Below, in pieces: positions 1-64,000 of a stretch of 64,000 nucleotides of DNA. Position numbers and translations under genes: made by a program. A model generated the notes under the pieces. That model made no database searches and had not been told where the DNA came from. It worked only from the letters and a program-made list of their open reading frames with translations. This DNA comes from Pseudoflavitalea sp. G-6-1-2. Lineage in GTDB: Bacteria; Bacteroidota; Bacteroidia; Chitinophagales; Chitinophagaceae. Within the stretch, counting starts at the first letter, position 1, and the number at the start of each line of letters is the position of its first letter. The stretch spans positions 1,860,001-1,924,000 of the forward strand of contig NZ_JABBGB010000001.1 in the NCBI RefSeq assembly GCF_012927185.1, in the 5' to 3' direction.

Positions 1-945
1 CTTTTTATTGCGCTGATGCTGCATGAATCTGATGCTGTCTTCTTTCAGCCGGAGCGTAATATCGCTGTTCACCAGATAGACCGAATCCGCACGGATAAGG
101 CCGTGCCGCGATAATGCCAGGAAGTCTACATTGGTGAGCTTCATGGTGTCTACGAACATGCTGAAATTGGCGGGTGAACCGGGATTGCGGAAAGCCAGGA
201 TGGTACAGCTGTCCAGCACTACCAGCTTCTGTCGGATATTGATGCCGAACCCCCTGAAAGCAATATGGTGCCTGCCATCGGGCAACGAAAAGCTTTGATG
301 GTTTGTACTGAGCACTACATTGTCTGAGAAAAGAAATTTATCGAACTGCTTGTGCTTGCTGGTGTCTACTTTGAAATTGTCTATATGAAAATGCAAGCGC
401 GAGATGGTGAGTGGCTGCAGTTGCGCATCGGTTTTATCGAGCAGTGTAATGCGTGCATCATCGATCTGAAAACGTTGGATGGAAAGAACAGCGAGTGCTT
501 TCTCGATGCTCTCATAGATCTTTCCCATCTCTTCCGGAAGCGACAGGTGTTTTTCTTCGCTTTCTCTTCGTTTGGTGATGGTGATATCGGGGTTCTGCAC
601 CAGAATGGAATCGATCAGCAATTGCTTATCGAAAATCAGGGAACGCACCGACCGTACTGTCAGATGCAGTTCCCTGATGTGGAAGTTGTACCCCAATGCT
701 TCTTTGGTGGTATCAACCGTATGAAATGAAATATTCTTTAGCGAAAGCTTTCTGCCGTAATTGTATTTGATCTTTCCGATCTCAACTTTCAGTTTGCCGT
801 TCGATTGAAGGCTCACAATATCTTCGATGGCCTTTTCTGCATGATGTATGAACCAGATGTAGAAAACTGCCAGAAGGGCCACGAGTATTGCTACTGTGAT
901 CCCGGATATTTTCAACGCTTTTCTGGTCAGCTTAATAAAGGTCAT
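1..945 (-). CDS. AsmA-like membrane-anchored protein, C-terminus cut by window edge
   Basis: An open frame of 315 codons reads from an ATG at 943-945 to the window edge without a stop. The product starts with a short basic stretch and one hydrophobic segment (about residues 10-30, KISGITVAILVALLAVFYIW). It continues as a periplasmic-type beta-rich chain with phrases such as GKLKVEIGKIKYNYG and SILVQNPDITITKRRE. That layout resembles AsmA/DUF748-type bacterial proteins, which are anchored in the inner membrane and are linked to envelope lipid homeostasis or transport. The family call rests on overall style only; no catalytic motif is visible. It is transcribed in the same direction as metG, 48 bp away from metG's stop. 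The missing C-terminal part is outside the window. Confidence 0.8.
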   Translation of the reverse strand, partial: MTFIKLTRKALKISGITVAILVALLAVFYIWFIHHAEKAIEDIVSLQSNGKLKVEIGKIKYNYGRKLSLKNISFHTVDTTKEALGYNFHIRELHLTVRSVRSLIFDKQLLIDSILVQNPDITITKRRESEEKHLSLPEEMGKIYESIEKALAVLSIQRFQIDDARITLLDKTDAQLQPLTISRLHFHIDNFKVDTSKHKQFDKFLFSDNVVLSTNHQSFSLPDGRHHIAFRGFGINIRQKLVVLDSCTILAFRNPGSPANFSMFVDTMKLTNVDFLALSRHGLIRADSVYLVNSDITLRLKEDSIRFMQHQRNKK

Positions 946-993
946 CGAAGTGGTTTCGGATGTATCAGTAATTTACTGATTTATCGCGAACCA

Positions 994-3069
994 TCAGCTT
1001 ACTCCTGCGCCAGGATCTACTACATTTTCAGGTTTAACAAAATGTAGTTTTCCTGATGAGTCTTCAGCCATCAGTATCATGCCATTGCTTTCGATGCCTT
1101 TCATCTTGCGCGGAGCGAGATTGGCAACGATCACTACCTGTTTGCCGATGATGTCTTCGGGCTGGTAATGAAGGGCAATACCGGACACGATTGTACGCTT
1201 TTCGAAGCCAAGATCTACTTCGAGTTTCAGCAGTTTGTCTGCTTTGGCAACTTTCTCCGCGGAGAGGATGGTGCCTGTACGAAGATCGATCTTAGCGAAA
1301 TCGTCGAACTGGATCACTGGTTTCACCGTGGCTGCGGTTGGTTCAACAGGAGCCGGCGCTGCTGCGGGTTTTACCAGATTGGCATGCAGCTTCTCCACCT
1401 GTGCTTTCACTACGTCTTCTTCAATTTTGTTGAAGAGCAGCTCAGGCGCACGGAGTGAATAGCCGACACTCAGCAGTTTTGTTTTACCTGCATTCTCCCA
1501 TTCGAGCATCTTTTCCACCACTTTCATTTTCTGGAGCATCTTCTGAGCCGTGAATGGAAGGAATGGATTGATGAGGATGGCCAGGTTTGCAGTCAGCTGC
1601 AAACAGATATGCATGGTGTTGTCGATATCTTTCTGAAGCTCCGGATTGTCGGCGAGTTTCTTCTCTACTTTCCAGGGCTCTTTCGTTTGCAGGTATTTGT
1701 TGCCTTTGCTCGATAATTCGATCACTTCGGCGAGGGCATCTCTGAATTTGAATTGTTCGAGATGCGCTTCCACTTTGCCTTTGGTGATTTCGAACTCGGC
1801 CAGCATGTTCTTGTCTTCCTCTGTGAGGATGTCTGTATGCAGGGCCGGTACTTTGCCTCCGCAGAGTTTGTGCATCAGCACAAATGTGCGGTTCTCGAAG
1901 TTTCCGAACGATGCCACCAGCTCGTTGTTCACTCTGTCTGCGAAATCTTTCCAGGTGAAATCGTTGTCCTTCGTTTCGGGAGAGTTGGCGCAAAGTACAT
2001 ACCGGAGCAGGTCCTGCTGTCCGGGGAAATCTTTGATGTATTCATCGATCCATACTGCCCAGTTGCGGGAAGTGGATACTTTTTCTCCTTCGATATTCAG
2101 GAACTCATTGGCCGGAACGTTATCGGGCACTACATAACCGCCATGCGCTTTGAGCATGCTTGGGAAGATGATGCAGTGGAATACGATATTGTCTTTACCG
2201 ATGAAGTGGATGAGACGGCTGTCGTCTTTACACCAGTAATCGGCCCAGTTTTCGGTGAGTTCTTTGGTGGCAGAGATATAGCCGATCGGAGCATCGAACC
2301 AAACGTAGAGCACTTTGCCATCGGTATCGGGAAGCGGAACTTTTACGCCCCAGTCGGAATCACGTGTCATGGCGCGGCTCTGGAGGCCGTTCTCGATCCA
2401 GCTTTTACACTGTCCGTATACGTTGTTCTTCCATTCTTTGTGGCCTTCGAGGATCCATTCTTTCAGCCATGGCTCATAGTTCTGCAATGGGAAGTACCAG
2501 TGTTTGGTTTTTCTCTTAACAGGAACGGCGTCGCTGAGTGAGCTGCGCGGGTTGATGAGCTGATCGGGACTGAGCGAAGTACCGCATTTTTCGCACTGAT
2601 CTCCATAAGCGTTCTCGTTTGCGCAAACGGGGCAGGTGCCCACAATGTAGCGGTCTGCGAGGAAGAGTCCGGCTTTTTCATCGAAGAACTGTTCGGTTTC
2701 TTTCTCTTCGAAGAGTTTATCGTCGTAGAGTTTTTTGAAGAAAGCCTGAGCGGTTTCGTGATGAATTTTATTGGAAGTGCGGGAATAGATGTCGAAAGAA
2801 ATGCCCATCTGCTCAAAACTGTCTTTGATAAGGGCGTTGTACTTGTCTACCACCTGCTGAGGGGTAACACCTTCTTTACGTGCGCGGAGGTTGATGGGAA
2901 CTCCATGTTCATCGGAACCGCAGATGAATTTGATATCCGTTTTGCGTGCCCGTTTGTAGCGGACATAAATATCTGAAGGGAGATAGCAGCCTGCGAGGTG
3001 ACCAATATGCACGGGACCGTTAGCGTAGGGCAGTGCTGCTGTTACTAAATATCGTTTGAAATCTGTCAT
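994..3069 (-). CDS. metG: Methionine--tRNA ligase
   Basis: The 691-aa protein charges tRNA(Met) with methionine in the cytoplasm. The class I signature HIGH is at residues 21-24, the second signature is the variant KVSTS in [10 protein letters not shown], and a zinc knuckle of the CxxC...CxxC type is seen in [18 protein letters not shown]. The last ~110 residues form the EMAP/Trbp-like tRNA-binding domain ([17 protein letters not shown]...RTIVSGI) found in dimeric bacterial MetRS. Between the catalytic core and this domain is an Ala/Pro-rich linker. The length matches the long MetRS form common in Bacteroidota. The gene stands alone on the minus strand and has its own promoter at 3114-3144. 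The ATG at 3069 begins right at the conserved [14 protein letters not shown], so the start is secure. Confidence 0.98.
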
Positions 3070-3113
3070 TTGAATAGTTGAGCTTTTGTATCTGAATCAT
3101 CAGAGGGTGGCTG

Positions 3114-3144
3114 CAAAAATACCGCAAAAGGGGGCAACGTCAAA
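3114..3144 (-). promoter_or_regulatory. Promoter of metG (-33 TTTG / -7 TATTTTTG)
   Basis: On the minus strand TTTG (3141-3144) is followed 19 bp later by TATTTTTG (3114-3121), 45 bp upstream of the metG ATG. This fits the Bacteroidota vegetative promoter (-33 TTTG, -7 TAnnTTTG) in both sequence and spacing. It is the best two-part promoter in the window. Confidence 0.65.
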
Positions 3145-3158
3145 ATGCGCGGATTCGA

Positions 3159-3166
3159 TAACTTTA
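3159..3166 (+). promoter_or_regulatory. Possible -7 element of the first LD-carboxypeptidase gene
   Basis: TAACTTTA, one base off the TAnnTTTG consensus, ends four bases before the ATG at 3171. If used, the transcript would begin at about the start codon. No clear -33 partner was found, so this is tentative. Confidence 0.35.
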
Positions 3167-3170
3167 GCGT

Positions 3171-4253
3171 ATGAACCGTAAACATTTCCTGCGTTCCCTG
3201 GCGGTGGCCGGGGTAACGTTGCCCGCGATACCAGCATGGGCAGCCCCATTGAAAACTGCGCAACCTGCGGATAACGGGCAGAAAGCTGCTGATCCGGCCA
3301 TGGATGCGGCAACCGGGAATGCAGACCTGCCGAAGATTCCGCCGTATCTGAAGCCTGGCGATACCATTGGAATTACCTGCCCTGCAGGATTCATTACATT
3401 GGAGGCCATCAAACCTGCCATTCAGCAGATGGAAAGCTGGGGTTACAAGGTTGTTCCGGGCAAAACGGTAGGCCGGAGGGATTTCACCTTCGGTGGAAGT
3501 GATGCCGACCGGGCTTCGGATATGCAGGATATGCTGGATGATCCTTCCATTAAAGCTATCATGTGCGCCAGAGGCGGGTATGGCGGGGTGCGGATCGTAG
3601 ATCAGCTGAACTTCTCAAAATTCATGGTTCATCCCAAATGGATCATTGGATTCAGCGATATAACTGTCTTCCATTGCCATCTCAGCGCCAATTATCCTGT
3701 GGCGAGCATCCATTCTAAAATGTGCAATAGCTTCCCCGATGATTGGAGCAAGGCAGATCCTGCGCAGCAGGATACCATTCTGAGTATCAAAAGAGCGTTG
3801 TCGGGAACGCAGATGAGTTACAGCATTCCGCCTTCAGGGTTCAACCGTACCGGCTCAGCCGAAGGAGTACTGGTGGGCGGCAATCTGAAGACCATCGAAA
3901 GTCTGGCAGGCAGCAATTCTGAGATCAACACCGATGGCAAGATCCTGTTTGTGGAAGATACCGGCGAATACCTGTACAGCATCGACCGGATGTTCTGGAA
4001 CCTGAAGCGTTCCGGAAAACTGTCGAAGCTGGCGGCATTGGTGGTGGGAGGATTCAAAGTAAAGGCCGATGATCCGGGTGAAGAATTCGGAAAAACCGTG
4101 ATCGATATTGTGATGGAGAAGGTGAAAGAATTCAAATACCCTGTGTGTTTCGATTTCCCTGTAGGGCATCAGCGTAATAACTATGCATTGAAATGCGGAG
4201 TGATGCATTCATTGAAAGTTGACGGGGAAGGAGTGAAGCTAACGGAGAAATAA
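3171..4253 (+). CDS. Exported LD-carboxypeptidase (peptidase S66 family)
   Basis: This 360-aa protein belongs to the MccF/LdcA family of serine peptidases that cleave the L,D-bond of murein tetrapeptides or related amide bonds. The expected Ser-Glu-His triad is present: Ser162 in GFSDIT, Glu262 in FVEDTGEYLYS and His333 in FPVGHQRNN. The family-opening motif is KPGDTIGITCPAG (residues 61-73). Unlike the paralogue at 5727-6635, it has an N-terminal export signal; MNRKHFLRSLAVAGV looks like a variant twin-arginine signal with an RK pair. About 30 residues of Ala/Asp-rich linker follow, so it should act in the periplasm. Its stop overlaps the start of a decayed monooxygenase fragment (4253-4608). 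Confidence 0.92.
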   Translation: MNRKHFLRSLAVAGVTLPAIPAWAAPLKTAQPADNGQKAADPAMDAATGNADLPKIPPYLKPGDTIGITCPAGFITLEAIKPAIQQMESWGYKVVPGKTVGRRDFTFGGSDADRASDMQDMLDDPSIKAIMCARGGYGGVRIVDQLNFSKFMVHPKWIIGFSDITVFHCHLSANYPVASIHSKMCNSFPDDWSKADPAQQDTILSIKRALSGTQMSYSIPPSGFNRTGSAEGVLVGGNLKTIESLAGSNSEINTDGKILFVEDTGEYLYSIDRMFWNLKRSGKLSKLAALVVGGFKVKADDPGEEFGKTVIDIVMEKVKEFKYPVCFDFPVGHQRNNYALKCGVMHSLKVDGEGVKLTEK

Positions 4254-4608
4254 TGCCATCCTGGTCAAAAAAAATACGTGTAGTGTTGGTGGACGATGCG
4301 GCATGGTGTGCATCCCTGGTAACCGGAGCTGGCGCTACGCTTGCTTTGGTGGGAGCTTACCGCCTCGCCGGTGATCTGGCGGCGGCTAACGGAGCACATA
4401 TTGCTGCGTTCAGCACTTTGAAAACGGCTACCGGAAGATTGTTGAATACAATCAGTTGCAGGTATTCACTGGCTTGCTGGTGCCACAAACCAGACTGGGC
4501 ATCTGGGCACGCAATAGTCTGATGCGTTTGCCTGTATTGGGGACAATATCTGCAATGGAACGCAAATTAAACAAGAGCAAACCTGCTGTACTTTCTGAAT
4601 ATAAATAG
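4253..4608 (+). pseudogene. Frameshifted C-terminal fragment of an FAD-dependent monooxygenase
   Basis: Two reading frames join to give one recognisable protein end. Frame one, from 4253, reads KIRVVLVDDAAWCAS followed by TGAGATLALVGAYRLAGDLAA. This is the GD-motif region of aromatic-ring/TetX-like FAD monooxygenases (usual form LVGDAAWCASP...G.GA.LALVGAY.LA.EL). At about 4411 the match moves to another frame: QHFENGYRKIVEYNQLQVF and then LLVPQTRLGIWARNSLMR, ending at TAG 4606-4608. Inserting one C after GCGTTC restores the expected AAFQHFE. The FAD-binding N-terminal two thirds are absent, and the Gly of the GD motif is Asp. The fragment abuts the LD-carboxypeptidase stop, so a deletion probably fused the two. 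I judge it non-functional. Confidence 0.75.
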
Positions 4609-4680
4609 AGTCAGCCGTTAGTATTGGTATACACTATAAAGACCGGAGGATACTTTTTTTACCGGGTATTGATTAGCTCA

Positions 4681-4718
4681 GCGGCCTGTTTCAAGTGAGA
4701 CAGGCCGCACTTATTTTC
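4681..4718 (+). terminator. Hairpin, likely weak intrinsic terminator
   Basis: GCGGCCTGTTTC / GAGACAGGCCGC (4681-4708) forms a 12-bp stem with one G:T pair and a four-base loop. It is followed only by a T-rich but interrupted tail. It would end transcription through the LD-carboxypeptidase and the pseudogene. The remainder of 4609-4977 has no credible gene; it holds this hairpin, the 47-bp repeat copy and the inverted repeat in front of the toxin gene. Confidence 0.6.
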
Positions 4719-4840
4719 GTATGTTTTCAAAAGTGGTACCTGATTGTTTCCTGTCTGCATTTTTCCTGATAGGCGGCATTGCATAACTGCCGGATTCCTG
4801 CCTTATTTCCGCATAAGCGACATGGTTAGAGAATATTTCA

Positions 4841-4887
4841 AAAAAAGTTCGCTCCTGGCTAGTAAAAAAAACACCGGATTTTGTTTT
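4841..4887 (+). repeat. 47-bp intergenic direct repeat, copy 1 (upstream of toxin gene)
   Basis: The unit opens with AAAAAAGTT, has nine diverged bases, and closes with 29 bases identical to copy 2 at 6758-6804 (identical part 4859-4887, starting CTAGT, an A8 run, then CACCGGATTTTG). It lies about 90 bp before the HigB-like start. Shared spacing and a long exact match make chance unlikely. Confidence 0.75.
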
Positions 4888-4897
4888 CAGCATGGAC

Positions 4898-4937
4898 TGC
4901 GTACAAAGAGGGAAAAAAAATTTTCTTGCAGTACGCA
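4898..4937. promoter_or_regulatory. Inverted repeat upstream of the toxin-antitoxin genes, possible operator
   Basis: TGCGTAC (4898-4904) and GTACGCA (4931-4937) are exact inverted copies 26 bp apart, 41 bp before the toxin ATG. HigA-type antitoxins usually bind palindromes in their own promoter, so this is a reasonable operator candidate. A TAACTTTA box between here and the ATG could be the -7 element. Confidence 0.3.
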
Positions 4938-4977
4938 AAATGCGAACAATATTTTATAACTTTATTTTGGAATTGAG

Positions 4978-5307
4978 ATGAGAGTACATCTTGTGAAAAA
5001 ACTAACCTTATTGCGGTATGCAAATGAAAACGCCAGGTTCAGAAGTATAGTCAGGTATTGGCTGAAGAAGCTACAGCAGGCCAATTGGTGCAATACGGCA
5101 GACATACTGCACACATTTGGAACCGCAGATATCATCGGCAATGGAACAGACAGGGTGGTATTTGATTTGGGTGATCAGTGCAGGTTGATTTGTCATTATG
5201 TATTTGGCGTGCAGGAGGTACACTTGTTTGTGTGTTGGATAGGAACACATTCGGATTATGATGAACTGTGCCGGAAACGGATGCAGTATTTTGTTAGAGC
5301 GTATTAA
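4978..5307 (+). CDS. HigB-type toxin (mRNA interferase family)
   Basis: This 109-aa protein matches the HigB_toxin family (RelE/ParE fold, ribosome-dependent mRNA cleavage). Diagnostic segments are LKKLQQANWCNTADILHTFG, RVVFDLGDQCRLICHYVFG and the C-terminal VCWIGTHSDYDEL, where the family usually has a FIGTHAEYD-type motif. The length is typical. The gene is first in a three-gene run, 9 bp before the antitoxin, and the order toxin-then-antitoxin is the HigBA order. In the family, expression is repressed by the antitoxin; the inverted repeat at 4898-4937 may be its operator. I infer the activity from family membership; the assignment of the pair is firm because both partners are present. Confidence 0.85.
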   Translation: MRVHLVKKLTLLRYANENARFRSIVRYWLKKLQQANWCNTADILHTFGTADIIGNGTDRVVFDLGDQCRLICHYVFGVQEVHLFVCWIGTHSDYDELCRKRMQYFVRAY

Positions 5308-5316
5308 AACTTTTTT

Positions 5317-5730
5317 ATGGAAATAAATCTTCCTTACAAGGTTATCAGAACTGATAAGCAGTACTATGAATATGCAGATATTCTCGAACAGCTTACAATG
5401 GTGAAGAAGAGAACGAAGGCGCATCAGGAAACCATCGATCTGCTAACGTTGCTCATAGAAACTTATGATGCGGAACATACCCCGGAAGAAGAGGATATCG
5501 ATCCGGTGGATTTGCTGAAGTCGCTCATGAAAGATCATGTCTTGAAGTCGGTGGAGCTTGCTGAAGAATTAGGAATCAGCAAGAGCCTGTTGTCTGATAT
5601 CCTGCATTACCGCAGGGGATTTTCCAAGGAGATCATCCGGAAACTGGCTGAACGCTTTAAGCTAAGGCAGGAAGCGTTCAACAGACCGTATAAACTCCTA
5701 CCTTCATCCAAAACATCAGTACTCAAATGA
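5317..5730 (+). CDS. HigA-type antitoxin with helix-turn-helix domain
   Basis: This 137-aa protein has an acidic, helical N-terminal half (ETYDAEHTPEEEDIDPVDLL) and a C-terminal XRE-like helix-turn-helix (VELAEELGISKSLLSDILHYRRGFSKEIIRKLAERF). That is the usual architecture of HigA antitoxins paired with HigB_toxin-family proteins. It should neutralise the toxin at 4978-5307 and repress the promoter. Its last four bases (ATGA) are also the start of the second LD-carboxypeptidase gene, so the antitoxin and that enzyme should be translationally coupled. Confidence 0.85.
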   Translation: MEINLPYKVIRTDKQYYEYADILEQLTMVKKRTKAHQETIDLLTLLIETYDAEHTPEEEDIDPVDLLKSLMKDHVLKSVELAEELGISKSLLSDILHYRRGFSKEIIRKLAERFKLRQEAFNRPYKLLPSSKTSVLK

Positions 5731-6635
5731 TTAAAATTCCGGATTATCTTAAACCAGGTGATACCATCGGTATCGTATGTCCTGCTGGATACATGGCCAA
5801 AGAAAAAGCGCAGACCTGTATCGATGTGCTGCAGCAATGGGGCTATAATGTAAAAGTGGGCAGCACGCTGGGAAGCAGTTCGGATAATTATTTCTCCGGC
5901 ACTGATGCCGAGCGCCTGCAGGATCTGCAACAGATGCTGGATGATGATACAGTGCAGGCCGTACTCTGCGGAAGAGGCGGTTACGGAGTTGGTCGCATTA
6001 TCGATCAGATAAATTTCAGGAAGTTTAAAAAACACCCGAAATGGCTGATTGGTTTCAGTGACATTACAGTGCTGCATTCGCATATCTATGCCAACTATAA
6101 AATAGCCACGTTGCATGCGCCGATGGCGGCAGCTTTCAATGATGATGGCTTCAAAGGCGAATATGTACTTTCTCTCAAGAATGCATTAGAGGGCAAAAAG
6201 GCTAAGTACTCCTGTGTGCCGCATGTATTCAATAAAAAAGGAGAAGCTGTGGGCGATCTGATTGGCGGAAATCTGGCATTGCTTGCGAACATTACAGGCA
6301 CCGCTTCTCAGGCTAAGACCAAAGGTCGGATTTTGTTTATCGAAGATGTAGGAGAGTATCTGTACAGTATCGACAGGATGTTCTATCAGTTGAAACGAAG
6401 CGGTCAGCTTGATAAACTGGCCGGGTTGATCATCGGTAACTTTACGGATATGAAAGATACTGAGCGGCCGTTTGGAAAAACAGTGAATGAGATAATTCAG
6501 GATATAGTGAAAGAGTACGATTATCCTGTTTGTTTTGGATTTCCGGTAAGTCATGGTAAAGAGAATTACGCGCTGAAAGTGGGCGGTGGGTATAAGTTGA
6601 AAGTGGGCGCAAATAAGGTGGCGCTGGAAGAATAA
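5727..6635 (+). CDS. Cytoplasmic LD-carboxypeptidase (peptidase S66 family)
   Basis: The 302-aa protein is a clear paralogue of the exported enzyme at 3171-4253 but lacks a signal peptide, so it should act in the cytoplasm on recycled murein tetrapeptides as LdcA does. The triad is Ser111 (GFSDIT), Glu206 (FIEDVGEYLYS) and His276 (FPVSHGKEN). The opening motif KPGDTIGIVCPAG is at 9-21. The start codon overlaps the antitoxin stop as ATGA, placing this enzyme third in the toxin-antitoxin operon. This is an odd location for a murein-recycling enzyme. A C-terminal GGGYKLKVG segment is shared in style with the paralogue. Confidence 0.93.
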   Translation: MIKIPDYLKPGDTIGIVCPAGYMAKEKAQTCIDVLQQWGYNVKVGSTLGSSSDNYFSGTDAERLQDLQQMLDDDTVQAVLCGRGGYGVGRIIDQINFRKFKKHPKWLIGFSDITVLHSHIYANYKIATLHAPMAAAFNDDGFKGEYVLSLKNALEGKKAKYSCVPHVFNKKGEAVGDLIGGNLALLANITGTASQAKTKGRILFIEDVGEYLYSIDRMFYQLKRSGQLDKLAGLIIGNFTDMKDTERPFGKTVNEIIQDIVKEYDYPVCFGFPVSHGKENYALKVGGGYKLKVGANKVALEE

Positions 6636-6757
6636 AAGCTGCTTTTGTTTCCCGACATTATTCCTTCTCTTGTTATCGCACTGGTTTTTATTTTAAAACC
6701 TACATGGTTATTTTATAGCCTGAAGTAACAGTATTGCATAGCTGCGAAATTATTTTG

Positions 6758-6804
6758 AAAAAAGTTGATGCGCGACTAGTAAAAAAAACACCGGATTTTG
6801 TTTT
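6758..6804 (+). repeat. 47-bp intergenic direct repeat, copy 2 (upstream of DUF6934 gene)
   Basis: This is the second copy of the repeat at 4841-4887. The last 29 bases (6776-6804) are identical and the AAAAAAGTT block is at the same distance. It ends 17 bp before the ATG of the DUF6934 gene, which suggests a promoter or leader role, although it could also be a dispersed intergenic repeat. Confidence 0.75.
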
Positions 6805-6821
6805 TAGGGAAATAGGTGGGT

Positions 6822-7286
6822 ATGAATTATGACAGGTATGAGTTTGGATATGTGTCGGAAGACGCCAGAGAATTCAGATTTTGCAGTAGTGGCCCGAAGG
6901 GGGAGATTGAGATGAAAGTTCAGATGGATGATATCAGTATGCCCCAGGCCTGCAACTTGTCATTCGGCAATTTATTGCCAGATGGAAGCGTGGATGATCA
7001 GGTCATAAACCGAAATCTTGATAGAAATAAGGTGTTGGCAACTGTAGCGTCCGCTGTATTTACATTTACTGCAGTATTCCCTGAGAAGAAAATTCTGTTT
7101 GTCGGAAGCTGCTCGGCAAGAACAAGATTGTATAGGATGGCAATTGCTAATAATCTGGAAGAGCTTTCTATAAACTTCGACATCTATGGAATTAAGAGCG
7201 CAGGTGGATTATATTATCAGGAACCCTTTAGCAAAGGAGTAGATTACTCCGTATTATTAATTCAAAGAAAAATGTATGAAAACTGA
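6822..7286 (+). CDS. DUF6934 family protein
   Basis: This 154-aa protein fits the Bacteroidota-specific DUF6934 family. Recognisable segments are REFRFCSSGPKGEIEMKVQM, CNLSFGN, NRNLDRNKVLATVASAVFTF, GSCSARTRLYRMAIANNLEE and the terminal KGVDYSVLLIQRK. No function is established that I know of; the ARTRLYRM block is the most conserved part and could bind nucleic acid. The next gene overlaps it by 11 bp. A GTG at 6816 would add two residues, but the ATG at 6822 gives the usual MNY start. It sits 17 bp behind a 47-bp repeat that also precedes the HigBA-type operon. Confidence 0.75.
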   Translation: MNYDRYEFGYVSEDAREFRFCSSGPKGEIEMKVQMDDISMPQACNLSFGNLLPDGSVDDQVINRNLDRNKVLATVASAVFTFTAVFPEKKILFVGSCSARTRLYRMAIANNLEELSINFDIYGIKSAGGLYYQEPFSKGVDYSVLLIQRKMYEN

Positions 7287-7458
7287 AAAAACTCAAAAAA
7301 AGAAAAAGTTTAAAGGTGGGGTGTATTATGGTGTTAAATGGATTGTTGATCCGTCAATGAATGCTGAAAACAGGAAAGTAATGTTTCCTGAAAAACTGGC
7401 AAGAGTAAATGAAATTCTAAGTAAGTTGGTTGTAAACCCTGAGGCTATGAATAAGTAA
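7276..7458 (+). CDS. Small basic protein partnered with DUF6934
   Basis: The 60-residue product starts MKTEKTQKKKKFKGGVYYG and is strongly basic at the N-terminus, then reads KWIVDPSMNAENRKVMFPEK. I do not recognise a named family. It overlaps the end of the DUF6934 gene by 11 bp, so the two are almost certainly co-transcribed and translationally coupled. The compact two-gene layout with one very small partner resembles toxin-antitoxin modules. That is an inference from architecture only. Confidence 0.6.
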   Translation: MKTEKTQKKKKFKGGVYYGVKWIVDPSMNAENRKVMFPEKLARVNEILSKLVVNPEAMNK

Positions 7459-7531
7459 TTACAAGCCTTCTCATCTTGTCAGAAAGCGATAATTCCCCCC
7501 CCCCTGCTACTCATAATTCCTCAAAAGTCTC

Positions 7532-7604
7532 TACTTTTGGTCATAATTAAGATCGATTGGATTTCCTCCAGTCATAGTCAAAATCTATAGCCGAAATTAT
7601 GACC
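7532..7604 (+). promoter_or_regulatory. oxyR promoter with inverted repeat, likely autoregulatory site
   Basis: TACTTTTG (7532-7539) fits the Bacteroidota -7 box. Directly after it GGTCATAATT (7539-7548) is an exact inverted copy of AATTATGACC (7595-7604), which overlaps the oxyR start codon. TCATAATT occurs once more at 7511-7518, and CAAAAG/CTTTTG (7522-7539) forms another small palindrome. LysR-type regulators commonly bind such dyads in their own promoters. A run of ten C residues lies just upstream at 7495-7504. Confidence 0.45.
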
Positions 7605-8537
7605 TTCGTTCAACTCGAATATATCGCAGCCGTTGATACCTTCCGGCATTTTGCCCTCGCCGCCGAGCATTGCTTTGTTACCCAACCTACTCTGAGCATG
7701 CAGATCCAGAAGCTGGAAGAAGAAATGGGCATTAAGATCTTCGACAGAAGCAAGCAGCCTGTGGTACCCACTGAGGCCGGAATGGAGATCATCGAACAAG
7801 CCCGCAAAGTACTGGCAGAGCGCAATCAGATCAACGAAATTGTTCAGCACAGGCGTGGCATCCTCACGGGAGAACTCCGCATCGGCATCATCCCCACACT
7901 GGCTCCTTATCTTCTGCCATTATTCGTTCCTGCGTTCAATAAGAAATACCCGCAGGTGAAACTGATAGTGCAGGAAATGCGCACCGAAGAAATCATCAGC
8001 AGGCTCCGCGAAAGCCGCATCGATACCGGCATTCTCGTAACCCCATTGCAGGAAAAAGGCATCAAAGAGCATGTGCTGTTCTATGAAGAGTTCCTCGCGT
8101 ATGTGTCCCCTAAAAACGCGGCATACAAAAAGACTTACGTACTGCCACAGGACATCGATCCCGGTAAACTCTGGCTGATGGAAGAAGGACATTGTTTCCG
8201 ATCGCAGATCGTAAATCTCTGCGAACTGCGAAAAGCCACAGAGATGGGAACTCAATTCGAATATGAAGCAGGCAGTATCGAAACGCTACGGCGAATGGTA
8301 GAACTCAATGATGGCATCACCATTCTTCCTGAGCTCACCACCATGGACATGGATGCAAAGAAAATGCAGCTGGTAAGGCATTTCAAAAAACCTGCACCAA
8401 TGCGTGAAGTAAGTGTGGTTGTGCACCGCGATTTTGTGAAGAAAAGATTGATCGAAGCGCTGAAAGAATCCATCACTACGGCTGTGCCCGACAAAATCAG
8501 GAAGAACAAAAACCAGAAAGTTGTTCCGGTCGACTGA
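7599..8537 (+). CDS. oxyR: LysR-type hydrogen peroxide sensor OxyR
   Basis: The 312-aa protein has an N-terminal winged helix-turn-helix (FRHFALAAEHCFVTQPTLSMQIQKLEEE written in two parts: HFALAAEHCFVTQPT and LSMQIQKLEE) and a LysR substrate domain. The redox switch is intact: Cys199 in MEEGHCFRSQ and Cys208 in IVNLCEL, the same numbers and context as in E. coli OxyR (GHCLRDQ...GFC). The downstream block ETLRRMVELNDGITILPEL also matches OxyR. It should activate peroxide-defence genes when the two cysteines form a disulfide. The stop at 8537 directly abuts the stop of the convergent hydrolase gene at 8538. The promoter dyad suggests autoregulation. Confidence 0.95.
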   Translation: MTFVQLEYIAAVDTFRHFALAAEHCFVTQPTLSMQIQKLEEEMGIKIFDRSKQPVVPTEAGMEIIEQARKVLAERNQINEIVQHRRGILTGELRIGIIPTLAPYLLPLFVPAFNKKYPQVKLIVQEMRTEEIISRLRESRIDTGILVTPLQEKGIKEHVLFYEEFLAYVSPKNAAYKKTYVLPQDIDPGKLWLMEEGHCFRSQIVNLCELRKATEMGTQFEYEAGSIETLRRMVELNDGITILPELTTMDMDAKKMQLVRHFKKPAPMREVSVVVHRDFVKKRLIEALKESITTAVPDKIRKNKNQKVVPVD

Positions 8538-9347
8538 TCATTTTTTCAGCAGCGAATCCATCTTTTGCTGATACAAGGGAAATTTCGGCAGATCGTTGTG
8601 GCCTCCATCTTCAATGGTTACAAACTCATCTCCTGTTTTGAGAGAAGGTTTCAGTTTGCTTGCATTGCGATAAGGGATCACGCCATCGGAAGTTCCATGG
8701 AAAATAACTACAGGGGCAGTTACTTCTTTCAGATACTCCCAGGTGGGAAGTTTGTATTTGATCATCCTATCCATCGGATAGATCGGCAGTCTCGAACTCC
8801 ATATGCTGGGGAGACTGTAGTAAGGTGTTTCGAGTATCAGCCTGTTGCAGTCCCTCTTTGCTCCCAGCCAGGCTGCAATGCCCGATCCCATGCTTCTTCC
8901 GTATAAGATGATGCTGTCTTTGGAGTACTTGGCGCGTGCGAGTTTGTAAAGCAGCAAGGCCCAGTCGTATAACTTTTGCTCGGAGAATGTGCCGGTGCTT
9001 TTACCGAATCCGGGATAATCGAGCATCCATACTTCGTATCCGTTGCGGGTGAATACAGGAGCGTTCTGCGCATATGCACCGATATTATGGCCATTACCAT
9101 GAAAGTAAAGCACTACTCCTTTGGGGACAGAATCTTTTGTAGTGAACTGAATCACGTTGATGTTTACATCAGCAGAGAAGGGGAGATTCACTTCACGGTA
9201 AGGAGAATCGAATTTGTACTTGTATGTTTTCTCCAGCGCCAGCGGATGGAACATGAAGTAATCCTGCAAGCCGTAAATGAGGATGCCGATAACGCAGTAA
9301 ACCAGCACTAATATTTTGATCCAGCGGATGATCTTTTTCCTGTTCAT
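8538..9347 (-). CDS. Membrane-anchored alpha/beta hydrolase
   Basis: The 269-aa protein has an N-terminal signal anchor (WIKILVLVYCVIGILIYGL) and a serine-hydrolase domain facing the periplasm. Visible elements are the oxyanion region YFHGNGHNIG, the nucleophile elbow YGRSMGSG (Ser), the acid in FHGTSDGVIP (Asp) and the base in EDGGHNDL (His). It belongs with the bacterial FrsA/BEM46-like hydrolases; the substrate cannot be inferred. It is followed on the same strand by a related gene upstream (9384-10172), so the pair is a tandem duplication. It starts at an ATG whose gene is 36 bp downstream of that paralogue's stop, so both may share an mRNA. Confidence 0.88.
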   Translation of the reverse strand: MNRKKIIRWIKILVLVYCVIGILIYGLQDYFMFHPLALEKTYKYKFDSPYREVNLPFSADVNINVIQFTTKDSVPKGVVLYFHGNGHNIGAYAQNAPVFTRNGYEVWMLDYPGFGKSTGTFSEQKLYDWALLLYKLARAKYSKDSIILYGRSMGSGIAAWLGAKRDCNRLILETPYYSLPSIWSSRLPIYPMDRMIKYKLPTWEYLKEVTAPVVIFHGTSDGVIPYRNASKLKPSLKTGDEFVTIEDGGHNDLPKFPLYQQKMDSLLKK

Positions 9348-9383
9348 ATCCTTGTAATGGCGTGCAATTTAGGTTGGATGGGC

Positions 9384-10172
9384 TTATTCTTTCAGAATAT
9401 CTCTGATAAAATTATGGTATTCCGGAAAACTGGTGAGGTTGTTATGTCCACCTCCATGTATTCTGATCAGGGTGATCCTTTCTGGGTTGATCGCCTGCAG
9501 TTGCTCACTGTGCCGGATGGGAATCAGCCAATCTCTTGTGCCGTGAATGATGTAAGTGTGGCACTGCACTTTCCTGATCCAGATATCTGTTCGGAGATGA
9601 TATTGCAGCACAATATTCACCGGCAGTATCGGTAAGAAGCGCCTGACCACTTTCTTAAAATTGTAATAAGGACTATCCAGAATGAGGTAGCGCGGATTAT
9701 TATCCGATGCTATCTTGGTGGCAAACCCGCTGCCGATGCTTCTTCCGTACAAAATCAGGTGATCTTCGGGGTATTGTTTTTTCAGCGTGTTGTATACAGA
9801 CTGCATATCGGATAACATATCTTCTTCACTTCGTTTGCCGGTGCTTTTGCCGAAGCCGCGGTAATCTACCATCACCACATCGTAATCATAGCGATAGAAG
9901 TCGCGCGCGTATTTCGCCCAACCCTTGATGCTGCGCGTGTTTCCGTGGAAGTAGAGGATCAGCCCTTTTGCATCTTTCCGATAGAAATGCAATCCGTTTA
10001 TCCGAACACCAGGCTCGATTTCGAAGAACAGTTCCCTGAACGGAACATCGTATTTGAACTGAAAATTGGCAGGAAGTTTTTCAGGTTTGAAGATAAATCT
10101 GTCCTGAACAAAGTATGCAATGATGCTGAGGGCCGCAATTCCGATGATGATATACCAGACGAATGTGGGCAA
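9384..10172 (-). CDS. Membrane-anchored alpha/beta hydrolase, tandem paralogue
   Basis: This 262-aa protein parallels the neighbour at 8538-9347: an N-terminal membrane segment (YIIIGIAALSIIAYFV), oxyanion motif YFHGNTRS, nucleophile GRSIGSG, Asp in HGTRDWLIP and His in GGGHNNL. The best start is a TTG (revcomp of CAA at 10170-10172), because no ATG exists upstream in frame and later methionines would remove the membrane anchor. Function beyond ester or amide hydrolysis at the periplasmic side of the membrane is unknown. Confidence 0.86.
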   Translation of the reverse strand: MPTFVWYIIIGIAALSIIAYFVQDRFIFKPEKLPANFQFKYDVPFRELFFEIEPGVRINGLHFYRKDAKGLILYFHGNTRSIKGWAKYARDFYRYDYDVVMVDYRGFGKSTGKRSEEDMLSDMQSVYNTLKKQYPEDHLILYGRSIGSGFATKIASDNNPRYLILDSPYYNFKKVVRRFLPILPVNIVLQYHLRTDIWIRKVQCHTYIIHGTRDWLIPIRHSEQLQAINPERITLIRIHGGGHNNLTSFPEYHNFIRDILKE

Positions 10173-10209
10173 ATGCAGTTGGTTTGTACCTAAGATAGCG
10201 AAAGATCAG

Positions 10210-10248
10210 GGAATAAAGAAAGCCCCTTCGGTATGCTGCGAAGGGGCT
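10210..10248 (-). terminator. Intrinsic terminator of kup
   Basis: AGCCCCTTCG (10221-10230) pairs exactly with CGAAGGGGCT (10239-10248) around an eight-base loop, with a T-rich tail on the minus strand. It lies 25 bp beyond the kup stop. Confidence 0.85.
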
Positions 10249-10272
10249 TCGAATATATTGAATGAGGATAGC

Positions 10273-12258
10273 TTAGTATTCTTCTCCGGGGTCGAATACC
10301 CGTTTCAGGTTGAGATTGGTAACCGGCGCTACGATCAGCGGGAACTTCTCTACCGTTACATTGCTCACGTCGAGACCAAATCCTTTTTCTTCTGAAAGAC
10401 TCCAGTCTTTGATCCAGAAATAGAGTTTCATGATCATTCGCTCAGTGATTGGCAGCTCGATATCCTGACTGAGGAATTTCTCCATCACAATGAACTGAAA
10501 ATCGCCCACCACATTGTTGCGTTCGAGACTTTCGTAGCGGCTGGTGATATTCACTTCTTTGTTGGCTACGAGATCGGCCACCACTTTGCGGAACATGAGA
10601 TTGATCTTCGGCTCGATTCTGAATCCGAGCCTGAATTCCACGCGGATGATATCGTTTGGAATGATATGGTCTACACTGTATTCTGTAGTATACGGATCGT
10701 CGAGTGTATCAACGTGCACAAACCAGTAGATGTCTGCACGTTTGGGTTTCTTGTTGAGTATGGAGTAGATGATCTTATGCTCGATCTCCTTAGGGTTATT
10801 CGCACTGGTGAGATATACCAGGTGAGTGGCGTATTTGGGAACGGTTTTGTCGTTGCTGAGTTCCTGAATCTGCGGAATGTAATGTTCGAGACGCACAAAC
10901 TCCACGTAGCGGTTCTTGATCTTGCGCGCGCGATACCAGATATACATCACGGCAAAGAGTGCGCCGCCTACTATCAGGGTTACATAACCGCCGTGCGGGA
11001 ATTTATCGAGGTTGGCAGATAAGAAGCTCAGTTCTATGCTGAGGTATACTGTGAGAAAGAGGTATATGAAGATGGGCTTTACTCTGCGGCTTACCATGTA
11101 ATTGGCGAAGAGGATGGTGGTGGCGATCATGCACATGGTGATGGCTAATCCGTATGCCGCCTCCATTCTGGACGATTTCTGAAAGTAAAGCGTGATGCCG
11201 CAGCATCCTACAAACAACATGGTATTAATGCCGGGGATGTAGAGTTGTCCGCGTTCTTCCGTAGGATAGTTGATGCGCATCTTCGGCCACTGGTTCAGTC
11301 GCATGGCTTCACTGATGAGTGTGAAAGATCCGCTGATCAATGCCTGGCTGGCAATGATCGCCGCAGCCGTAGCGATGATGATACCGGGAATCACAAACCA
11401 TTGTGGCATGATGGCGTAGAACGGATTGAAACCAGCAGCGAGCATATCGGCTCCCATTTTATGCCCTTCAAAATTGGCCAGCAGAAAAGCACCCTGTCCG
11501 AGGTAGTTGATAATCAGACAGCTCTTTACGAAGATCCAGGAGCGGCGGATATTTGAACGGCCGCAGTGACCGAGATCGGAGTAAAGGGCTTCGGCTCCGG
11601 TGGTGCAGAGGAATACGGCGCCGAGGATCCAGAATCCTTTCGGATAGGTGGTGAGCAGTTCGATGGCGTAATGCGGACTGAATGCTTTGAAAATATGCAG
11701 GTCGTCGCTCAGGTGGATGCTTCCCAGCGTGGCCAGCATCAGGAACCAGCAGAGCATGATCGGACCGAACATCTTTCCGATGCTATGCGTGCCGAACTGT
11801 TGCAGAAAGAAGAGCACCGTGAGTACGCCAAGTACAATGTATACGATGGTAGAATCGGGGATAGGCCCCAGTTCTTTGATATTTCGCAAACCTTCGATGG
11901 AAGAAGTGATGGAGATGGGCGGAGTGATCATACCATCGGCAAGCAGGGCTGCGCCGCCAAGCATGGCCGGCAATACCAGCCATTTCTTCTGTCGTCTCAC
12001 GAGGGCATACAACGAAAAGATGCCACCTTCTCCGCGGTTATCGGCCCGGAGGGTGAGAATTACATACTTTACTGTTGTTTGTAATGTGAGCGTCCAGATG
12101 ATGCAGGAGAGGGCTCCGAGGATCAGTTTTTCCGTGATCACCTTATCGCTGATGATCGCATTCAGAACGTATAAAGGGGAGGTACCGATATCGCCATAGA
12201 TAATTCCTAAAGCAATCATTAAAGTGCCTGCCGTGACTTTATTAATATTTTTGCCCAC
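10273..12258 (-). CDS. kup: Low-affinity potassium transporter Kup
   Basis: The 661-aa membrane protein is a KUP/HAK family K+:H+ symporter. It opens with TLMIALGIIYGDIGTSPLYV, a family signature, and contains RADNRGEGGIFSLYAL, LLADGMITPPISI, TTGAEALYSDLGHCG and a dozen hydrophobic segments up to about residue 450. A cytoplasmic C-terminal tail of about 200 residues follows, longer than in E. coli Kup (622 aa). The start is a GTG at 12256-12258, chosen because it directly precedes the conserved GKNINKVTAGTLMIALG. The 5' leader holds a terminator-like hairpin (12292-12339), so expression may be attenuated. Confidence 0.96.
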   Translation of the reverse strand: MGKNINKVTAGTLMIALGIIYGDIGTSPLYVLNAIISDKVITEKLILGALSCIIWTLTLQTTVKYVILTLRADNRGEGGIFSLYALVRRQKKWLVLPAMLGGAALLADGMITPPISITSSIEGLRNIKELGPIPDSTIVYIVLGVLTVLFFLQQFGTHSIGKMFGPIMLCWFLMLATLGSIHLSDDLHIFKAFSPHYAIELLTTYPKGFWILGAVFLCTTGAEALYSDLGHCGRSNIRRSWIFVKSCLIINYLGQGAFLLANFEGHKMGADMLAAGFNPFYAIMPQWFVIPGIIIATAAAIIASQALISGSFTLISEAMRLNQWPKMRINYPTEERGQLYIPGINTMLFVGCCGITLYFQKSSRMEAAYGLAITMCMIATTILFANYMVSRRVKPIFIYLFLTVYLSIELSFLSANLDKFPHGGYVTLIVGGALFAVMYIWYRARKIKNRYVEFVRLEHYIPQIQELSNDKTVPKYATHLVYLTSANNPKEIEHKIIYSILNKKPKRADIYWFVHVDTLDDPYTTEYSVDHIIPNDIIRVEFRLGFRIEPKINLMFRKVVADLVANKEVNITSRYESLERNNVVGDFQFIVMEKFLSQDIELPITERMIMKLYFWIKDWSLSEEKGFGLDVSNVTVEKFPLIVAPVTNLNLKRVFDPGEEY

Positions 12259-12291
12259 AGTGAGTTAGCTTATCCCGTTTCAAAGGGTTTT

Positions 12292-12339
12292 ACAAAAAAT
12301 AATGGCGCCCGGTTATTCCTGGGCGCTGATGCAAAGGTA
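12292..12339 (-). promoter_or_regulatory. kup promoter box and attenuator-like leader hairpin
   Basis: On the minus strand TACCTTTG (12332-12339) matches the -7 consensus. Just downstream the transcript would fold AGCGCCC / GGGCGC (arms 12321-12326 and 12305-12310, ten-base loop), followed by CATTATTTTTTG. A stem with a U-run 40-50 bases before a start codon, with no gene upstream on that strand, looks like a leader terminator rather than a gene end. Confidence 0.45.
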
Positions 12340-12455
12340 TAAGCAAAAAATTGAATCCGGGAGCGGCTTTTTTGCACTATTCCCAAATGAACATAAATAC
12401 TTAAAATTAGTCGTAAATTTTGGGTGTGGAAAACACATTGCTTAATTTGGCGTAT

Positions 12456-14015
12456 ATGAAAAACGGAATGAAACCCCGGTGGAGCCTGCTTGCCATTCTG
12501 CTGGTAGCAGCGCTGCTTCCCCTCACATCATTGGCCCAGAAAATTGCCTACTCGGAACCGGAGCGCGAAGACAACCGACGCACCAATTTCGAGATCATCG
12601 GCAAAGTGGGCGCCAATATCCTGGTGTTCAAAAATAATCGCAGTGAAAATGCTATCAGTGTGTACGACAACGATATGAAGCTGATCAACCGTGTGAAGCT
12701 CGATTATATGGACGACCGCTGGATCAATGTGGATTTTGTTCCCTATACCGATCATGCCTGGATGATCTACCAGTTCCAACGCAAGAATACCGTTTACTGC
12801 ATGGCAGTAAAACTCAATGAAGAAGCCAAAAGACTCACCGATCCCATCGAACTCGATACCACACGCATCGGATGGTCGGCCAACAATAAGATCTACACCA
12901 CCGTTTTCAGCGACGACAAACAGCAGATAATGGTGTTCAAGATCAACAGCCGCAATCAGAGAAACTTTCTCTTCACCACCATGTTGTACGATGCCGAGCT
13001 GAAATTGAAGCAACGGCATAATTTCAATCTTCCGATGGAAGAGCGCAACGATTACCTCACAGATTTTCTGGTGGATAATGAGGGAGACCTGGTTTTCGGA
13101 AAGTTCAGAAGAAAGAACAGCAGCGATTACGTTACCGATCTGCATATGCTCGTGAAAAAGAGCGACCAGGAGAACCTGGCCGATCACAGGCTCAACGGCG
13201 AGGAAAAGATTCTGCTGGACGAAGTAAAGATCAAACTCGACAATACCAATCGCCGCTTCCTCTTCACCGCTCTCTACTACAAACAGAAACGAGGCAATAT
13301 CGAAGGGCTCTACACGGCGGTGTGGGATAAAGCCACCGATAGCTTGCTTCGCGAAAATACCATGGTGTTCAGCGAAGAGCTTCGCAAGCAGGCCAAAGGC
13401 TCCGATGCCAATCTGCGTATAGCTTTCAACGATTATTTCATTAAAAATATCATCATCAAAAAAGATGGCGGCTATATTCTGGCGGCCGAATCGATGTACA
13501 CCACTTCCCGCGGCGGAGCCTTCAACCGCTGGGATTACATGGGCTGGGGTAACCCCTGGGCTTACCCGATGGATTACTATTCCTGGAACTATTACAACGC
13601 GCCCTGGTCTTCTCCCTGGAACCGGTACGGCAACAGATGGGGTGGCATGCAAAGCACGCGCTACTTCGCTGAAAACATTATGGTGCTGAGCTTCGACAAA
13701 GACGGACAGATGGTATGGAACAACGTAATTCCCAAGAGCCAGTACGACGATGATACCGATGATCTCATCAGCAACTACATCATGAATACAGGCGGGCAGC
13801 TGCACTTCCTTTTCAATGTTTATGAAAGAAGGACCCTCATCTTAAACGATCAGAGCGTAGATGCCGATGGTAAAATTACGAGGCATCCTACGTTGAAGGG
13901 GCTCGATAAAGGCGCTGACTTTATGCCCAGAATGGGCAAACAGATCAGCAGCCGCAGCATGATAATGCCTTGTGTGTATCGAAACTATATTACTTTCGCA
14001 AAAATAGATTTCTAA
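12456..14015 (+). CDS. Exported protein of unknown function with Trp/Tyr-rich insert
   Basis: The protein begins at the ATG at 12456, where MKNGMKPRWSLLAILLVAALLPLTSLAQ forms a clear signal peptide; an upstream TTG at 12420 would spoil it. The mature part of about 490 residues alternates short strands (VFKNNRSENAISVYDNDMKL; WMIYQFQRKNTVYCMAVKLN) and probably folds as a beta-propeller-like periplasmic or surface protein. Near residues 355-395 is an unusual segment rich in Trp, Tyr, Pro and Gly (WGNPWAYPMDYYSWNYY). I do not recognise a family. It is followed after 12 bp by a membrane protein gene and may form an operon with it. Confidence 0.8.
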   Translation: MKNGMKPRWSLLAILLVAALLPLTSLAQKIAYSEPEREDNRRTNFEIIGKVGANILVFKNNRSENAISVYDNDMKLINRVKLDYMDDRWINVDFVPYTDHAWMIYQFQRKNTVYCMAVKLNEEAKRLTDPIELDTTRIGWSANNKIYTTVFSDDKQQIMVFKINSRNQRNFLFTTMLYDAELKLKQRHNFNLPMEERNDYLTDFLVDNEGDLVFGKFRRKNSSDYVTDLHMLVKKSDQENLADHRLNGEEKILLDEVKIKLDNTNRRFLFTALYYKQKRGNIEGLYTAVWDKATDSLLRENTMVFSEELRKQAKGSDANLRIAFNDYFIKNIIIKKDGGYILAAESMYTTSRGGAFNRWDYMGWGNPWAYPMDYYSWNYYNAPWSSPWNRYGNRWGGMQSTRYFAENIMVLSFDKDGQMVWNNVIPKSQYDDDTDDLISNYIMNTGGQLHFLFNVYERRTLILNDQSVDADGKITRHPTLKGLDKGADFMPRMGKQISSRSMIMPCVYRNYITFAKIDF

Positions 14016-14027
14016 ACTCTTTTTTGC

Positions 14028-15011
14028 GTGACAGGAACCTTTAAACAAAAAAACTCCGGCAATGTGCTCGTATTGCTGGTTTATGGTTTAATACTCAAAT
14101 TCAGCATCTTCCTGCATCCGCAGGCACCTCTTCAGCAACCTGATGATCATTTTCTGTATCGATGGCTGATCAGCTTTTTGCATCCGCTGAACCTATGGCC
14201 AGGTGTGTACTCGCTGATCTCTTACCTGTTATTGTACAGTCAGGCTTTGCTGCTCAACAGAGTGTGCAATGCGCAGAAAATGATGGCGAAGCCGAGCTAC
14301 CTCGTAGCCATGAGTTATATGCTCACCACTTCGCTGATAGTGGAGTGGAATTATTTCTCTGCTCCGCTGCTGATCAATTCGCTGCTGATCTGGTTGTTCT
14401 ATCGCCTCAATACTTTGTATAATTCTCCCAGACCGGGTTCGGTGGTGTTCAATGCCGGACTGATAATGGGTTTCATCACACTGCTCTATCAGCCGGCGAT
14501 AGTATTTGTGTTGTTCCTGATGTTCGCCGTGTTTATAGTTCGGCCATTCAGAATAAAGGAATGGCTGATCGGATTGCTGGGAGTAACAGCTCCTTATTAT
14601 TTTTTGGGGCTGCTGCTGTTTCTCACCAATCAGTGGGACTGGAAAAAGATACAACCGGATATTTCCTTTAGTCTTCCTCCGATGCCGGGCTCCATATTTG
14701 TTACCATCAGCATTGCATTGCTGGTATTGCCATTCATCATCGGCGGATTTTACGTGCAGAATAACCTCAGCAAAATGTTCATCCAGGTAAGAAAGAGCTG
14801 GAGTTTGTTGCTGGTTTGTCTGCTGATTTCCATGCTCATCATCCTCATCAATGGCGGCACCAATTATGTGAACTGGAGCCTCTGCATAGTGCCGCTGGCG
14901 GTATTTCATGGGGCGGCCTATTTTTATCCGCACAGCAGATTGTTTCCGGCAATTATGCACTGGATCATATTCGGATATGCTTTGTATGTGAATTACTGGC
15001 TTCCTGCATGA
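14028..15011 (+). CDS. DUF6427-like polytopic membrane protein
   Basis: The 327-aa product has about ten hydrophobic helices (for example LVLLVYGLILKFSIFL, ALLVLPFIIGGFYV, SWSLLLVCLLISMLIILI). The start (KQKNSGNVLVLLVYGLILK) resembles the Bacteroidota DUF6427 membrane proteins. It begins with GTG at 14028, only 12 bp after the preceding stop; that spacing argues for coupling. No catalytic motif is visible. A pattern of Asn, Trp and Tyr between the later helices may mark a substrate path, but I assign no function. Confidence 0.75.
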   Translation: MTGTFKQKNSGNVLVLLVYGLILKFSIFLHPQAPLQQPDDHFLYRWLISFLHPLNLWPGVYSLISYLLLYSQALLLNRVCNAQKMMAKPSYLVAMSYMLTTSLIVEWNYFSAPLLINSLLIWLFYRLNTLYNSPRPGSVVFNAGLIMGFITLLYQPAIVFVLFLMFAVFIVRPFRIKEWLIGLLGVTAPYYFLGLLLFLTNQWDWKKIQPDISFSLPPMPGSIFVTISIALLVLPFIIGGFYVQNNLSKMFIQVRKSWSLLLVCLLISMLIILINGGTNYVNWSLCIVPLAVFHGAAYFYPHSRLFPAIMHWIIFGYALYVNYWLPA

Positions 15012-15039
15012 TTCAACTGCTGAAACCAATTCTATTTCC

Positions 15040-15047
15040 TAACTTTG
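15040..15047 (+). promoter_or_regulatory. -7 promoter box of purQ
   Basis: TAACTTTG fits TAnnTTTG exactly and ends 22 bp before the purQ ATG. No good -33 TTTG is present. Confidence 0.5.
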
Positions 15048-15069
15048 CAATCCTCAATAGATACTCATT

Positions 15070-15777
15070 ATGAAATTTGGCGTTGTAGTATTCCCCGGTT
15101 CCAACTGTGACAGAGACATGCAGGACGCACTGCAGAACGATTTTAACAAAGAAGTGATCATGCTCTGGCATAAAGACAAGAACCTCAGCATGTTCAGCAC
15201 AGACGACTGTATCGTTCTTCCCGGTGGCTTCTCTTATGGCGATTATCTCCGTTGCGGAGCCATTGCACGTTTCAGCCCCCTGATGCAGAGTGTGATCGAA
15301 TTCGCCAACAAAGGCGGTAAAGTACTGGGTGTGTGCAACGGATTTCAGGTGCTTTGCGAAGCAGGATTACTGCCGGGAGCACTCTTACGCAATGCAAATC
15401 AGCAATTTATCTCCAAGAATATTTACATGAAGGCCCTGGGTTCAGACAAAGCCCTCAAAATTCCTATCGCACACGGAGAAGGCCGCTACTACGCCGACGA
15501 AAAAACTCTGGATGCACTGGAAGCCAATGGCCAGGTGATCTACAAATACTGCGACGAAAACGGATTCATCACTGCTGAATCCAATCCAAACGGGGCGATC
15601 CGTAATATCGCCGGTATCCGCAATTCCAATGGAAATGTATTCGGAATGATGCCTCACCCGGAGCGCGCTTCTACCGAAGCATTGGGAAATATCGACGGAC
15701 GTACCGTGTTCAACGCCTTGTTGATAAACCCGGATGCCGCATTGGTAAAGGGTTCCGCCGAGTTGGTCAACTTTTAA
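15070..15777 (+). CDS. purQ: Phosphoribosylformylglycinamidine synthase subunit PurQ
   Basis: This 235-aa class I glutamine amidotransferase supplies ammonia for conversion of FGAR to FGAM in purine biosynthesis, working with PurL and PurS. The nucleophile is Cys89 in VLGVCNGFQVL; the His-Glu pair is in MMPHPERAS. The N-terminus KFGVVVFPGSNCDRDM is characteristic of PurQ, as is LPGGFSYGDYLRCGAIA. Size matches the separate-subunit form seen outside proteobacteria. It has its own -7 box and no purine genes beside it. The start is fixed by the conserved N-terminus. Confidence 0.97.
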   Translation: MKFGVVVFPGSNCDRDMQDALQNDFNKEVIMLWHKDKNLSMFSTDDCIVLPGGFSYGDYLRCGAIARFSPLMQSVIEFANKGGKVLGVCNGFQVLCEAGLLPGALLRNANQQFISKNIYMKALGSDKALKIPIAHGEGRYYADEKTLDALEANGQVIYKYCDENGFITAESNPNGAIRNIAGIRNSNGNVFGMMPHPERASTEALGNIDGRTVFNALLINPDAALVKGSAELVNF

Positions 15778-15894
15778 ACATTTGTTAGCGTTTTTTCATA
15801 GAAATTTACAGGCATGATCGTCAGATAGTTTTTTCTCCCGTACCCACGCGTACAAAAACACTGACGAAAACTGTAAACTTTTAATATTACTACA

Positions 15895-16350
15895 ATGAAA
15901 AAGTTCCTGCTACTCGGAATAGTTGCCCTGATTGGCTCTGTTGCTATGGCTCAATCTTCAAAGGCTGTTAAATGGACATTTTCCTCTAAGAAAATCGCTG
16001 CCGGCACTTACGAAGTTCGTATGAGCGCCGCCATCAGCGGAGACTATCACATGTACGCCCAGAATGCAGGCGTTGACGGTCCTCTGCCAACCGCTATCAG
16101 CTTCAACAAAAACCCACTCGTTACCGTAGATGGTAAAGCAAAAGAGGTAGGTAAAATGGTGAAGAAATTTGAAAGCGCATGGAGCGGTACTGTAAACTAC
16201 TACGAAAAAACTGTCGACTTCGTTCAGGTAGTGAAAGTAAAAGGAAAAGCCAAGACCAACGTGTCTGGTAAAGTTGAGTTCATGGTTTGTAACGATGAAC
16301 AATGTCTCCCTCCTTCCGAAGAAGAATTTACTGTTAATATCGGAGGTTAG
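15895..16350 (+). CDS. Stand-alone DsbD alpha-like periplasmic domain with redox cysteines
   Basis: The 151-aa exported protein (signal peptide MKKFLLLGIVALIGSVAMAQ) has the immunoglobulin-like fold expected of the N-terminal domain of DsbD/ScsB. It contains a cysteine pair, Cys132 and Cys137, in FMVCNDEQCLPP, just where DsbD alpha carries its active cysteines before a PP turn. It should pass electrons from the membrane DsbD to periplasmic or outer-membrane substrates. The following gene is a full-length DsbD whose own N-terminal domain lacks cysteines, so this protein probably supplies the missing redox step. A hairpin terminator lies between the two genes. Confidence 0.85.
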   Translation: MKKFLLLGIVALIGSVAMAQSSKAVKWTFSSKKIAAGTYEVRMSAAISGDYHMYAQNAGVDGPLPTAISFNKNPLVTVDGKAKEVGKMVKKFESAWSGTVNYYEKTVDFVQVVKVKGKAKTNVSGKVEFMVCNDEQCLPPSEEEFTVNIGG

Positions 16351-16379
16351 TCGTAATGCGACTAAACCAATCATCATAC

Positions 16380-16420
16380 AAACGGGTTCTTTATTCTATG
16401 AAGACCCGTTTTTATTTTTT
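16380..16420 (+). terminator. Terminator between the DsbD-alpha gene and dsbD
   Basis: AAACGGGT (16380-16387) pairs with ACCCGTTT (16404-16411), followed by TTTATTTTTT. It separates the short cysteine-bearing gene from dsbD, allowing a higher level of the small protein. Confidence 0.8.
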
Positions 16421-16442
16421 GTACCAGCATTAATTCATCGTA

Positions 16443-18446
16443 ATGAAGCAATTTATTACCCGGTCGCTCTCGTTGCTCCTTTTTGTGTTCCTCTCTGCAG
16501 GCGCCTGGGCACAGGACTCCACCCCCGTAAAATTCACGTACTCTTTTGAAAGACTGAACAAAGAAGAAGTTCTCCTCACCATTAAGGCCGCTGTGGTTGG
16601 TGAAGGAAAGATCTACTCTGTAAACAAAACCTCAGAAGACGCTCTCGTTTCTATTGTAGAGTTCGACTCTGCATCGAAAAAATACCTCAAAGAAACCATC
16701 ATCGAGAAAGGAAACATCCTCGGTGAAAAAGATACTACTGTTGGCGTAGAGGTGAAGTTCTCGAAGGACAGCCTCATCTGGCAACAGAAAGTTGCTCTGC
16801 CCGATACCGTAAGCAAAACATTTGAAGGAAAGATCACTTACCTGGTGAATCAGGGAGGTGAGTTCAAGAATGATGATGCTGAGTTCAGCATCAAAGTAAC
16901 AAAGCCTGGAGATGATGCAGCAAAGAAAACTGCCGGAGGAGAAGAACCTAAATCTCTTTGGGAATTCTTCCTTGTAGGATTGCTCGCAGGCTTCGGCGCA
17001 TTCATTATGCCCTGTATCTATGCGATGGTGCCTGTAACGGTAAGCTTCTTTACAAAGCGCAGCACAAGCCGCGCAGCTGGTATTAAAAATGCCCTGATCT
17101 ATTCTGTTTCGATCATTGCTATATACACTCTCATCGGTTTTCTGATCACGCTGATCTTCGGGCCTGGCGCCTTGAATGAAATGGCGAGCAGTGCCGTATT
17201 CAACATCTTCGTGTTTGCGATGTTCGTGATATTCGGTATCTCCTTCCTTGGAGCATTCGAGATCACGCTGCCCGCATCATGGGGCAATAAGGTCGATTCA
17301 AAATCAAACTTTGGTTCTCTCTCCGGTCTGTTCTTTATGGCGCTTACGTTGGTGATCGTTTCGTTCTCCTGTACAGTTCCATTTATCGGAGGACTGACCG
17401 CATATACAGCTAAAGGAGGATCCATGGCTGCACCACTCGTTGGCTTCTTCGGATTCTCTCTCGCATTGGCATTGCCGTTTGCCGTGTTCGCATTCTTCCC
17501 TGCATTGCTCAATAAAATGGGTAAATCGGGCGGATGGCTCAATACCATCAAAGTGGCACTGGGCTTTATCGAACTGGCACTGGCACTGAAGTTCCTGTCG
17601 AGCGCCGACCTCGCTTACCACTGGGGGCTCCTCGACCGCGAAGTATACCTCGCGCTCTGGATCGTGATCTTCGGATTACTTGGTCTGTATCTTTTGGGCA
17701 AACTCAGGTTCCATCACGATAATGATCTTCCGCTGAACGATTACGGCAAACCATACCTTACTGTAACACGACTGTTCTTCGCCATCGCAGCACTGTCGTT
17801 CACTGTATTCCTTATTCCCGGTATGTGGGGTGCGCCATTGAAAGGATTGAGCGCCTGGTTGCCAGAAATGAAAACACAGGATTTCAATCTCAATAAAGTA
17901 GTAACCGTTTCTGCATCTGAAGGAACTTCCGGTACTGCAAATAATGCAGGTGGCGAAAGCATCAAACCTGTGAAGTATACCGACTTCCTCGAATCTGAAA
18001 TTCCTGGCGTGCATGCATTCTTCGATTATCAGGAAGCACTCGATGCAGCGAAGAAAGTAGGCAAACCTATTCTGGTAGACTTTACCGGTCACAGCTGCGC
18101 TAACTGTCGTAAGATGGAGCAGGAGGTGCTGACCGATGAAGAAGTGAAGAAAAGACTCAGTCAGGATTTCGTTGTAGTATCTCTGTACTGCGATGATAAA
18201 TTCAGACTGCCGGAAGAAGAGCGCTTCGAGTCGAAACATGGTCTCGGTACCATCAAGAATCTCGGCGATAAGAACAAAGAGATATCACTCGAAATGGTGA
18301 ATAATCTGGCGCAGCCGCTTTACGTGTTCATCGATCACGACGGAACAGTAATTAAAGATGCCGGTGGATACAATCCGGACATCAAACGTTTCGTAGGAAT
18401 TCTGGATGAAGTAAAAGCAGCTTACAAAGCCAAACACGGAAAATAA
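16443..18446 (+). CDS. dsbD: Thiol:disulfide interchange protein DsbD
   Basis: The 667-aa inner membrane protein moves reducing power from cytoplasmic thioredoxin to the periplasm. After a signal peptide (1-24), residues 25-155 form a DsbD-alpha-like domain that contains no cysteine. The eight-helix core spans about 170-465, with redox Cys191 (FIMPCIYAMVP) and Cys310 (VSFSCTVPFIGG). The C-terminal thioredoxin domain has Cys552-Ala-Asn-Cys555 (GHSCANCRKMEQ). The N-terminal domain keeps the fold (ITYLVNQGGEFKNDDAEFSI) but has lost the cysteine pair that the preceding gene still has. The pair therefore looks like a split system. The start is ATG 16443. Confidence 0.95.
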   Translation: MKQFITRSLSLLLFVFLSAGAWAQDSTPVKFTYSFERLNKEEVLLTIKAAVVGEGKIYSVNKTSEDALVSIVEFDSASKKYLKETIIEKGNILGEKDTTVGVEVKFSKDSLIWQQKVALPDTVSKTFEGKITYLVNQGGEFKNDDAEFSIKVTKPGDDAAKKTAGGEEPKSLWEFFLVGLLAGFGAFIMPCIYAMVPVTVSFFTKRSTSRAAGIKNALIYSVSIIAIYTLIGFLITLIFGPGALNEMASSAVFNIFVFAMFVIFGISFLGAFEITLPASWGNKVDSKSNFGSLSGLFFMALTLVIVSFSCTVPFIGGLTAYTAKGGSMAAPLVGFFGFSLALALPFAVFAFFPALLNKMGKSGGWLNTIKVALGFIELALALKFLSSADLAYHWGLLDREVYLALWIVIFGLLGLYLLGKLRFHHDNDLPLNDYGKPYLTVTRLFFAIAALSFTVFLIPGMWGAPLKGLSAWLPEMKTQDFNLNKVVTVSASEGTSGTANNAGGESIKPVKYTDFLESEIPGVHAFFDYQEALDAAKKVGKPILVDFTGHSCANCRKMEQEVLTDEEVKKRLSQDFVVVSLYCDDKFRLPEEERFESKHGLGTIKNLGDKNKEISLEMVNNLAQPLYVFIDHDGTVIKDAGGYNPDIKRFVGILDEVKAAYKAKHGK

Positions 18447-18474
18447 TCCAGCAGTAATGTTTTAAATAGGAGAG

Positions 18475-18502
18475 TCCCGGCAATTACTGCCGGGATTTTT
18501 TT
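18475..18502 (+). terminator. Intrinsic terminator of dsbD
   Basis: TCCCGGCA and TGCCGGGA (18475-18495) form an eight-base-pair stem with a five-base loop, followed by a run of T. It lies 29 bp after the dsbD stop. Confidence 0.9.
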
Positions 18503-18553
18503 GTGTCCACAGGAAAAAGGGAAGGTTTGTTTAAAATGAGGTAAACTGGCGTA

Positions 18554-18666
18554 AGCCAATAGGAAGCCGAGGTGATACCGATAGCGAGCCGAGATTGAGC
18601 CGAGAGGAGCCGAAGGTGAGCCGAGAAAGAGCCGATAGGAGCCGAATAAAACTGATATGTAGCCGG
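18554..18666. repeat. Helically phased array of AGCCGA hexamers
   Basis: Exact AGCCGA occurs at 18565, 18587, 18598, 18608, 18619, 18630 and 18640, with one-base variants at 18554 (AGCCAA) and 18661 (AGCCGG) and a weaker one at 18576 (TACCGA). Successive steps are 10-11 bp or twice that, so all copies face the same side of the helix. The array starts in the 3' flank of dsbD and is followed by an exact inverted repeat, GGAATAACC / GGTTATTCC (18666-18697). It is not coding: 11 bp is out of frame and no start or RBS precedes it. The stretch 18447-19065 otherwise has no convincing gene. Confidence 0.8.
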
Positions 18667-18738
18667 GAATAACCTGTATTGGATTTGTGGTTATTCCGTA
18701 TTGGAGCTGAACCTGGAGCTGAGTTGGAACTCCCGCAA

Positions 18739-18772
18739 TAAACAAAAAGCCCCGCTTTATTCAAGCGAGGCT
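18739..18772 (-). terminator. Terminator reading from the sigma factor side
   Basis: AGCCCCGCTT (18748-18757) pairs with AAGCGAGGCT (18763-18772) with one mismatch, and the minus strand continues into TTTTTGTTT. It is 294 bp beyond the sigma factor stop, so that gene would have a long structured 3' end or a separate small RNA. Confidence 0.7.
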
Positions 18773-18784
18773 CCTCAATTAGGC

Positions 18785-18853
18785 GTCATTCTGTTCCAGC
18801 CTTCTGACCAGCAAGCAAATCAGTAAAAAAGTCTGATGGAGGACCAGAATGAC
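18785..18853 (-). other. Long imperfect hairpin, possible structured RNA downstream of sigma factor
   Basis: GTCATTCTGTTCC (18785-18797) and GGACCAGAATGAC (18841-18853) pair over 13 positions with one mismatch. Inside the loop ATCAG / CTGAT forms a second small stem. On the minus strand it precedes the terminator at 18739-18772. This could be a 3'-UTR structure or a small RNA. A 48-codon open frame (18820-18966, minus) overlaps it, but has no ribosome binding site and I do not call it. Confidence 0.35.
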
Positions 18854-19065
18854 AATATGTTTCCAGTCAATTTCCTGTCAAATGTAGGCAGCGTAACCAT
18901 TCGCACGGTTTCTGCGCCGTTAATGTTTTGCCAAGAAGTAAAACCGGTAGTGTCAAATTGTTTCATCTTTCAGAAATAGCATTTCGTACTTGCTATTCTC
19001 TTTGATTCGTTTTGTTGAACAAGTTGTTCAGTGAAAAAGTTCGATGGAATTGTAAAAGCGATGAA

Positions 19066-19647
19066 CTATAACGCAATCTTTTTCTGCGTCATCATTTTTC
19101 TCAGATTGATGAGTCCGTAGCGCATTCTTCCCAAAGCCGTATTGATACTGCAATTGGTGAGGCTTGCGATCTCTTTGAAACTCATGTCTGCATAATGACG
19201 GAGAATGATCACTTCGCGCTGATCATCAGGGAGAAGATCCAGCATCTGGCGAACGCGGTCATAGCTCTGGCGTTTCATCATCTTCATATCTGCACCATCT
19301 TCCGTGAAATTGATCACTTCAAAAATGTCGCGGTCATCACTTGTTTTGATTGCCGGCGTTCTTTTTACTTTTCTGAAATGGTCTACACAGAGATTGTGTG
19401 CAATGCGCATCGCCCAGGGAAGGAATTTTCCTTCTTCAGTGTAGCGGCCGCTGCGGATAGTGTCGATGATTTTGATGAGTACATCCTGAAAGATATCCTC
19501 TGCGAGGTACTTGTCTTTTACGAGGAACAGGATGGAAGTGTACATTTTGTCTTTGTGACGAAGAACTAAGGTCTCAAGAGCATAAAGATCCCCATCCTGG
19601 AAGTCCTGGATGAGTTCATGGTCGGTTTTTTTGCGTAGTAAATTCAT
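19066..19647 (-). CDS. ECF-type RNA polymerase sigma factor
   Basis: The 193-aa protein has region 2 at about residues 20-90 (LVLRHKDKMYTSILFLVKD...FLPWAMRIAHNLCVDHFRK) and region 4 at about 130-185 (LDLLPDDQREVIILRHYADM SFKEIASLTNCSINTALGRM in two parts). It directs RNA polymerase to a specific promoter set. The GRM(R)YGLINLRKMM end is typical of a Bacteroidota sigma type with no adjacent FecR. No anti-sigma gene is next to it here, so its control must be elsewhere or at the level of expression. The 335 bp upstream are AT-rich without a gene. Confidence 0.93.
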   Translation of the reverse strand: MNLLRKKTDHELIQDFQDGDLYALETLVLRHKDKMYTSILFLVKDKYLAEDIFQDVLIKIIDTIRSGRYTEEGKFLPWAMRIAHNLCVDHFRKVKRTPAIKTSDDRDIFEVINFTEDGADMKMMKRQSYDRVRQMLDLLPDDQREVIILRHYADMSFKEIASLTNCSINTALGRMRYGLINLRKMMTQKKIAL

Positions 19648-19982
19648 AAACTTCTACGGGTTTTGACGGTTATAGGATATTATTGTTGGATTTATTGGCT
19701 GATCGGTTTTTCTGTGTAGAAGTGCTCTCTCAATAGGCGTTAAAGTTTTGTTTGCGGGGGGTGACCGCATTAATCACTAATTAAAGATAGTGCCTTTTTT
19801 GAATCTGCCAAATTTTAACCCTTTTTTTAAACTTCCCACATACTATTGACTATTACATATTTACCATATATCAATCTGTTTGATCTTTGTCAAGTTTAAC
19901 CGCATATTCAGCGAACTTTTACCTTCTTTTTCTGTAGTATACAATATTCTCCTTATTGCAATATTTTTGTGCTCCATACTAT
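19648..19982. other. Divergent intergenic region between sigma factor and uvrA
   Basis: This 335-bp AT-rich stretch separates two divergent genes. I see no gene. It must carry both promoters; only the uvrA -7 box (19962-19969) is clear. A G6 run and several T runs are present. Confidence 0.6.
19962..19969 (+). promoter_or_regulatory. -7 promoter box of uvrA
   Basis: TATTTTTG fits TAnnTTTG and ends 13 bp before the ATG at 19983. No SOS (LexA-like) palindrome is evident next to it. Confidence 0.45.
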
Positions 19983-22787
19983 ATGACAGTCACCACCAAA
20001 AAGAATAAAGCCGCCAAAGCGGTAACTTCTCCTACCACTTCCGACAGCATTTACGTTAAAGGCGCGCGTGTACATAATCTGAAAGATGTATCCGTTCACT
20101 TCCCTCGTAATAAATTCATTGTGGTAACAGGGGTTTCCGGCTCCGGCAAATCATCACTCACCATCGATACGCTTTTCGCAGAAGGTCAGCGCCGCTATGC
20201 AGAAAGCCTCAGTGCATACGCACGCCAGTTCATGGCACGTATGGTGAAACCCGATGTGGATTTCATCAAAGGGCTTTGTCCGGCTATCGCCATCGAACAG
20301 AAAGTGGTTACGCGTACTCCGCGTTCCACCGTCGGTAGCATGACGGAGATCTACGACTATCTCCGCCTGCTCTTCGCACGTACCGGCAAAACCATTTCCC
20401 CCGTATCCGGAAAGCAGGTGAAGAAAGATGATACGGCCGATGTGATCAACGCCATCAAAGCCCTCAAAACCGGTGACAAGGTTTTACTGCTCATCCCATT
20501 CAAACAACATAAGAACCGCAAGCCGCAGGAAGAACTGAACATACTGCTGCAAAAAGGTTTTACCAGATTATACGACGGCTCAGTAAATGCCATCGAAGAT
20601 CTGATGGAAGAGAAATCGTGGAAGCCCGCCAAAGAATGTTACGTGCTGGTAGATCGTCTGGTAGTGAAGGATGAATTTGATGAAGATGATATGCACCGCA
20701 TGGGCGACTCCATCGGAACCGCTTTCTACGAAGGTGAAGGCAGCATGCTCATCGAAGTGAATGGCGAAAAGAAAATCACTTTCTCCAATAAGTTCGAACT
20801 CGATGGCATCACATTCGAGGAGCCTGTTCCCAATCTCTTCTCCTTCAATAATCCTTTTGGTGCCTGCCCTACCTGCGAAGGTTTCAGTCAGGTACTCGGT
20901 ATAGATGCGGATCTGGTGATACCAGACAAACGCCTCAGCGTGTACGAAGGCGCTGTAGCGCCCTGGAAAGGGGATAAGCTCAGCGCGTGGAAAGATCAAT
21001 TCGTGAAGGGTGCGAAGAAATTCGATTTCCCGATCCACAAACCCATCATCGACCTCACCAAAGAACAATACAATCAGCTCTGGGAAGGAAACTCATTTGT
21101 GCAGGGCATCGACGATTTCTTCAAAGAAGTGGAAGCCAATCTGTACAAAGTGCAGTACCGCGTACTGCTCAGCAGATACAGAGGAAGAACTACCTGTCCT
21201 GATTGTAAAGGATATCGCCTCCGCAAAGAAGCGCTCTATGTAAAAGTAGGCGATAAGCATATCGGAGAGCTCTGCGAAATTCCTGTACGTGATCTCACAG
21301 AATGGTTTGCCAAACTGAAGCTGAGCGAGTACGATCAGCAGGTGGCCAAGCGCATTCTCATAGAAATAAATCATCGCCTGAAAACCTTGATGGACGTAGG
21401 TTTGGGCTATCTTACGCTCAATCGTCTCGCCAACTCTTTGAGTGGTGGCGAAAGTCAGCGTATTCAACTCACGCGTTCACTGGGCAGCAATCTCACCAAC
21501 TCGTTGTACATACTCGATGAGCCTTCGATCGGATTGCATTCGCGCGATACGGAAAGATTGATCCGTGTACTCAAGGAACTCCGCGATCTCGGTAACACAG
21601 TTGTTGTGGTAGAACACGATGAACTGATGATGCGCGAAGCAGATCATATTATCGACATGGGACCACTTGCATCGCATCTTGGTGGACAAGTGGTAGCCGC
21701 CGGCAATTACGACGAACTCATTGCCAACGAGAACAGCCTCACCGGTCAGTATCTCAAAGGCACACTCACTATCGATGCACCGAAGACCGTTCGCAAATGG
21801 AACCGAAGCATCAAAGTAGAAGGAGCACGACAGAATAACCTGCAAAATGTAACAGCTGAATTTCCGCTGAACACTTTCACTGTAGTAAGCGGCGTGAGCG
21901 GAAGCGGAAAAACAACACTCGTAAAACAGATCCTCTATCCCGGACTGCAGAAAATAAAAGGAGAGTTTGCTGAAAAAGTAGGATTGCACAAAAGCATCAC
22001 AGGTGATATCGACAGCATTTCCCAGATCGAAATGATCGATCAGAATCCTATCGGTAAATCATCGCGAAGCAATCCGGTAACCTATATCAAAGCATACGAT
22101 GAGATCCGCGATCTCTATGCGAAGCAGCCGCTGAGCAAAACACGCGGATTTCAACCCAAGCATTTTTCTTTCAACGTAGACGGAGGCCGATGCGATACCT
22201 GTAAGGGTGAAGGCGAACAAATTGTAGAAATGCAGTTCCTGGCAGATGTGCACCTCACCTGCGAAGTATGCGGTGGAAAGAAGTTCAAGGAAGAAGTGCT
22301 GGAAGTGCAATTCAAAGGAAAGAACATCTACGATATTCTCGAACTGAGTGTGGACGAATCGCTGATCTTCTTCGAAGGAGAGAAAGATATTGTGAACAGG
22401 ATCCGTCCGCTCAGCGATGTGGGACTGGGTTATGTGAAACTGGGACAATCGTCCGATACACTTTCCGGCGGCGAAGCACAACGAGTGAAACTGGCATCAT
22501 TCCTTGGCAAAGGAAAGGGGCAGGGCCAGATACTCTTCATCTTCGATGAGCCTACAACCGGACTGCATTTTCATGATATCCGAAAACTGCTGGCATCGTT
22601 CAATGCATTGATAGAGCAGGGGCATTCGATACTGGTGATCGAGCACAATACAGATGTGATCAAGAGTGCAGACTGGGTGATCGATCTCGGCCCCGAAGCC
22701 GGCGACGGCGGTGGTACCATCATCTATGCAGGCGTGCCATCCGGATTGAAAAAGGTAAAGGAAAGCTATACAGGGAAGTTTCTGTAA
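19983..22787 (+). CDS. uvrA: Excinuclease ABC subunit A
   Basis: The 934-aa DNA damage sensor of nucleotide excision repair has two ABC ATPase modules. Walker A sites are GVSGSGKSSL (near residue 50) and GVSGSGKTTL (near residue 640). The signature motifs are LSGGESQRIQL and LSGGEAQRVKL. Zinc-binding clusters include CPTCEGF, CPDCKGY and CDTCKGEGE with LTCEVCGGKKF. The length matches canonical UvrA rather than the shorter UvrA2 type. The ATG at 19983 (MTVTTKKNKAAKAV) is preferred to a TTG at 19956, which lies ahead of the promoter box. It works with UvrB and UvrC, neither of which is in the window. Confidence 0.97.
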   Translation: MTVTTKKNKAAKAVTSPTTSDSIYVKGARVHNLKDVSVHFPRNKFIVVTGVSGSGKSSLTIDTLFAEGQRRYAESLSAYARQFMARMVKPDVDFIKGLCPAIAIEQKVVTRTPRSTVGSMTEIYDYLRLLFARTGKTISPVSGKQVKKDDTADVINAIKALKTGDKVLLLIPFKQHKNRKPQEELNILLQKGFTRLYDGSVNAIEDLMEEKSWKPAKECYVLVDRLVVKDEFDEDDMHRMGDSIGTAFYEGEGSMLIEVNGEKKITFSNKFELDGITFEEPVPNLFSFNNPFGACPTCEGFSQVLGIDADLVIPDKRLSVYEGAVAPWKGDKLSAWKDQFVKGAKKFDFPIHKPIIDLTKEQYNQLWEGNSFVQGIDDFFKEVEANLYKVQYRVLLSRYRGRTTCPDCKGYRLRKEALYVKVGDKHIGELCEIPVRDLTEWFAKLKLSEYDQQVAKRILIEINHRLKTLMDVGLGYLTLNRLANSLSGGESQRIQLTRSLGSNLTNSLYILDEPSIGLHSRDTERLIRVLKELRDLGNTVVVVEHDELMMREADHIIDMGPLASHLGGQVVAAGNYDELIANENSLTGQYLKGTLTIDAPKTVRKWNRSIKVEGARQNNLQNVTAEFPLNTFTVVSGVSGSGKTTLVKQILYPGLQKIKGEFAEKVGLHKSITGDIDSISQIEMIDQNPIGKSSRSNPVTYIKAYDEIRDLYAKQPLSKTRGFQPKHFSFNVDGGRCDTCKGEGEQIVEMQFLADVHLTCEVCGGKKFKEEVLEVQFKGKNIYDILELSVDESLIFFEGEKDIVNRIRPLSDVGLGYVKLGQSSDTLSGGEAQRVKLASFLGKGKGQGQILFIFDEPTTGLHFHDIRKLLASFNALIEQGHSILVIEHNTDVIKSADWVIDLGPEAGDGGGTIIYAGVPSGLKKVKESYTGKFL

Positions 22788-22863
22788 TACTTCCTGTTTC
22801 AACATATTTTAACTTTTTCGGCACCGATCAGAATTGTTACTTCGCCTCACAATTTTACCCCGG

Positions 22864-23409
22864 ATGGTCAGATATTTATTGCTGGTAATTGTTTTATTGT
22901 CTGCACAGTGGACGTTTGCGCAACGCGTAACGCTGAATTCAAAACCAAAGCAGCAGCCGCTGCTTCCGGTTAAGACAGAACTTACCATTCCCGACCTGCA
23001 GAAATTAATGGAGTACGACAATTTCCGCATCGATACCACCATGAAAAAGAAAGGGTATCTGCTGATGCAGAAAGATGTGGATTCTGCCACTTCACTTTAT
23101 CAATACTCATTTCTGGAGCACAATACGGAAAAACCTTCTACTGTCCGGAGCCTGCAATACATGGATGTAAACACCAGCAAGTATTCCAGCCGCCTGCTCA
23201 CCTATCGCACATACGATAAGGATGAGTACAAAGACCTGTCCATTTATCTGCTCAACAATAACTACCGCAGCACTGATAAGTATACTTTTCAGGGAGCGGA
23301 GAATATCGTCTACAGCAACGGAACCCAAACTATCCGTGTAAAAATATTTGTTACGCCGATGCCTGATGGCAGAAGATTCACAGCCTGGGAGCTGGAGTTC
23401 GGAAAGTAA
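22864..23409 (+). CDS. Exported protein of unknown function
   Basis: The product begins at ATG 22864 with the signal peptide MVRYLLLVIVLLSAQWTFAQ and is 181 residues. The mature part has a Lys/Pro-rich linker, then repeated Tyr-rich strands (SSRLLTYRTYDKDEYKDLSI, YSNGTQTIRVKIFVTP) ending GRRFTAWELEFGK. No family is recognised. It is 76 bp after uvrA and may be read through from it, but the functions look unrelated. Confidence 0.7.
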   Translation: MVRYLLLVIVLLSAQWTFAQRVTLNSKPKQQPLLPVKTELTIPDLQKLMEYDNFRIDTTMKKKGYLLMQKDVDSATSLYQYSFLEHNTEKPSTVRSLQYMDVNTSKYSSRLLTYRTYDKDEYKDLSIYLLNNNYRSTDKYTFQGAENIVYSNGTQTIRVKIFVTPMPDGRRFTAWELEFGK

Positions 23410-23445
23410 CGCAACATCAGTACTGTTATGTCAGAGTACCAAAAG

Positions 23446-23479
23446 AAAGCGGCTGTCTGTTGATCAGGCAGCCGCTTTT
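23446..23479. terminator. Bidirectional terminator between convergent genes
   Basis: AAAGCGGCTG and CAGCCGCTTT form a ten-base-pair stem with A-rich and T-rich flanks, so it can act for both the exported protein gene and the DUF4293 gene. Confidence 0.8.
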
Positions 23480-23500
23480 GAATTATGTGGAAACCGGTAA

Positions 23501-23929
23501 TTATCTCAGTCTGTCCAGGCTCTTCACCAGTTTCTGATCTCTGTAGATGCCGCGCATGGCGAGAATCAGCAGAATCGGAATGATCAGTGCAACCAGTGCG
23601 GAGATGCCGTAGTTGCCTTCACCTGGAACGAATTTTTTTGTTTGCAGATAGAACAGCAGCAGATCGAGTATCGAAAGCACCAGTGATGCCAGTACCAGTT
23701 TCTGTTGCAGCTTCCTGTCTTTAAAAAGAAATATAGCGATCAATGCGGTAAGGCCTGTTGCAACAGTAGAGATCAGCAAAGGGATGCTGCTCTGTGCTGT
23801 CAATGCAGTGAATTGTTTCATGGCCATTCCTTCCTGAATGATATTGCCTGTATAGAAGAACAATTTCAGTGTGAGGAAAGCTGCTACGGCAGCCAGCAAC
23901 AACCACAGCGTTTGAATGCGTTGGATCAT
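23501..23929 (-). CDS. DUF4293 family membrane protein
   Basis: The 142-aa protein has four hydrophobic helices (LWLLLAAVAAFLTLKLFFYT, SIPLLISTVATGLTALIAIF, LVLASLVLSILDLLLFYL, GISALVALIIPILLILAMRG). It begins MIQRIQTLWLLLA, the hallmark of the Bacteroidota DUF4293 family. The function is unknown. It ends with RDQKLVKSLDRLR, a basic cytoplasmic tail usual for the family. It sits downstream of glyA on the same strand but has its own -7 box next to the glyA terminator. Confidence 0.88.
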   Translation of the reverse strand: MIQRIQTLWLLLAAVAAFLTLKLFFYTGNIIQEGMAMKQFTALTAQSSIPLLISTVATGLTALIAIFLFKDRKLQQKLVLASLVLSILDLLLFYLQTKKFVPGEGNYGISALVALIIPILLILAMRGIYRDQKLVKSLDRLR

Positions 23930-23949
23930 AATGGTTAATTTGACTGAGT

Positions 23950-23957
23950 CAAAAATA
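23950..23957 (-). promoter_or_regulatory. -7 box of the DUF4293 gene
   Basis: On the minus strand TATTTTTG fits the consensus, 20 bp before the ATG. It lies immediately after the glyA terminator, so the downstream gene is probably transcribed independently. Confidence 0.45.
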
Positions 23958-23959
23958 AA

Positions 23960-23997
23960 GAAAAAAGAGAAAGCCCCGCGAAATCCGCAGGGCTTTC
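23960..23997 (-). terminator. Intrinsic terminator of glyA
   Basis: GAAAGCCCCGC (23969-23979) pairs with GCAGGGCTTTC (23987-23997) with one mismatch; on the minus strand it is followed by a T-rich tail. Confidence 0.8.
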
Positions 23998-24015
23998 AGT
24001 ATTATCATCCTTACC

Positions 24016-25296
24016 TTATCCTAATTCAGGATAGAGGGGGAATTGTTGCATGAAGGTGTTCACATCATTCTTCACTGTAGCAATTACAGACTCATTGTCG
24101 ATATTGCTGAGCACCTGATCGATGAAGCCGGCCACAGTATCCATATGACCTGCATTCATTCCTCTCGAAGTGATGGCTGGTACACCGATGCGGATACCGC
24201 TTGTTACAAACGGGCTCTTATCGTCGAATGGTACAGCATTTTTGTTGAGGGTGATATGTGCTTTGTCCAGTGTTTCCTGTGCTTTCTTGCCGGTGAGGTT
24301 CTTGTTGCGGAGATCGATCAGCATGAGGTGGTTGTCGGTACCGTTGCTGATGAGGTTGTATCCGCGTTTCACCATGGCAGTGGCCATTGCCTGTGCGTTG
24401 GTGATCACATCTTTTGCGTAGGTAGTGAAACCGTCGCTGAGTGTTTCGCCGAATGCTACAGCTTTAGCAGCGATCACGTGTTCCAGCGGACCACCCTGTG
24501 CTCCGGGGAATACAGCGAGATCGAGCAGTGCGCTTACGCTGCGGATATTTCCTTTGGGATCTTTGATGCCCCATGGATTGTCGAAATCGTGACGCATCAT
24601 GATGATACCGCCGCGAGGTCCGCGCAATGTTTTATGCGTAGTGGATGTTACGATATGGCAATGATCGAAAGGATCGTTGAGCAGTCCTTTCGCAATCAGA
24701 CCTGCAGGGTGAGCGATGTCGGCCATTACGAGCGCACCGATCTTATCGGCTACTGCACGGATGCGCGCATAATCCCAGTCGCGGCTGTAAGCAGATGCAC
24801 CGCAGATGATCATCTTAGGTTTTTCTGCGAGTGCAGTGGCTTCGAGTTGATCGTAATCAACCAGGCCGGTATCTTTTTTTACACCATAGAAAAGTGGAGT
24901 GAACCACTTGCCGCTGATATTGGCAGGGCTTCCGTGTGTGAGGTGTCCGCCCATGCTGAGGTCGAGACCGAGTATCTTATCGCCGGGTTTGAGACAGGCG
25001 AGGAACACGGCTGTATTGGCCTGCGCACCGCTATGCGGTTGAACGTTGGCCCAGCTGGCGTTGAATATTTTTTTGAGTCGGTCGATGGCAAGAGTTTCGA
25101 TCTCATCAATTACTTCACATCCGCCATAATAGCGTTTGCCGGGGTAGCCCTCTGCATACTTGTTAGTAGCAACAGAGCCCATGGCCTGTATTACCTGCAA
25201 CGATGTGAAATTCTCAGAAGCGATCAGTTCAATGCCGTGGCGTTGGCGGTCCAGTTCCTTACGGAGAAGGTCAAAAATGAGCGTGTCTTTTTGCAT
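24016..25296 (-). CDS. glyA: Serine hydroxymethyltransferase
   Basis: This 426-aa PLP enzyme interconverts serine and glycine and loads tetrahydrofolate with a one-carbon unit. Family motifs are [41 protein letters not shown] and the PLP-lysine motif [15 protein letters not shown] (Lys in THKT). The start is the ATG at 25294-25296 ([18 protein letters not shown]); longer starts upstream would place the promoter box inside the gene. The -7 box TATTTTTG lies only four bases before this ATG. The gene is divergent from a nucleotidyltransferase gene and monocistronic. Confidence 0.97.
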
Positions 25297-25300
25297 GGCG

Positions 25301-25308
25301 CAAAAATA
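25301..25308 (-). promoter_or_regulatory. -7 box of glyA, leaderless arrangement
   Basis: On the minus strand TATTTTTG is followed by four bases and then the ATG. Transcription from it would begin at about the first base of the start codon. Confidence 0.45.
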
Positions 25309-25358
25309 GTCGAAACGCCCCATAATTTTCACTATTTTCACGGTTTCGAAAGAAGCAT

Positions 25359-26357
25359 ATGAAAGCAATCATTCCCGTAGCAGGTGCAGGCACCAAACTG
25401 CGGCCACATACATATACGCAACCCAAGGCACTCATTCCTCTTGCAGGCAAAACCATCCTCAGCATCATCGTTGATCAGTTGCGCGATGCGGGCATCGACG
25501 AATATATTTTCATCATCGGTTATCTGGGACAGAAGATTCAGGACTATGTGAAAGAAACCTACCCCGATCTGAAAGCACATTTTGTGTATCAGACCGAAAG
25601 GCAGGGCATCGGCCATGCCATTCAGCTCACCAAAGAAATAGTAGGGGATGATGAGATCTTTGTGGTGCTCGGCGATACCATCTGTGAGTACGATGTGAAG
25701 GCAGTACTGGAAATGCCACATTCTGCGCTGGGTGTGAAACGCGTGGATGATCCCCGTGATTTCGGCGTGGCAGAGATCGGAGAGGATAATTTCATTACCC
25801 GTGTGGTGGAGAAACCTCAGATCCCCAAATCGAATATGGCGCTGGTGGGCATCTACCGGATAAAAGAAACGGCCTTTCTGTTCCAGTGCCTCGAAAGCAA
25901 TGTGCGCAACCAGGTGATGAGCCGCGGCGAGTTCACCATTACCGATGCATTGGAATGTATGATCCAGCATGGAGCACGTTTCCAGGCCTTCAAAGTGCAG
26001 AACTGGTTCGACTGCGGAAAGAAAGATACCCTGCTCGAATCGAACTCCACCATGCTGAAAAAATTCGGCAGCATGATCTCTCCCGACCATAACTTCGAGA
26101 ATACCATTATAGTACCACCGGTGAGCATTGCCCGCGGATGCGATATCCGCAATTCGATCGTTGGCCCCAATGTAAGCATCGGGGAGAAAACAGTGATCAA
26201 CTACTCCATTCTCAAGAATTCCATAATCGGTTCATTTGCCGATTTGTACGACATTGTATTATCAGAATCTCTCATAGGTAGCGATACCGAAGTGAAGGGA
26301 GAAAGCCGGAGTTTAAACATCGGGGATAATACGGAAATCGATCTGGGGAAAAGCTAA
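25359..26357 (+). CDS. Sugar-phosphate nucleotidyltransferase with left-handed beta-helix tail
   Basis: The 332-aa protein has an NTP-transferase fold (residues 1-230) beginning [20 protein letters not shown] followed by [10 protein letters not shown], with the metal-site sequence VVLGDTI, and a hexapeptide-repeat C-terminus ([35 protein letters not shown]). It should transfer a nucleotide to a sugar-1-phosphate, making NDP-sugar for polysaccharide synthesis, as in RmlA-long or mannose-1-phosphate guanylyltransferase relatives. The exact sugar and nucleotide cannot be read from the sequence; Thr in place of the common Gly-Thr-Arg triplet (GAGTKLRP) is usual in the Bacteroidota group. It stands alone, divergent from glyA. 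Confidence 0.88.
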
Positions 26358-26525
26358 GTTTCGTCTAAAAATTATGCCAGGGCGTGCGGGATGTCGGGGA
26401 GATTGAGTAACTTTCCAGACTGAATGCAACATTCCGTTTAACTGTTTTGTCTTTGCAGATTGAAGCAGTTGCGGACAGTGTGATTGGCAGGTAACAAAAC
26501 TTAGCCACCTTTTAAACTCCCATCT

Positions 26526-26954
26526 ATGAGAGTTCGGAAAACATTACTCCTGCTGACGGCCCTTGTGCCCCTATCCCTGCTGGCGAAAGCTAATTCGGAT
26601 AACAATGGAGAACGTGAGCGCGGCAAAACAGAGCCCGTGCTTTACGGTGTGGTAGCAGATGCTGCTACTAAAAAACCTGTTCAGGGAGTGGTACTGTCCA
26701 TCACTTCTACAGGTAAAGAAAAAGAAAAGGACAAAAAAGAATTTGTAACCGACGCATCAGGGAATTTCAAAGTTCCTCAGATGCCGCCAGGTGAGGTAGT
26801 GATCGTGTTAGAGAAGAAAGGCTACAAGACTATCAGAAAAGAAAATGTTGTAATTAAAGAAGGCGTATCCCTCAGAGTGAATTTAGATCTTACTGCCGAT
26901 GAAGATGAAAGTGACGTATTTCATCCCTTTATGCGGATGATGGACGGTGATTAA
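26526..26954 (+). CDS. Exported carboxypeptidase-regulatory-like domain protein
   Basis: The 142-aa product carries a signal peptide (LLLTALVPLSLLAKA) and a beta-sandwich domain of the CarboxypepD_reg-like type: LYGVVADAATKKPVQGVVLS, then FVTDASGNFKVPQMPPGEVV and LEKKGYKTIRKENVVI. Such domains are usually N-terminal to TonB-dependent receptors; here it stands alone. The tail is acidic (DLTADEDESD). It may be a small envelope adaptor; I assign no specific function. A terminator follows at 26984. Confidence 0.8.
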   Translation: MRVRKTLLLLTALVPLSLLAKANSDNNGERERGKTEPVLYGVVADAATKKPVQGVVLSITSTGKEKEKDKKEFVTDASGNFKVPQMPPGEVVIVLEKKGYKTIRKENVVIKEGVSLRVNLDLTADEDESDVFHPFMRMMDGD

Positions 26955-26983
26955 TACACATCTGGGTTTACCCAACAAGTAAA

Positions 26984-27018
26984 GAGCCGCACTGTAGACC
27001 AGGGCGGCTTTTTATTTT
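26984..27018 (+). terminator. Intrinsic terminator
   Basis: GAGCCGC and GCGGCTT (arms 26984-26990 and 27003-27009) are followed by TTTATTTTT. Confidence 0.8.
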
Positions 27019-27128
27019 TACAGATTTTATCGCGCATTTATTCAGTGCAGTTTTGGGTGCGAAGTTGCAGCGGTAATAGTCACACTTTTATTGGTAACCG
27101 ATGCAGATCTGCCTGTACATGCTTACAA

Positions 27129-27158
27129 ACAAAAAAGCGGAACTGAGAACAGTTCCGC
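27129..27158 (-). terminator. Intrinsic terminator of the coiled-coil protein gene
   Basis: GCGGAACTG and CAGTTCCGC (27137-27145 and 27150-27158) form a perfect stem; on the minus strand it is followed by TTTTTTG. Confidence 0.85.
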
Positions 27159-27183
27159 GTCGTCTTTGAGAAAATTACTATCC

Positions 27184-27984
27184 CTATTCGTGGGATGTAA
27201 CAAACTTTTTATTTTCCTTTTTCAGAATTGTTTTCTTGTCTTTGAAGTATTTGCTATACTTGTCTGCTATCGATTTCGGTTGCTCTTTATCGGTAATGGT
27301 GAGTGTTCCGTTGTTGAAGCTGATGGTGTAATCGCCCTTAGTGCTTAGTAATCCGGCTGCTTCCATATCATAGATCATTTCCTGATAACCTTTCAGTTCA
27401 ACTTTCGCTTTTTCAATGTGCTCTTCTGCATCTTCGAATGTTTTTTTGAAATCGAATTTTTCCAGTTCAGTGGCTTTTTTAGTGGCAGCTTCTACATCCT
27501 TTCTTGCTCTTTCGAGATCGCGTTTCAGTTGCTCCTGTTGCTGCTTTCTGTCACGATCAAATTCTTTTCTTGCCTTTTCAATTTCCCTGCGGATCTCGGC
27601 GCGTTGTTCTTTACTGAGCTTTGAAGCAGTATTGCCGGCTTCAAAAGCAGATTCGATGCTGCGCTGGATCTTTTCAAAGTCAACAGCCTTCAGGGCCGCT
27701 TCGGCCTGCGCGAAGTTCTTTTCGTAGTCGATGTTTTTGAGGGTTTTTCTCAGTTCTTCCTGACGCTCGGTCCAGTCTTTGGAGCTGAGTTTTCTTACGT
27801 TCTCGCTGGCGGTTTCGAGCTTATCGAGTTCACGGTCGAGGTCGCGTTTGTATTCTTTCTCTTCTTTGTTCTTTTCGCGGGTTGGCTTATCCTGAGCATG
27901 CAATGCCGGGCCGGTGATAAGGAGGGTACCGAAAATAGCTGCCACTGCAATGCGGTGAGGGAGTTGGAGGTTTAATCTTTTCAT
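27184..27984 (-). CDS. Exported highly charged coiled-coil protein
   Basis: The 266-aa protein starts at ATG 27984 (MKRLNLQLPHR) with a signal peptide ending GPALHAQ; an ATG two codons upstream is also possible. The mature protein is very rich in Lys, Glu, Asp and Arg and is predicted coiled coil over residues 30-190 (RREIEKARKEFDRDRKQQQE). A short C-terminal domain (DYTISFNNGTLTITDKEQPK) looks beta-structured. No named family is recognised. A periplasmic scaffold or stress-related role is possible but unproven. It is transcribed alone, with its terminator at 27129. Confidence 0.75.
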   Translation of the reverse strand: MKRLNLQLPHRIAVAAIFGTLLITGPALHAQDKPTREKNKEEKEYKRDLDRELDKLETASENVRKLSSKDWTERQEELRKTLKNIDYEKNFAQAEAALKAVDFEKIQRSIESAFEAGNTASKLSKEQRAEIRREIEKARKEFDRDRKQQQEQLKRDLERARKDVEAATKKATELEKFDFKKTFEDAEEHIEKAKVELKGYQEMIYDMEAAGLLSTKGDYTISFNNGTLTITDKEQPKSIADKYSKYFKDKKTILKKENKKFVTSHE

Positions 27985-28059
27985 GTTCATGGCTTTTTAT
28001 TGTGTGAATATTGTTTCCTTACCAATAAGTACGAGGTGTTTCGTAAAATGTTGCATGGC

Positions 28060-28097
28060 ATAAAAAGAAAAAGGCATTCCGGAAAGCCGGAATGCCT
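28060..28097 (-). terminator. Intrinsic terminator of the ABC exporter operon
   Basis: AGGCATTCCGG and CCGGAATGCCT (28072-28097) make a perfect 11-bp stem with a four-base loop, and the minus strand continues TTTTTCTTTTTA. Confidence 0.9.
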
Positions 28098-28124
28098 GAG
28101 ACTATAGAAAAGGCTGAGACAAAA

Positions 28125-29399
28125 CTAGTTTTTACGGAAGGCCCATTTCCACATTTCTTTCCAGGTGATTTTTTTACCGTACATGAGAATGCCGGTGCGG
28201 TAGATCTTTCCGGCCACCCATGTGGTGCCGAGGAAACCAACGATCAGGAGGGCCATGCTGATGAGTATCTCTGCAACGGATACTCCTTCGGGAACTCCGT
28301 GTGCTATGCGAGCGATCATTACCACCGGAGAGGTAAGCGGGAAGATGCTGCCGAATACAGCGAGGCTGCTGTTTGGATCATTCACAGCTTTGATCATGAT
28401 CATAATGGCGAAGATGATCGGCATGGTGATGGGAAGCATCAGCCCCTGTGCTGCCTGCGGATCTTCATCCACTGCAGTACCTACTGCAGCAAAGAGAGAT
28501 GAATACAGCAGGTACCCGCCTAAGAAGTAGAAGATGAAGCAACCTAAGATAAGCGGAATGTTCACACTGCTCAATGCGCTGAAAAAGGCAGCCGCACCTT
28601 CGGCGGGAATCTGTTGTCCCATTGGCGAAGAATCCATGCCTGAAAAAATGACCCCTTTCAAAACGAGTGTGAGTACTATCCAGATCAGGAATTGAAGTAA
28701 GCCTACGGCTCCGATGCCAATGATCTTACCCATCATCAGCTGAAATGGTTTCACACTGCTCACAATCACTTCGGCAATGCGGTTTGTTTTTTCTTCCATT
28801 ACTCCACGCATAACCATGGTTCCATAAATAAGAAGTACAATGTAAATGATCATGCCAGATCCAAATCCAACAGCATAAACAGTGATGGCTTTATCGGGTT
28901 TGTTATTGCCATCGAGACGGCTGATTGTGAAGTTTGCATTGCGCTGTGCACTGTCCAGCTGCGACCTGGAAACGAGGGCCAGCAGCTTCTTTTCACGAAG
29001 TGCACTATTAATTCGTCCTTTTATCTTTTCCGAAGAAAACAGGCCGATCGATTTTACTGATTTGATATTGAGTGAATCAGTGGCCAGGTTGATATTTTCC
29101 GGGATGTAGAGATAACCGGTATATTTCTTAGCCCTCACACTATCTTCCAGCTGCTTTGCAGAAAGATCGTTGAGGAAAGTGAAACTGATGTCGTCATTGT
29201 TCTTCAGTTCGTTTTGAAAAATATTGGCTTTATCGCTTACCGCAATCTTCACTTCATCATTTCCTTTTACGGAGAAGTAGATCATGCCTGCATATACGCC
29301 GGCCAGCAATATGGGCAATAATATGGTGCTGAGCAGGAAAGTTTTTTTACGAACCCTGCTGAGAAATTCTCTTTGTATGATTATCCAGGTCTTGTTCAT
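28125..29399 (-). CDS. ABC-2 type transporter permease, NatB-like
   Basis: The 424-aa protein has one N-terminal helix (TFLLSTILLPILLAGVYAGM), a periplasmic loop of about 150 residues, then five or six helices (GMIIYIVLLIYGTMVMRGVM, GLLQFLIWIVLTLVLKGVI, ALLIVGFLGTTWVAG). This is the layout of NatB/YhaP exporters in the ABC-2 family, known for sodium extrusion in Bacillus; here the substrate is unknown. The segment GVMEEKTNRIAEVIVSSVKP is the family signature. It is 11 bp downstream of the ATPase gene in the same operon. Confidence 0.9.
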   Translation of the reverse strand: MNKTWIIIQREFLSRVRKKTFLLSTILLPILLAGVYAGMIYFSVKGNDEVKIAVSDKANIFQNELKNNDDISFTFLNDLSAKQLEDSVRAKKYTGYLYIPENINLATDSLNIKSVKSIGLFSSEKIKGRINSALREKKLLALVSRSQLDSAQRNANFTISRLDGNNKPDKAITVYAVGFGSGMIIYIVLLIYGTMVMRGVMEEKTNRIAEVIVSSVKPFQLMMGKIIGIGAVGLLQFLIWIVLTLVLKGVIFSGMDSSPMGQQIPAEGAAAFFSALSSVNIPLILGCFIFYFLGGYLLYSSLFAAVGTAVDEDPQAAQGLMLPITMPIIFAIMIMIKAVNDPNSSLAVFGSIFPLTSPVVMIARIAHGVPEGVSVAEILISMALLIVGFLGTTWVAGKIYRTGILMYGKKITWKEMWKWAFRKN

Positions 29400-29410
29400 G
29401 TGAGTGTTGT

Positions 29411-30343
29411 TTAAGCAGTGATCTTTTCAAATTGTCTGGCGAGCGGTGTATTCTCCACGAGTCTGATGAAGATCTCGTTGAGTGAAGGCAATATCTCCTG
29501 AAAAGCAACAATGCTGTGCTGCTGTTGCAGGAAGTACTGCAGCACATCGTTGGGCTTATTGCCTTCGTGGATCTTCACTATCAGGTCGTTTTCCTGTGTG
29601 GAGATCACATCGAATGCAGGAGAGCTCACAGCTGCTGCTTTCTCTTCGAGACTGATGCGGAAAAGATGCTCCTTGAATTGTTGTTTCACCTGCTTAACAG
29701 TGCCATCGAGTATTTTCTGGCCTTTGTTCACAAGAATGATATGATCGCAGATCTCTTCAACCTGCTCCATGCGGTGCGTACTGAAGATGATGCTGGCGCC
29801 ATTTTTGGCGAGCCTGTATATTTCGTCTTTGATGAGGTTGGCATTCACGGGGTCGAGGCCGCTGAAGGGCTCGTCGAGAATAATCAGTTTCGGTTCGTGA
29901 AGAACAGTAGTTACGAATTGCAGTTTCTGCTGCATGCCTTTACTGAGGTCTTCTACTTTTTTGTTCCACCAGGTTTGCATTTCAAAACGGATGAACCACT
30001 CTTTTACTTTGGCGGTAGCATCGGCTTTGCTCATGCCTTTGAGTTGTGCGAGATAGATGGCCTGTTCGCCGATCTTCATCTTTTTATATAATCCGCGTTC
30101 TTCGGGCATGTAGCCGGTTTGAAGGATGTCTGTCTGCGGATTGAACTTTCGTCCATTGAAGAGGATCTCTCCCTCATCGGGGTAGAAGATGCCTGTGATC
30201 ATTCTGATAAGCGTGGTCTTGCCTGCGCCATTGGGACCCAGCAGTCCGAATATGCTGCCCGCATTAAGTGTAAAGCTGATATCGTCCACAGCCTTCTGGG
30301 TAGCATAATACTTCCTGAGATTCCTTACTTCGAGGATGTTCAT
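29411..30343 (-). CDS. ABC transporter ATP-binding protein, NatA-like
   Basis: The 310-aa protein is the energy-coupling partner of the permease at 28125-29399. Visible motifs: Walker A GLLGPNGAGKTTL, Q-loop TGYMPEERGLY, signature DLSKGMQQKLQ, Walker B KLIILDEPFSGLDP and H-loop FSTHRMEQ. About 90 residues beyond the ATPase core form a C-terminal domain of the DUF4162 type, usual for NatA/YhaQ. It is the first gene of the two-gene operon; nothing of note is seen in the 136 bp upstream. Confidence 0.93.
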   Translation of the reverse strand: MNILEVRNLRKYYATQKAVDDISFTLNAGSIFGLLGPNGAGKTTLIRMITGIFYPDEGEILFNGRKFNPQTDILQTGYMPEERGLYKKMKIGEQAIYLAQLKGMSKADATAKVKEWFIRFEMQTWWNKKVEDLSKGMQQKLQFVTTVLHEPKLIILDEPFSGLDPVNANLIKDEIYRLAKNGASIIFSTHRMEQVEEICDHIILVNKGQKILDGTVKQVKQQFKEHLFRISLEEKAAAVSSPAFDVISTQENDLIVKIHEGNKPNDVLQYFLQQQHSIVAFQEILPSLNEIFIRLVENTPLARQFEKITA

Positions 30344-30479
30344 GAGTTAAGTTTGGGTAATAGTTTGAAGTTGGGCTGGTTATCCCATCGGACGGAGCAA
30401 CCATCTCTTTAGTAGCCCGAAAGTTAAAATTGTTACAAACTATTATACGAAAACTTTGAATTCAGGTGTGATTGCGGCA

Positions 30480-32063
30480 TTATGCCGGCTGCAGTATCGC
30501 TGAAATGGCGGCGGCTACCCGTTCACCATCCATCGCAGCACTCACAATTCCACCTGCATAACCAGCTCCTTCGGCACAGGGATACAAATTGCTGATCTGC
30601 GGATGCTGCAATGTTTCGGGGTCTCTGGGTATTCTTACCGGAGAAGAAGTGCGGCTCTCTGTGGCAACGAGTACCGCTTCGTTGGTGAAATAACCTTTGT
30701 TGCCGTGGCGACCGGGCATCTTCTTGCCAAACTCTTTGAAGGCATTGCGGAGTGCGTGGTGTACAAATCCTGGCAGCACCTCTTTCAATGAAGTGGAATT
30801 GATGCCGGGAAGATAGGAGCAATCGGGCAGGGAAGAAGATACTTTGCCTTCCACAAAATCTACCATGCGCTGCGCGGGAGCTACGAGATTGCCACCGCCT
30901 GCTTCAAATGCTTTCTGTTCAACAGACTGCTGAAAATGCATGGCTGCAAGCGGACCGAATTGTTTGAATGCACCCATGTCTGATAATTCAACAGACACTA
31001 CCATACCTGAATTCGCATAGGGGTTGTTTCTTTTGGATGGACTCCATCCGTTCACTACCAGCTCGCCGGGATTGGTAGCAGCCGGTGCGATAATACCACC
31101 CGGACACATGCAAAAAGAGAACACTCCCCGGTTGTCTACCTGTTGTACCAGACTGTAACTGGCAGGAGGAAGAAATTCATCGCGCACAGGGCAGTGGTAT
31201 TGAAGCTGATCGATCAGTTGTTGCGGATGTTCAATGCGTACACCAAGCGCAAAGGGTTTTGCTTCGATTTTCAGATTGAGGTTATGCAGCAATTGAAAAA
31301 TATCGCGGGCAGAGTGGCCGGTGGCGAGGATAACAGCATCGCCGTCGAATCGGCTGCCCGCTGCGGTGCTCACTCCTTTAATAATACCATTGCTGATATG
31401 GAAGTCGGTTACTTTTTGTTCGAAGAGAAATTGTCCGCCGTAATGAAGGATCGCTTCGCGGATAGCGGTGATGATCTGCGGCAGTTTGTTGGTGCCTACA
31501 TGCGGATGTGCTTCGTACAAAATCTTTTCATCTGCACCGAACTGAACCAGCAGCTGCAGAATGCGGTTAACATCGCCACGTTTGTTGCTGCGGGTGTAGA
31601 GTTTGCCATCGCTGTAAGTGCCTGCACCGCCTTCTCCGAAGCAGTAATTGCTTTCGGGGTTAACGATGCCTTCTTTATTCATTTGTGCGAGATCGCGTCT
31701 TCTGGCTCTTACATCTTTTCCTCTTTCGAGAATGATGGGCTGAATGCCAAGCTCAATAAGTTTCACTGCAGCAAACAATCCTGCTGGTCCGGCACCAACG
31801 ATGATCACTTTATGGCGCGAAGCAGATACATTGTGCAATTCAATGGAAGCAGGAGATGCAGCATGAAAGGGCTCATTTGCGAATACGGTGATAGTGAGCA
31901 GTATCCATGGTTGTTTGCTTCTTGCGTCGATAGATCTTTTCTTAATCTGATAACCGGTGATGGAAGAAACGGGCAGACCGAGATGGCTGGCGGCGTATTG
32001 CTGAATGATGCCGGAGTTTGCAGCTTCGGCAGGAAGCAGCTTGATAGTGAATGTTTGTTGCAT
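30480..32063 (-). CDS. FAD-dependent dehydrogenase of the COG2509 type
   Basis: The 527-aa flavoprotein contains the dinucleotide-binding motif VIIVGAGPAGLFAAVKL near residue 90 and the family phrases NYCFGEGGAGTYSDGKLYTR, EAHPHVGTNKLP and FCMCPGGIIAPAATNPGE. The last has the conserved cysteine pair FCMCPGG. The first 80 residues are a family-specific N-terminal domain. These proteins are common across bacteria but their substrate is not firmly known; a role in oxidising a reduced cofactor or quinone is inferred. It is monocistronic and divergent to the dnaA region. Confidence 0.9.
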   Translation of the reverse strand: MQQTFTIKLLPAEAANSGIIQQYAASHLGLPVSSITGYQIKKRSIDARSKQPWILLTITVFANEPFHAASPASIELHNVSASRHKVIIVGAGPAGLFAAVKLIELGIQPIILERGKDVRARRRDLAQMNKEGIVNPESNYCFGEGGAGTYSDGKLYTRSNKRGDVNRILQLLVQFGADEKILYEAHPHVGTNKLPQIITAIREAILHYGGQFLFEQKVTDFHISNGIIKGVSTAAGSRFDGDAVILATGHSARDIFQLLHNLNLKIEAKPFALGVRIEHPQQLIDQLQYHCPVRDEFLPPASYSLVQQVDNRGVFSFCMCPGGIIAPAATNPGELVVNGWSPSKRNNPYANSGMVVSVELSDMGAFKQFGPLAAMHFQQSVEQKAFEAGGGNLVAPAQRMVDFVEGKVSSSLPDCSYLPGINSTSLKEVLPGFVHHALRNAFKEFGKKMPGRHGNKGYFTNEAVLVATESRTSSPVRIPRDPETLQHPQISNLYPCAEGAGYAGGIVSAAMDGERVAAAISAILQPA

Positions 32064-32914
32064 GGTGTCAGGTAGTTAACCTAAAAAACCTGTTTAGATG
32101 AAATGTGTAAATGAGTACTCTGAGGCGCAAAAGTAATGAATGAGGGTGAGAAAAAAATGTAAACACATCTTGACCCGAAAGTGATGATAAGTGTGGAATT
32201 GCAGGCAATTTGAGTAGCGTGGAACATTACCGGAAAAGGGAAAAATTATTTCGGAAAGGGAGGTAAAAAAAAGAGTGTGAAAATTCGGTTCGTATCAAAT
32301 AATTTGTATCTTCAATTACATCAGTCATTAGTTATTTTTTTATGAAGAAAGGTGAGATATACAATATTAAACCTGTTACTTTCTTCATCCAGATTTCCTG
32401 CAAATCCACCTGCGAAGAATTGTCTGAAAAGTGTGAGAAGCAAGATATCCGGCCGGAACAATTGCATGTAAAAGATGTTCCGCGGTATAGGCTTCACAAT
32501 CCCTGCTACCTAACAACAACGAGTGAAAAAGCTTCAGTCAGAATTGGTCGTATCAAACGGTTTTTGGTAAACAGTGGAAGAATGTTTTCCACATCGTTAA
32601 ATGTTTACAAGTTAATTTCTTTAAAACAGTAAGTGTCGAACGGATTGATCAGGCTATGCTGATCAGCAGGCTACGTCTGTGTTTTAAGATGAATGTGATA
32701 AAAAGTTTGTTCAGAATATTCGATGTGTTTATTCCCGAAAAAACAAGTGAATAAAAAATTTTTTCTTTCACGAAAAATTTTGATATTCGCCCCCCTGCTC
32801 AAGTTTTTTTTTGAAGATTTAGTTCGGAAAAATCCTGATTCTGTGAAGAATTTTTTGCGGTTGGCATGATTAAGCGTATTTCTATAACTCAACATAAAAA
32901 CTGCTTGTTGAATA
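32064..32914. other. Long intergenic region upstream of dnaA, possible origin features
   Basis: This 851-bp AT-rich region precedes dnaA. TTTTCCACA at 32585-32593 fits the DnaA-box form TTWTNCACA exactly, and TGTGTAAAT (32104), TGTGAAAAT (32276) are one base off its reverse. A palindrome TGATCAG...CTGATCA lies at 32646-32665. A/T runs are dense at 32750-32830. These are only hints of an origin; single boxes also regulate dnaA. A weak 96-codon frame lies within (32342-32632). Confidence 0.4.
32342..32632 (+). CDS. Doubtful 96-aa open frame upstream of dnaA
   Basis: The frame starts with ATG after a T run and reads MKKGEIYNIKPVTFFIQISC. It has several Cys, Lys and Glu residues and no recognised domain, signal peptide or clear ribosome binding site. 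It lies in the dnaA upstream region and contains the best DnaA-box match, which lowers the chance that it is a gene. I list it as possible only. Confidence 0.25.
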   Translation: MKKGEIYNIKPVTFFIQISCKSTCEELSEKCEKQDIRPEQLHVKDVPRYRLHNPCYLTTTSEKASVRIGRIKRFLVNSGRMFSTSLNVYKLISLKQ

Positions 32915-34348
32915 ATGGCAAAATCTTTTGACAAAGTTTGGAGCAATTGTTTGGAGATCATCAAGGACATAGTTGAGTGGCAACATTTCAAAACATGGTT
33001 TGAACCTATCAAACCTGTTGAGTTAAAGACGAACATTTTGGTAATCCAGGTACCCAGTCAGTTCTTTTACGAATACCTGGAGGAGCATTATGTGAATTTG
33101 TTGGCAAAGACTTTGCGTAGAGTGCTGGGGAAAGAGGCCAGGTTGGAGTATCGTATTATGGTTGATAGTGGAAATCATTCCAATAAACCATTAACGATGG
33201 ATGTTCCTACGCATGGGTACAAAACATTTTCCAGTAATGAAATGGATTTTCCACTCATCATACACAATCCGGTAAAGAATCCGTTCGTAATTCCGGGATT
33301 GAAGAAGATGCAGATCGATCCGCAGCTCAATCCTATATATACGTTCGAAAACTTTATTGAAGGTGACTGCAACAGGGTTGCCCGCAGAGCCGGTAAAACG
33401 GTGGCGGAAAAACCAGGCGCAAGTTCTTTCAATCCGCTTGTAATATATGGAGGAGTTGGATTGGGTAAAACGCACCTCGCGCAAGCCATCGGCAATGAGA
33501 CCAAGCGTCTTCAGCCGAATAAGGTGGTTTTATATGTGAGCTCGGAGAAATTCATCAATCAGTTCCAGGATCATAGCCGGAACAATGCAATCAACGACTT
33601 CATTCACTTCTATCAGCTGATAGATGTGCTGATTATAGACGACGTACAGTTCTTCAATCGTGCAGAGAAATCGCAGGATGCGTTCTTCGCCATCTTCAAT
33701 CACCTGCATCAGAGCGGAAAACAACTGATCCTCACTTCCGATAAACCTCCCAAAGATCTGGAAGGTGTTCAGGAAAGACTGCTCAGTCGTTTCCGCTGGG
33801 GCCTCAGTGCCGATCTGCAGGTGCCTGATTATGAGACCCGCATCGAAATCCTCGAGCGCAAGATGAAGAACGACGGTCTCGAAATGCCTCGTGAGGTGGT
33901 GAAATACCTTGCTTATAATGTAAACAACAACGTGCGCGAGCTGGAAGGCGCCCTGATTTCATTATTGGCACAATCTTCGCTTAATAAGCGGGAAATTGAC
34001 CTCGATTTGGCAAAAAGAGTACTCCGTAATTTCGTGAAAACCAGCAGTAAAGAAATTACCATCGAGACGATCCAGAAGATGGTATGTGAGTATTTTGATG
34101 TGCCGTATGATAAGCTGCTGCAGAAAACCCGCAAACGGGAAATTGTTCAGGCGCGTCAGATAACGATGTACCTGGCAAAGGCCTTTACAAAGAACTCTCT
34201 CAAAACCATCGGCGAACATTTCGGCGGAAGAGACCACACCACTGTGATCCACTCCTGCCAGACTGTAAAAGACCTGATGGATACAGATAGTACCTTCCGC
34301 GAAAGCGTGATGGAGCTGCAACAGAAAGTGCAGCTGGCCGCGATGTAA
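32915..34348 (+). CDS. dnaA: Chromosomal replication initiator DnaA
   Basis: The 477-aa protein shows all DnaA domains: N-terminal domain I (about 1-80), a linker, the AAA+ domain III (from about 150; Walker A GGVGLGKTHLAQAIGNE, Walker B VLIIDDVQFF, sensor region LILTSDKPPKDL), and the DNA-binding domain IV with the signature GGRDHTTVIHSC near residue 450. It opens DNA at oriC and also acts as a transcription factor. The start at ATG 32915 gives the usual domain I beginning. It stands between the long upstream region and a tRNA gene, not beside dnaN. Confidence 0.98.
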   Translation: MAKSFDKVWSNCLEIIKDIVEWQHFKTWFEPIKPVELKTNILVIQVPSQFFYEYLEEHYVNLLAKTLRRVLGKEARLEYRIMVDSGNHSNKPLTMDVPTHGYKTFSSNEMDFPLIIHNPVKNPFVIPGLKKMQIDPQLNPIYTFENFIEGDCNRVARRAGKTVAEKPGASSFNPLVIYGGVGLGKTHLAQAIGNETKRLQPNKVVLYVSSEKFINQFQDHSRNNAINDFIHFYQLIDVLIIDDVQFFNRAEKSQDAFFAIFNHLHQSGKQLILTSDKPPKDLEGVQERLLSRFRWGLSADLQVPDYETRIEILERKMKNDGLEMPREVVKYLAYNVNNNVRELEGALISLLAQSSLNKREIDLDLAKRVLRNFVKTSSKEITIETIQKMVCEYFDVPYDKLLQKTRKREIVQARQITMYLAKAFTKNSLKTIGEHFGGRDHTTVIHSCQTVKDLMDTDSTFRESVMELQQKVQLAAM

Positions 34349-34372
34349 CAACACAATTAATTGCTTAGATAG

Positions 34373-34398
34373 ATCCCGCTACGAGGCGGGATTTTTTA
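34373..34398 (+). terminator. Intrinsic terminator of dnaA
   Basis: ATCCCGC and GCGGGAT (34373-34392) form a seven-base-pair stem followed by TTTTTTATT. Confidence 0.85.
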
Positions 34399-34515
34399 TT
34401 TCGGAAAAAAACTTTTCTATTTAGTTGGGAATAAGGATGATTTGAATTTGGAAATTGAAATTTTCCCCTTATTTTTGCCGTCCATTAAGCGAATAGCTTA
34501 GTGTTGTTCAAAAAA

Positions 34516-34606
34516 GGTGAGGTGCCTGAGTGGCCGAAAGGGCCGGTTTGCTAAACCGTTGTACGAGCTTAAACTTGTACCGAGGGTTCGAATCCCTCCC
34601 TCACCG
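34516..34606 (+). tRNA. tRNA-Ser (anticodon GCU)
   Basis: A 91-nt cloverleaf with a long variable arm. The acceptor arms are GGTGAGG (34516-34522) and CCTCACC (34599-34605) with G as discriminator; the anticodon stem-loop GGTTTGCTAAACC gives anticodon GCT; the T arm is GAGGGTTCGAATCCCTC. The variable arm GTACGAG...CTTGTAC is typical of serine tRNA. CCA is not encoded. Its 3' end is the left attachment site of the integrated island. Confidence 0.97.
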
Positions 34607-34607
34607 C
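34593..34607 (+). repeat. Left attachment repeat (attL) in the tRNA 3' end
   Basis: TCCCTCCCTCACCGC spans the T-arm and acceptor arm of tRNA-Ser and is exactly repeated at 40803-40817. Confidence 0.85.
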
Positions 34608-34628
34608 TGGAAGTAATTCAAACTTGAT

Positions 34629-34668
34629 TAAAGGGTTCATAAGACGTTGGTTTTATGGACCCTTTTTA
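34629..34668 (+). terminator. Hairpin brought in by the element behind the tRNA
   Basis: AAAGGGTTCATA and TATGGACCCTTT pair imperfectly with a T run after; it probably terminates the tRNA transcript now. Confidence 0.6.
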
Positions 34669-34709
34669 ATTTTCTGCACCAATTTGAATCAAATCATATC
34701 AAACGGTTT

Positions 34710-34729
34710 GGTGTCCCATTCGGTGTCCC
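34710..34729 (+). repeat. Subterminal repeat, left copy
   Basis: GGTGTCCC-ATTC-GGTGTCCC, with an inverted GGGACACC nearby at 34747-34754, resembles GGTGTCAA-ATTC-GGTGCACC at 40724-40743 near the other end. Such paired subterminal motifs can be integrase arm sites. Confidence 0.45.
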
Positions 34730-34854
34730 GGAATTTATTTTAGATTTGGGACACCAGAAATCACTACAACACCCTACTGGTCTCGATTTGAACCTACCTG
34801 AGCTTTCGAAGAGCCTTTAGCCAAATTCGAAAAATCAAACAAGGAGGTTTTAAA

Positions 34855-36105
34855 ATGGAACACAGTATCAGTCTGCTGTTTTACATCAGAAAATCAAAAA
34901 CAACAAAAGAAGGTCTCGCACCGGTTTATGTTCGTATTACCGTGAATGGTAACAGAATTGATCAGAGCTTACAGAAATTTGTTTTGGTTGCGCGTTGGGA
35001 TGCTGCCGCGGGGCGGGTGAAAGGCAACAACCCTGAAGCAAAAGAGCTGAATACCTTTCTCGATGCCATCAGAGCAAAGGCTCTGAAGATGGAGCGTGAA
35101 ATGGTGCAGGATGGTGTCTGCATCACACTTGAAAGTTTTCGCGAGAAATGGTTCGGTGTTCACGATCGACCGCGCATGTTGCTGGAAATATTTCAGGAAC
35201 ACAATAATCAGGTTACCGCCCTGATCGGAAAGGAATTTGCAAAAGCAACGCTCACCCGCTTCAATACTTCAAAGGACCATGTTAGCGCATTTTTGCAGTG
35301 GAAATATAAAATCCGCGATATTGACATCAACCGGCTCAATTTTGAATTTGTGAGTGATTATGAGTTTTGGTTGAGAACACAGAAAAATTGCGGACATAAT
35401 ACAACGCTGAAGTATATCGCAGATCTCCGAAAAGTCATCAACACCTGCATTCGCAAACGGTGGTTAGTTCGTGATCCCTTTATCGGCTTCAAAATGACCA
35501 GGCATGAGGTAGATAAGGATTTTCTCACCGATGAAGAACTGCAAACAATTTTCTCCAAAGACTTCGAGACAGATCGGTTGAACCAGGTGCGAGATGTTTT
35601 TATCTTTTCCTGCTTTACTGGTCTTGCTTATGCAGATGTGCAGAAATTGAAAAGAACGGAGGTTGCGCGCGGAATTGAAGGGGATTACTGGGTTTTCACA
35701 AAACGACAAAAAACGGAGACAGCTTCAAGAATTCCACTTTTGCCTGTTCCGCTGCAAATAATAGAAAAATACAAGGATCATCCTGCTTGTATCAATTCGG
35801 GTAAAATTCTTCCAATTCCCAGTAATCAGAAGATGAATGCGTATTTAAAAGAAATCGCCAACATCAGTAAAATCCATAAAAATCTCACTTTTCATATCGC
35901 CCGCCACACTTTTGCTACAACCGTTACTTTGAGCAACGGCGTTCCAATGGAGTCCGTCAGCAAAATGCTCGGCCATAAAAATCTTAAAACAACCCAACAC
36001 TACGCCAAGATCCTCGACAGAAAAGTAAGCGATGATATGAAGCTGCTGCGGGAAAAGTTTACCGCTAAAGAAAACCTGAATAAACAGTCAAAATCTATCG
36101 GTTAA
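34855..36105 (+). CDS. Tyrosine recombinase / integrase
   Basis: The 416-aa protein is a phage-type integrase of the Bacteroidota kind. It has an N-terminal arm-binding domain (SLLFYIRKSKTTKEGLAPVY), a SAM-like core-binding domain (about 100-210) and a C-terminal catalytic domain. Catalytic residues visible are the HxxR pair in FHIARHTFAT, His in MLGHKNLKTT and the nucleophile Tyr in TQHYAKI. The first catalytic Arg is replaced by Ala in CFTGLAYADV, a variation common in this integrase branch. Its position right behind the tRNA-Ser repeat marks it as the enzyme that integrates the island. It starts with ATG 34855 after an AGGAGG-like ribosome site (AAGGAGG at 34841-34847), which is rare in this genome. 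Confidence 0.95.
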   Translation: MEHSISLLFYIRKSKTTKEGLAPVYVRITVNGNRIDQSLQKFVLVARWDAAAGRVKGNNPEAKELNTFLDAIRAKALKMEREMVQDGVCITLESFREKWFGVHDRPRMLLEIFQEHNNQVTALIGKEFAKATLTRFNTSKDHVSAFLQWKYKIRDIDINRLNFEFVSDYEFWLRTQKNCGHNTTLKYIADLRKVINTCIRKRWLVRDPFIGFKMTRHEVDKDFLTDEELQTIFSKDFETDRLNQVRDVFIFSCFTGLAYADVQKLKRTEVARGIEGDYWVFTKRQKTETASRIPLLPVPLQIIEKYKDHPACINSGKILPIPSNQKMNAYLKEIANISKIHKNLTFHIARHTFATTVTLSNGVPMESVSKMLGHKNLKTTQHYAKILDRKVSDDMKLLREKFTAKENLNKQSKSIG

Positions 36106-36407
36106 ACAACCGGCTTCGCCGGTTTTTCATATGACCGTGCCTGTGTTTTGCACGGAGCAAGATGTATAGTTGTATACAACAACGGAATATTGCCTACCAT
36201 TTTTTAACTTCTAACAGCGACTAAAATGCGTAATATGTAAACTAAGGGGAGTAAGGCCTCAATAATCTGGTATACACCTGCATCAATGATACGAAATATA
36301 AAGAGCAGTCGGATATCCTATCCAAGACTCAATACGAAACAGATATCAGACTAATCCGGAAAATAATTTACGTTAAAAAAATACGGATCTATGTGTACGA
36401 TGAATCA

Positions 36408-36530
36408 ATGGATATATTGATTGAAGAGCTTTCTGCATTAAGAGGAGAGATAATGGTTATTCGCAAGAACATTAATCAATTGACCAGGATTTGCAATATT
36501 TCAGACACAGCAAAAACTATTTTTTGCTAG
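36408..36530 (+). pseudogene. Remnant of a MobC-like mobilisation gene
   Basis: In one frame the sequence reads MDILIEELSALRGEIMVIRK then NINQLTRICNISDTAKTIFC and stops at TAG 36528-36530. The pattern LR.EI..I..NINQLTR..N is the conserved C-terminal part of relaxosome accessory proteins (MobC/BfmC type). The same frame stays open upstream to about 36257 but has no start codon or recognisable N-terminal part. No relaxase gene follows. I read it as a decayed mobilisation gene. The rest of 36106-36626 holds nothing else I can support. Confidence 0.4.
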
Positions 36531-36626
36531 GAATGGATATAGAGAGTATTTGAGAATGGAAAGTAAAAATGATACGGCAATTAACTTAATTAGCATTCTT
36601 GGAAGAAAGTGGCTTTCCGGTGAGAA

Positions 36627-36854
36627 CTAAAGATTTTCAACTTTCTTATGAAAGTCGGATATGCTAATCTTAAAGTATTTGCAAAGCGCAGATAATGTAC
36701 TTACGGAAACGTTAGCCTTGGCTGTTTCGATACGGCCGATATGGATGTTTGTTTCATTATATACATCCTCTTGAGTGACATTTCTCTCTTCTCGTAATTC
36801 TTTAATTACGATTGCAATTTGTTTCAAAAACCTACTATCTCGAACCTGCTTCAT
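36627..36854 (-). CDS. Small XRE-family helix-turn-helix regulator
   Basis: The 75-aa protein is almost entirely one HTH_3 domain: VIKELREERNVTQEDVYNET, then HIGRIETAKANVSVSTLSAL and CKYFKISISDF. The ATG at 36852-36854 (MKQVRDSRF) is preferred over a TTG three codons upstream. It is divergent from the AAA ATPase gene with about 147 bp between, so it may control the cargo promoter. It lies on the island and shares its AT-rich composition. Confidence 0.85.
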   Translation of the reverse strand: MKQVRDSRFLKQIAIVIKELREERNVTQEDVYNETNIHIGRIETAKANVSVSTLSALCKYFKISISDFHKKVENL

Positions 36855-36987
36855 TAAAATCAAATGTTAAGTAATAAAATGCTATGCTTAATGGGAAAGC
36901 TGAAGGGAAATAAGCTAACATAATGCTTGAGTTTTACCATCTTTTGCTTTATATTACCGTTAGAGTGGTAATTTAAGGTTATTTGGC

Positions 36988-36995
36988 TAATTTTG
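36988..36995 (+). promoter_or_regulatory. -7 box of the AAA ATPase gene
   Basis: TAATTTTG fits TAnnTTTG and ends six bases before the ATG at 37002, so the transcript would have almost no leader. Confidence 0.4.
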
Positions 36996-37001
36996 CTTAT
37001 A

Positions 37002-38033
37002 ATGAGTCAATTTGATTATATAAAAGAGATAGCGAAATCTGGTCTTGAAAATGATCAGGAAAAGCTATTGTCAGTTCTCAATGACTTTATTGAATATTCA
37101 AAAAAAACCAAGAAAATTAATTTTGCGCTCCAGCTTCAGTCAATACTCAAGGAAGCAACTTTTGTGCAAAAAAGTAATACCCTGACAAAAGTTGGTTCGG
37201 ATAACTATTACAATAGAATAGATGAGAGAGAAGTTAGTGATCTTATTTTAGAGAAACTAACTTCTGATTATTCTTTTAGCAATCTTGTAGCGAGTCAAGA
37301 CACGAAATCTCAATTGGAACTCTTTGTGAAAGAACACGAGGCACATGAATTGCTAAAAAAATTTGATCTACCGATTGCAAATAAACTTCTTCTTTATGGG
37401 CCTTCAGGTTGCGGTAAGACACTCGCATCTTATGTAATTGCAGGAGAGCTAAAAAAGATGATGGTTGTTGTAAATCTTGGTGCAATCGTGTCATCTAAAT
37501 TAGGTGAGACCAGTAAGAATCTTGCAAAAATTTTCAGGAAAGCGGCATCAGAAAACTGTATTATTTTTATTGACGAGTTTGATTCGCTTGGAAAAGTAAG
37601 GGATTATGACCAAGATCATGGCGAGATGAAACGGGTTGTAAACACTATACTACAATTATTTGATTATCTACCTCAAAGTAGTATAGTCATAGCGGCTACT
37701 AATCAAAAAGACATGCTAGATGATGCATTATTGAGGAGATTTGATCTGAATGTAGGATTTGACCTGCCCGATGAAAGTCAAATTAGAGAGTTAATTGAAC
37801 TTACATTAAAAAATGATCAGTTTAGTTTTGATAAACCTCAAAGCCTTTCATCAATTATTAAATCTGCGATTGGGTTATCCTTTTATAGTGTACAGAAAAC
37901 GCTAGTTACGGCAATTAAGCATAGTCTTTTCAAGCATTTGTCGCTAAAAGCAGTACCGATGCAAACGTTAATTGATACCAAAATATGGAAGGAGCTTATT
38001 TTTAAAGAAAAGAAGTCTTTAAGTAAAAAATAG
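37002..38033 (+). CDS. AAA+ ATPase, IetA-like
   Basis: The 343-aa protein has a helical N-terminal part (1-100) and an AAA+ core of the FtsH/proteasome-like classic type: Walker A GPSGCGKT (133-140), Walker B CIIFIDEFDS (186-195), sensor-1 ATNQ (232-235) and arginine finger ALLRRFD (242-248). It is paired with a subtilisin-like protease gene on the opposite strand. An AAA ATPase plus subtilase is the composition of the IetAS system, described first as a plasmid-maintenance pair on an Agrobacterium Ti plasmid (IetS toxic, IetA protective) and later as an anti-phage system. ATG 37002 is chosen because a TTG at 36993 lies within the promoter box. The pairing is inference from neighbourhood. Confidence 0.85.
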   Translation: MSQFDYIKEIAKSGLENDQEKLLSVLNDFIEYSKKTKKINFALQLQSILKEATFVQKSNTLTKVGSDNYYNRIDEREVSDLILEKLTSDYSFSNLVASQDTKSQLELFVKEHEAHELLKKFDLPIANKLLLYGPSGCGKTLASYVIAGELKKMMVVVNLGAIVSSKLGETSKNLAKIFRKAASENCIIFIDEFDSLGKVRDYDQDHGEMKRVVNTILQLFDYLPQSSIVIAATNQKDMLDDALLRRFDLNVGFDLPDESQIRELIELTLKNDQFSFDKPQSLSSIIKSAIGLSFYSVQKTLVTAIKHSLFKHLSLKAVPMQTLIDTKIWKELIFKEKKSLSKK

Positions 38034-38036
38034 CTA

Positions 38037-40466
38037 CTATTCTACATCAAGTGTACCTTCTTGTTCGATGTTAACATCTCCAATATTTTCGACGTAATTA
38101 GTTAAGATCATTTCATTATAGAGCTTTCCTGTTAATTTTGATTCTTTCAAACTTTCCTCTATTGTAATGACAATCGAAAAAGGATGGTCTTTTTGATAAG
38201 GAATCTCTGTCCCTGGAATTAGCTGAGGATTGATTCTACATTGAACTGCTAACTTGAATATACCGTTTTCATTGATTAAGTCTTGTACATTAACTGGGAA
38301 AGTGATTTTTTGTGTATTACAGTATGGAATTGGTTTGCTAACGTGTCTGCCAGATTGCGTCCAACGTAAATTACTTTTTAAGAGTGATTTAATATTTTCA
38401 TCAGTAGCTTGTATTTCAGTTCCTGTTTGATTTTTGAAAAAGCAGAATGCTATATGAATTGGACAATAACCTAACTGATGATTTATTACAGGAGCAAAGC
38501 TGAAACATAGCGTCGCTGTAATTTTTAAAATTCCATTTTTTTTACCTAATCTGTCTTTCACCAAATATTCTGGAAAATGTAGAGGGAATAGTCTTAATGT
38601 CTCAGGCTTAATTTCTTCTTCCAGCAAAAAAGTGATAGAATCCTCATCAGAATACACACTTTTGACTTCATTCGTTAATCCATGACCAGCTATTTTGTTA
38701 ATCATTTTAGAAGTTGGAGTAGGAAATCTAATTGCATTTAAGGATGCACTATTTATGATGAGAGCTTTTATAGATTGTGATTTTATGTTAGGGTATGCTC
38801 TTTGAATTTGAGCAGCAATATTTGCTACTAGAGGAGTGGAGTAGCTAGTACCAACATGTGAAATAAATCCTTCTGTTTCATTTGCTGATAGAACTTCCAT
38901 AGATGCATTAGCACCACTTCCAATAAGTCCGCTTTTGCTAAACTCATAATCTCCTCCGCATTCTATTACGTCGGGCTTGAAATAATGCTTGTTGATTTTG
39001 TTAAAAGGGAATATTTTATGAAGATCTATATGGCTTTTTCGAGTATATAAAGTTGGAAATTCTTTAGATGATGAAATGCCGACAAAATGCCCTGCACGTA
39101 ATGAATCTGCTGCAGCCCCAATCGTAAGGTTATTCATTGATTCTGCTGGTGTGCAGATATTTGTGTCTTCATTTAAGAAATACCTAGGATCGTAGGTCGT
39201 ATTCGCAAAAGCAGCGTTATCATTATTTGCAGTACAAATGAGAACTAGACAATCATTTTCATGTGCAAAGGTATCCAATGCAAATGCATATGCAGAGTGG
39301 TCTTCATTATATTGTTTATGATGCTGGAAGCAAGTTGTTAAGACAAAGAGCTTAATTTCGGGGTATTCTTGTTTGGCTCTATGTAATAAAGCAAGTATAT
39401 CCTTTTGAGAAAGATAGCAAGTTGAGTTGTCTGAAATTTTCATAGAAAGTAAACGCGCATCACTAGAAATTTTACCTCGATATCTGGCAGAGTAGGCTTT
39501 TTTTCCTAAAGCAGCAAGCGCTGCTACAGCGGTCCCGTGGTTGACATTGTCCTCAAAAACATTGCTATTTGTAAGGTCATAAGTTTGGTCGTTTATCAAA
39601 ATATTTTTGAGTGGGGTCTTGTCACTTATGCCTGTATCTAATATCCCAATTATTGGGAGAGGTGTATTTACGTCGTTAATTGTAAATCCATAAGATCTTT
39701 CAGGTAAATTCAACTCACTCGGGCTTATTACCGCAGAAAGTGCTGATGTTACACTTAGGACGATATCGTAATTCTTGACAATTTCTTCTATTTGAGCCTG
39801 AGAAGGCGTAATGACTTCAATATGTTTGTCTTTAATTGAATACGAAAATGGAATATTTCTTTCGGTTAAATAATTTTCTAGCGCTAATAGAATAGGTTGG
39901 AAGTGAGAGTTTCCTAAAGGGAAGTCATCTACCAATCTAAGATTCATAAGCGAGCCAAGGTTTTGAAATTGAATAATATCTTCTGAAGTAAGCAACCTAA
40001 ACTCCTTAATATAGATTACAAGGGGTGAGTAATTTACCTCTCTTTTATTAAGCTCTTTATCAATAAAGTTCTCAATTTCTTGATAGAATTTATTAAATTT
40101 TTCTCTGTCGGTAATTGCGAATAGAACTTCGGTATTGAATTTTGAAAAGTTTACTCCTAATATTCCGAATTCATTAAACCATCTATTGTAGAACGCTGAT
40201 GTTACAAATTGTGAGAAGAATGTTATTTGTATATAATCAATATGGTGGGGTACATTAAGGGCTTCATTTCGCTCACCTTCTCTGCTCTGGATATCTGATC
40301 TAAAGCGATTTAGGAAGCTTTGAAAAGCCCTAGCCATTGGCCTATAATCTTTATCGTTGTTATCATCTCTTACTTCCTCGTCAGAAAAGCCATAATTGAA
40401 CTTTAACGTAATTGAACCTTCATTCTGCCTTGATGTGTTTAATTTCACATGAGGGAGTTTGGGCAT
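38037..40466 (-). CDS. Subtilisin-like serine protease (S8), IetS-like
   Basis: The 809-aa protein has an N-terminal domain of about 260 residues with no known family, then a peptidase S8 domain with a full triad: Asp277 (PIIGILDTGIS), His310 (NVNHGTAVAAL) and Ser541 (HVGTSYSTPLVA); Asn414 or 415 in CTANND is the oxyanion residue. A beta-rich C-terminal domain follows. No signal peptide is present, so it is a cytoplasmic protease, as expected for IetS. It ends in a double TAG three bases from the stop of the AAA ATPase gene. The opposite orientation differs from the same-strand order I know for this pair. The start is ATG 40464-40466. Confidence 0.88.
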   Translation of the reverse strand: MPKLPHVKLNTSRQNEGSITLKFNYGFSDEEVRDDNNDKDYRPMARAFQSFLNRFRSDIQSREGERNEALNVPHHIDYIQITFFSQFVTSAFYNRWFNEFGILGVNFSKFNTEVLFAITDREKFNKFYQEIENFIDKELNKREVNYSPLVIYIKEFRLLTSEDIIQFQNLGSLMNLRLVDDFPLGNSHFQPILLALENYLTERNIPFSYSIKDKHIEVITPSQAQIEEIVKNYDIVLSVTSALSAVISPSELNLPERSYGFTINDVNTPLPIIGILDTGISDKTPLKNILINDQTYDLTNSNVFEDNVNHGTAVAALAALGKKAYSARYRGKISSDARLLSMKISDNSTCYLSQKDILALLHRAKQEYPEIKLFVLTTCFQHHKQYNEDHSAYAFALDTFAHENDCLVLICTANNDNAAFANTTYDPRYFLNEDTNICTPAESMNNLTIGAAADSLRAGHFVGISSSKEFPTLYTRKSHIDLHKIFPFNKINKHYFKPDVIECGGDYEFSKSGLIGSGANASMEVLSANETEGFISHVGTSYSTPLVANIAAQIQRAYPNIKSQSIKALIINSASLNAIRFPTPTSKMINKIAGHGLTNEVKSVYSDEDSITFLLEEEIKPETLRLFPLHFPEYLVKDRLGKKNGILKITATLCFSFAPVINHQLGYCPIHIAFCFFKNQTGTEIQATDENIKSLLKSNLRWTQSGRHVSKPIPYCNTQKITFPVNVQDLINENGIFKLAVQCRINPQLIPGTEIPYQKDHPFSIVITIEESLKESKLTGKLYNEMILTNYVENIGDVNIEQEGTLDVE

Positions 40467-40802
40467 TCGATTTGAGTTTTGGTATGAATGATAACGAATA
40501 TATTATTTTTATTAATTTATTTGTCAAAGTTTTGAAGGACGAAATCCAAATTTCCTTTAAAAGATAAATTACGGAATTTGATTTACTTGTAACTTTCTTA
40601 TAACCAAATTAATGGAGCTGGAATGTGAAAATTGATCACTCAGATTATTAGGGCTATTAAATCACATAGCTTGGCTCTTTGATTATATACCCTATTTTTG
40701 TATGGTTTTTTTCCAAAAGCCCAGGTGTCAAATTCGGTGCACCAAATCATCTTACAGAACCTAACATATTGAAAATAACCGCGCTTAGGGACCAGGTTCA
40801 TT
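40467..40802. other. AT-rich right arm of the island
   Basis: No gene is seen. It carries the upstream region of the protease gene and the right subterminal motif GGTGTCAA-ATTC-GGTGCACC (40724-40743). A tRNA-like block ACCAGGTTCATT precedes the right attachment repeat, a diverged copy of the T-arm sequence. Confidence 0.6.
40724..40743 (+). repeat. Subterminal repeat, right copy
   Basis: This copy shares 15 of 20 positions with 34710-34729 and lies about 60 bp inside the right end. Confidence 0.45.
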
Positions 40803-40817
40803 TCCCTCCCTCACCGC
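40803..40817 (+). repeat. Right attachment repeat (attR)
   Basis: Exact copy of TCCCTCCCTCACCGC at 34593-34607. The preceding bases (ACCAGGTTCATT) still resemble the T-arm of the tRNA (ACCGAGGGTTCGAA). Confidence 0.85.
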
Positions 40818-40833
40818 ACTACGAACTCAAAAT

Positions 40834-40866
40834 AAAAAGCAGTGGTTTACTCAACCACTGCTTTTT
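40834..40866. terminator. Bidirectional terminator at the island's right flank
   Basis: AAAAAGCAGTGGTT and AACCACTGCTTTTT form a perfect 14-bp stem around TACTC. It serves the minus-strand surface protein gene now and probably ended the tRNA-Ser transcript before the island inserted. Confidence 0.9.
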
Positions 40867-40937
40867 ATTTTCAGCTACTCCGGCTGATGTAACCAAAGTC
40901 CTGAACTCCGGTTCACATCAGCCAGGCCGCCTTCAAT

Positions 40938-43900
40938 CTATTTTACCAACACATTTACTGTTGCTTTCTGCCCATTACTCAGCAATAATGTTATACTATA
41001 TATTCCTCCATTCATTGGCAGGATGATGGAAGTTACCGGCTGCACAGTGGTTATCTGCTGAACTATTGTACCATTCGATGCACTTATCATCAATCTTGCA
41101 CCGGCCAGGACAGATTGATCAAAATTGCACGTAACCTTTGCCGTACTCCCTCCTGCGCCCGGATTAGGAAATACTTTGATCCCCTCTTTTGCACTGTTAC
41201 TGCCATTTAAAGAAAGCGGACAAGTTTGAATAACATTCCCGTTCTTGTCGGTGGCAATGGTATAGTAAGTTCCGTTGAGCGCAGTTGTTTCGCTGTAATA
41301 ACCCATAGTGGCACCAGGCACTGCAGTGCCGTTTTTGTACCATTGCCATTGTGCAAAATTGTTATCGGTATTGTCGAACAGCAAAACATCATTCCAGTGC
41401 TGTCTTACTTTCGATGGCGACTGGTATGTAAACGTATTGATGGCAGGAGCTGCTGCAAAATGATTCTCATCTCCTGACTGCATTGCTGTAATCAAGGTGC
41501 TGCCTGCGTTTAGAGGCGTGAGTGTTGAACCGCTCACCGTAGCGATGCTGGCATTGCCTGTAGTATAGGTAACCGGTAGGCCGCTGCTGGCGGTTGCAGA
41601 TAGCGCTATAGAAACTGCACCATTGCAGCCGGTTATCAAACTCTGTGTCCAGGTAATGGTCTGAGACGCTTTGGTTATTGTGAGATTATTGCCGGTAAAT
41701 GAAATGTCATAATTGTTTCCGGCATTCAATGTACCCCGATTGATAAGATAAATGCCCACATTCTCTCCGGCAACTCTGCTGGCACCACCACTGAATATGC
41801 TTTGATTATCTCCGCTTGCATAACTGGTTACAGTGTAGGTAAAGGCAGGATCTGCTGTGCCATAGACTTTCGTTTGAGCATCGGCTACAATAACCAGTGC
41901 TGCTTTACTGATGGTTAAGCTGCCGGCTATGTAACTAATATCATAATTGCCAGACGACAATCCTCCGGGAACGATGGTATAGCTATTTGCATTGATTGCC
42001 CCCTGCGATGTACCGTTGTACGATAACGTGCCTGTTAATGCTGCCGCTGTTTCGTTGTTTACAAACCCGGAATAAGTAACGCCATTACCGCCATTATATG
42101 CCAAACCATCGTACACTTTAGATGCATCGTTGGCCTTAACAGCCAAAGCTGCTTTGCTGATAGTTAAGCTGCCATTTGTATAGCTGATAGCGTAATTGCC
42201 AGACGACAATCCCCCGGGTGTGATAACATAGTTGTTTACATTGGTAGCTCCCTGTGATGTACCATTGTATGTTACTGTACCATTCAGCACAGCTGCTGAT
42301 TCACCGTTTACAAAACCAGCATAGGTAACACCATTGCCACCACTGTATGCCACACCATCGTACACTTTAGCTGCATTGTTGGCTGTTATCATCAGGTTAG
42401 CTTTGCTGATCGTTAAAGATCCGCCGGCATAATTGATAGCATAATTGCCTGATGATAATCCTGCGGGAGTAATCACATAATTATTTACATCAACAGCTCC
42501 CTGTGATGTGCCTCCGTAAGTTAATGTCCCTGTTAACACAGCCGCAGTTTCGTTGTTCACAAAACCAGTATAGGACACTCCATTGCCACCACTATATGCC
42601 AGACCATCGTAAACTTTGGAGACATCGTTGGCCTTAACTGTCAAAATAGCTTTGCTGAGGTTTAAGACGCCATTCATAAAAGTGATATCATAGTTGTCTG
42701 ATGATAATCCCCCTGGTGTGATCAAATAAATGTTAGCGTTGATGGCTCCCTGTGATGTACCAGTATAAGATAACGTGCCTGTTAATGCTGCCGCTGTCTC
42801 ATTGTTTTTAAAGCCCGTATAGGTAACCCCGTTGCCGCCGCTAAATGGCAAACCGTCGTATACTTTGGATGCATTGTTGGCTCTGGCAAGTAGAGTAGCT
42901 TTGCTTATATTAACAGTAAAACTTTTGCTGGCCGAATAGTAACCTGCGCCACCTGCCTGACTTGCCGTAATGAGCACTACACCGGCTTTTAATATTTTTA
43001 TCTTCCACTTGTTACCGTCAGCCGCATCCTGATAAGGTTGGGCAATGGAATTATCTGCAGAGGAATACGACAAAGGCAGGTTTGAAGTAGTGGTAGCTCC
43101 GGGTTCAAAATCAGCATTGCCATATGACTTTACGTGGTGGGCTGCCGTAATTGTTTGTGTTTGCACTTCATAAGCCCCGATATCTATTATGCCTCCGGTG
43201 GAGTAATCCGTAACGCGGACTCCGCCTTCCAGATCTTTGGAACCTGCGCTCAATCCAGGGTGCAGACTATTGTTTCCTGTATTGATAAGCGGACTGTTCA
43301 ACCCCAGCTTATAATTCGCGTTGCTGAAAGGTGCACTGCTGTAAGAAGGAGCATTTGCAAACAATGGATCCACAGCCGGATCCAATATGTGTTTCGTTGC
43401 ATCAGCAGCCATTCCCTGAACGAGGCTGTATTGTACGTTAACTGTATTATCGCCATTACTTCCGGGAGAACTCCCTATCCCACTTGAATTGCCATGAATA
43501 ACACTATTATTAATTGTGATACTACAGCCATTATAAGCATGTATTCCTCCTCCATTGCTGGTTCTGTTGCCACTGATAACCACATTTGTTAAGATCATGG
43601 ATGTATGCCCAAGCCCTATCCCGGCTCCATAGTTGCCTCCAGCATTGCCGCTGATAATGGTATTGGTAATAGGAAAATCGACTGCTTCTGTTATGCATAC
43701 ACCTACGCCGTAATTATCAGCAAAATTTCCACTGATTATTAAGTTGGATAATGGCACCAGACTACCATTAAGGTATATGCCGCCTCCATTAAACAAATAA
43801 AAATCCTGCCCATTCACGGTTACATAACTACTGCCGCCGTTTGCAAAGCCTTTAGTTATGGTAAAACCATCCAGTAATGCTGTACCCATTGGTCCTGCCG

Positions 43901-44438
43901 CTGTTACTACATGATAGGCATTATCTGAATTATTAATTGCCACTCCCAGATCACCGCTTAAGATCGAAGCATTGGCAGTAAGCGAGAGATTTCTGTCTGC
44001 AGGAGAACCCTCAGTTCCGGCAAAACCGCCATATACCTTTACGTCTTTTGTCAGATGAAAAGAATTGTTCCGGTTCGTAAAACTTGGCGTAGGCGTCGGA
44101 CCAGCATCGATGGCATACATCGGAGAATAAGTGCCGCCACTTACCCAGATTTGTTTTACAGTTCCTGGAGTTGAAGCATTATAAACTCTTGCCTTCTGTA
44201 GGGCAATGGCCAGCTCGGCAATGGCATTGTCCCAGCTATCGCCTCTCTGGTTGCCTGTACCTCCTTTTTTTACATAGAATATTCCATTAACATCAGGATT
44301 CTGCGCATAAAGGTTAGCTGAGGTCAATAGCCACAGGCTTACAATGCAGAAGGAAGAAAATACTGAGAATCGGGATTTGCTTTTGCCGGATAAATAAGAA
44401 GCAGCCCTGAATGCCAGGGAATTTGAGATTGAGGACAT
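40938..44438 (-). CDS. Large surface protein with beta-helix, MBG repeats and T9SS tail
   Basis: The 1166-aa protein has a signal peptide (SFCIVSLWLLTSANLYAQ) and an N-terminal right-handed beta-helix region of the choice-of-anchor/polymorphic-outer-membrane type (about 45-430: GGGIYLNGSLVPLSNLIISG, GNFADNYGVGVCITEA). Then come four near-identical MBG modules of 83 residues (motif SKVYDGLAYSGGNGVTY), one diverged MBG module and an Ig-like part. The last ~80 residues (IKVFPNPGAGGSTAK ... GIYSITLLLSNGQKATV) are a type IX secretion sorting domain. It is therefore probably exported across the outer membrane and attached to the surface. An adhesive role is inferred. The gene lies directly beyond the island. 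Confidence 0.9.
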   Translation of the reverse strand: MSSISNSLAFRAASYLSGKSKSRFSVFSSFCIVSLWLLTSANLYAQNPDVNGIFYVKKGGTGNQRGDSWDNAIAELAIALQKARVYNASTPGTVKQIWVSGGTYSPMYAIDAGPTPTPSFTNRNNSFHLTKDVKVYGGFAGTEGSPADRNLSLTANASILSGDLGVAINNSDNAYHVVTAAGPMGTALLDGFTITKGFANGGSSYVTVNGQDFYLFNGGGIYLNGSLVPLSNLIISGNFADNYGVGVCITEAVDFPITNTIISGNAGGNYGAGIGLGHTSMILTNVVISGNRTSNGGGIHAYNGCSITINNSVIHGNSSGIGSSPGSNGDNTVNVQYSLVQGMAADATKHILDPAVDPLFANAPSYSSAPFSNANYKLGLNSPLINTGNNSLHPGLSAGSKDLEGGVRVTDYSTGGIIDIGAYEVQTQTITAAHHVKSYGNADFEPGATTTSNLPLSYSSADNSIAQPYQDAADGNKWKIKILKAGVVLITASQAGGAGYYSASKSFTVNISKATLLARANNASKVYDGLPFSGGNGVTYTGFKNNETAAALTGTLSYTGTSQGAINANIYLITPGGLSSDNYDITFMNGVLNLSKAILTVKANDVSKVYDGLAYSGGNGVSYTGFVNNETAAVLTGTLTYGGTSQGAVDVNNYVITPAGLSSGNYAINYAGGSLTISKANLMITANNAAKVYDGVAYSGGNGVTYAGFVNGESAAVLNGTVTYNGTSQGATNVNNYVITPGGLSSGNYAISYTNGSLTISKAALAVKANDASKVYDGLAYNGGNGVTYSGFVNNETAAALTGTLSYNGTSQGAINANSYTIVPGGLSSGNYDISYIAGSLTISKAALVIVADAQTKVYGTADPAFTYTVTSYASGDNQSIFSGGASRVAGENVGIYLINRGTLNAGNNYDISFTGNNLTITKASQTITWTQSLITGCNGAVSIALSATASSGLPVTYTTGNASIATVSGSTLTPLNAGSTLITAMQSGDENHFAAAPAINTFTYQSPSKVRQHWNDVLLFDNTDNNFAQWQWYKNGTAVPGATMGYYSETTALNGTYYTIATDKNGNVIQTCPLSLNGSNSAKEGIKVFPNPGAGGSTAKVTCNFDQSVLAGARLMISASNGTIVQQITTVQPVTSIILPMNGGIYSITLLLSNGQKATVNVLVK
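41913..42908 (-). repeat. Four tandem 249-bp MBG repeats
   Basis: The codons for KVY recur at 42858, 42609, 42360 and 42111, a constant step of 249 bp (83 residues). The units are very alike at the DNA level, so copy number could vary by recombination. Confidence 0.85.
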
Positions 44439-44559
44439 AGCGTGTTAGTAGGGGTTAGTGAATACACTTGCAATGTTATGAAAAATACCCAGATTAACCT
44501 GTAGTAATGCCAGGGCGATCCATGTATGGTCTGCGTCGCGAACTACAGGCTCATATTCG

Positions 44560-44600
44560 CAAAAAAAAAGAGAATCCGGGTCAGATAACCTGGATTCTCT
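44560..44600 (-). terminator. Intrinsic terminator of the SMP-30-like gene
   Basis: AGAGAATCC and GGATTCTCT (44569-44577 and 44592-44600) pair, extended by partial pairing inside; the minus strand continues with a nine-T run. Confidence 0.85.
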
Positions 44601-44625
44601 TTGATCAATGGAATATAATGCTCTT

Positions 44626-45594
44626 CTACTTATTCTTCAAATCATACACCAGCACCAATACAGGGCTCAGCTTATCACTGATCCCTTTCGCTGATTCGTT
44701 GTTGTTGTTATAATCTCTCAGATGGCTGTTCGACAACACATACAACTTATCTTCATATAAAGCAGCCGTAGTGGGCGAATGAAAAAACTCATTCCCTTTA
44801 TCAAGCTGTGTTTCTTTGATGATTTTATCTCCGGCTTCATTCAACCAATACTGTTGAATTGAATTGTCCTTATCTGTTTTTTCGCCATTGTGCACGGCTA
44901 TGATGCTATTATTCCAGTATACCAATCCGTCAAGATTATATGCCCTTGCCGAATCTGAATATCCTTTCAATTGTTTCAGTCCTTTTGTGTTTACATCTAA
45001 TTGTACCGGCCCATTGCTGTAAGTGGCTATATACACTTTTCCTGCAGGCGTATTGGTGATCCCATTCGGATAAGTGATCAGCGAATCCGTGATAAGCACC
45101 TTCAGATCTTTCCTTGCTGCATCGATCACGTAGATAGAAGCTCCATATGTATCAGTAATGTAAATGCTTCCATTTGGATGAAGTATCAGATCGTTGAACA
45201 GATGCTGTGTTGTATCTGTAATTACAAACTTGTGTTTCTCGGCTCCTGTTCTGATGTCGAAGGCATGGACCATCGATACATAATCGGTGCCCTGCTTCTC
45301 ATTTGATAAAGCCCATACCAATTGTTTCTTTGCATCCACCTTCAATCCTAATCCTTCAAGAAACCCATGCTGCCTTTCTTTGATGAGCTCTTTGTGTTTG
45401 CCGTTTTTTTCTATTTCAAGGATCTTGTGCAAAGCGATACTGCTCACATAGATCTTCCCATCTGTTGGATTAATGGCAATGCCTTCCGGTATTACTTCGC
45501 GCTCTGAATTTGTTTTGATAATGGCCGATTGATGCTGAGCAGTGAGTGGCAGGGATGCAAGTAAAGCAATTACCCCGGACAAGATTTTCTTCAT
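44626..45594 (-). CDS. Exported SMP-30/gluconolactonase-like beta-propeller protein
   Basis: The 322-aa product has a signal peptide (KKILSGVIALLASLPLTAQ) and repeated propeller phrases: PEGIAINPTDGKIYVSSIAL, DLILHPNGSIYITDTYGASI, YPNGITNTPAGKVYIATYSN. This is the SMP-30/NHL-like fold, which includes sugar lactonases. The metal-binding residues cannot be confirmed by eye, so enzyme activity is uncertain. It is monocistronic, between the MBG protein gene and an AraC-type regulator. Confidence 0.82.
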   Translation of the reverse strand: MKKILSGVIALLASLPLTAQHQSAIIKTNSEREVIPEGIAINPTDGKIYVSSIALHKILEIEKNGKHKELIKERQHGFLEGLGLKVDAKKQLVWALSNEKQGTDYVSMVHAFDIRTGAEKHKFVITDTTQHLFNDLILHPNGSIYITDTYGASIYVIDAARKDLKVLITDSLITYPNGITNTPAGKVYIATYSNGPVQLDVNTKGLKQLKGYSDSARAYNLDGLVYWNNSIIAVHNGEKTDKDNSIQQYWLNEAGDKIIKETQLDKGNEFFHSPTTAALYEDKLYVLSNSHLRDYNNNNESAKGISDKLSPVLVLVYDLKNK

Positions 45595-45703
45595 GGCGTT
45601 TGGTTAAGGTTTCATGTAAAAATGGGGATTAAGTTAACAAAAAAGGGACAGTATGCAAAGCCGCATACCATCCCATGTTTCTGAATTTATCTTGTTGTTT
45701 CAG

Positions 45704-46255
45704 TTATCCCGCCAATGCCGGCATTCGCAGGTTTATCTTTCTGTAAATGCCTGGCGTGAAACCGGTGCTTTTCTTGAATTGTATGGTGAGATAAGCTGCG
45801 CTGGAATAATTAAGTTCTTTCGCAATTGCTGCAATTGGCATCTCACCGACCGAGAGCAATAATTTGATCTTTTCTATCCGTTGCTGTATCAGGAATTTTT
45901 CGATCGTAATCCCTTCCATTTCTGAAAACAGGCTGCTGAGATAATGATAATCGTATTGCAGCGTTTCCGAAATGTATCCGGATAGCTTTAGTCTTGTTTC
46001 AGCCTGATGATGCACCAGGTATATGATCAGTACTTTGATCTGTTCGGTCAGCACTTGTTTTTTATCTTCCAGTATCGAAAACCCGGATCGTTCCAGCAGC
46101 TCCTGCAATCGCATCAGCTTTGCAGTTGAAACAGATGCTGCTGTTTCAACTGCTCCGGGTCTTATTGCAATAACGCGTAGTTTCATCTGCCGGAATGCTG
46201 CTTTTACAATCGCTTCGCATTCCGGACTTATCATATTCCGGATATAAATTGTCAT
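45704..46255 (-). CDS. AraC-type regulator with degenerate HMA-like N-terminus
   Basis: The 183-aa protein ends in an AraC double helix-turn-helix (IEKIKLLLSVGEMPIAAIAK, then ELNYSSAAYLTIQFKKSTGF TPG). Its N-terminus reads MTIYIRNMISPECEAIVKAA. In related Bacteroidota regulators this part is an HMA-like domain with NMVCxxC; here the first cysteine is Ser, so only Cys13 remains. This suggests a metal-responsive ancestor that has lost the site. The next gene upstream encodes a Cys-rich HYC_CC_PP protein, which fits a metal-linked locus. Confidence 0.85.
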   Translation of the reverse strand: MTIYIRNMISPECEAIVKAAFRQMKLRVIAIRPGAVETAASVSTAKLMRLQELLERSGFSILEDKKQVLTEQIKVLIIYLVHHQAETRLKLSGYISETLQYDYHYLSSLFSEMEGITIEKFLIQQRIEKIKLLLSVGEMPIAAIAKELNYSSAAYLTIQFKKSTGFTPGIYRKINLRMPALAG

Positions 46256-46351
46256 TGAATATACAGATTAGATGATCTGATAAGAAGAAGGCATAACAAT
46301 TTCAGACAATCGAATGCAATAGACGACTGCCTGAAGAATGAATGTTCATTA

Positions 46352-46771
46352 TCAGATTCTGTAAACGCAATGCAGTACAAAAAGGGGAGCACCCCGCGGA
46401 GGTGGCAGGCTGTCTACTTCACAGCGATTGGCAATAGCAGCGCTCCACAGCAATTCGTCAGATAAGGCTTCAGCAAAACGATGGAGACCGGCATCTTCCC
46501 AAACCTTCGGCGGTAATTTGCAGTCGGGAGTTTTCTGAACTTTATCGGTTAGCTTAACCAGTTCGGAACGTTGCGTGCAACATCCTTTTTTAGGAGCTGT
46601 CTGATTTTTGTTTCTTGCCTTGCAGTGCCCGCAGGGTTGATCAGGATCCTGTTTGCTGAACAACAGCAATTCTTCCAGTCCCAGTTTTTTGCAGGTATGC
46701 CGATTGGTGATGAATCCTGTTGAAAGTATCAGGTAAAGAAATGAAACGAATATGATTGCGGCTTTTTTCAT
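46352..46771 (-). CDS. HYC_CC_PP family cysteine-rich exported protein
   Basis: The product of 139 residues has a signal peptide (AAIIFVSFLYLILSTGFI) and the ordered motifs of the Bacteroidota HYC_CC_PP family: His-x-Cys (RHTCKKLG, with Thr for Tyr), a Cys pair CGHC, adjacent cysteines in KKGCCTQRSE and a terminal Pro run (LPPPRGAP). Members are often linked to copper or other metal handling, but the reaction is unknown. The ATG at 46769-46771 is preferred to the TTG before it. It lies 97 bp from the AraC-type gene and is divergent from the histidine kinase gene. Confidence 0.75.
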   Translation of the reverse strand: MKKAAIIFVSFLYLILSTGFITNRHTCKKLGLEELLLFSKQDPDQPCGHCKARNKNQTAPKKGCCTQRSELVKLTDKVQKTPDCKLPPKVWEDAGLHRFAEALSDELLWSAAIANRCEVDSLPPPRGAPLFVLHCVYRI

Positions 46772-46960
46772 CAACCAATGGCGCTGAATTCACCTGCAAA
46801 ACTACCCATATTCTGGCTGTTTGCCATTACAAAATTTGATGAATGTCTTATAAGATTTTGTGTTTTTATGTGCTGGAATGCCTTGCTGGCTTCACTGACA
46901 GCTGAGAACGAATTCTTATATTTGACGCCAAACCCCTTACTGATTAATGCCCCCGTGCCT

Positions 46961-49900
46961 ATGCCCAAAGTCTGCATACTGCTTTTTGTAGCATTGCTGC
47001 TGTGCCATTGCTTCGCAAGTGCACAGAATTCTCCATACAGGATTACGCATTTTTCCACCAATGATGGCCTCCCTCAGAACAGCGTCACCAATATCGAGTT
47101 CGACCGGTGGGGTTTCTGTTGGCTTGGAACAGAGATGGGAGCAGTACGCTTTGATGGCAGGCACTTCACCACATTCAATTCGGAAAATATCAGTGGCATC
47201 CATTCAGACCGTTTATCTATCGCCAAAGTGGATGATAACGGTGACCTCTATTTCAAAAATGAAAAGCTGGAATTGGTGGGTATCCGGCAACCGGCGCCGG
47301 GGATAGCCCCCATTGCCAAACACATCACCGATGATAATATCTGGCTGCCCAACAAAGGAGGGAAAGCTGTCAGCAATAGCCAGATTGCCAATAGATCACG
47401 TGAATTGTTTCGCTCTACTGGTTTTACCAACCTCAGCTCCAGCGGGCTGAACCTTGGCAATGGAGGCATCTACTTCGTGGAGAGAAGTCAGCTCTTCTAT
47501 TTCAATGGAAAAGATTTTAAAATGGTCGACAGCTTTCCGGGCAATGCATGGCCCGCTTTTATTGCTGTTGATGATCACTTATTGCTGCTGTTCGACAATC
47601 ATTCCATCATTGCATTGAAGAACGGAGTAAGAGTTGAAAAGTCAGTTACCATCAAAGGCCCGCTGTTGCAGGATCCTGCATTGAGAAAAGGCGATTTTCT
47701 TGTTTTCTATTCAAATGGGCAAACATATTTGTTCGCAGAAAAAAAACTGTATGGATTTTTCATGGAGAACGGACAGGTGTTCAGCAAAGTGTTGCTCGAT
47801 AACCTCGACATCCCGGTTCCCGGCTCCCTTTATTATCATCAGCAACAAAACAAACTATACATCGGCTCATTGGTATCTGGATTATACATTATCAGTTTCC
47901 CCGGATTTAAGGTTCCTGTAACCAGCGGAGAATCCCTGAATGAAGGTTTCTACGCGCAATCACTTACGCCGGGAGGCGAACTTTTGTGTAACCGGTATTT
48001 ATACAAAATGGATGGTTCAGCAGAGCGCCTTCCGATGAACAGGTACATTGGTCCCTCCTTGTTTGTTGATAAGCATAAACAGGTATATTATGGAGATCAT
48101 CCTGCATTGTTCAGGTATGATCTCAATAGCAAAATCAATTGCAGGCTGATGGCACTCGACAGCAGGCCGGCTTCCATATTCTGCGACCAGACGGACAGCA
48201 GCACCATCATAGTAGGAACTTCTCTTTCAGTTGGGAAGATGAAAAACGACAGCTTGCTGCTGGTACGCAAACTTCCCGGTACTCCAATGATCATGAGTCA
48301 TTTTCAAACGGGGAGAGATAGTTTCGTGATCGCCACACAGTCTGGAGTGAAATGGTTTGATTTTAACAGCGGGAAAGTCTACAGATCAGTACTTGATTCT
48401 GTTTATATCCGCAGTGTTTATCCTGAGTCCAATGGCCGGGTTTGGATCTCCACACAGGGGAAAGGATTTTATCTGTACCAAAACGATAAGCTTCATTCCT
48501 TTCCAATTAGGAGTTCTGGCGGATTGAAAACGATCCATGCATTTGTTGATGATGGACGGGGCAATTTCTGGCTCACCACCAATGATGGATTATTCACGGT
48601 AAAAAAACAATCTCTCATAGACTATGCAGCCGGCATTCAGAACGATGTGTACTATTATCGTTTCGGAAAAGATGATGGACTGCCTTCCAATGAATTCAAT
48701 GGTGGATGCACACCGGCTTTCTGCTGGTTGAAAGACAGCTTGCTTTCACTGCCCACCATCGCCGGGCTGGCACAATTTTATCCGCATAGAATAACATTCA
48801 CTTATCCTGACAGGCCGGTATACATTAACGCTCTGCTGTTGAACAACAACAGGCTGCTGTATGAAGATGCAATGCAATTAGAGCTGGAACCCGATTACAG
48901 CCGATTGTCGCTCAATGTTGCTGTGCCGTATTTCGGTAACAGAGAAAATCTTCAGCTGCTTTATATGATCGAAGGCCTTGATCGGGAATGGCAGACTGTA
49001 CCGGATGATGGAACCATCATCGTTAACCGCCTGCAGGCCGGCAACTACCGCATAGTTGTGAAGAAACGAAACGATGCCGGGGAGCCTTCGCCGATGCTGA
49101 GTTTTACAGTAAAACCATGGTTCTATCAAACCTGGTGGTTCTACTCCTTGCTGGTGTTATTGGTTGTTGCCGCATTGCTGCTTACATCTTATTTCCGCGA
49201 AAAGTTATTGCATGAAAGGAATCGCAGGTTGCAGGAGATCATCAACAGGCAAACACAGGATCTCAGCAATACAGTGAAACAACTGAAAGATTCAGAACAG
49301 GCACTGAAAGAAAGCAATGTGATGAAAGACAACGTTACTACCATGGTACTGCACGACCTTCGTTCGCCCATCCGCTTTTTGCATACCATCACCAAACAGT
49401 TGATGAAGAAACGGGATACGATGGCTGTGGGAGAAAGAAACGAGTTGTTAGCACTTCTCAAAAACAGTACTGCCTCATTGAATGATTTTACAGAACAGTT
49501 CTTCACATGGGCAGCCAGCCAGCACAAAGATTTCAGGATCTCCGTTGAATCATTTCCCATTCAGGAGCTGCTCAACGAAATGCAGGATCTCTATGCAGAC
49601 ATTGCCATGATCAATGGGAACCGTCTCATTGTAATACCTTCCGATGCTGTTGCAAAAACCGACAGACAACTGCTGGCCATTATCATCCGCAATCTCGTGG
49701 ATAATGCCAACAAGAGTACGTTTCAGGGAACTGTAACCATTGCAGTGTCATATGCTGAAGATAAACTTGAAATTTCTGTAAGCGACACCGGCAAAGGCCT
49801 CGACATTGCTGCGATGAACAGTTTCTATGAAGGAAATGCGCCCGGCAATCAGGGCAATGGCAGCACTATCGTAAAAACTTTGCTCGAAAAGATCGGTGGC

Positions 49901-49969
49901 AAGCTCCGTATCGGATCAGTGAAGGGAGAGGGTACTACTTTTGTTATTCTGCTGGATCGTTATGGCTGA
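46961..49969 (+). CDS. Sensor histidine kinase with two-component regulator propeller
   Basis: The protein starts at ATG 46961 (MPKVCILLFVALLLCHCFASAQ, a signal peptide); a longer frame from 46778 would lack this. About 1002 residues: two seven-bladed Reg_prop propellers (HFSTNDGLPQNSVTNIEFDR, DRWGFCWLGTEMGAVRFDG), a Y_Y_Y domain, one membrane helix (WFYSLLVLLVVAALLLTSYF), a coiled coil, HisKA with HDLRSPIRFLH and HATPase (IIRNLVDNANKS, SDTGKGLD). It has no receiver or AraC domain, unlike hybrid HTCS proteins. The output is probably the convergent response regulator at 49944-50585, whose 3' end overlaps this gene by 26 bp. The ligand is unknown. Confidence 0.9.
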   Translation: MPKVCILLFVALLLCHCFASAQNSPYRITHFSTNDGLPQNSVTNIEFDRWGFCWLGTEMGAVRFDGRHFTTFNSENISGIHSDRLSIAKVDDNGDLYFKNEKLELVGIRQPAPGIAPIAKHITDDNIWLPNKGGKAVSNSQIANRSRELFRSTGFTNLSSSGLNLGNGGIYFVERSQLFYFNGKDFKMVDSFPGNAWPAFIAVDDHLLLLFDNHSIIALKNGVRVEKSVTIKGPLLQDPALRKGDFLVFYSNGQTYLFAEKKLYGFFMENGQVFSKVLLDNLDIPVPGSLYYHQQQNKLYIGSLVSGLYIISFPGFKVPVTSGESLNEGFYAQSLTPGGELLCNRYLYKMDGSAERLPMNRYIGPSLFVDKHKQVYYGDHPALFRYDLNSKINCRLMALDSRPASIFCDQTDSSTIIVGTSLSVGKMKNDSLLLVRKLPGTPMIMSHFQTGRDSFVIATQSGVKWFDFNSGKVYRSVLDSVYIRSVYPESNGRVWISTQGKGFYLYQNDKLHSFPIRSSGGLKTIHAFVDDGRGNFWLTTNDGLFTVKKQSLIDYAAGIQNDVYYYRFGKDDGLPSNEFNGGCTPAFCWLKDSLLSLPTIAGLAQFYPHRITFTYPDRPVYINALLLNNNRLLYEDAMQLELEPDYSRLSLNVAVPYFGNRENLQLLYMIEGLDREWQTVPDDGTIIVNRLQAGNYRIVVKKRNDAGEPSPMLSFTVKPWFYQTWWFYSLLVLLVVAALLLTSYFREKLLHERNRRLQEIINRQTQDLSNTVKQLKDSEQALKESNVMKDNVTTMVLHDLRSPIRFLHTITKQLMKKRDTMAVGERNELLALLKNSTASLNDFTEQFFTWAASQHKDFRISVESFPIQELLNEMQDLYADIAMINGNRLIVIPSDAVAKTDRQLLAIIIRNLVDNANKSTFQGTVTIAVSYAEDKLEISVSDTGKGLDIAAMNSFYEGNAPGNQGNGSTIVKTLLEKIGGKLRIGSVKGEGTTFVILLDRYG

Positions 49970-50585
49970 TCTGAAAACTTTTGGATAATTGTTCCATCTC
50001 CACCAGTGAACTGATCCCCAGTTTTTTGAATATTTTCCCCTTGAATGTACTCGCAGTTGAAGTGTTTATACCAAGCATATTGGCTACTTCCAAAACTCCG
50101 TGTCCTTTCAGCAGCAGTGTGGCTACATCCAGTTCACGCGGGGAAAGGGTAGTGAATGGATTTTGCTGGCTGCTATCGGTTAGCAGATTTTTCAGCATCT
50201 TATCAGACATATATTTATTCCCTGCCATCACTTCTTTTATCGCCTGAGTCAGTTCCTCATCACTGGCAGTTTTGGAGATAAATCCTCTGGCGCCGAGCTG
50301 CAGACACTTGAGAGCGAAAACATCTTCGGGATTGACGCTGAGCACCAGTACCTGCAAAGCAGGCCTGATCGCTATTACTTTTTCCAGCAGAAAAAGTCCG
50401 CTGGGGCCGGGCATTTGCATATCGGTGATGAGTATGTGGTATTCCGATGCTTCCAGTTTGCTGATCAGGTCGTCGCCTGAAACTGCATGTTCGTAACTGT
50501 AGCTATCGCCGGGTATATCTTTTATCAGCATCTCAATGCCGATGCGTACTGTAAAATGGTCATCTGCTATCAGGACCTTCTTCAT
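49944..50585 (-). CDS. NarL/LuxR-type response regulator
   Basis: The 213-aa protein has a receiver domain (KVLIADDHFTVRIGIEML; phosphoacceptor Asp in HILITDMQMPGPSG; Lys in FISKTASDEE) and a C-terminal LuxR-type HTH (TLSPRELDVATLLLKGHGVL). It should bind DNA upon phosphorylation. Its stop lies inside the 3' end of the histidine kinase gene (26-bp overlap on opposite strands). A palindrome at 50719-50738 in its upstream region may be its binding site. The neighbouring 1827-aa surface protein is a plausible target. Confidence 0.92.
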   Translation of the reverse strand: MKKVLIADDHFTVRIGIEMLIKDIPGDSYSYEHAVSGDDLISKLEASEYHILITDMQMPGPSGLFLLEKVIAIRPALQVLVLSVNPEDVFALKCLQLGARGFISKTASDEELTQAIKEVMAGNKYMSDKMLKNLLTDSSQQNPFTTLSPRELDVATLLLKGHGVLEVANMLGINTSTASTFKGKIFKKLGISSLVEMEQLSKSFQISHNDPAE

Positions 50586-50994
50586 TCCACGTAGAAATTT
50601 AATTGATCACAAGGGTGTTGAAACTGCCATGCAGTTCCACAGGAAAGGGTTCATCATTTACCGGCAGCAGGATGCAATATCAGGTTTTTTTATGGCCGCT
50701 AACGTTGTTGCTTAGTTGCTGTAGTACGATTACTACAGTGCGGTGCTTAATTACTACACGTCGCATACAGTTACTCGTACAAGGTATAATAAAAATATGT
50801 AATTACTTGCTGCATCGTTTGGAATGTATCAATAACAGCAATTATGCCGGTTTTATTTTCAGACGATTACCCATATCCAGCTTGTTTTCCGACCCCTGTG
50901 TACCCTGTGCCTCATCAGTGATGCATGCTTGCATGAGTTGCTGATTGGCTGTTATGTTATTCATATATCCTTTTAAAAATAAAAGTCCACACAT
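50586..50994. other. Regulatory region between response regulator and 1827-aa protein
   Basis: No gene is seen in these 409 bp. It contains the perfect palindrome at 50719-50738 and a further TTACTACACG half-site at 50751-50760. Both divergent genes could be controlled from here. Confidence 0.5.
50719..50738. promoter_or_regulatory. Perfect palindrome, candidate LuxR-type operator
   Basis: CTGTAGTA-CGAT-TACTACAG is a perfect 8-bp dyad with a four-base centre. A related half-site TACTACAC follows at 50752-50759. NarL-type regulators bind similar short dyads. Confidence 0.4.
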
Positions 50995-53900
50995 ATGACA
51001 AAACACTACCCTCTGTGGGGGAAGCTGCTGAGCAGACAGGTTCCCTTCTTGCTGATGCTGTTCTTTTGCAGTATCATCTCTTCATCCTCCTATTCTCAGG
51101 CCTTCGTAAAAGGCGGACGTATTTTATCAGGAAACCAAACAGAAACATTAACCGATCTTATTGTCGACAACAGTGGCAACAGTTATTTGCTGCTGGCAAC
51201 GAACTCCAACAATCTGCCTGTTACCATCTCTGCGCCTGTCGGTGGATCTGGTACAAAAGGAGCGTTGTATAAGATTAGTCCTTCAGGCAATATCATATGG
51301 AGCCGTTATCTGCCGCATCAGACCACCGGAAGCCTCAATGTGGGCTTGAACAAAGTAGCGATCGATAATGGCATACTGTATCTGGTTGGTCCTTCCGGTG
51401 TGCCCAATCTTCCCGTAACGGATGGCTCAACAGGGCAGGGAGGAGGAAATGATGTGCTGTTCATGACCATGGATGCAAACAACGGATCGATACTGCAATC
51501 GAAATATCTCGGAGGAAATGGCAATGATGATTCTCCTTTTGCCATCAAGGTTGAAAGCGGCGCCGTGTATCTTTCTTATGCTACTACTTCCACCAACATT
51601 CCGGTTACATCGGGCCCGGCACTGACAAGCGGCACCGATCAGATTGTACAGAAGCTCTCGCTGAGCGGCACGGTGCTTACCAGTGTGATGGCGCGTGCCG
51701 GAGCCGCTGCATCTTCCATTGTATTTGAGAATAGTGTAGCAGCCATGGCTTTTTCAACAGCAAATACAGCTAATTTCATCACTACAGACGGCAGTACCGG
51801 CAATGGAGCCACTGATTTCGGAATAGTGAAGATCGATGCTTCCGGCAACAGAGTGTATGGTGTACTGTTAGGTGGTGCAGGGGATGAAACACAGCCCACC
51901 ATCAAACTGGTGAACGGGCAGGTATATCTCGCTGGCACAACCACTTCTGCCAATTTTCCTGTTACTGATGGAACCAGCTTTTCGAACACTTATAAACATA
52001 TCCTCACAAAATTTGCAGCCAATGGAGCTGTATTGTACAGCAGCATCAAAGCTGGCGTAACCAGTGGCACTGATTACCCCTGTATCGAAGTAGGTGATGG
52101 ATCGGTGTACTTAATGGCATCCGGCTTCGGTACGGCTCCTGTGGTGAATGCAACTGATGGCACATCGGGTGGAATATACCTGATCCGTTCAAATGCGGTG
52201 AACGGGCAGACAATTTTTGCAACCACGATAGGATCAATTCCTGGAATTTCGGCCCGTACCGGTTCTGCATTGCTCTATCACAATGGAAAGATACATTTGG
52301 CCACTCCCACTACAGGTGTTGCCAATAACCCGGTTACGGATGGTTCGGTCAGGCCCGGTCAGGCCGGTTCTTATATCAACACTTATTCAAAAGAAGGGAA
52401 GCTGTTATTTGCCACCTATAGATCATCTGGCGGTTCGGTAGGGAATTTCATTCCACCAAAACTTGCGGCATCCGGCAACTATCTCTTCATTGCGGGCAAT
52501 GCCTTGCAGGCGAGTGCCACTCATATTCCTATGACTGTTCCTTCTACTGTCACAGGAGCTACTACACAGGATATTTCCTGGATGTCCTATGAGTATTGTC
52601 CTCCAATGCCAACCACCAATAATATTGCGCCTGTGTCGCAGACCATTTGTTCAGGTGGATTCACACAGGCGCTCACCGGGAATAAGGTAGCATACTCTTC
52701 GGAGAATATGCCGCTGCTGATAAGACTTAACGCCACATCTCAGCAAACGGAGATCACGGCCAGATATCAATGGCAGGTAGCGCTTTCTCCTTCCGGCCCA
52801 TGGACCGACATCGTAGGTGTGGGCACTCAAAAAGATTACACACCGCCTTCCGCTGCGGAGAGCAGGTATTATCGCAGACTGGTGCTGCCTCCTGCAGGAT
52901 GCAGTGATGTTCCGGTAAGCACTTCTGCTGTTGCTGAAGTATTGGTAGGAGCTGATATGGCTCCTGATGTAACTTCTTCCATTTACAATACCTGCGTGAA
53001 TGCTGCGGTGAATGTGGGTGTAACGGTCAGTGGCGGAACTGCTCCATATACCTATGCATGGGATAATGGTGTAACGAGTACAACCGAAAATGCCACTGTT
53101 ACTCCTGCAGGAAACAGCGTGTACACAGTTACTGTTACCGACAATAAAGGTTGTCAGCAGAAAGGTCAGGTAATTGTGAATGCTTATGCTGCAAATGCCG
53201 GCCCGGCAAGCATCAACAGCTGTGCAGGCAAAGCAGTCAGACTGGGTACGGAACCACCTGCCGGCCTTACCGGTGTTACTTATTCATGGAGCCCTGCTGC
53301 TGGTCTCGATAATCCAAATATTGCGCAGCCAATGGCGTCTCCTGCTTCCAATACCACTTACACGCTTACCATGACTGTACCGGTCACTGGCGGAGGAACC
53401 TGCCAGACAACCGATGCGATCGATGTGGTAGTTGCAGCCGGGCCAACCACCGCTAACTTTGCAGGCCCCGATGTAGCACTCTGCAAAGGTGAGTCAACTA
53501 CGCTGGGAACCCCTGCTGAAGCGGGTTTCAATTACGTGTGGTCGCCCGGCAGCTATCTCAGCGCAGTGAATACCAGCACTGTTACTTTCAATCCGGGAAG
53601 CAGCATCCCTACTGCTAACCCTATCACCTATACGCTTACTGCATCGGCCAACGGATGTTCCTTTACCGATAATGTGACCGTTGCCGTGCTGGATGTAAAT
53701 GCAGGAAAGGATTTCTGCGGACCACGCACTGTTGGTACTAAAGATGCATTGCCAAATGTTGTGGGTGAAACATATCTCTGGGAAAAGATATCCGGTCCCG
53801 GAACTATTACCGGAGCTGTTGATCAGCCAACCACTACGGTGTCTGCTTCCCCAGGCGCTACAACTACGTATCGTCTCACCGTTACCTATCTTGGCAAAAG

Positions 53901-56478
53901 CTGCACGGATGAGGTAGTGGTAGGAGATTGTGGTGGTGTTATCTGTCCTATTACAAAGATCGATGTGAAGGCAGATCAGGGCTGTCCCAGCAAAGCGCTC
54001 GGCAATGTTACTCTCTCTGCATTTCCTTTGGTGAACACAGATGAGTGGACCTATTCATGGACTGCCGTTCCCGCAGGCGGATTATCTTCCGCAACTGCAT
54101 CGTCTGTTACACTCACAGATAATGTGGAAAGGATGGTGACGCTTACTGTTACCAGCAAGATCAATCCATCCTATTCCTGCTCACAGACCATTCATGTGAA
54201 TGATCCTGCATGGAGCGAACCGGTATTCCATGCAAAAGATATCGCTATCTGTGCAGGCACCACTGTAGGTATCGGAGAAGCAATAGTGGCCGGATACGAA
54301 TACACCTGGACCAGCGTAGCTCCCGGAGACGTCAATGCTTCAAATCCGCAGGTAGCGCCAACTGTTACAACAGACTACAGAGTAGCGGTTAAAGAAACTG
54401 CTTCCGGATGCATCAAACTGGATACATCTACCGTTACCGTAAAAGCTGTAATCGCTGATCCTGGTGGCGATTGGGTTGTCTGTGCCAATTCTGTAGTAAG
54501 TCTGGGCTCACCAGCACTTGCAGGTTACACTTATTCATGGACACCGGCGGTAGCCAGCTATCAGGGAGGAACAGATCATACATCCGCAGAACCGAAAGTA
54601 TTGATAGCGACTTCACAGGATTTCACGCTTCGTGCTACAGATACTGAAACAGGCTGCTTCAAAGACAGTACCGTTCACATCATTGCGGACAACAGCGGCA
54701 CGCTTCCGGCAATGACCGATCAAACCATTTGTGTGGGTGGTTCTGTGAAGATCGGCAATGCCGCACATCCAGGTGTTACTTACAGCTGGGCTCCTGCAAC
54801 CGGGCTGAGCAGCACAACAGATGCGCAACCCATTGCAAATCCCACTTCGACTACTACCTATACTCTTATTGCAACCTACTATGATGCATTCGGCAATGTC
54901 AGCTGCAGTAAAACAGGCAGTGTAACGGTTACTGTGAACGGACCAACCATCACCATGCCGGATGATGTGGTTTGTCAGTCAGCAGCTCTGTACAACCTCA
55001 GCAAAGATGTAGTGGTGAACGGAGCTCCAACGCTTACCTATGCCTGGACTTCTTCCGCACTGCTTACAAATGCCAATACACTAGGCGCAACTGTAAGAGC
55101 AAACCCCACAGTTCCTACGAGCTATACACTCACTGTAAGAGATGGCAGCGGTTGCAGAGCTTCTGCAACCAGAACCATCAGTCCGTCTAAACCTGCGCCC
55201 ATTGCAGGAAGCAACGGCACAGTATGCGTAGGCAGTTCTGTAACGCTGGGAGATCCATCGAACAGCGGAACCCTTAACTGGACTTCAAGTGCAGTACTTG
55301 CCGGAACGCTTACCACAGCGTCTTCTCCGGCTCCTGTATTCACTCCGGCTGCCGGCGATGCAGGCAAGACCATCACGTTCACCGTGTCGTCTAATGATGG
55401 AACCTGCACCAGCACCTCTACAGTGAATATTACTGTGGCACAGTTCACACTGCCTGCCATTGCTCCGAAAACAGTCTGCAACAATGCCTCTGCAATCATA
55501 GGAGTGGCTCCTGCTGCGAATGTTACTTATTCATGGTATCCCACAACAGGTCTTTCTGATCCTGCAGCGGCTACCACTGTTGTGAACAATGTAACAAGCA
55601 ATGCCACTTATACACTCACGGCAATCGATCTGAAAGGATGCGTTGCCACCACTCAGGCTACTGTTGGAGTTAACCCAACACCTGCGCCAACTGTAAGTAT
55701 CGCTGATGTAGTGAGTGAGATCGGTAAACCTGCTCAGGCATTCAATCCGCAGATCAACCCTGCTGCCGGAACCTACTCCTATAGCTGGACGCCCGCCAAC
55801 AGAGTGAACGATCCTTATATATCCAATGCGGCTCCGCTGGCCAATGGCATCGGCACAACCGTATACACTCTTTCCGTAACGGACCTCAATGGCTGTACTT
55901 CAACTGCACAGGCAAAACATCGTGTAACTGCACTCAATAATACGCTGCCTGTTACACTTTCTTCCTTCACCGCCACTGCCCGCAATTGCGGTGTGAACGT
56001 GAACTGGAAAGTAGAATCCGCTTCCAACTTCTCCCATTTTGTGGTGGAAAGAAGCGTAAATGGAAGCGCCTTTGTTGCTGTGCAAAAATTGTGGTACGAG
56101 TTCAACCGCGCCAACTACATCTATCAGGATGCAGAGCCCGGCAATGGCAAATGGACCTACCGCCTGAAACTTGTAGACCTCGACGGAAAATTCACTTACA
56201 GCAATATGGCAATAGCGGAAGTGAAGTGCAATCAGGCTGCATTACTGAAAGTATATCCGAATCCTGTTCGCAGCGTCGTATACATCAGCAGCAGCAAACC
56301 TGTGAAGAGCGTTAGAGTGCTTTCACTTACGGGTAATCTGCTGGCCCGCCACGATTTCAATCAGAAATCTGCCGCAACGGTTCAGTTGTCTGTCAGCACC
56401 CTCATTCATGGCATATACATGGTACAGGTGATGGCTGAAGATGGTACCGTTCAGACTTCAAAACTTGTGAAAGAATAA
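50995..56478 (+). CDS. Giant adhesin-like surface protein with T9SS tail
   Basis: The 1827-aa protein has a signal peptide (FLLMLFFCSIISSSSYSQ), an N-terminal SBBP-like propeller (about 40-520, repeated GNDDSPFAIKVESGAVYLSY), then about eleven Ig/PKD-like modules. Each module has the form C.G..V.LG....G.TYSW.P..GL...........TTTYTLT. The last ~80 residues (LLKVYPNPVRSVVYISSSKP ... GIYMVQVMAEDGT) are a type IX secretion sorting domain. It would be exposed on or released from the cell surface. It is flanked by two two-component systems. The start is ATG 50995. Adhesion or matrix function is inferred. Confidence 0.92.
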   Translation: MTKHYPLWGKLLSRQVPFLLMLFFCSIISSSSYSQAFVKGGRILSGNQTETLTDLIVDNSGNSYLLLATNSNNLPVTISAPVGGSGTKGALYKISPSGNIIWSRYLPHQTTGSLNVGLNKVAIDNGILYLVGPSGVPNLPVTDGSTGQGGGNDVLFMTMDANNGSILQSKYLGGNGNDDSPFAIKVESGAVYLSYATTSTNIPVTSGPALTSGTDQIVQKLSLSGTVLTSVMARAGAAASSIVFENSVAAMAFSTANTANFITTDGSTGNGATDFGIVKIDASGNRVYGVLLGGAGDETQPTIKLVNGQVYLAGTTTSANFPVTDGTSFSNTYKHILTKFAANGAVLYSSIKAGVTSGTDYPCIEVGDGSVYLMASGFGTAPVVNATDGTSGGIYLIRSNAVNGQTIFATTIGSIPGISARTGSALLYHNGKIHLATPTTGVANNPVTDGSVRPGQAGSYINTYSKEGKLLFATYRSSGGSVGNFIPPKLAASGNYLFIAGNALQASATHIPMTVPSTVTGATTQDISWMSYEYCPPMPTTNNIAPVSQTICSGGFTQALTGNKVAYSSENMPLLIRLNATSQQTEITARYQWQVALSPSGPWTDIVGVGTQKDYTPPSAAESRYYRRLVLPPAGCSDVPVSTSAVAEVLVGADMAPDVTSSIYNTCVNAAVNVGVTVSGGTAPYTYAWDNGVTSTTENATVTPAGNSVYTVTVTDNKGCQQKGQVIVNAYAANAGPASINSCAGKAVRLGTEPPAGLTGVTYSWSPAAGLDNPNIAQPMASPASNTTYTLTMTVPVTGGGTCQTTDAIDVVVAAGPTTANFAGPDVALCKGESTTLGTPAEAGFNYVWSPGSYLSAVNTSTVTFNPGSSIPTANPITYTLTASANGCSFTDNVTVAVLDVNAGKDFCGPRTVGTKDALPNVVGETYLWEKISGPGTITGAVDQPTTTVSASPGATTTYRLTVTYLGKSCTDEVVVGDCGGVICPITKIDVKADQGCPSKALGNVTLSAFPLVNTDEWTYSWTAVPAGGLSSATASSVTLTDNVERMVTLTVTSKINPSYSCSQTIHVNDPAWSEPVFHAKDIAICAGTTVGIGEAIVAGYEYTWTSVAPGDVNASNPQVAPTVTTDYRVAVKETASGCIKLDTSTVTVKAVIADPGGDWVVCANSVVSLGSPALAGYTYSWTPAVASYQGGTDHTSAEPKVLIATSQDFTLRATDTETGCFKDSTVHIIADNSGTLPAMTDQTICVGGSVKIGNAAHPGVTYSWAPATGLSSTTDAQPIANPTSTTTYTLIATYYDAFGNVSCSKTGSVTVTVNGPTITMPDDVVCQSAALYNLSKDVVVNGAPTLTYAWTSSALLTNANTLGATVRANPTVPTSYTLTVRDGSGCRASATRTISPSKPAPIAGSNGTVCVGSSVTLGDPSNSGTLNWTSSAVLAGTLTTASSPAPVFTPAAGDAGKTITFTVSSNDGTCTSTSTVNITVAQFTLPAIAPKTVCNNASAIIGVAPAANVTYSWYPTTGLSDPAAATTVVNNVTSNATYTLTAIDLKGCVATTQATVGVNPTPAPTVSIADVVSEIGKPAQAFNPQINPAAGTYSYSWTPANRVNDPYISNAAPLANGIGTTVYTLSVTDLNGCTSTAQAKHRVTALNNTLPVTLSSFTATARNCGVNVNWKVESASNFSHFVVERSVNGSAFVAVQKLWYEFNRANYIYQDAEPGNGKWTYRLKLVDLDGKFTYSNMAIAEVKCNQAALLKVYPNPVRSVVYISSSKPVKSVRVLSLTGNLLARHDFNQKSAATVQLSVSTLIHGIYMVQVMAEDGTVQTSKLVKE

Positions 56479-56497
56479 TAGCAAACCTCCAGCAATT

Positions 56498-56529
56498 AAA
56501 AGCCCGCAGCGATTGTCTGCGGGCTTTTT
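56498..56529. terminator. Bidirectional terminator
   Basis: AAAAGCCCGCAG and CTGCGGGCTTTTT pair perfectly around a seven-base loop. It serves both the surface protein gene and the LytTR regulator gene. Confidence 0.9.
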
Positions 56530-56546
56530 GCTGAATGTATTTTCTG

Positions 56547-57248
56547 TTAGATTATTCCGATCTGTTCAAGAAAGGGCGCCTTGTAAACACTGCTCAGCGA
56601 AATCTCATGATCGGCTACATACACGGTGCTGTTGTTGTATCCGGTTACATGCCTGATATTGATGATATAAGATTTGTTTACGCGGAAGAATACTTTTCCC
56701 GGCAGTACCTGATGAATATCTTTCAAAATCATATTGGTAAGTATCCGCTTGTCTTTCAAATGCAGTACCACATAGTCTTTCAGGCCTTCGATAAAATACA
56801 GGTCTTCAAAATTCACGCGGGTATGCCTGCCGTTGGCCCTGATAAAAATATGATCTTTCTCCACTGTAGATTGTGTGCCGCTGATTTTCGTCTGCAGCAT
56901 AGTGTGATACAGGATGGCTTTCTCTACAGCTTTGCCGAATCGTTCGGGGCGTACAGGTTTGATAAGGTAATCGATTGCTCCCACATCATAGCTCTCCAGT
57001 GCATACTGCTGATAAGCGGTAGTGAATATGATCAGCTTATCGGACAGTTTTTTTGAAAACTCGATGCCGTTAGGCCCCGGCATTTCAATATCGAGAAAAA
57101 CCAGTTCCACCTGATTGGTGCTCAGAAAACCTTCAGCGGCTTCCACATTGTTGAAGCTGCCAACAAGCTGTAATCCGGAGTGGGACTGAATCAACTGGCG
57201 CATGCCTTCCCGCGCGAGGGGCTCATCGTCGATAATTATGCAATTCAT
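56547..57248 (-). CDS. LytTR-type response regulator
   Basis: The 233-aa protein has a receiver domain (NCIIIDDEPLAREGMRQLIQ; Asp in LVFLDIEMPGPNG; Lys in YLIKPVRPERF) and a C-terminal LytTR DNA-binding domain (DHIFIRANGRHTRVNFEDLY, LPGKVFFRVNKSYIINIRHV). Its start overlaps the kinase stop as ATGA, so the two are translationally coupled. It is the natural output of the kinase at 57245-58285. Confidence 0.94.
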   Translation of the reverse strand: MNCIIIDDEPLAREGMRQLIQSHSGLQLVGSFNNVEAAEGFLSTNQVELVFLDIEMPGPNGIEFSKKLSDKLIIFTTAYQQYALESYDVGAIDYLIKPVRPERFGKAVEKAILYHTMLQTKISGTQSTVEKDHIFIRANGRHTRVNFEDLYFIEGLKDYVVLHLKDKRILTNMILKDIHQVLPGKVFFRVNKSYIINIRHVTGYNNSTVYVADHEISLSSVYKAPFLEQIGII

Positions 57249-58285
57249 TTTTGCAATATGAGGGTTATGGAAAAACTGTTGGATAATTCCTGAATATTGA
57301 GATGGTGTTTGCCGGGATAAAGCAGTTCTAGCCTTCGGCGGACATTGGATAATCCGAGCCCTCCCGGTCCGTTCAGATTGGGTATTGGCTTCCGCGGTTT
57401 TGAATTGAAACAGGTAAACACCAGCTGCTTGTCGACCATGCCAAATTCGATATTTACAAACGAAGATTGTTCCGGATCTGCACTGTATTTCACAGCATTC
57501 TCTACAAAAGTGATGAACAGCAATGGCGGAACCATTTCGTGCTGAATGCCACCTGTTTGCCTGAGCGTGAAATTGAAATTGTCTTTCCTCACTTTGGCCA
57601 GGTCGAGCAGATCGTGCAGAAACCTGATCTCGTTCACAAGCGGAACGCGCTCAGATGTGCTGCTGTACAACTGATATCGCAATAAATCGCTAAGCGTATA
57701 TAAAACTTCCGATGCTTTCTCCGGATTGGTGCGCGTGAGCACATTAACATTATTGAGCATATTGAGCAGAAAGTGAGGATTCACCTGACTTTTCAGCTGA
57801 TCCAGTTCTGCATTGAGCTGTTCGTTTTCGAGCCTTGCCAGCCGGTAATTGTCTTTCACCCATCGCTGAAAAAGTTTGATCGCACTGGTTGCTGCAATCA
57901 ATATGCTGAGGCTGATCACAAAAGAAGCGATCGATCCGAGGGTTTCTTCTTTCGGCGCTGCCGGATTAATCTGATACTTTCTCAGCACAAATGCCACCGC
58001 ACTGAACAGCACTGCAAACATCGAAACTGAAACGATCACCGCAATCGTATACTGCACATATTTCCCTCTGAACAAAAATTTCGGAACCAGCAGATACATA
58101 TTCAGGTAGGGAAGTGCGAGAACCATCAGCAAAGTACCGGTGAGCAGAATCCAGTGCATTTTCGCAGGGTATTCCGATGCGTCTCCTGTGAAAACGATGA
58201 TGGCCAGTAACGAGATCACCAGTCCATGTCTCAGCCATCGTTTATCCGGAGCCAGCAGTAGTCTTGCAAACGGATCGTTGTACAT
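57245..58285 (-). CDS. LytS-type sensor histidine kinase
   Basis: The 346-aa membrane protein has four helices in the first 150 residues (ILLTGTLLMVLALPYLNMYL, TIAVIVSVSMFAVLFSAVAF, VISLSILIAATSA), a coiled coil and a His_kinase domain with the phosphoacceptor box QVNPHFLLNMLNNVN. The HATPase part shows TFVENAVKYS and GPGGLGLSNVRRRLELLY. It is the first gene of a two-gene operon with the LytTR regulator. The -7 box TATTTTTG lies four bases before the ATG. No extracellular ligand domain is present. Confidence 0.94.
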   Translation of the reverse strand: MYNDPFARLLLAPDKRWLRHGLVISLLAIIVFTGDASEYPAKMHWILLTGTLLMVLALPYLNMYLLVPKFLFRGKYVQYTIAVIVSVSMFAVLFSAVAFVLRKYQINPAAPKEETLGSIASFVISLSILIAATSAIKLFQRWVKDNYRLARLENEQLNAELDQLKSQVNPHFLLNMLNNVNVLTRTNPEKASEVLYTLSDLLRYQLYSSTSERVPLVNEIRFLHDLLDLAKVRKDNFNFTLRQTGGIQHEMVPPLLFITFVENAVKYSADPEQSSFVNIEFGMVDKQLVFTCFNSKPRKPIPNLNGPGGLGLSNVRRRLELLYPGKHHLNIQELSNSFSITLILQK

Positions 58286-58289
58286 CGTT

Positions 58290-58297
58290 CAAAAATA
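58290..58297 (-). promoter_or_regulatory. -7 box of the LytS/LytTR operon, leaderless arrangement
   Basis: On the minus strand TATTTTTG plus four bases directly precede the kinase ATG, the same geometry as at glyA. Confidence 0.45.
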
Positions 58298-58384
58298 ACA
58301 TAATGGCATTGGGTCTGATTTACAGCTGCCAACCTTTCATCTAGTTTTAACAATCGCTTGTCGAGTTTAAGATTCCATTTTTTT

Positions 58385-60151
58385 ATGAAGAATAGCTTTG
58401 GGACTGAATTCCATGCAAACATGAAAAGAATGGCGCTTCTTCTTTCGGGGCTTATCATTTCCTTGCAGGCGGCCGCCTGGCAATACGGTGAGCATTTGCT
58501 GATCGGTGATATTGCTTTCGCTCGTTTTATGTTCAGCCTCAACAGCAATAAAGCTGCTTCCGGTTTCCTGTCGGTGATGAATTGCATGAGCGACAGCAGC
58601 CGTCAGCGATTCTTCTTTCCTGCATGGAGCAGCGGACATCCTGTTTCTTATGGAGTGCTGAATGCACTCAGCGGCGATCATGTAGCAGATCCATTTCTAA
58701 TGGATGAACAGCTGAGATCGCCCACTTCTGTATTGCAACGGATCATGCATCTGCACCAAACCTATATTCAGATGGGGTTTACAGCTGCGCCTGATAATAA
58801 ACTGGTGAAAACTGATTTCAATTACCTGTTGCTGGCGGCATCCAATCTCCCGCATTTTTACGAGTACAACAGAAATTTCAGACAGCAGTTGCAAAAGTTC
58901 GATACCGGGCTTGTACGCCTGTGCCAGTCGCCTGCAGGCATGATGAAAGCAATAGGCAAACTGAACAAATCGAATGCACTTAATATGTATGCAACCATGC
59001 ATCTTGCAGCAATGGAGCTGGCTGCAACTGCCGGAGCAATGATCAATCAAAATAAAGAGGAGGCCGCACTTTTGCTGCAATATGCGTTTCTGCTCAATGG
59101 CTTTGCTGATCATTTTCTCGAAGATGCTTTTTCTTCAGGCCATCTTGTGGTGAACAGAAATTTGTTTGCATCCGTTACAAACAACAAACCTCTCCACGAT
59201 TTCTACAGTGCCATAGGTACTACCGTGGTGAACAGAAAAGGACAAATATGGAAAGCCTTTGGTGATGGCAATTTCAATAACAGGCACCATGCATGGCAGG
59301 CCGCGGATGATATTCGTGATATTAGCTATGCGCCGTTTACAACAGAAGCCGAAAGGGTGATCGAATCAGTACGTCTCAGCATCGAAGATCTGTATCTCGC
59401 CTTCACAGGCAATGAGGAAGCTGTTGCTCTTTTGCATTGGCCGGCGTCTTCATCCGGTTATCCTGATCATCTGATAAAACATCTCCGGAGTTTTTCTCTG
59501 GTGCCGATACCTTATAATACAAAACCGGAAACCGTTATGCCTGATCAGATCTCCATCACGGCAGACATGCGGAAAGCCAGTTCCCTGCTGCCTCAGCGGA
59601 ATTTTATCCGTAGCCGTATCGCCAATTCATTTGTATTCTGCATCAACAGCGAAGCTTTTAACGGAAGTTATTACAGAGGAGGTGAAGTTCGGTTGAATTT
59701 CGGCAGCCTGCTCAATAAGTATCGTCTCAACAAAAAGGGAGAGAAGAGCGGAACACTCGATTACTGGAACGGCTATACTTTTTCGTTCAGTTACGGCAAC
59801 TATGGCATAACCGAAAATAAGATAAGAGTGAGAAAGGAGGTGAGTTATCAGTTCCGGGCAGGCATCCGCAGCAATGTTGATTTCTGGATCAGCAACAAAA
59901 GATTCATTGCACTCTACAGCTATACCGAAGCAGGCATACAGTTCGTGAATGGTAAAGGCTCTTTCGTATTTGTTCCCGGCATTGGTTTCCAACCCGGAGC
60001 GCTGTTGAACTGGAATTATTATAATATGTCGCCATGGTGGAGGATTCCGGCACAGTACTTCCTTCCGCTGAAAATCCGCTATGGGATGGTGATCTCGCCC
60101 GCAGGAGAGCCGAAGTTTTTCAGCGGAATTGATATTGATTTCGTTTTTTGA
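58385..60151 (+). CDS. Exported zinc phospholipase C / P1 nuclease-like protein
   Basis: The signal peptide MKRMALLLSGLIISLQAAA is followed at once by Trp (AAA|WQYGEHLLIGDIA). An N-terminal Trp after cleavage is the zinc ligand Trp1 of phospholipase C and S1/P1 nucleases, and His6 (WQYGEH) fits the next ligand. The motif FADHFLEDAFSSGHLV (near 230) matches the HxxxD...H zinc site of PLC. The remaining ~300 residues include a beta-rich C-terminal part that resembles an outer-membrane barrel (YTFSFSYGNYGITENKIRVR), unusual for the family. ATG 58385 is used; ATG 58421 is the alternative and gives the cleaner signal peptide. It precedes the sigma/FecR/SusC cluster. Confidence 0.8.
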   Translation: MKNSFGTEFHANMKRMALLLSGLIISLQAAAWQYGEHLLIGDIAFARFMFSLNSNKAASGFLSVMNCMSDSSRQRFFFPAWSSGHPVSYGVLNALSGDHVADPFLMDEQLRSPTSVLQRIMHLHQTYIQMGFTAAPDNKLVKTDFNYLLLAASNLPHFYEYNRNFRQQLQKFDTGLVRLCQSPAGMMKAIGKLNKSNALNMYATMHLAAMELAATAGAMINQNKEEAALLLQYAFLLNGFADHFLEDAFSSGHLVVNRNLFASVTNNKPLHDFYSAIGTTVVNRKGQIWKAFGDGNFNNRHHAWQAADDIRDISYAPFTTEAERVIESVRLSIEDLYLAFTGNEEAVALLHWPASSSGYPDHLIKHLRSFSLVPIPYNTKPETVMPDQISITADMRKASSLLPQRNFIRSRIANSFVFCINSEAFNGSYYRGGEVRLNFGSLLNKYRLNKKGEKSGTLDYWNGYTFSFSYGNYGITENKIRVRKEVSYQFRAGIRSNVDFWISNKRFIALYSYTEAGIQFVNGKGSFVFVPGIGFQPGALLNWNYYNMSPWWRIPAQYFLPLKIRYGMVISPAGEPKFFSGIDIDFVF

Positions 60152-60197
60152 ACTGCTTCTTCATAATTACATAATCTGTGAGCATTGGAGCAGCCAT

Positions 60198-60205
60198 TAA
60201 TTTTG
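60198..60205 (+). promoter_or_regulatory. -7 box of the ECF sigma/FecR genes
   Basis: TAATTTTG fits TAnnTTTG and lies 38 bp before the ATG at 60244. Confidence 0.45.
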
Positions 60206-60243
60206 CTCCCGATTCTGTTACCCGGATCGCAAAACAAAATAGG

Positions 60244-60834
60244 ATGCGTGCAGTAACGCAACAACAGGTTAAGGATACTGAACTGGAGCAGTTCGATCGA
60301 TTGTATCATCAATATCATCAGGCAGTTTATGCTAATGTGATCAAGATGGTAGCTGATGCTGCAATGGCCGAAGATATTCTGCAGGATGTGTTTCTCGCTC
60401 TCTGGGAAAACCGCCACCAGCTCGATGTTCAGAATGCAGGCGGATGGCTCTTCGTAGTGAGCTACAACAAATCCATGACCTGCCTCAAAAAGAAACTGAA
60501 AGAATCTTCTCTCTTCATCCCCGATATTTTGTTCTCTCAGGAGATCGCCTCCGAGAACTCAGAAGACGAACAACTCTTTCTGCTTCGGTTGTCTGTAGTG
60601 GAAGAAGCCATCGATCATCTCCCCGCAAGAAAAAAAGAAGTGTTCAGGCTTTGCCGCTTTCAGGGAAAGTCACACGACGAAGTGGCCGATCTGATGGGCA
60701 TTTCCGTATTCTCCGTAAAAGATTATCTCAAGCAATCCACTCAGTTCATCAGAAAATATATCAGCAGCCGTCACGCCAATCTGGAGCTTCCCGGAACCTA
60801 CTTCCTGCTCCTTTATTTCAGTCAGCAACTCTGA
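60244..60834 (+). CDS. ECF RNA polymerase sigma factor, SusC-system type
   Basis: The 196-aa protein shows sigma region 2 (FDRLYHQYHQAVYANVIKMV, AEDILQDVFLALWENRHQLD) and region 4 (HLPARKKEVFRLCRFQGKSH, DEVADLMGISVFSVKDYLKQ). It belongs to the Bacteroidota FecI-like group paired with FecR anti-sigma factors. ATG 60244 is used; an upstream GTG would put the -7 box inside the gene. The FecR gene follows 80 bp later and the SusC gene after it, the usual trans-envelope signalling order. It should activate the SusC/SusD operon when released. Confidence 0.93.
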   Translation: MRAVTQQQVKDTELEQFDRLYHQYHQAVYANVIKMVADAAMAEDILQDVFLALWENRHQLDVQNAGGWLFVVSYNKSMTCLKKKLKESSLFIPDILFSQEIASENSEDEQLFLLRLSVVEEAIDHLPARKKEVFRLCRFQGKSHDEVADLMGISVFSVKDYLKQSTQFIRKYISSRHANLELPGTYFLLLYFSQQL

Positions 60835-60914
60835 TAACATTTTGGTAATACTGAAAAGCATCCCCTTTTTTCAGGTACGGAGTATTTATAGTGAACCGCA
60901 CGGTTTTGTACAAC

Positions 60915-62003
60915 ATGACTGAACAGTATAAATCATACATACAGAAAGTCTGGAGAGAAGCACTCAGCACCGAAGAAAAGCAATGGCTGCTTCGCCAGCT
61001 CGATGCCAATGCTGCTAACTGGAAGGCCAGTTTGCAGCAGGAGTATCAACAGCAGTTGTACAAAAATGAAGAAGTATTGTCTGCAGAGAGATCATCGGCC
61101 ATTCTTCAGAAGTTGCACGAAAGGATACATCTGATGGATGAAGCCGCCACTTTCACTGAACGGAATGCCATGCCAAAAATATTGCGCATGCGCAAATGGA
61201 AATGGGCTGCCGGCATCGCTGCTGCCATCCTCGGTGTATGCTGGCTGGTTTGGCAACCAGGGAAAGTAGCTTCAGTTCAGACCGCTGAAAACACTTTCCC
61301 CGTCTATGTTTCACCAGATCTGAGGGTGCTGCGGAATAAAAGTACGGAGATCAAAACATTCACATTGGAAGATGGGTCTGTTGTGAAATTATCTCCGGCT
61401 TCGACACTTGTGTGGGACGATCATTTCCCCGGCAACAAAAGAAACCTGCGTTTATCGGGACTTGCAATATTCGACGTAGCGAAAAACAGCCGCAAACCAT
61501 TCTCCGTAACAACAGGTGAAATAACCACCACTGCATTGGGTACAAAATTCATGGTGAACAGTTCCGGGAAAGGAAAACTCTCTGTGCATCTCTTTGAAGG
61601 CAAAGTGGTGTTGCAGGCTGCAAACGGCAGCCGCATGCGCGATGTTTATCTGAGTCCGGGTCAGCTATGTATGATCGATCAGTTATCGATGCAACCGAAG
61701 ATCAGCGCCATCGTAGCCGACTCTGTAACTCAGTCCGGGCCTGCAATAAACGAAAACAATAAAGTAAGAAAACTCGCTCCGCTGGAGTTTGTACAAACTC
61801 CTTTGGAGGATGTATTCCATCAGCTGGGTCAACGATACAAGGTTCATTTCAAATACAACAAAGAAGAGATCGGCAACGATCAGGTAACCGGCAGCTTCCT
61901 GGCCTCGGATCCGTTGGAAGTAACGCTGAAATTACTCACTACGATCAATAGCTTATCCTTCAGCCAATATCAGGATACCATTCTCGTCAGCAAACTAAAA
62001 TAA
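60915..62003 (+). CDS. FecR-family anti-sigma factor
   Basis: The 362-aa protein has a cytoplasmic N-terminal part (MTEQYKSYIQKVWREALSTE), one membrane helix (WAAGIAAAILGVCWLVW, near 110), a periplasmic FecR domain (TFTLEDGSVVKLSPASTLVW; FSVTTGEITTTALGTKFMVN) and a C-terminal DUF4974 domain (FVQTPLEDVFHQLGQRYKVH). It should hold the preceding sigma factor and release it on a signal from the TonB receptor that follows. ATG 60915 is chosen over a GTG eight codons earlier. The DUF4974 domain is STN-like, whereas the receptor here lacks an STN domain. Confidence 0.93.
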   Translation: MTEQYKSYIQKVWREALSTEEKQWLLRQLDANAANWKASLQQEYQQQLYKNEEVLSAERSSAILQKLHERIHLMDEAATFTERNAMPKILRMRKWKWAAGIAAAILGVCWLVWQPGKVASVQTAENTFPVYVSPDLRVLRNKSTEIKTFTLEDGSVVKLSPASTLVWDDHFPGNKRNLRLSGLAIFDVAKNSRKPFSVTTGEITTTALGTKFMVNSSGKGKLSVHLFEGKVVLQAANGSRMRDVYLSPGQLCMIDQLSMQPKISAIVADSVTQSGPAINENNKVRKLAPLEFVQTPLEDVFHQLGQRYKVHFKYNKEEIGNDQVTGSFLASDPLEVTLKLLTTINSLSFSQYQDTILVSKLK

Positions 62004-62055
62004 CCAACTATTCCAGATCCTTATCGCAAACGTCCGCAGGGGCGCAGGGATCTAC

Positions 62056-64000
62056 ATGCGTATGCTCAAAACGTTTTATATGATAGCAAACAATTTCAAA
62101 ATGCTGAACCGCTGTCTGATGCTGGTTTTGCTCCTTGCCGGAGCAGTATCGGTAAATGCACAGCAGAAGGCACAGCTGAACGGTATCGTTACAACTGAAT
62201 CAGGTGATCCGTTAAGCAGTGTAAGCATCTCCGTTATTCTGGTTAATTCCAAAGACACACAGTCGCTTTCGTCGAACGACAAAGGCCTTTTCTCTGTAAC
62301 CAATCTTCAACCCGGAAGCAAATATCATTTCAGCTTCTCTCATGTTGGGTTTCAGGTACAGACAGTAAAGAATTTCGAGATCCGTGTCGGTGTAAACAAT
62401 TCGATCATCATCAGAATGAAAGAACAACCTGCCGGACTCAACGAAATAGTAGTGATCGGGTACGGCTCAGTTAAGAAGAAAGACCTCACCGGTGCGCTCA
62501 GCTCCGTAAAAGGAAGTAAAGCCAATGAAGTTGCTGCGGGCGACGTAACCAATGTGTTGCAGGGCCGCGCTGCAGGCGTATTGGTGCAGACACAATCGTG
62601 GAAACCCGGATCCAACGCGCAGGTACGTATCCGCGGATACCGCTCCATCAATGGCGACAACGAGCCGCTCTATGTGGTGGACGGTGTACCAATGGTGGAT
62701 GCCATCAGCATGGTTAGTCCTAACGACATCGAATCATTCGAAATTCTCAAAGACGCCTCTGCAACTGCCATCTACGGCAACCGTGGTTCCAATGGTGTGA
62801 TTCTGATCACTACCAAAAAAGGAAAGAAAGGCCGCTCCATTGTGGAGTACAACGGTTATTACGGAATTCAGAAAAATCAACCCCTCCCCGAACTGATGTC
62901 TGCCGCCGAATTTGTAGAGTACTCCCGCGAAGCACAACGCAATGCACTCGGTGGCACTTACGATGGCAAACCAAATAAAGAACTCGATTTCAAAAACGAA
63001 CAGCTTGTGGCCACTCCTTACATGCAGGAAAATATGAAACGCGCATGGGCAAGCGGAACGTATGATCCTTCACAACTCACTACCACAGACTGGCTCGATT
63101 ACGGGCTTCGTCAGGGAACGATTCAGGATCATCAGCTGAGCGTTCGCGGAGGCAGTGATCAAACAAGGTTTCTGCTCTCTGCAAACTACTTCGGGAACAC
63201 AGGTGTGGTACGCGATCAGGATTACCAACGATATTCCGTTCGTCTCAATGCCGAGCACGACATCAGAAAAAATATCAGAATCGGAACACAGATGAGTTAT
63301 GCCAATTCCGCACTCAATGCAGGATGGTCCGATGTGTTCGATGGCTATGGTCTTAAAAGTTTCAATCCACTGGCAAGCCCTTACAATGCAGACGGAACCC
63401 TGGCCATGTTCCCCACCAATAACACCCGAACTCCGAATCCTGTAACCAATTTCGGTAAAACAAAAAGACTGCGCAAGCAGGACAGAATGCTGGGCAATTT
63501 CTTTCTTGAAGTAGACCTCCTGAAAGATCTTCGCTTCAGATCCAATCTGGCACTGGATTACAGAGCTTCGCAATATTTCGATTTCAATAGTGAGAATACG
63601 GCAGTTGCTGGCGGACAAGCCCCTTCTTCAGCAGTGAATGCATCCGAAAGAAAGTTCATGTACACACTGGAGAACATCCTTAGCTACACCGGCAATATCG
63701 GAGAAGATCATTCACTCTATGCCACAGTGGTGCAATCTATTCAGTCGGAAAAAATTGAGTCCAACAAGATCGATGTAAAAGAGCTGCCTTATGATGGTCA
63801 GCTTTATTACAATGTAGGCAGCGCACTTACCATCAACGGCGTGAACAGCAATCTCAGTGAATGGGCACTGGCTTCTTACATGGGAAGGATCAACTACGGA
63901 TACAAAGGGAAATACCTCGCAACAGTTTCTGCAAGATGGGATGGTTCATCGAGACTGGCAGCAGGAAGACAATGGGTGATCTTCCCTTCAGTAGCACTCG
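62056..64000 (+). CDS. SusC/RagA-type TonB-linked outer membrane protein, 3' end outside window
   Basis: An uninterrupted frame of 648 codons runs to the window edge. It starts MRMLKTFYMIANNFKMLNRC (later in-frame ATGs at 62062, 62080 and 62101 are possible) with a signal peptide ending VSVNAQ. A CarboxypepD_reg-like domain follows (LNGIVTTESGDPLSSVSISV), then the TonB box region and plug (NEIVVIGYGSVKKKDLTGAL; QVRIRGYRSINGDNEPLYVV DG) and the start of the barrel, ending in FPSVAL. No STN signalling domain lies between the signal peptide and the first domain. It imports oligomers, often glycans, with a SusD partner expected beyond the edge. Confidence 0.95.
   Translation, partial: MRMLKTFYMIANNFKMLNRCLMLVLLLAGAVSVNAQQKAQLNGIVTTESGDPLSSVSISVILVNSKDTQSLSSNDKGLFSVTNLQPGSKYHFSFSHVGFQVQTVKNFEIRVGVNNSIIIRMKEQPAGLNEIVVIGYGSVKKKDLTGALSSVKGSKANEVAAGDVTNVLQGRAAGVLVQTQSWKPGSNAQVRIRGYRSINGDNEPLYVVDGVPMVDAISMVSPNDIESFEILKDASATAIYGNRGSNGVILITTKKGKKGRSIVEYNGYYGIQKNQPLPELMSAAEFVEYSREAQRNALGGTYDGKPNKELDFKNEQLVATPYMQENMKRAWASGTYDPSQLTTTDWLDYGLRQGTIQDHQLSVRGGSDQTRFLLSANYFGNTGVVRDQDYQRYSVRLNAEHDIRKNIRIGTQMSYANSALNAGWSDVFDGYGLKSFNPLASPYNADGTLAMFPTNNTRTPNPVTNFGKTKRLRKQDRMLGNFFLEVDLLKDLRFRSNLALDYRASQYFDFNSENTAVAGGQAPSSAVNASERKFMYTLENILSYTGNIGEDHSLYATVVQSIQSEKIESNKIDVKELPYDGQLYYNVGSALTINGVNSNLSEWALASYMGRINYGYKGKYLATVSARWDGSSRLAAGRQWVIFPSVAL

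Follow-up and report, generated by a model that had tools for sequence, protein, structure and literature searches.

IetAS of the Agrobacterium plasmid pTiC58, listed as an anti-phage system in PADLOC and (as IteA/IteS) in NCBIfam, combines an AAA+ ATPase with an S8 protease, the ATPase gene preceding the protease gene. SgiAT (S026-S025) of Salmonella genomic island 1, an integrative mobilizable island, is reported in PMC5006074 to show toxin-antitoxin behaviour, with an ATPase antitoxin and a subtilisin toxin encoded in a putative operon, ATPase first. The mycoplasma TA132/3 AAA-ATPase/subtilisin-like pair is described in PMC8562856 as a one-strand operon backed by RNA-seq, whose toxic protease is neutralised by the ATPase. 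In Staphylococcus phage 80alpha, the immune effector and inhibitor Tha/Ith lie on opposite strands and are antisense-balanced, according to PMC11087260, providing a precedent for such balancing of effector and inhibitor, although this nested noncontiguous operon encodes a HEPN-domain RNase and its inhibitor rather than an ATPase-protease pair. In the type I systems bsrG/SR4, bsrE/SR5 and txpA/RatA, as outlined in PMC8464778, the 3' end of the toxin message pairs with an antisense antitoxin RNA; there, unlike in an ATPase-protease pair, the antitoxin is an RNA and the toxins are small membrane peptides.

Here we analyse an ATPase-protease pair from Pseudoflavitalea sp. G-6-1-2, encoded in a 64,000-nt stretch of DNA (the window; Table 1). 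Like IetAS, it consists of an AAA+ ATPase and an S8 protease with a homologous N-terminal region, encoded by adjacent genes in a mobile-element context that also recalls the island setting of SgiAT. However, in contrast to IetAS, SgiAT and TA132/3, its two genes are convergent.

An IetAS-type pair on a tRNA-Ser element

The ATPase matches the PADLOC IetA profile along most of the protein (E 3.1e-70, residues 7-315 of 346) and Pfam AAA (9.2e-32), while the protease matches PADLOC IetS (E 9e-40, residues 195-676) and Pfam Peptidase_S8 (5.9e-26), so that profile searches of both proteins bear out the relationship to IetA/IetS proposed in the first-pass annotation. Both fall far below the NCBIfam equivalog cut-offs, with 201.7 of 510 bits for IteA_antiphage and 108.3 of 900 bits for IteS_antiphage. 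Judged by the PADLOC models, the pair belongs to the broad IetAS family, as a matching ATPase, a matching protease, the N-terminal region and gene adjacency are all present; it departs from IetAS as described (operon, ATPase first, one strand) in its convergent layout. We consider it likely that the convergent pair represents a deep-branching variant of the IetAS toxin-antitoxin/defence kind with an architecture of its own.

The ATPase start was set at the ATG where the clade alignment begins, and the mechanical ORF opens at TTG 36993; position 36988, previously taken as the start, corresponds to neither, whereas the Walker A numbering given with it (133-140) agrees with the ATG. The two ORFs are present as first described, tail to tail, with the ATPase stop ending at 38033 and that of the protease (complement) beginning at 38037, and the lack of a terminator between them also holds, since 37700-38400 contains no terminator-like site (0 found, 0.2 expected). 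Across the 31 clade members compared, ATPase residues Lys142-Thr143, Asp194-Glu195 and Arg248-Arg249 (TTG numbering), which we take to be the Walker A, Walker B and arginine-finger residues, are invariant, as are Asp277, His310, Ser541 and Asn414 of the protease, leaving the proposed Asp-His-Ser triad intact.

Table 1. Features of the element and of the encoded protease (nucleotide positions in the window unless given as residues)
Feature	Position	Strand	Basis
tRNA-Ser(GCT), integration site	34516..34607	+	ARAGORN
Left attachment-site repeat, 3' end of tRNA gene	34585..34607	+	direct repeat D3
Tyrosine recombinase (integrase), 416 aa	34855..36105	+	Pfam Arm-DNA-bind_5, Phage_int_SAM_5, Phage_integrase
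Broken MobC-like mobilisation gene	36255..36627	+	tblastn with MobC-like protein of L133, E 1.4e-25
Small Cro/C1-type HTH gene, possible regulator	36627..36863	-	Pfam HTH_3 3.9e-9
IetA-like AAA+ ATPase, 343 aa, putative antitoxin/regulator	37002..38033	+	PADLOC IetA, Pfam AAA, clade alignments
Convergent junction, 3 bases separating both stop codons	38034..38036	.	without terminator-like site
IetS-like S8 protease, 809 aa, putative toxin/effector	38037..40466	-	PADLOC IetS, Pfam Peptidase_S8, models
Right attachment-site repeat	40795..40817	+	direct repeat D3
Protease N-terminal two ferredoxin-like units	about residues 76-245		model
Protease S8 domain	about residues 263-605		model
Protease C-terminal beta domain	about residues 606-790		model

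The island postulated earlier is a tRNA-Ser integrative element, with an integrase and flanking copies of direct repeat D3 (87% over 23 nt, the last 15 nt identical in the left and right copies). The pair is nearly, but not entirely, alone as its cargo: besides the integrase, the element holds the small HTH gene and the MobC-like gene, whose similarity to the L133 protein (itself a match to Pfam MobC_2) extends across two reading frames. In all 5 other same-genus genomes the left flank is present as far as the tRNA, but the stretches taken from these 5 contained neither the right-flank DNA nor its two genes, and an exact empty site was not seen. In one of the 5, the same tRNA carries an integrase 89% identical to this one, with AbiEii, SIR2-like and nSTAND (PDC-S60) genes behind it; defence genes in that position provide context for a possible defence role. 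The Cro/C1-type HTH gene is divergent from the ATPase gene with about 140 nt between them, and it could be a third component that represses the ATPase promoter, leaving control classical and convergence incidental. However, only 3 of 142 proteins from the flanks of relatives contain HTH_3, so that the gene is not a recurring clade neighbour, and no Pfam family occurs in more than 6 of these proteins (142 of 143 chosen, at most 5 ORFs of at least 100 aa per locus at 30 loci, a survey that sees only Pfam-family genes), so we regard a repressor role as improbable.

Convergence as a trait of one clade

Convergence had been regarded as an oddity, but all 34 distinct clade pairs among the matches listed, including the window's own, share this layout, which is therefore a clade trait rather than a local peculiarity and not a product of chance. 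The clade comprises at least 34 distinct pairs, counted as such when their protease genes differ within the last 600 bases; some are near relatives. An ATPase gene adjoins the protease gene in every one of the 34 listed, and independent occurrence of the two genes was not encountered among them. Outside the clade, all 35 resolved pairs, a non-random sample from three phyla, are arranged ATPase-then-protease on one strand, which, together with the putative sgiAT operon and the RNA-seq-supported mycoplasma operon, upholds the earlier statement on the one-strand layout of described pairs. The query for the genome-contig scan was built from four convergent members, picked by sequence and not by orientation. 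Convergent carriers among its matches include named Spirosoma, Hymenobacter and Pedobacter strains.

The convergent pairs fall together as a single group in the ATPase tree (100/100 support, 200/200 bootstrap trees) and in a quick protease tree (SH-aLRT 100), and the clade marks out a separate, well-bounded subfamily in Bacteroidota. One change of orientation suffices on these trees, compared with about 16 when labels are shuffled. A single change explaining all pairs suits a frozen accident, in which one ancestral rearrangement left each gene under its own promoter and the layout without a regulatory role, and small mobile islands then shed spare DNA until the stops came to touch; we give this explanation a nearly even chance. 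However, no reversal of the layout is seen in the clade pairs listed, despite protease divergence down to 25-40% identity.

The ATPases of G316 and G025 (E about 1e-61), candidates for an IetA without a protease, were not counted as clade members. They are short AAA proteins (~235 aa) encoded in both genomes directly after the same 243-aa gene, presumably YggS-like; their alignment with the window's ATPase does not begin until about residue 58 or 90, and no IetS lies near them within the 14 kb taken. Protease matches occur in 315 plasmid and 3 phage records, none covering 80% of the protease. In viral contigs, the protease query recovered one convergent member (L061), whereas the ATPase query gave no match although L061 carries that ATPase, showing that the latter scan is insensitive. 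Duplicates (L062 = L058, L071 = L051, L090 = L036) and repeats (L063-L066, L089, L091, L092, L096, L102, L103, L106) were left out, longer stretches replaced L002-L017, L019-L021 and L023 (by L069-L088) and L093-L095 (by L117-L119), and L129 is contained in L072. One list of 38 rows comprises 4 convergent pairs, 17 one-strand pairs, 8 weak subtilase matches, 8 rows left out and L018 at a contig edge. In the short stretch viewed, no ATPase was seen beside the 8 weak matches (L022, L024-L030) or beside L098, L100, L104 and L105, and at L099 and L101 the ATPase is visible only in part.

The junction and putative outer promoters

Stop-to-stop gaps range from -24 to +89 with a median of +1 in the 34 distinct clade pairs among the matches listed, and are at most 16 nt in 30 and 23-89 nt in the other 4. 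The median gap between other convergent genes is 122.5, with 9 of 42 pairs at 16 nt or less (Mann-Whitney p 8e-7 versus the clade), although these control pairs come from a crude ORF-based gene call in which missed small genes may have led gaps to be overstated. Gaps this much tighter than in the 42 control pairs weigh against an accident without function, yet the four widened junctions temper the argument. Terminator-like sites occur at 6 of the 34 clade junctions listed, compared with 13 of 40 controls, or 3 of 13 when only gaps of 50 or less are taken, and are thus not clearly depleted. Synonymous conservation at the 3' ends is not clearly raised either (last 15 codons, 50% versus 46% for the ATPase; 72% versus 65% for the protease). 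Regulatory words common to both upstreams are near chance level among 31 members, except that reverse-complement 11-mers are common to both in 2 of 31 (0.18 expected). These three results are what a frozen accident would leave behind. In addition, the junction showed no conserved RNA element.

The -7 promoter box has the consensus TAnnTTTG. Boxes of this type are enriched upstream of the ATPase (16 of 31 versus 3.5 expected) and of the protease (8 of 31 versus 2.35 expected). The full two-part promoter pattern is rare, appearing upstream of none of 31 ATPase genes and of 1 of 31 protease genes, in a survey for which some start sites were crude. Each gene would be transcribed from its own outer side, mostly without a recognisable terminator between the two, and for this reason the messages probably overlap, each limiting the other. 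Whether this amounts to mutual antisense control of ATPase and protease is a more tentative matter, which we put at somewhat below an even chance.

Protein evolution and a possible mechanism

At 25-40% protease identity, ATPases are 63% identical in convergent pairs versus 44% in one-strand pairs, the ATPase of one-strand IetAS pairs being less conserved relative to the protease; in the closest pairs (protease identity >60%) this excess is absent (0.87 versus 0.85). Distances of the two proteins co-vary (Mantel r 0.71, a value reached in none of 2000 permutations), with a Spearman coefficient of only 0.33. Within the clade, the ATPase is much more conserved than the protease, its N-terminal part included, as might be expected of a single degradation machine like FtsH or proteasome-ATPase assemblies, in which an AAA+ ring would unfold proteins of phage or host and pass them on to the subtilase; the ATPase would then be activator and selector, not antitoxin. 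The NCBI families closest to the ATPase besides IteA (CdvC, CDC48, FtsH and PAN) fit such a machine, as do its closest relatives of solved structure (p97/Cdc48), but in the distant relatives described in PMC5006074 and PMC8562856 the ATPase neutralises the protease, and we consider it unlikely.

The N-terminal domain of the protease, previously unassigned to any family, is related by homology to the N-terminal part of IetS proteins from one-strand pairs (hhalign probability 96.4, E 1.2e-9, clade versus 17 one-strand Bacteroidota sequences), and is therefore not unique to this protease. Its model has a ferredoxin-like beta-alpha-beta-beta-alpha-beta order, with weak and unspecific fold matches. 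The top Foldseek row is the regulatory (ACT-type) part of aspartokinase (E 9.6e-4, TM 0.22), and VIA rows, which cover mainly residues 168-245, match residues 160-245 to chains of PCSK9 (Z 6.3) and PAM protease (Z 6.2), which we take to be prodomain chains, level with unrelated ferredoxin folds. Given this coverage, a family's absence from the VIA rows does not speak against it. Given the ACT-type row and the prodomain chains, trigger sensing and prodomain-like inhibition are both possible.

Homology, intact active-site residues, pairing, clade-wide convergence, tight junctions, -7 box enrichment on both outer sides and, in a same-genus genome, different defence genes next to that integrase are evident from the sequences compared here, and experiments on distant relatives suggest that the protease is toxic and the ATPase its antitoxin. 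Our preferred reading is a two-gene IetAS-type module, toxin-antitoxin and probably anti-phage, carried by a tRNA-Ser integrative element with a broken mobilisation gene. The protease would be a cytoplasmic toxin held back by the ATPase, with its own ferredoxin-like N-terminal domains perhaps contributing to the restraint; it would be freed when infection, or loss of the element, upsets the ATPase. In its boldest form, which we offer only as a doubtful extension, mutual antisense transcription inherent in the locus would determine the ratio of this protein toxin-antitoxin/defence pair. Effector and restrainer messages would serve as antisense to one another, making the pair a cross between type I and type II systems whose tail-to-tail layout persists throughout a phylum-wide clade, and in which a slow-evolving ATPase restrains or aims a fast-evolving protease.

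In the IetAS-type operons described from SGI1 and mycoplasma, as far as those accounts go, joint transcription together with the order of the genes can fix the ratio of antitoxin to toxin. The clade keeps the opposite layout while its proteases diverge to 25-40% identity, indicating that an operon is not needed, and it thus provides natural material on whether tail-to-tail transcription can set that ratio. In addition, constraint on the ATPase is stronger within the clade than among one-strand pairs, suggesting that its partner or target is fixed.

Family assignment and gene orientation

The window's ATPase and protease matched the PADLOC IetA (3.1e-70, residues 7-315) and IetS (9e-40, residues 195-676) profiles, in agreement with the IetAS-like identity proposed in the first-pass annotation. 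The NCBI equivalogs IteA and IteS ranked first in the respective scans, but the curated cut-offs were missed by far (201.7 of 510 bits and 108.3 of 900); judged by profile similarity, the pair are therefore homologues of the IetAS kind that lie outside these narrow equivalogs. In two genomes of the same class, short AAA ATPases of ~235 aa (L115:7074-7778 and L116:6150-6875) share 49% and 41% identity with the window ATPase over the AAA part. Each is single and lies directly 3' of the same gene in both genomes, possibly representing a chromosomal cousin of IetA.

Gene orientation was surveyed in 395 genomes of the phylum, searched with the protease and, in a second round, with the ATPase profile, in 395 genomes of the class and 195 of the family, and in collections of genome contigs, viral contigs, plasmid records and phage records. 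After removal of identical copies, the convergent clade comprised at least 34 members including that of the window, among the matches listed (27 named Bacteroidota records, one viral contig and six other genomes), and the ATPase gene adjoined the protease gene tail to tail in all 34. Carriers among these matches include Chitinophaga, Pedobacter, Mucilaginibacter, Sphingobacterium, Spirosoma, Hymenobacter, Algoriphagus, Flavobacterium, Labilibaculum and Prevotella; the member at L061:7881-11462, on the contig classed as viral (IMG/VR), is a divergent member of this convergent clade. Outside the clade, all 35 resolved pairs, from different genomes or records (20 in the trees, plus stretches L097, L099, L101, L107-L114 and L138-L141), run ATPase-then-protease on one strand, which bears out the contrast with described pairs drawn earlier. 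Ten of these are non-Bacteroidota (Ralstonia, Sporomusa, Cytobacillus, Vibrio, Enterococcus, Marinibacterium, Bradyrhizobium, Sphingobium, Nitrosospira and an Escherichia phage). TIR-domain genes lie on both sides of the pair on an Enterococcus plasmid (L108:1-5244) and one gene beyond the pair on a Sphingobium plasmid (L111:5655-6257).

The clade is uncommon, occurring in 4/395 phylum genomes and 7/395 class genomes, three of them common to both; the four strong matches of the ATPase profile in the phylum were the same convergent pairs. Within the window's family, 6 of 195 genomes matched at E 1e-30; five of these pairs run on one strand, and the sixth is the convergent pair of the window. 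In unrooted trees that include 31 convergent pairs and 20 on one strand, orientation maps as a single change (ATPase tree, support 100/100 and 200/200 bootstrap trees; quick protease tree, SH-aLRT 100), compared with ~16 changes for shuffled labels, and long branches set the two groups apart. Since the one-strand layout is spread more widely, it is probably ancestral.

The tRNA-Ser element and its cargo

The final 23 bases of tRNA-Ser(GCT) recur beyond the protease gene (87% identical, last 15 identical), so that the intervening span of this 6.1 Mb genome, which judging by its relatives is probably of Bacteroidota, reads as an integrative element at tRNA-Ser.

Features of the window around the IetAS-like pair
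Feature	Coordinates	Strand	Remark
dnaA	32915-34348		named from sequence; precedes tRNA-Ser(GCT)
tRNA-Ser(GCT)	34516-34607		
Putative integrative element	~34608-40817		
Tyrosine recombinase	34855-36105		inside element
Broken MobC-like gene	36255-36627		inside element
Small HTH gene	36627-36863	-	inside element
AAA+ ATPase	37002-38033	+	
Subtilase	38037-40466	-	
Repeat of tRNA-Ser 3' end	40795-40817		
Inverted repeat, 22 nt (95%)	40826-40874		just past 3' end of the 1166-aa protein gene
Gene for 1166-aa protein	40938-44438	-	repeat-rich, possibly secreted; next to right repeat
ORF of 1827 aa	50995-56478		

In G732 (L133:126-8648), one of five other genomes of the genus, an integrase with 89% identity and an open MobC-like gene come after the same tRNA-Ser. 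Behind them lie genes for AbiEii and its DUF6922 partner, for a SIR2-like protein with TPRs (PADLOC 6.5e-17; Pfam SIR2_2 under its cut-off) and for an nSTAND protein, which matches PADLOC PDC-S60 at 1.6e-304, beginning at position 192 of the profile; no right end was located for this element. The other four genomes have no such integrase in the 2.4 to ~10.5 kb examined past the tRNA. Because different defence genes follow the same integrase in G732, we read the tRNA-Ser site as a place where defence cargo gets swapped. Across the clade's flanks (30 loci, 142 proteins scanned), phage integrases gave 6 matches and type I restriction-modification models 3-4.

Protease architecture and ATPase conservation

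The window protease begins MPKLPHVKL, with no signal-peptide-like start by eye, and the catalytic triad is kept in 31/31 clade members compared. Its predicted structure (pLDDT 79, pTM 0.71) resembles those of SubHal and KP-43 (Z 29, rmsd 2.9, ~376 residues). Profile comparison shows the N-terminal region, previously assigned to no recognised family, to be a homologue of the N-terminal part of IetS from one-strand pairs (probability 96.4%, E 1.2e-9). Folded alone (mean pLDDT 82.5, mostly >90 in 41-240), it is modelled as two tandem beta-alpha-beta-beta-alpha-beta units. The sole Foldseek row below E 0.001 was an aspartokinase regulatory part, which we take to be ACT-type (E 9.6e-4, TM 0.22); the next rows were regulatory subunits of acetolactate synthase and RRM pairs. 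For residues 160-245, VIA rows included chains of PCSK9 (Z 6.3) and of a PAM protease (6.2) as well as prosubtilisin E (5.2), with ribosomal S6 and metallochaperones scoring alike. The position of the region immediately ahead of the catalytic domain favours a possible prodomain-like role; the sensor role suggested earlier is possible too.

At protease identities of 25-40%, clade ATPases are 63% identical (median of 398 pairs from 31 rows) compared with 44% for one-strand ATPases (60 pairs, 18 rows), the pairs not being independent in either set. The excess is strongest in the N-terminal ATPase region (64% versus 37%), and the closest pairs (protease identity >60%) show no difference (0.87 versus 0.85; 13 and 5 pairs). 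Branch lengths partly agree: the protease-to-ATPase ratio is 2.1 in the clade versus 0.7 in one-strand Bacteroidota pairs, which have larger ATPase distances, and ~0.8-1.1 at matched ATPase distances of 1.2-1.8. The two proteins co-vary within the clade (Mantel r 0.71; Spearman 0.33). In our reading, a conserved partner or target constrains the clade ATPase.

The stop-to-stop junction and expression of the pair

The three bases between the window's stops, and the lack of any terminator-like site there, stand as first described. Stop-to-stop gaps in the clade range from -24 to +89 (median +1; ≤16 nt in 30/34, among the matches listed), whereas 42 other convergent gene pairs, taken with crude gene calls from the window and from sequence flanking loci of both orientations, have a median of 122.5 (≤16 in 9/42; Mann-Whitney p 8e-7). 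Terminator-like sites occur at 6/34 clade junctions versus 13/40 controls (3/13 where the gap is 50 or less). Synonymous conservation is not clearly raised in the codons close to the 3' ends, which counts against a specific antisense element; antisense pairing requires no such conservation.

In a convergent pair, each gene has to be transcribed from the outer side. The -7 box of Bacteroidota, presumably TAnnTTTG, was found upstream of 16/31 ATPase genes (3.5 expected) and, with weaker enrichment, 8/31 protease genes (2.35 expected), and the complete pattern including the -33 part in 0/31 and 1/31, some of the starts used being crude.

In the pairs of SGI1 (a putative operon; PMC5006074) and mycoplasma (an operon backed by RNA-seq; PMC8562856), the protease is the toxin and the ATPase the antitoxin. 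The convergent clade must set its putative toxin-antitoxin ratio in another way. In the mostly open-access literature searched on IetAS or its parts, convergent toxin-antitoxin systems and overlapping gene pairs, no convergent IetAS was found. Mutual limitation by opposed transcripts keeps an immune effector of phage 80alpha in balance with its inhibitor (PMC11087260), a modelling study describes it as a tunable switch (PMC4519249), and toxin and antitoxin RNAs paired at their 3' ends exist in Bacillus (PMC8464778). Two outer promoters would drive head-on, mostly unterminated transcription of the ATPase and protease genes, and each message of the convergent pair may thereby limit that of its partner.
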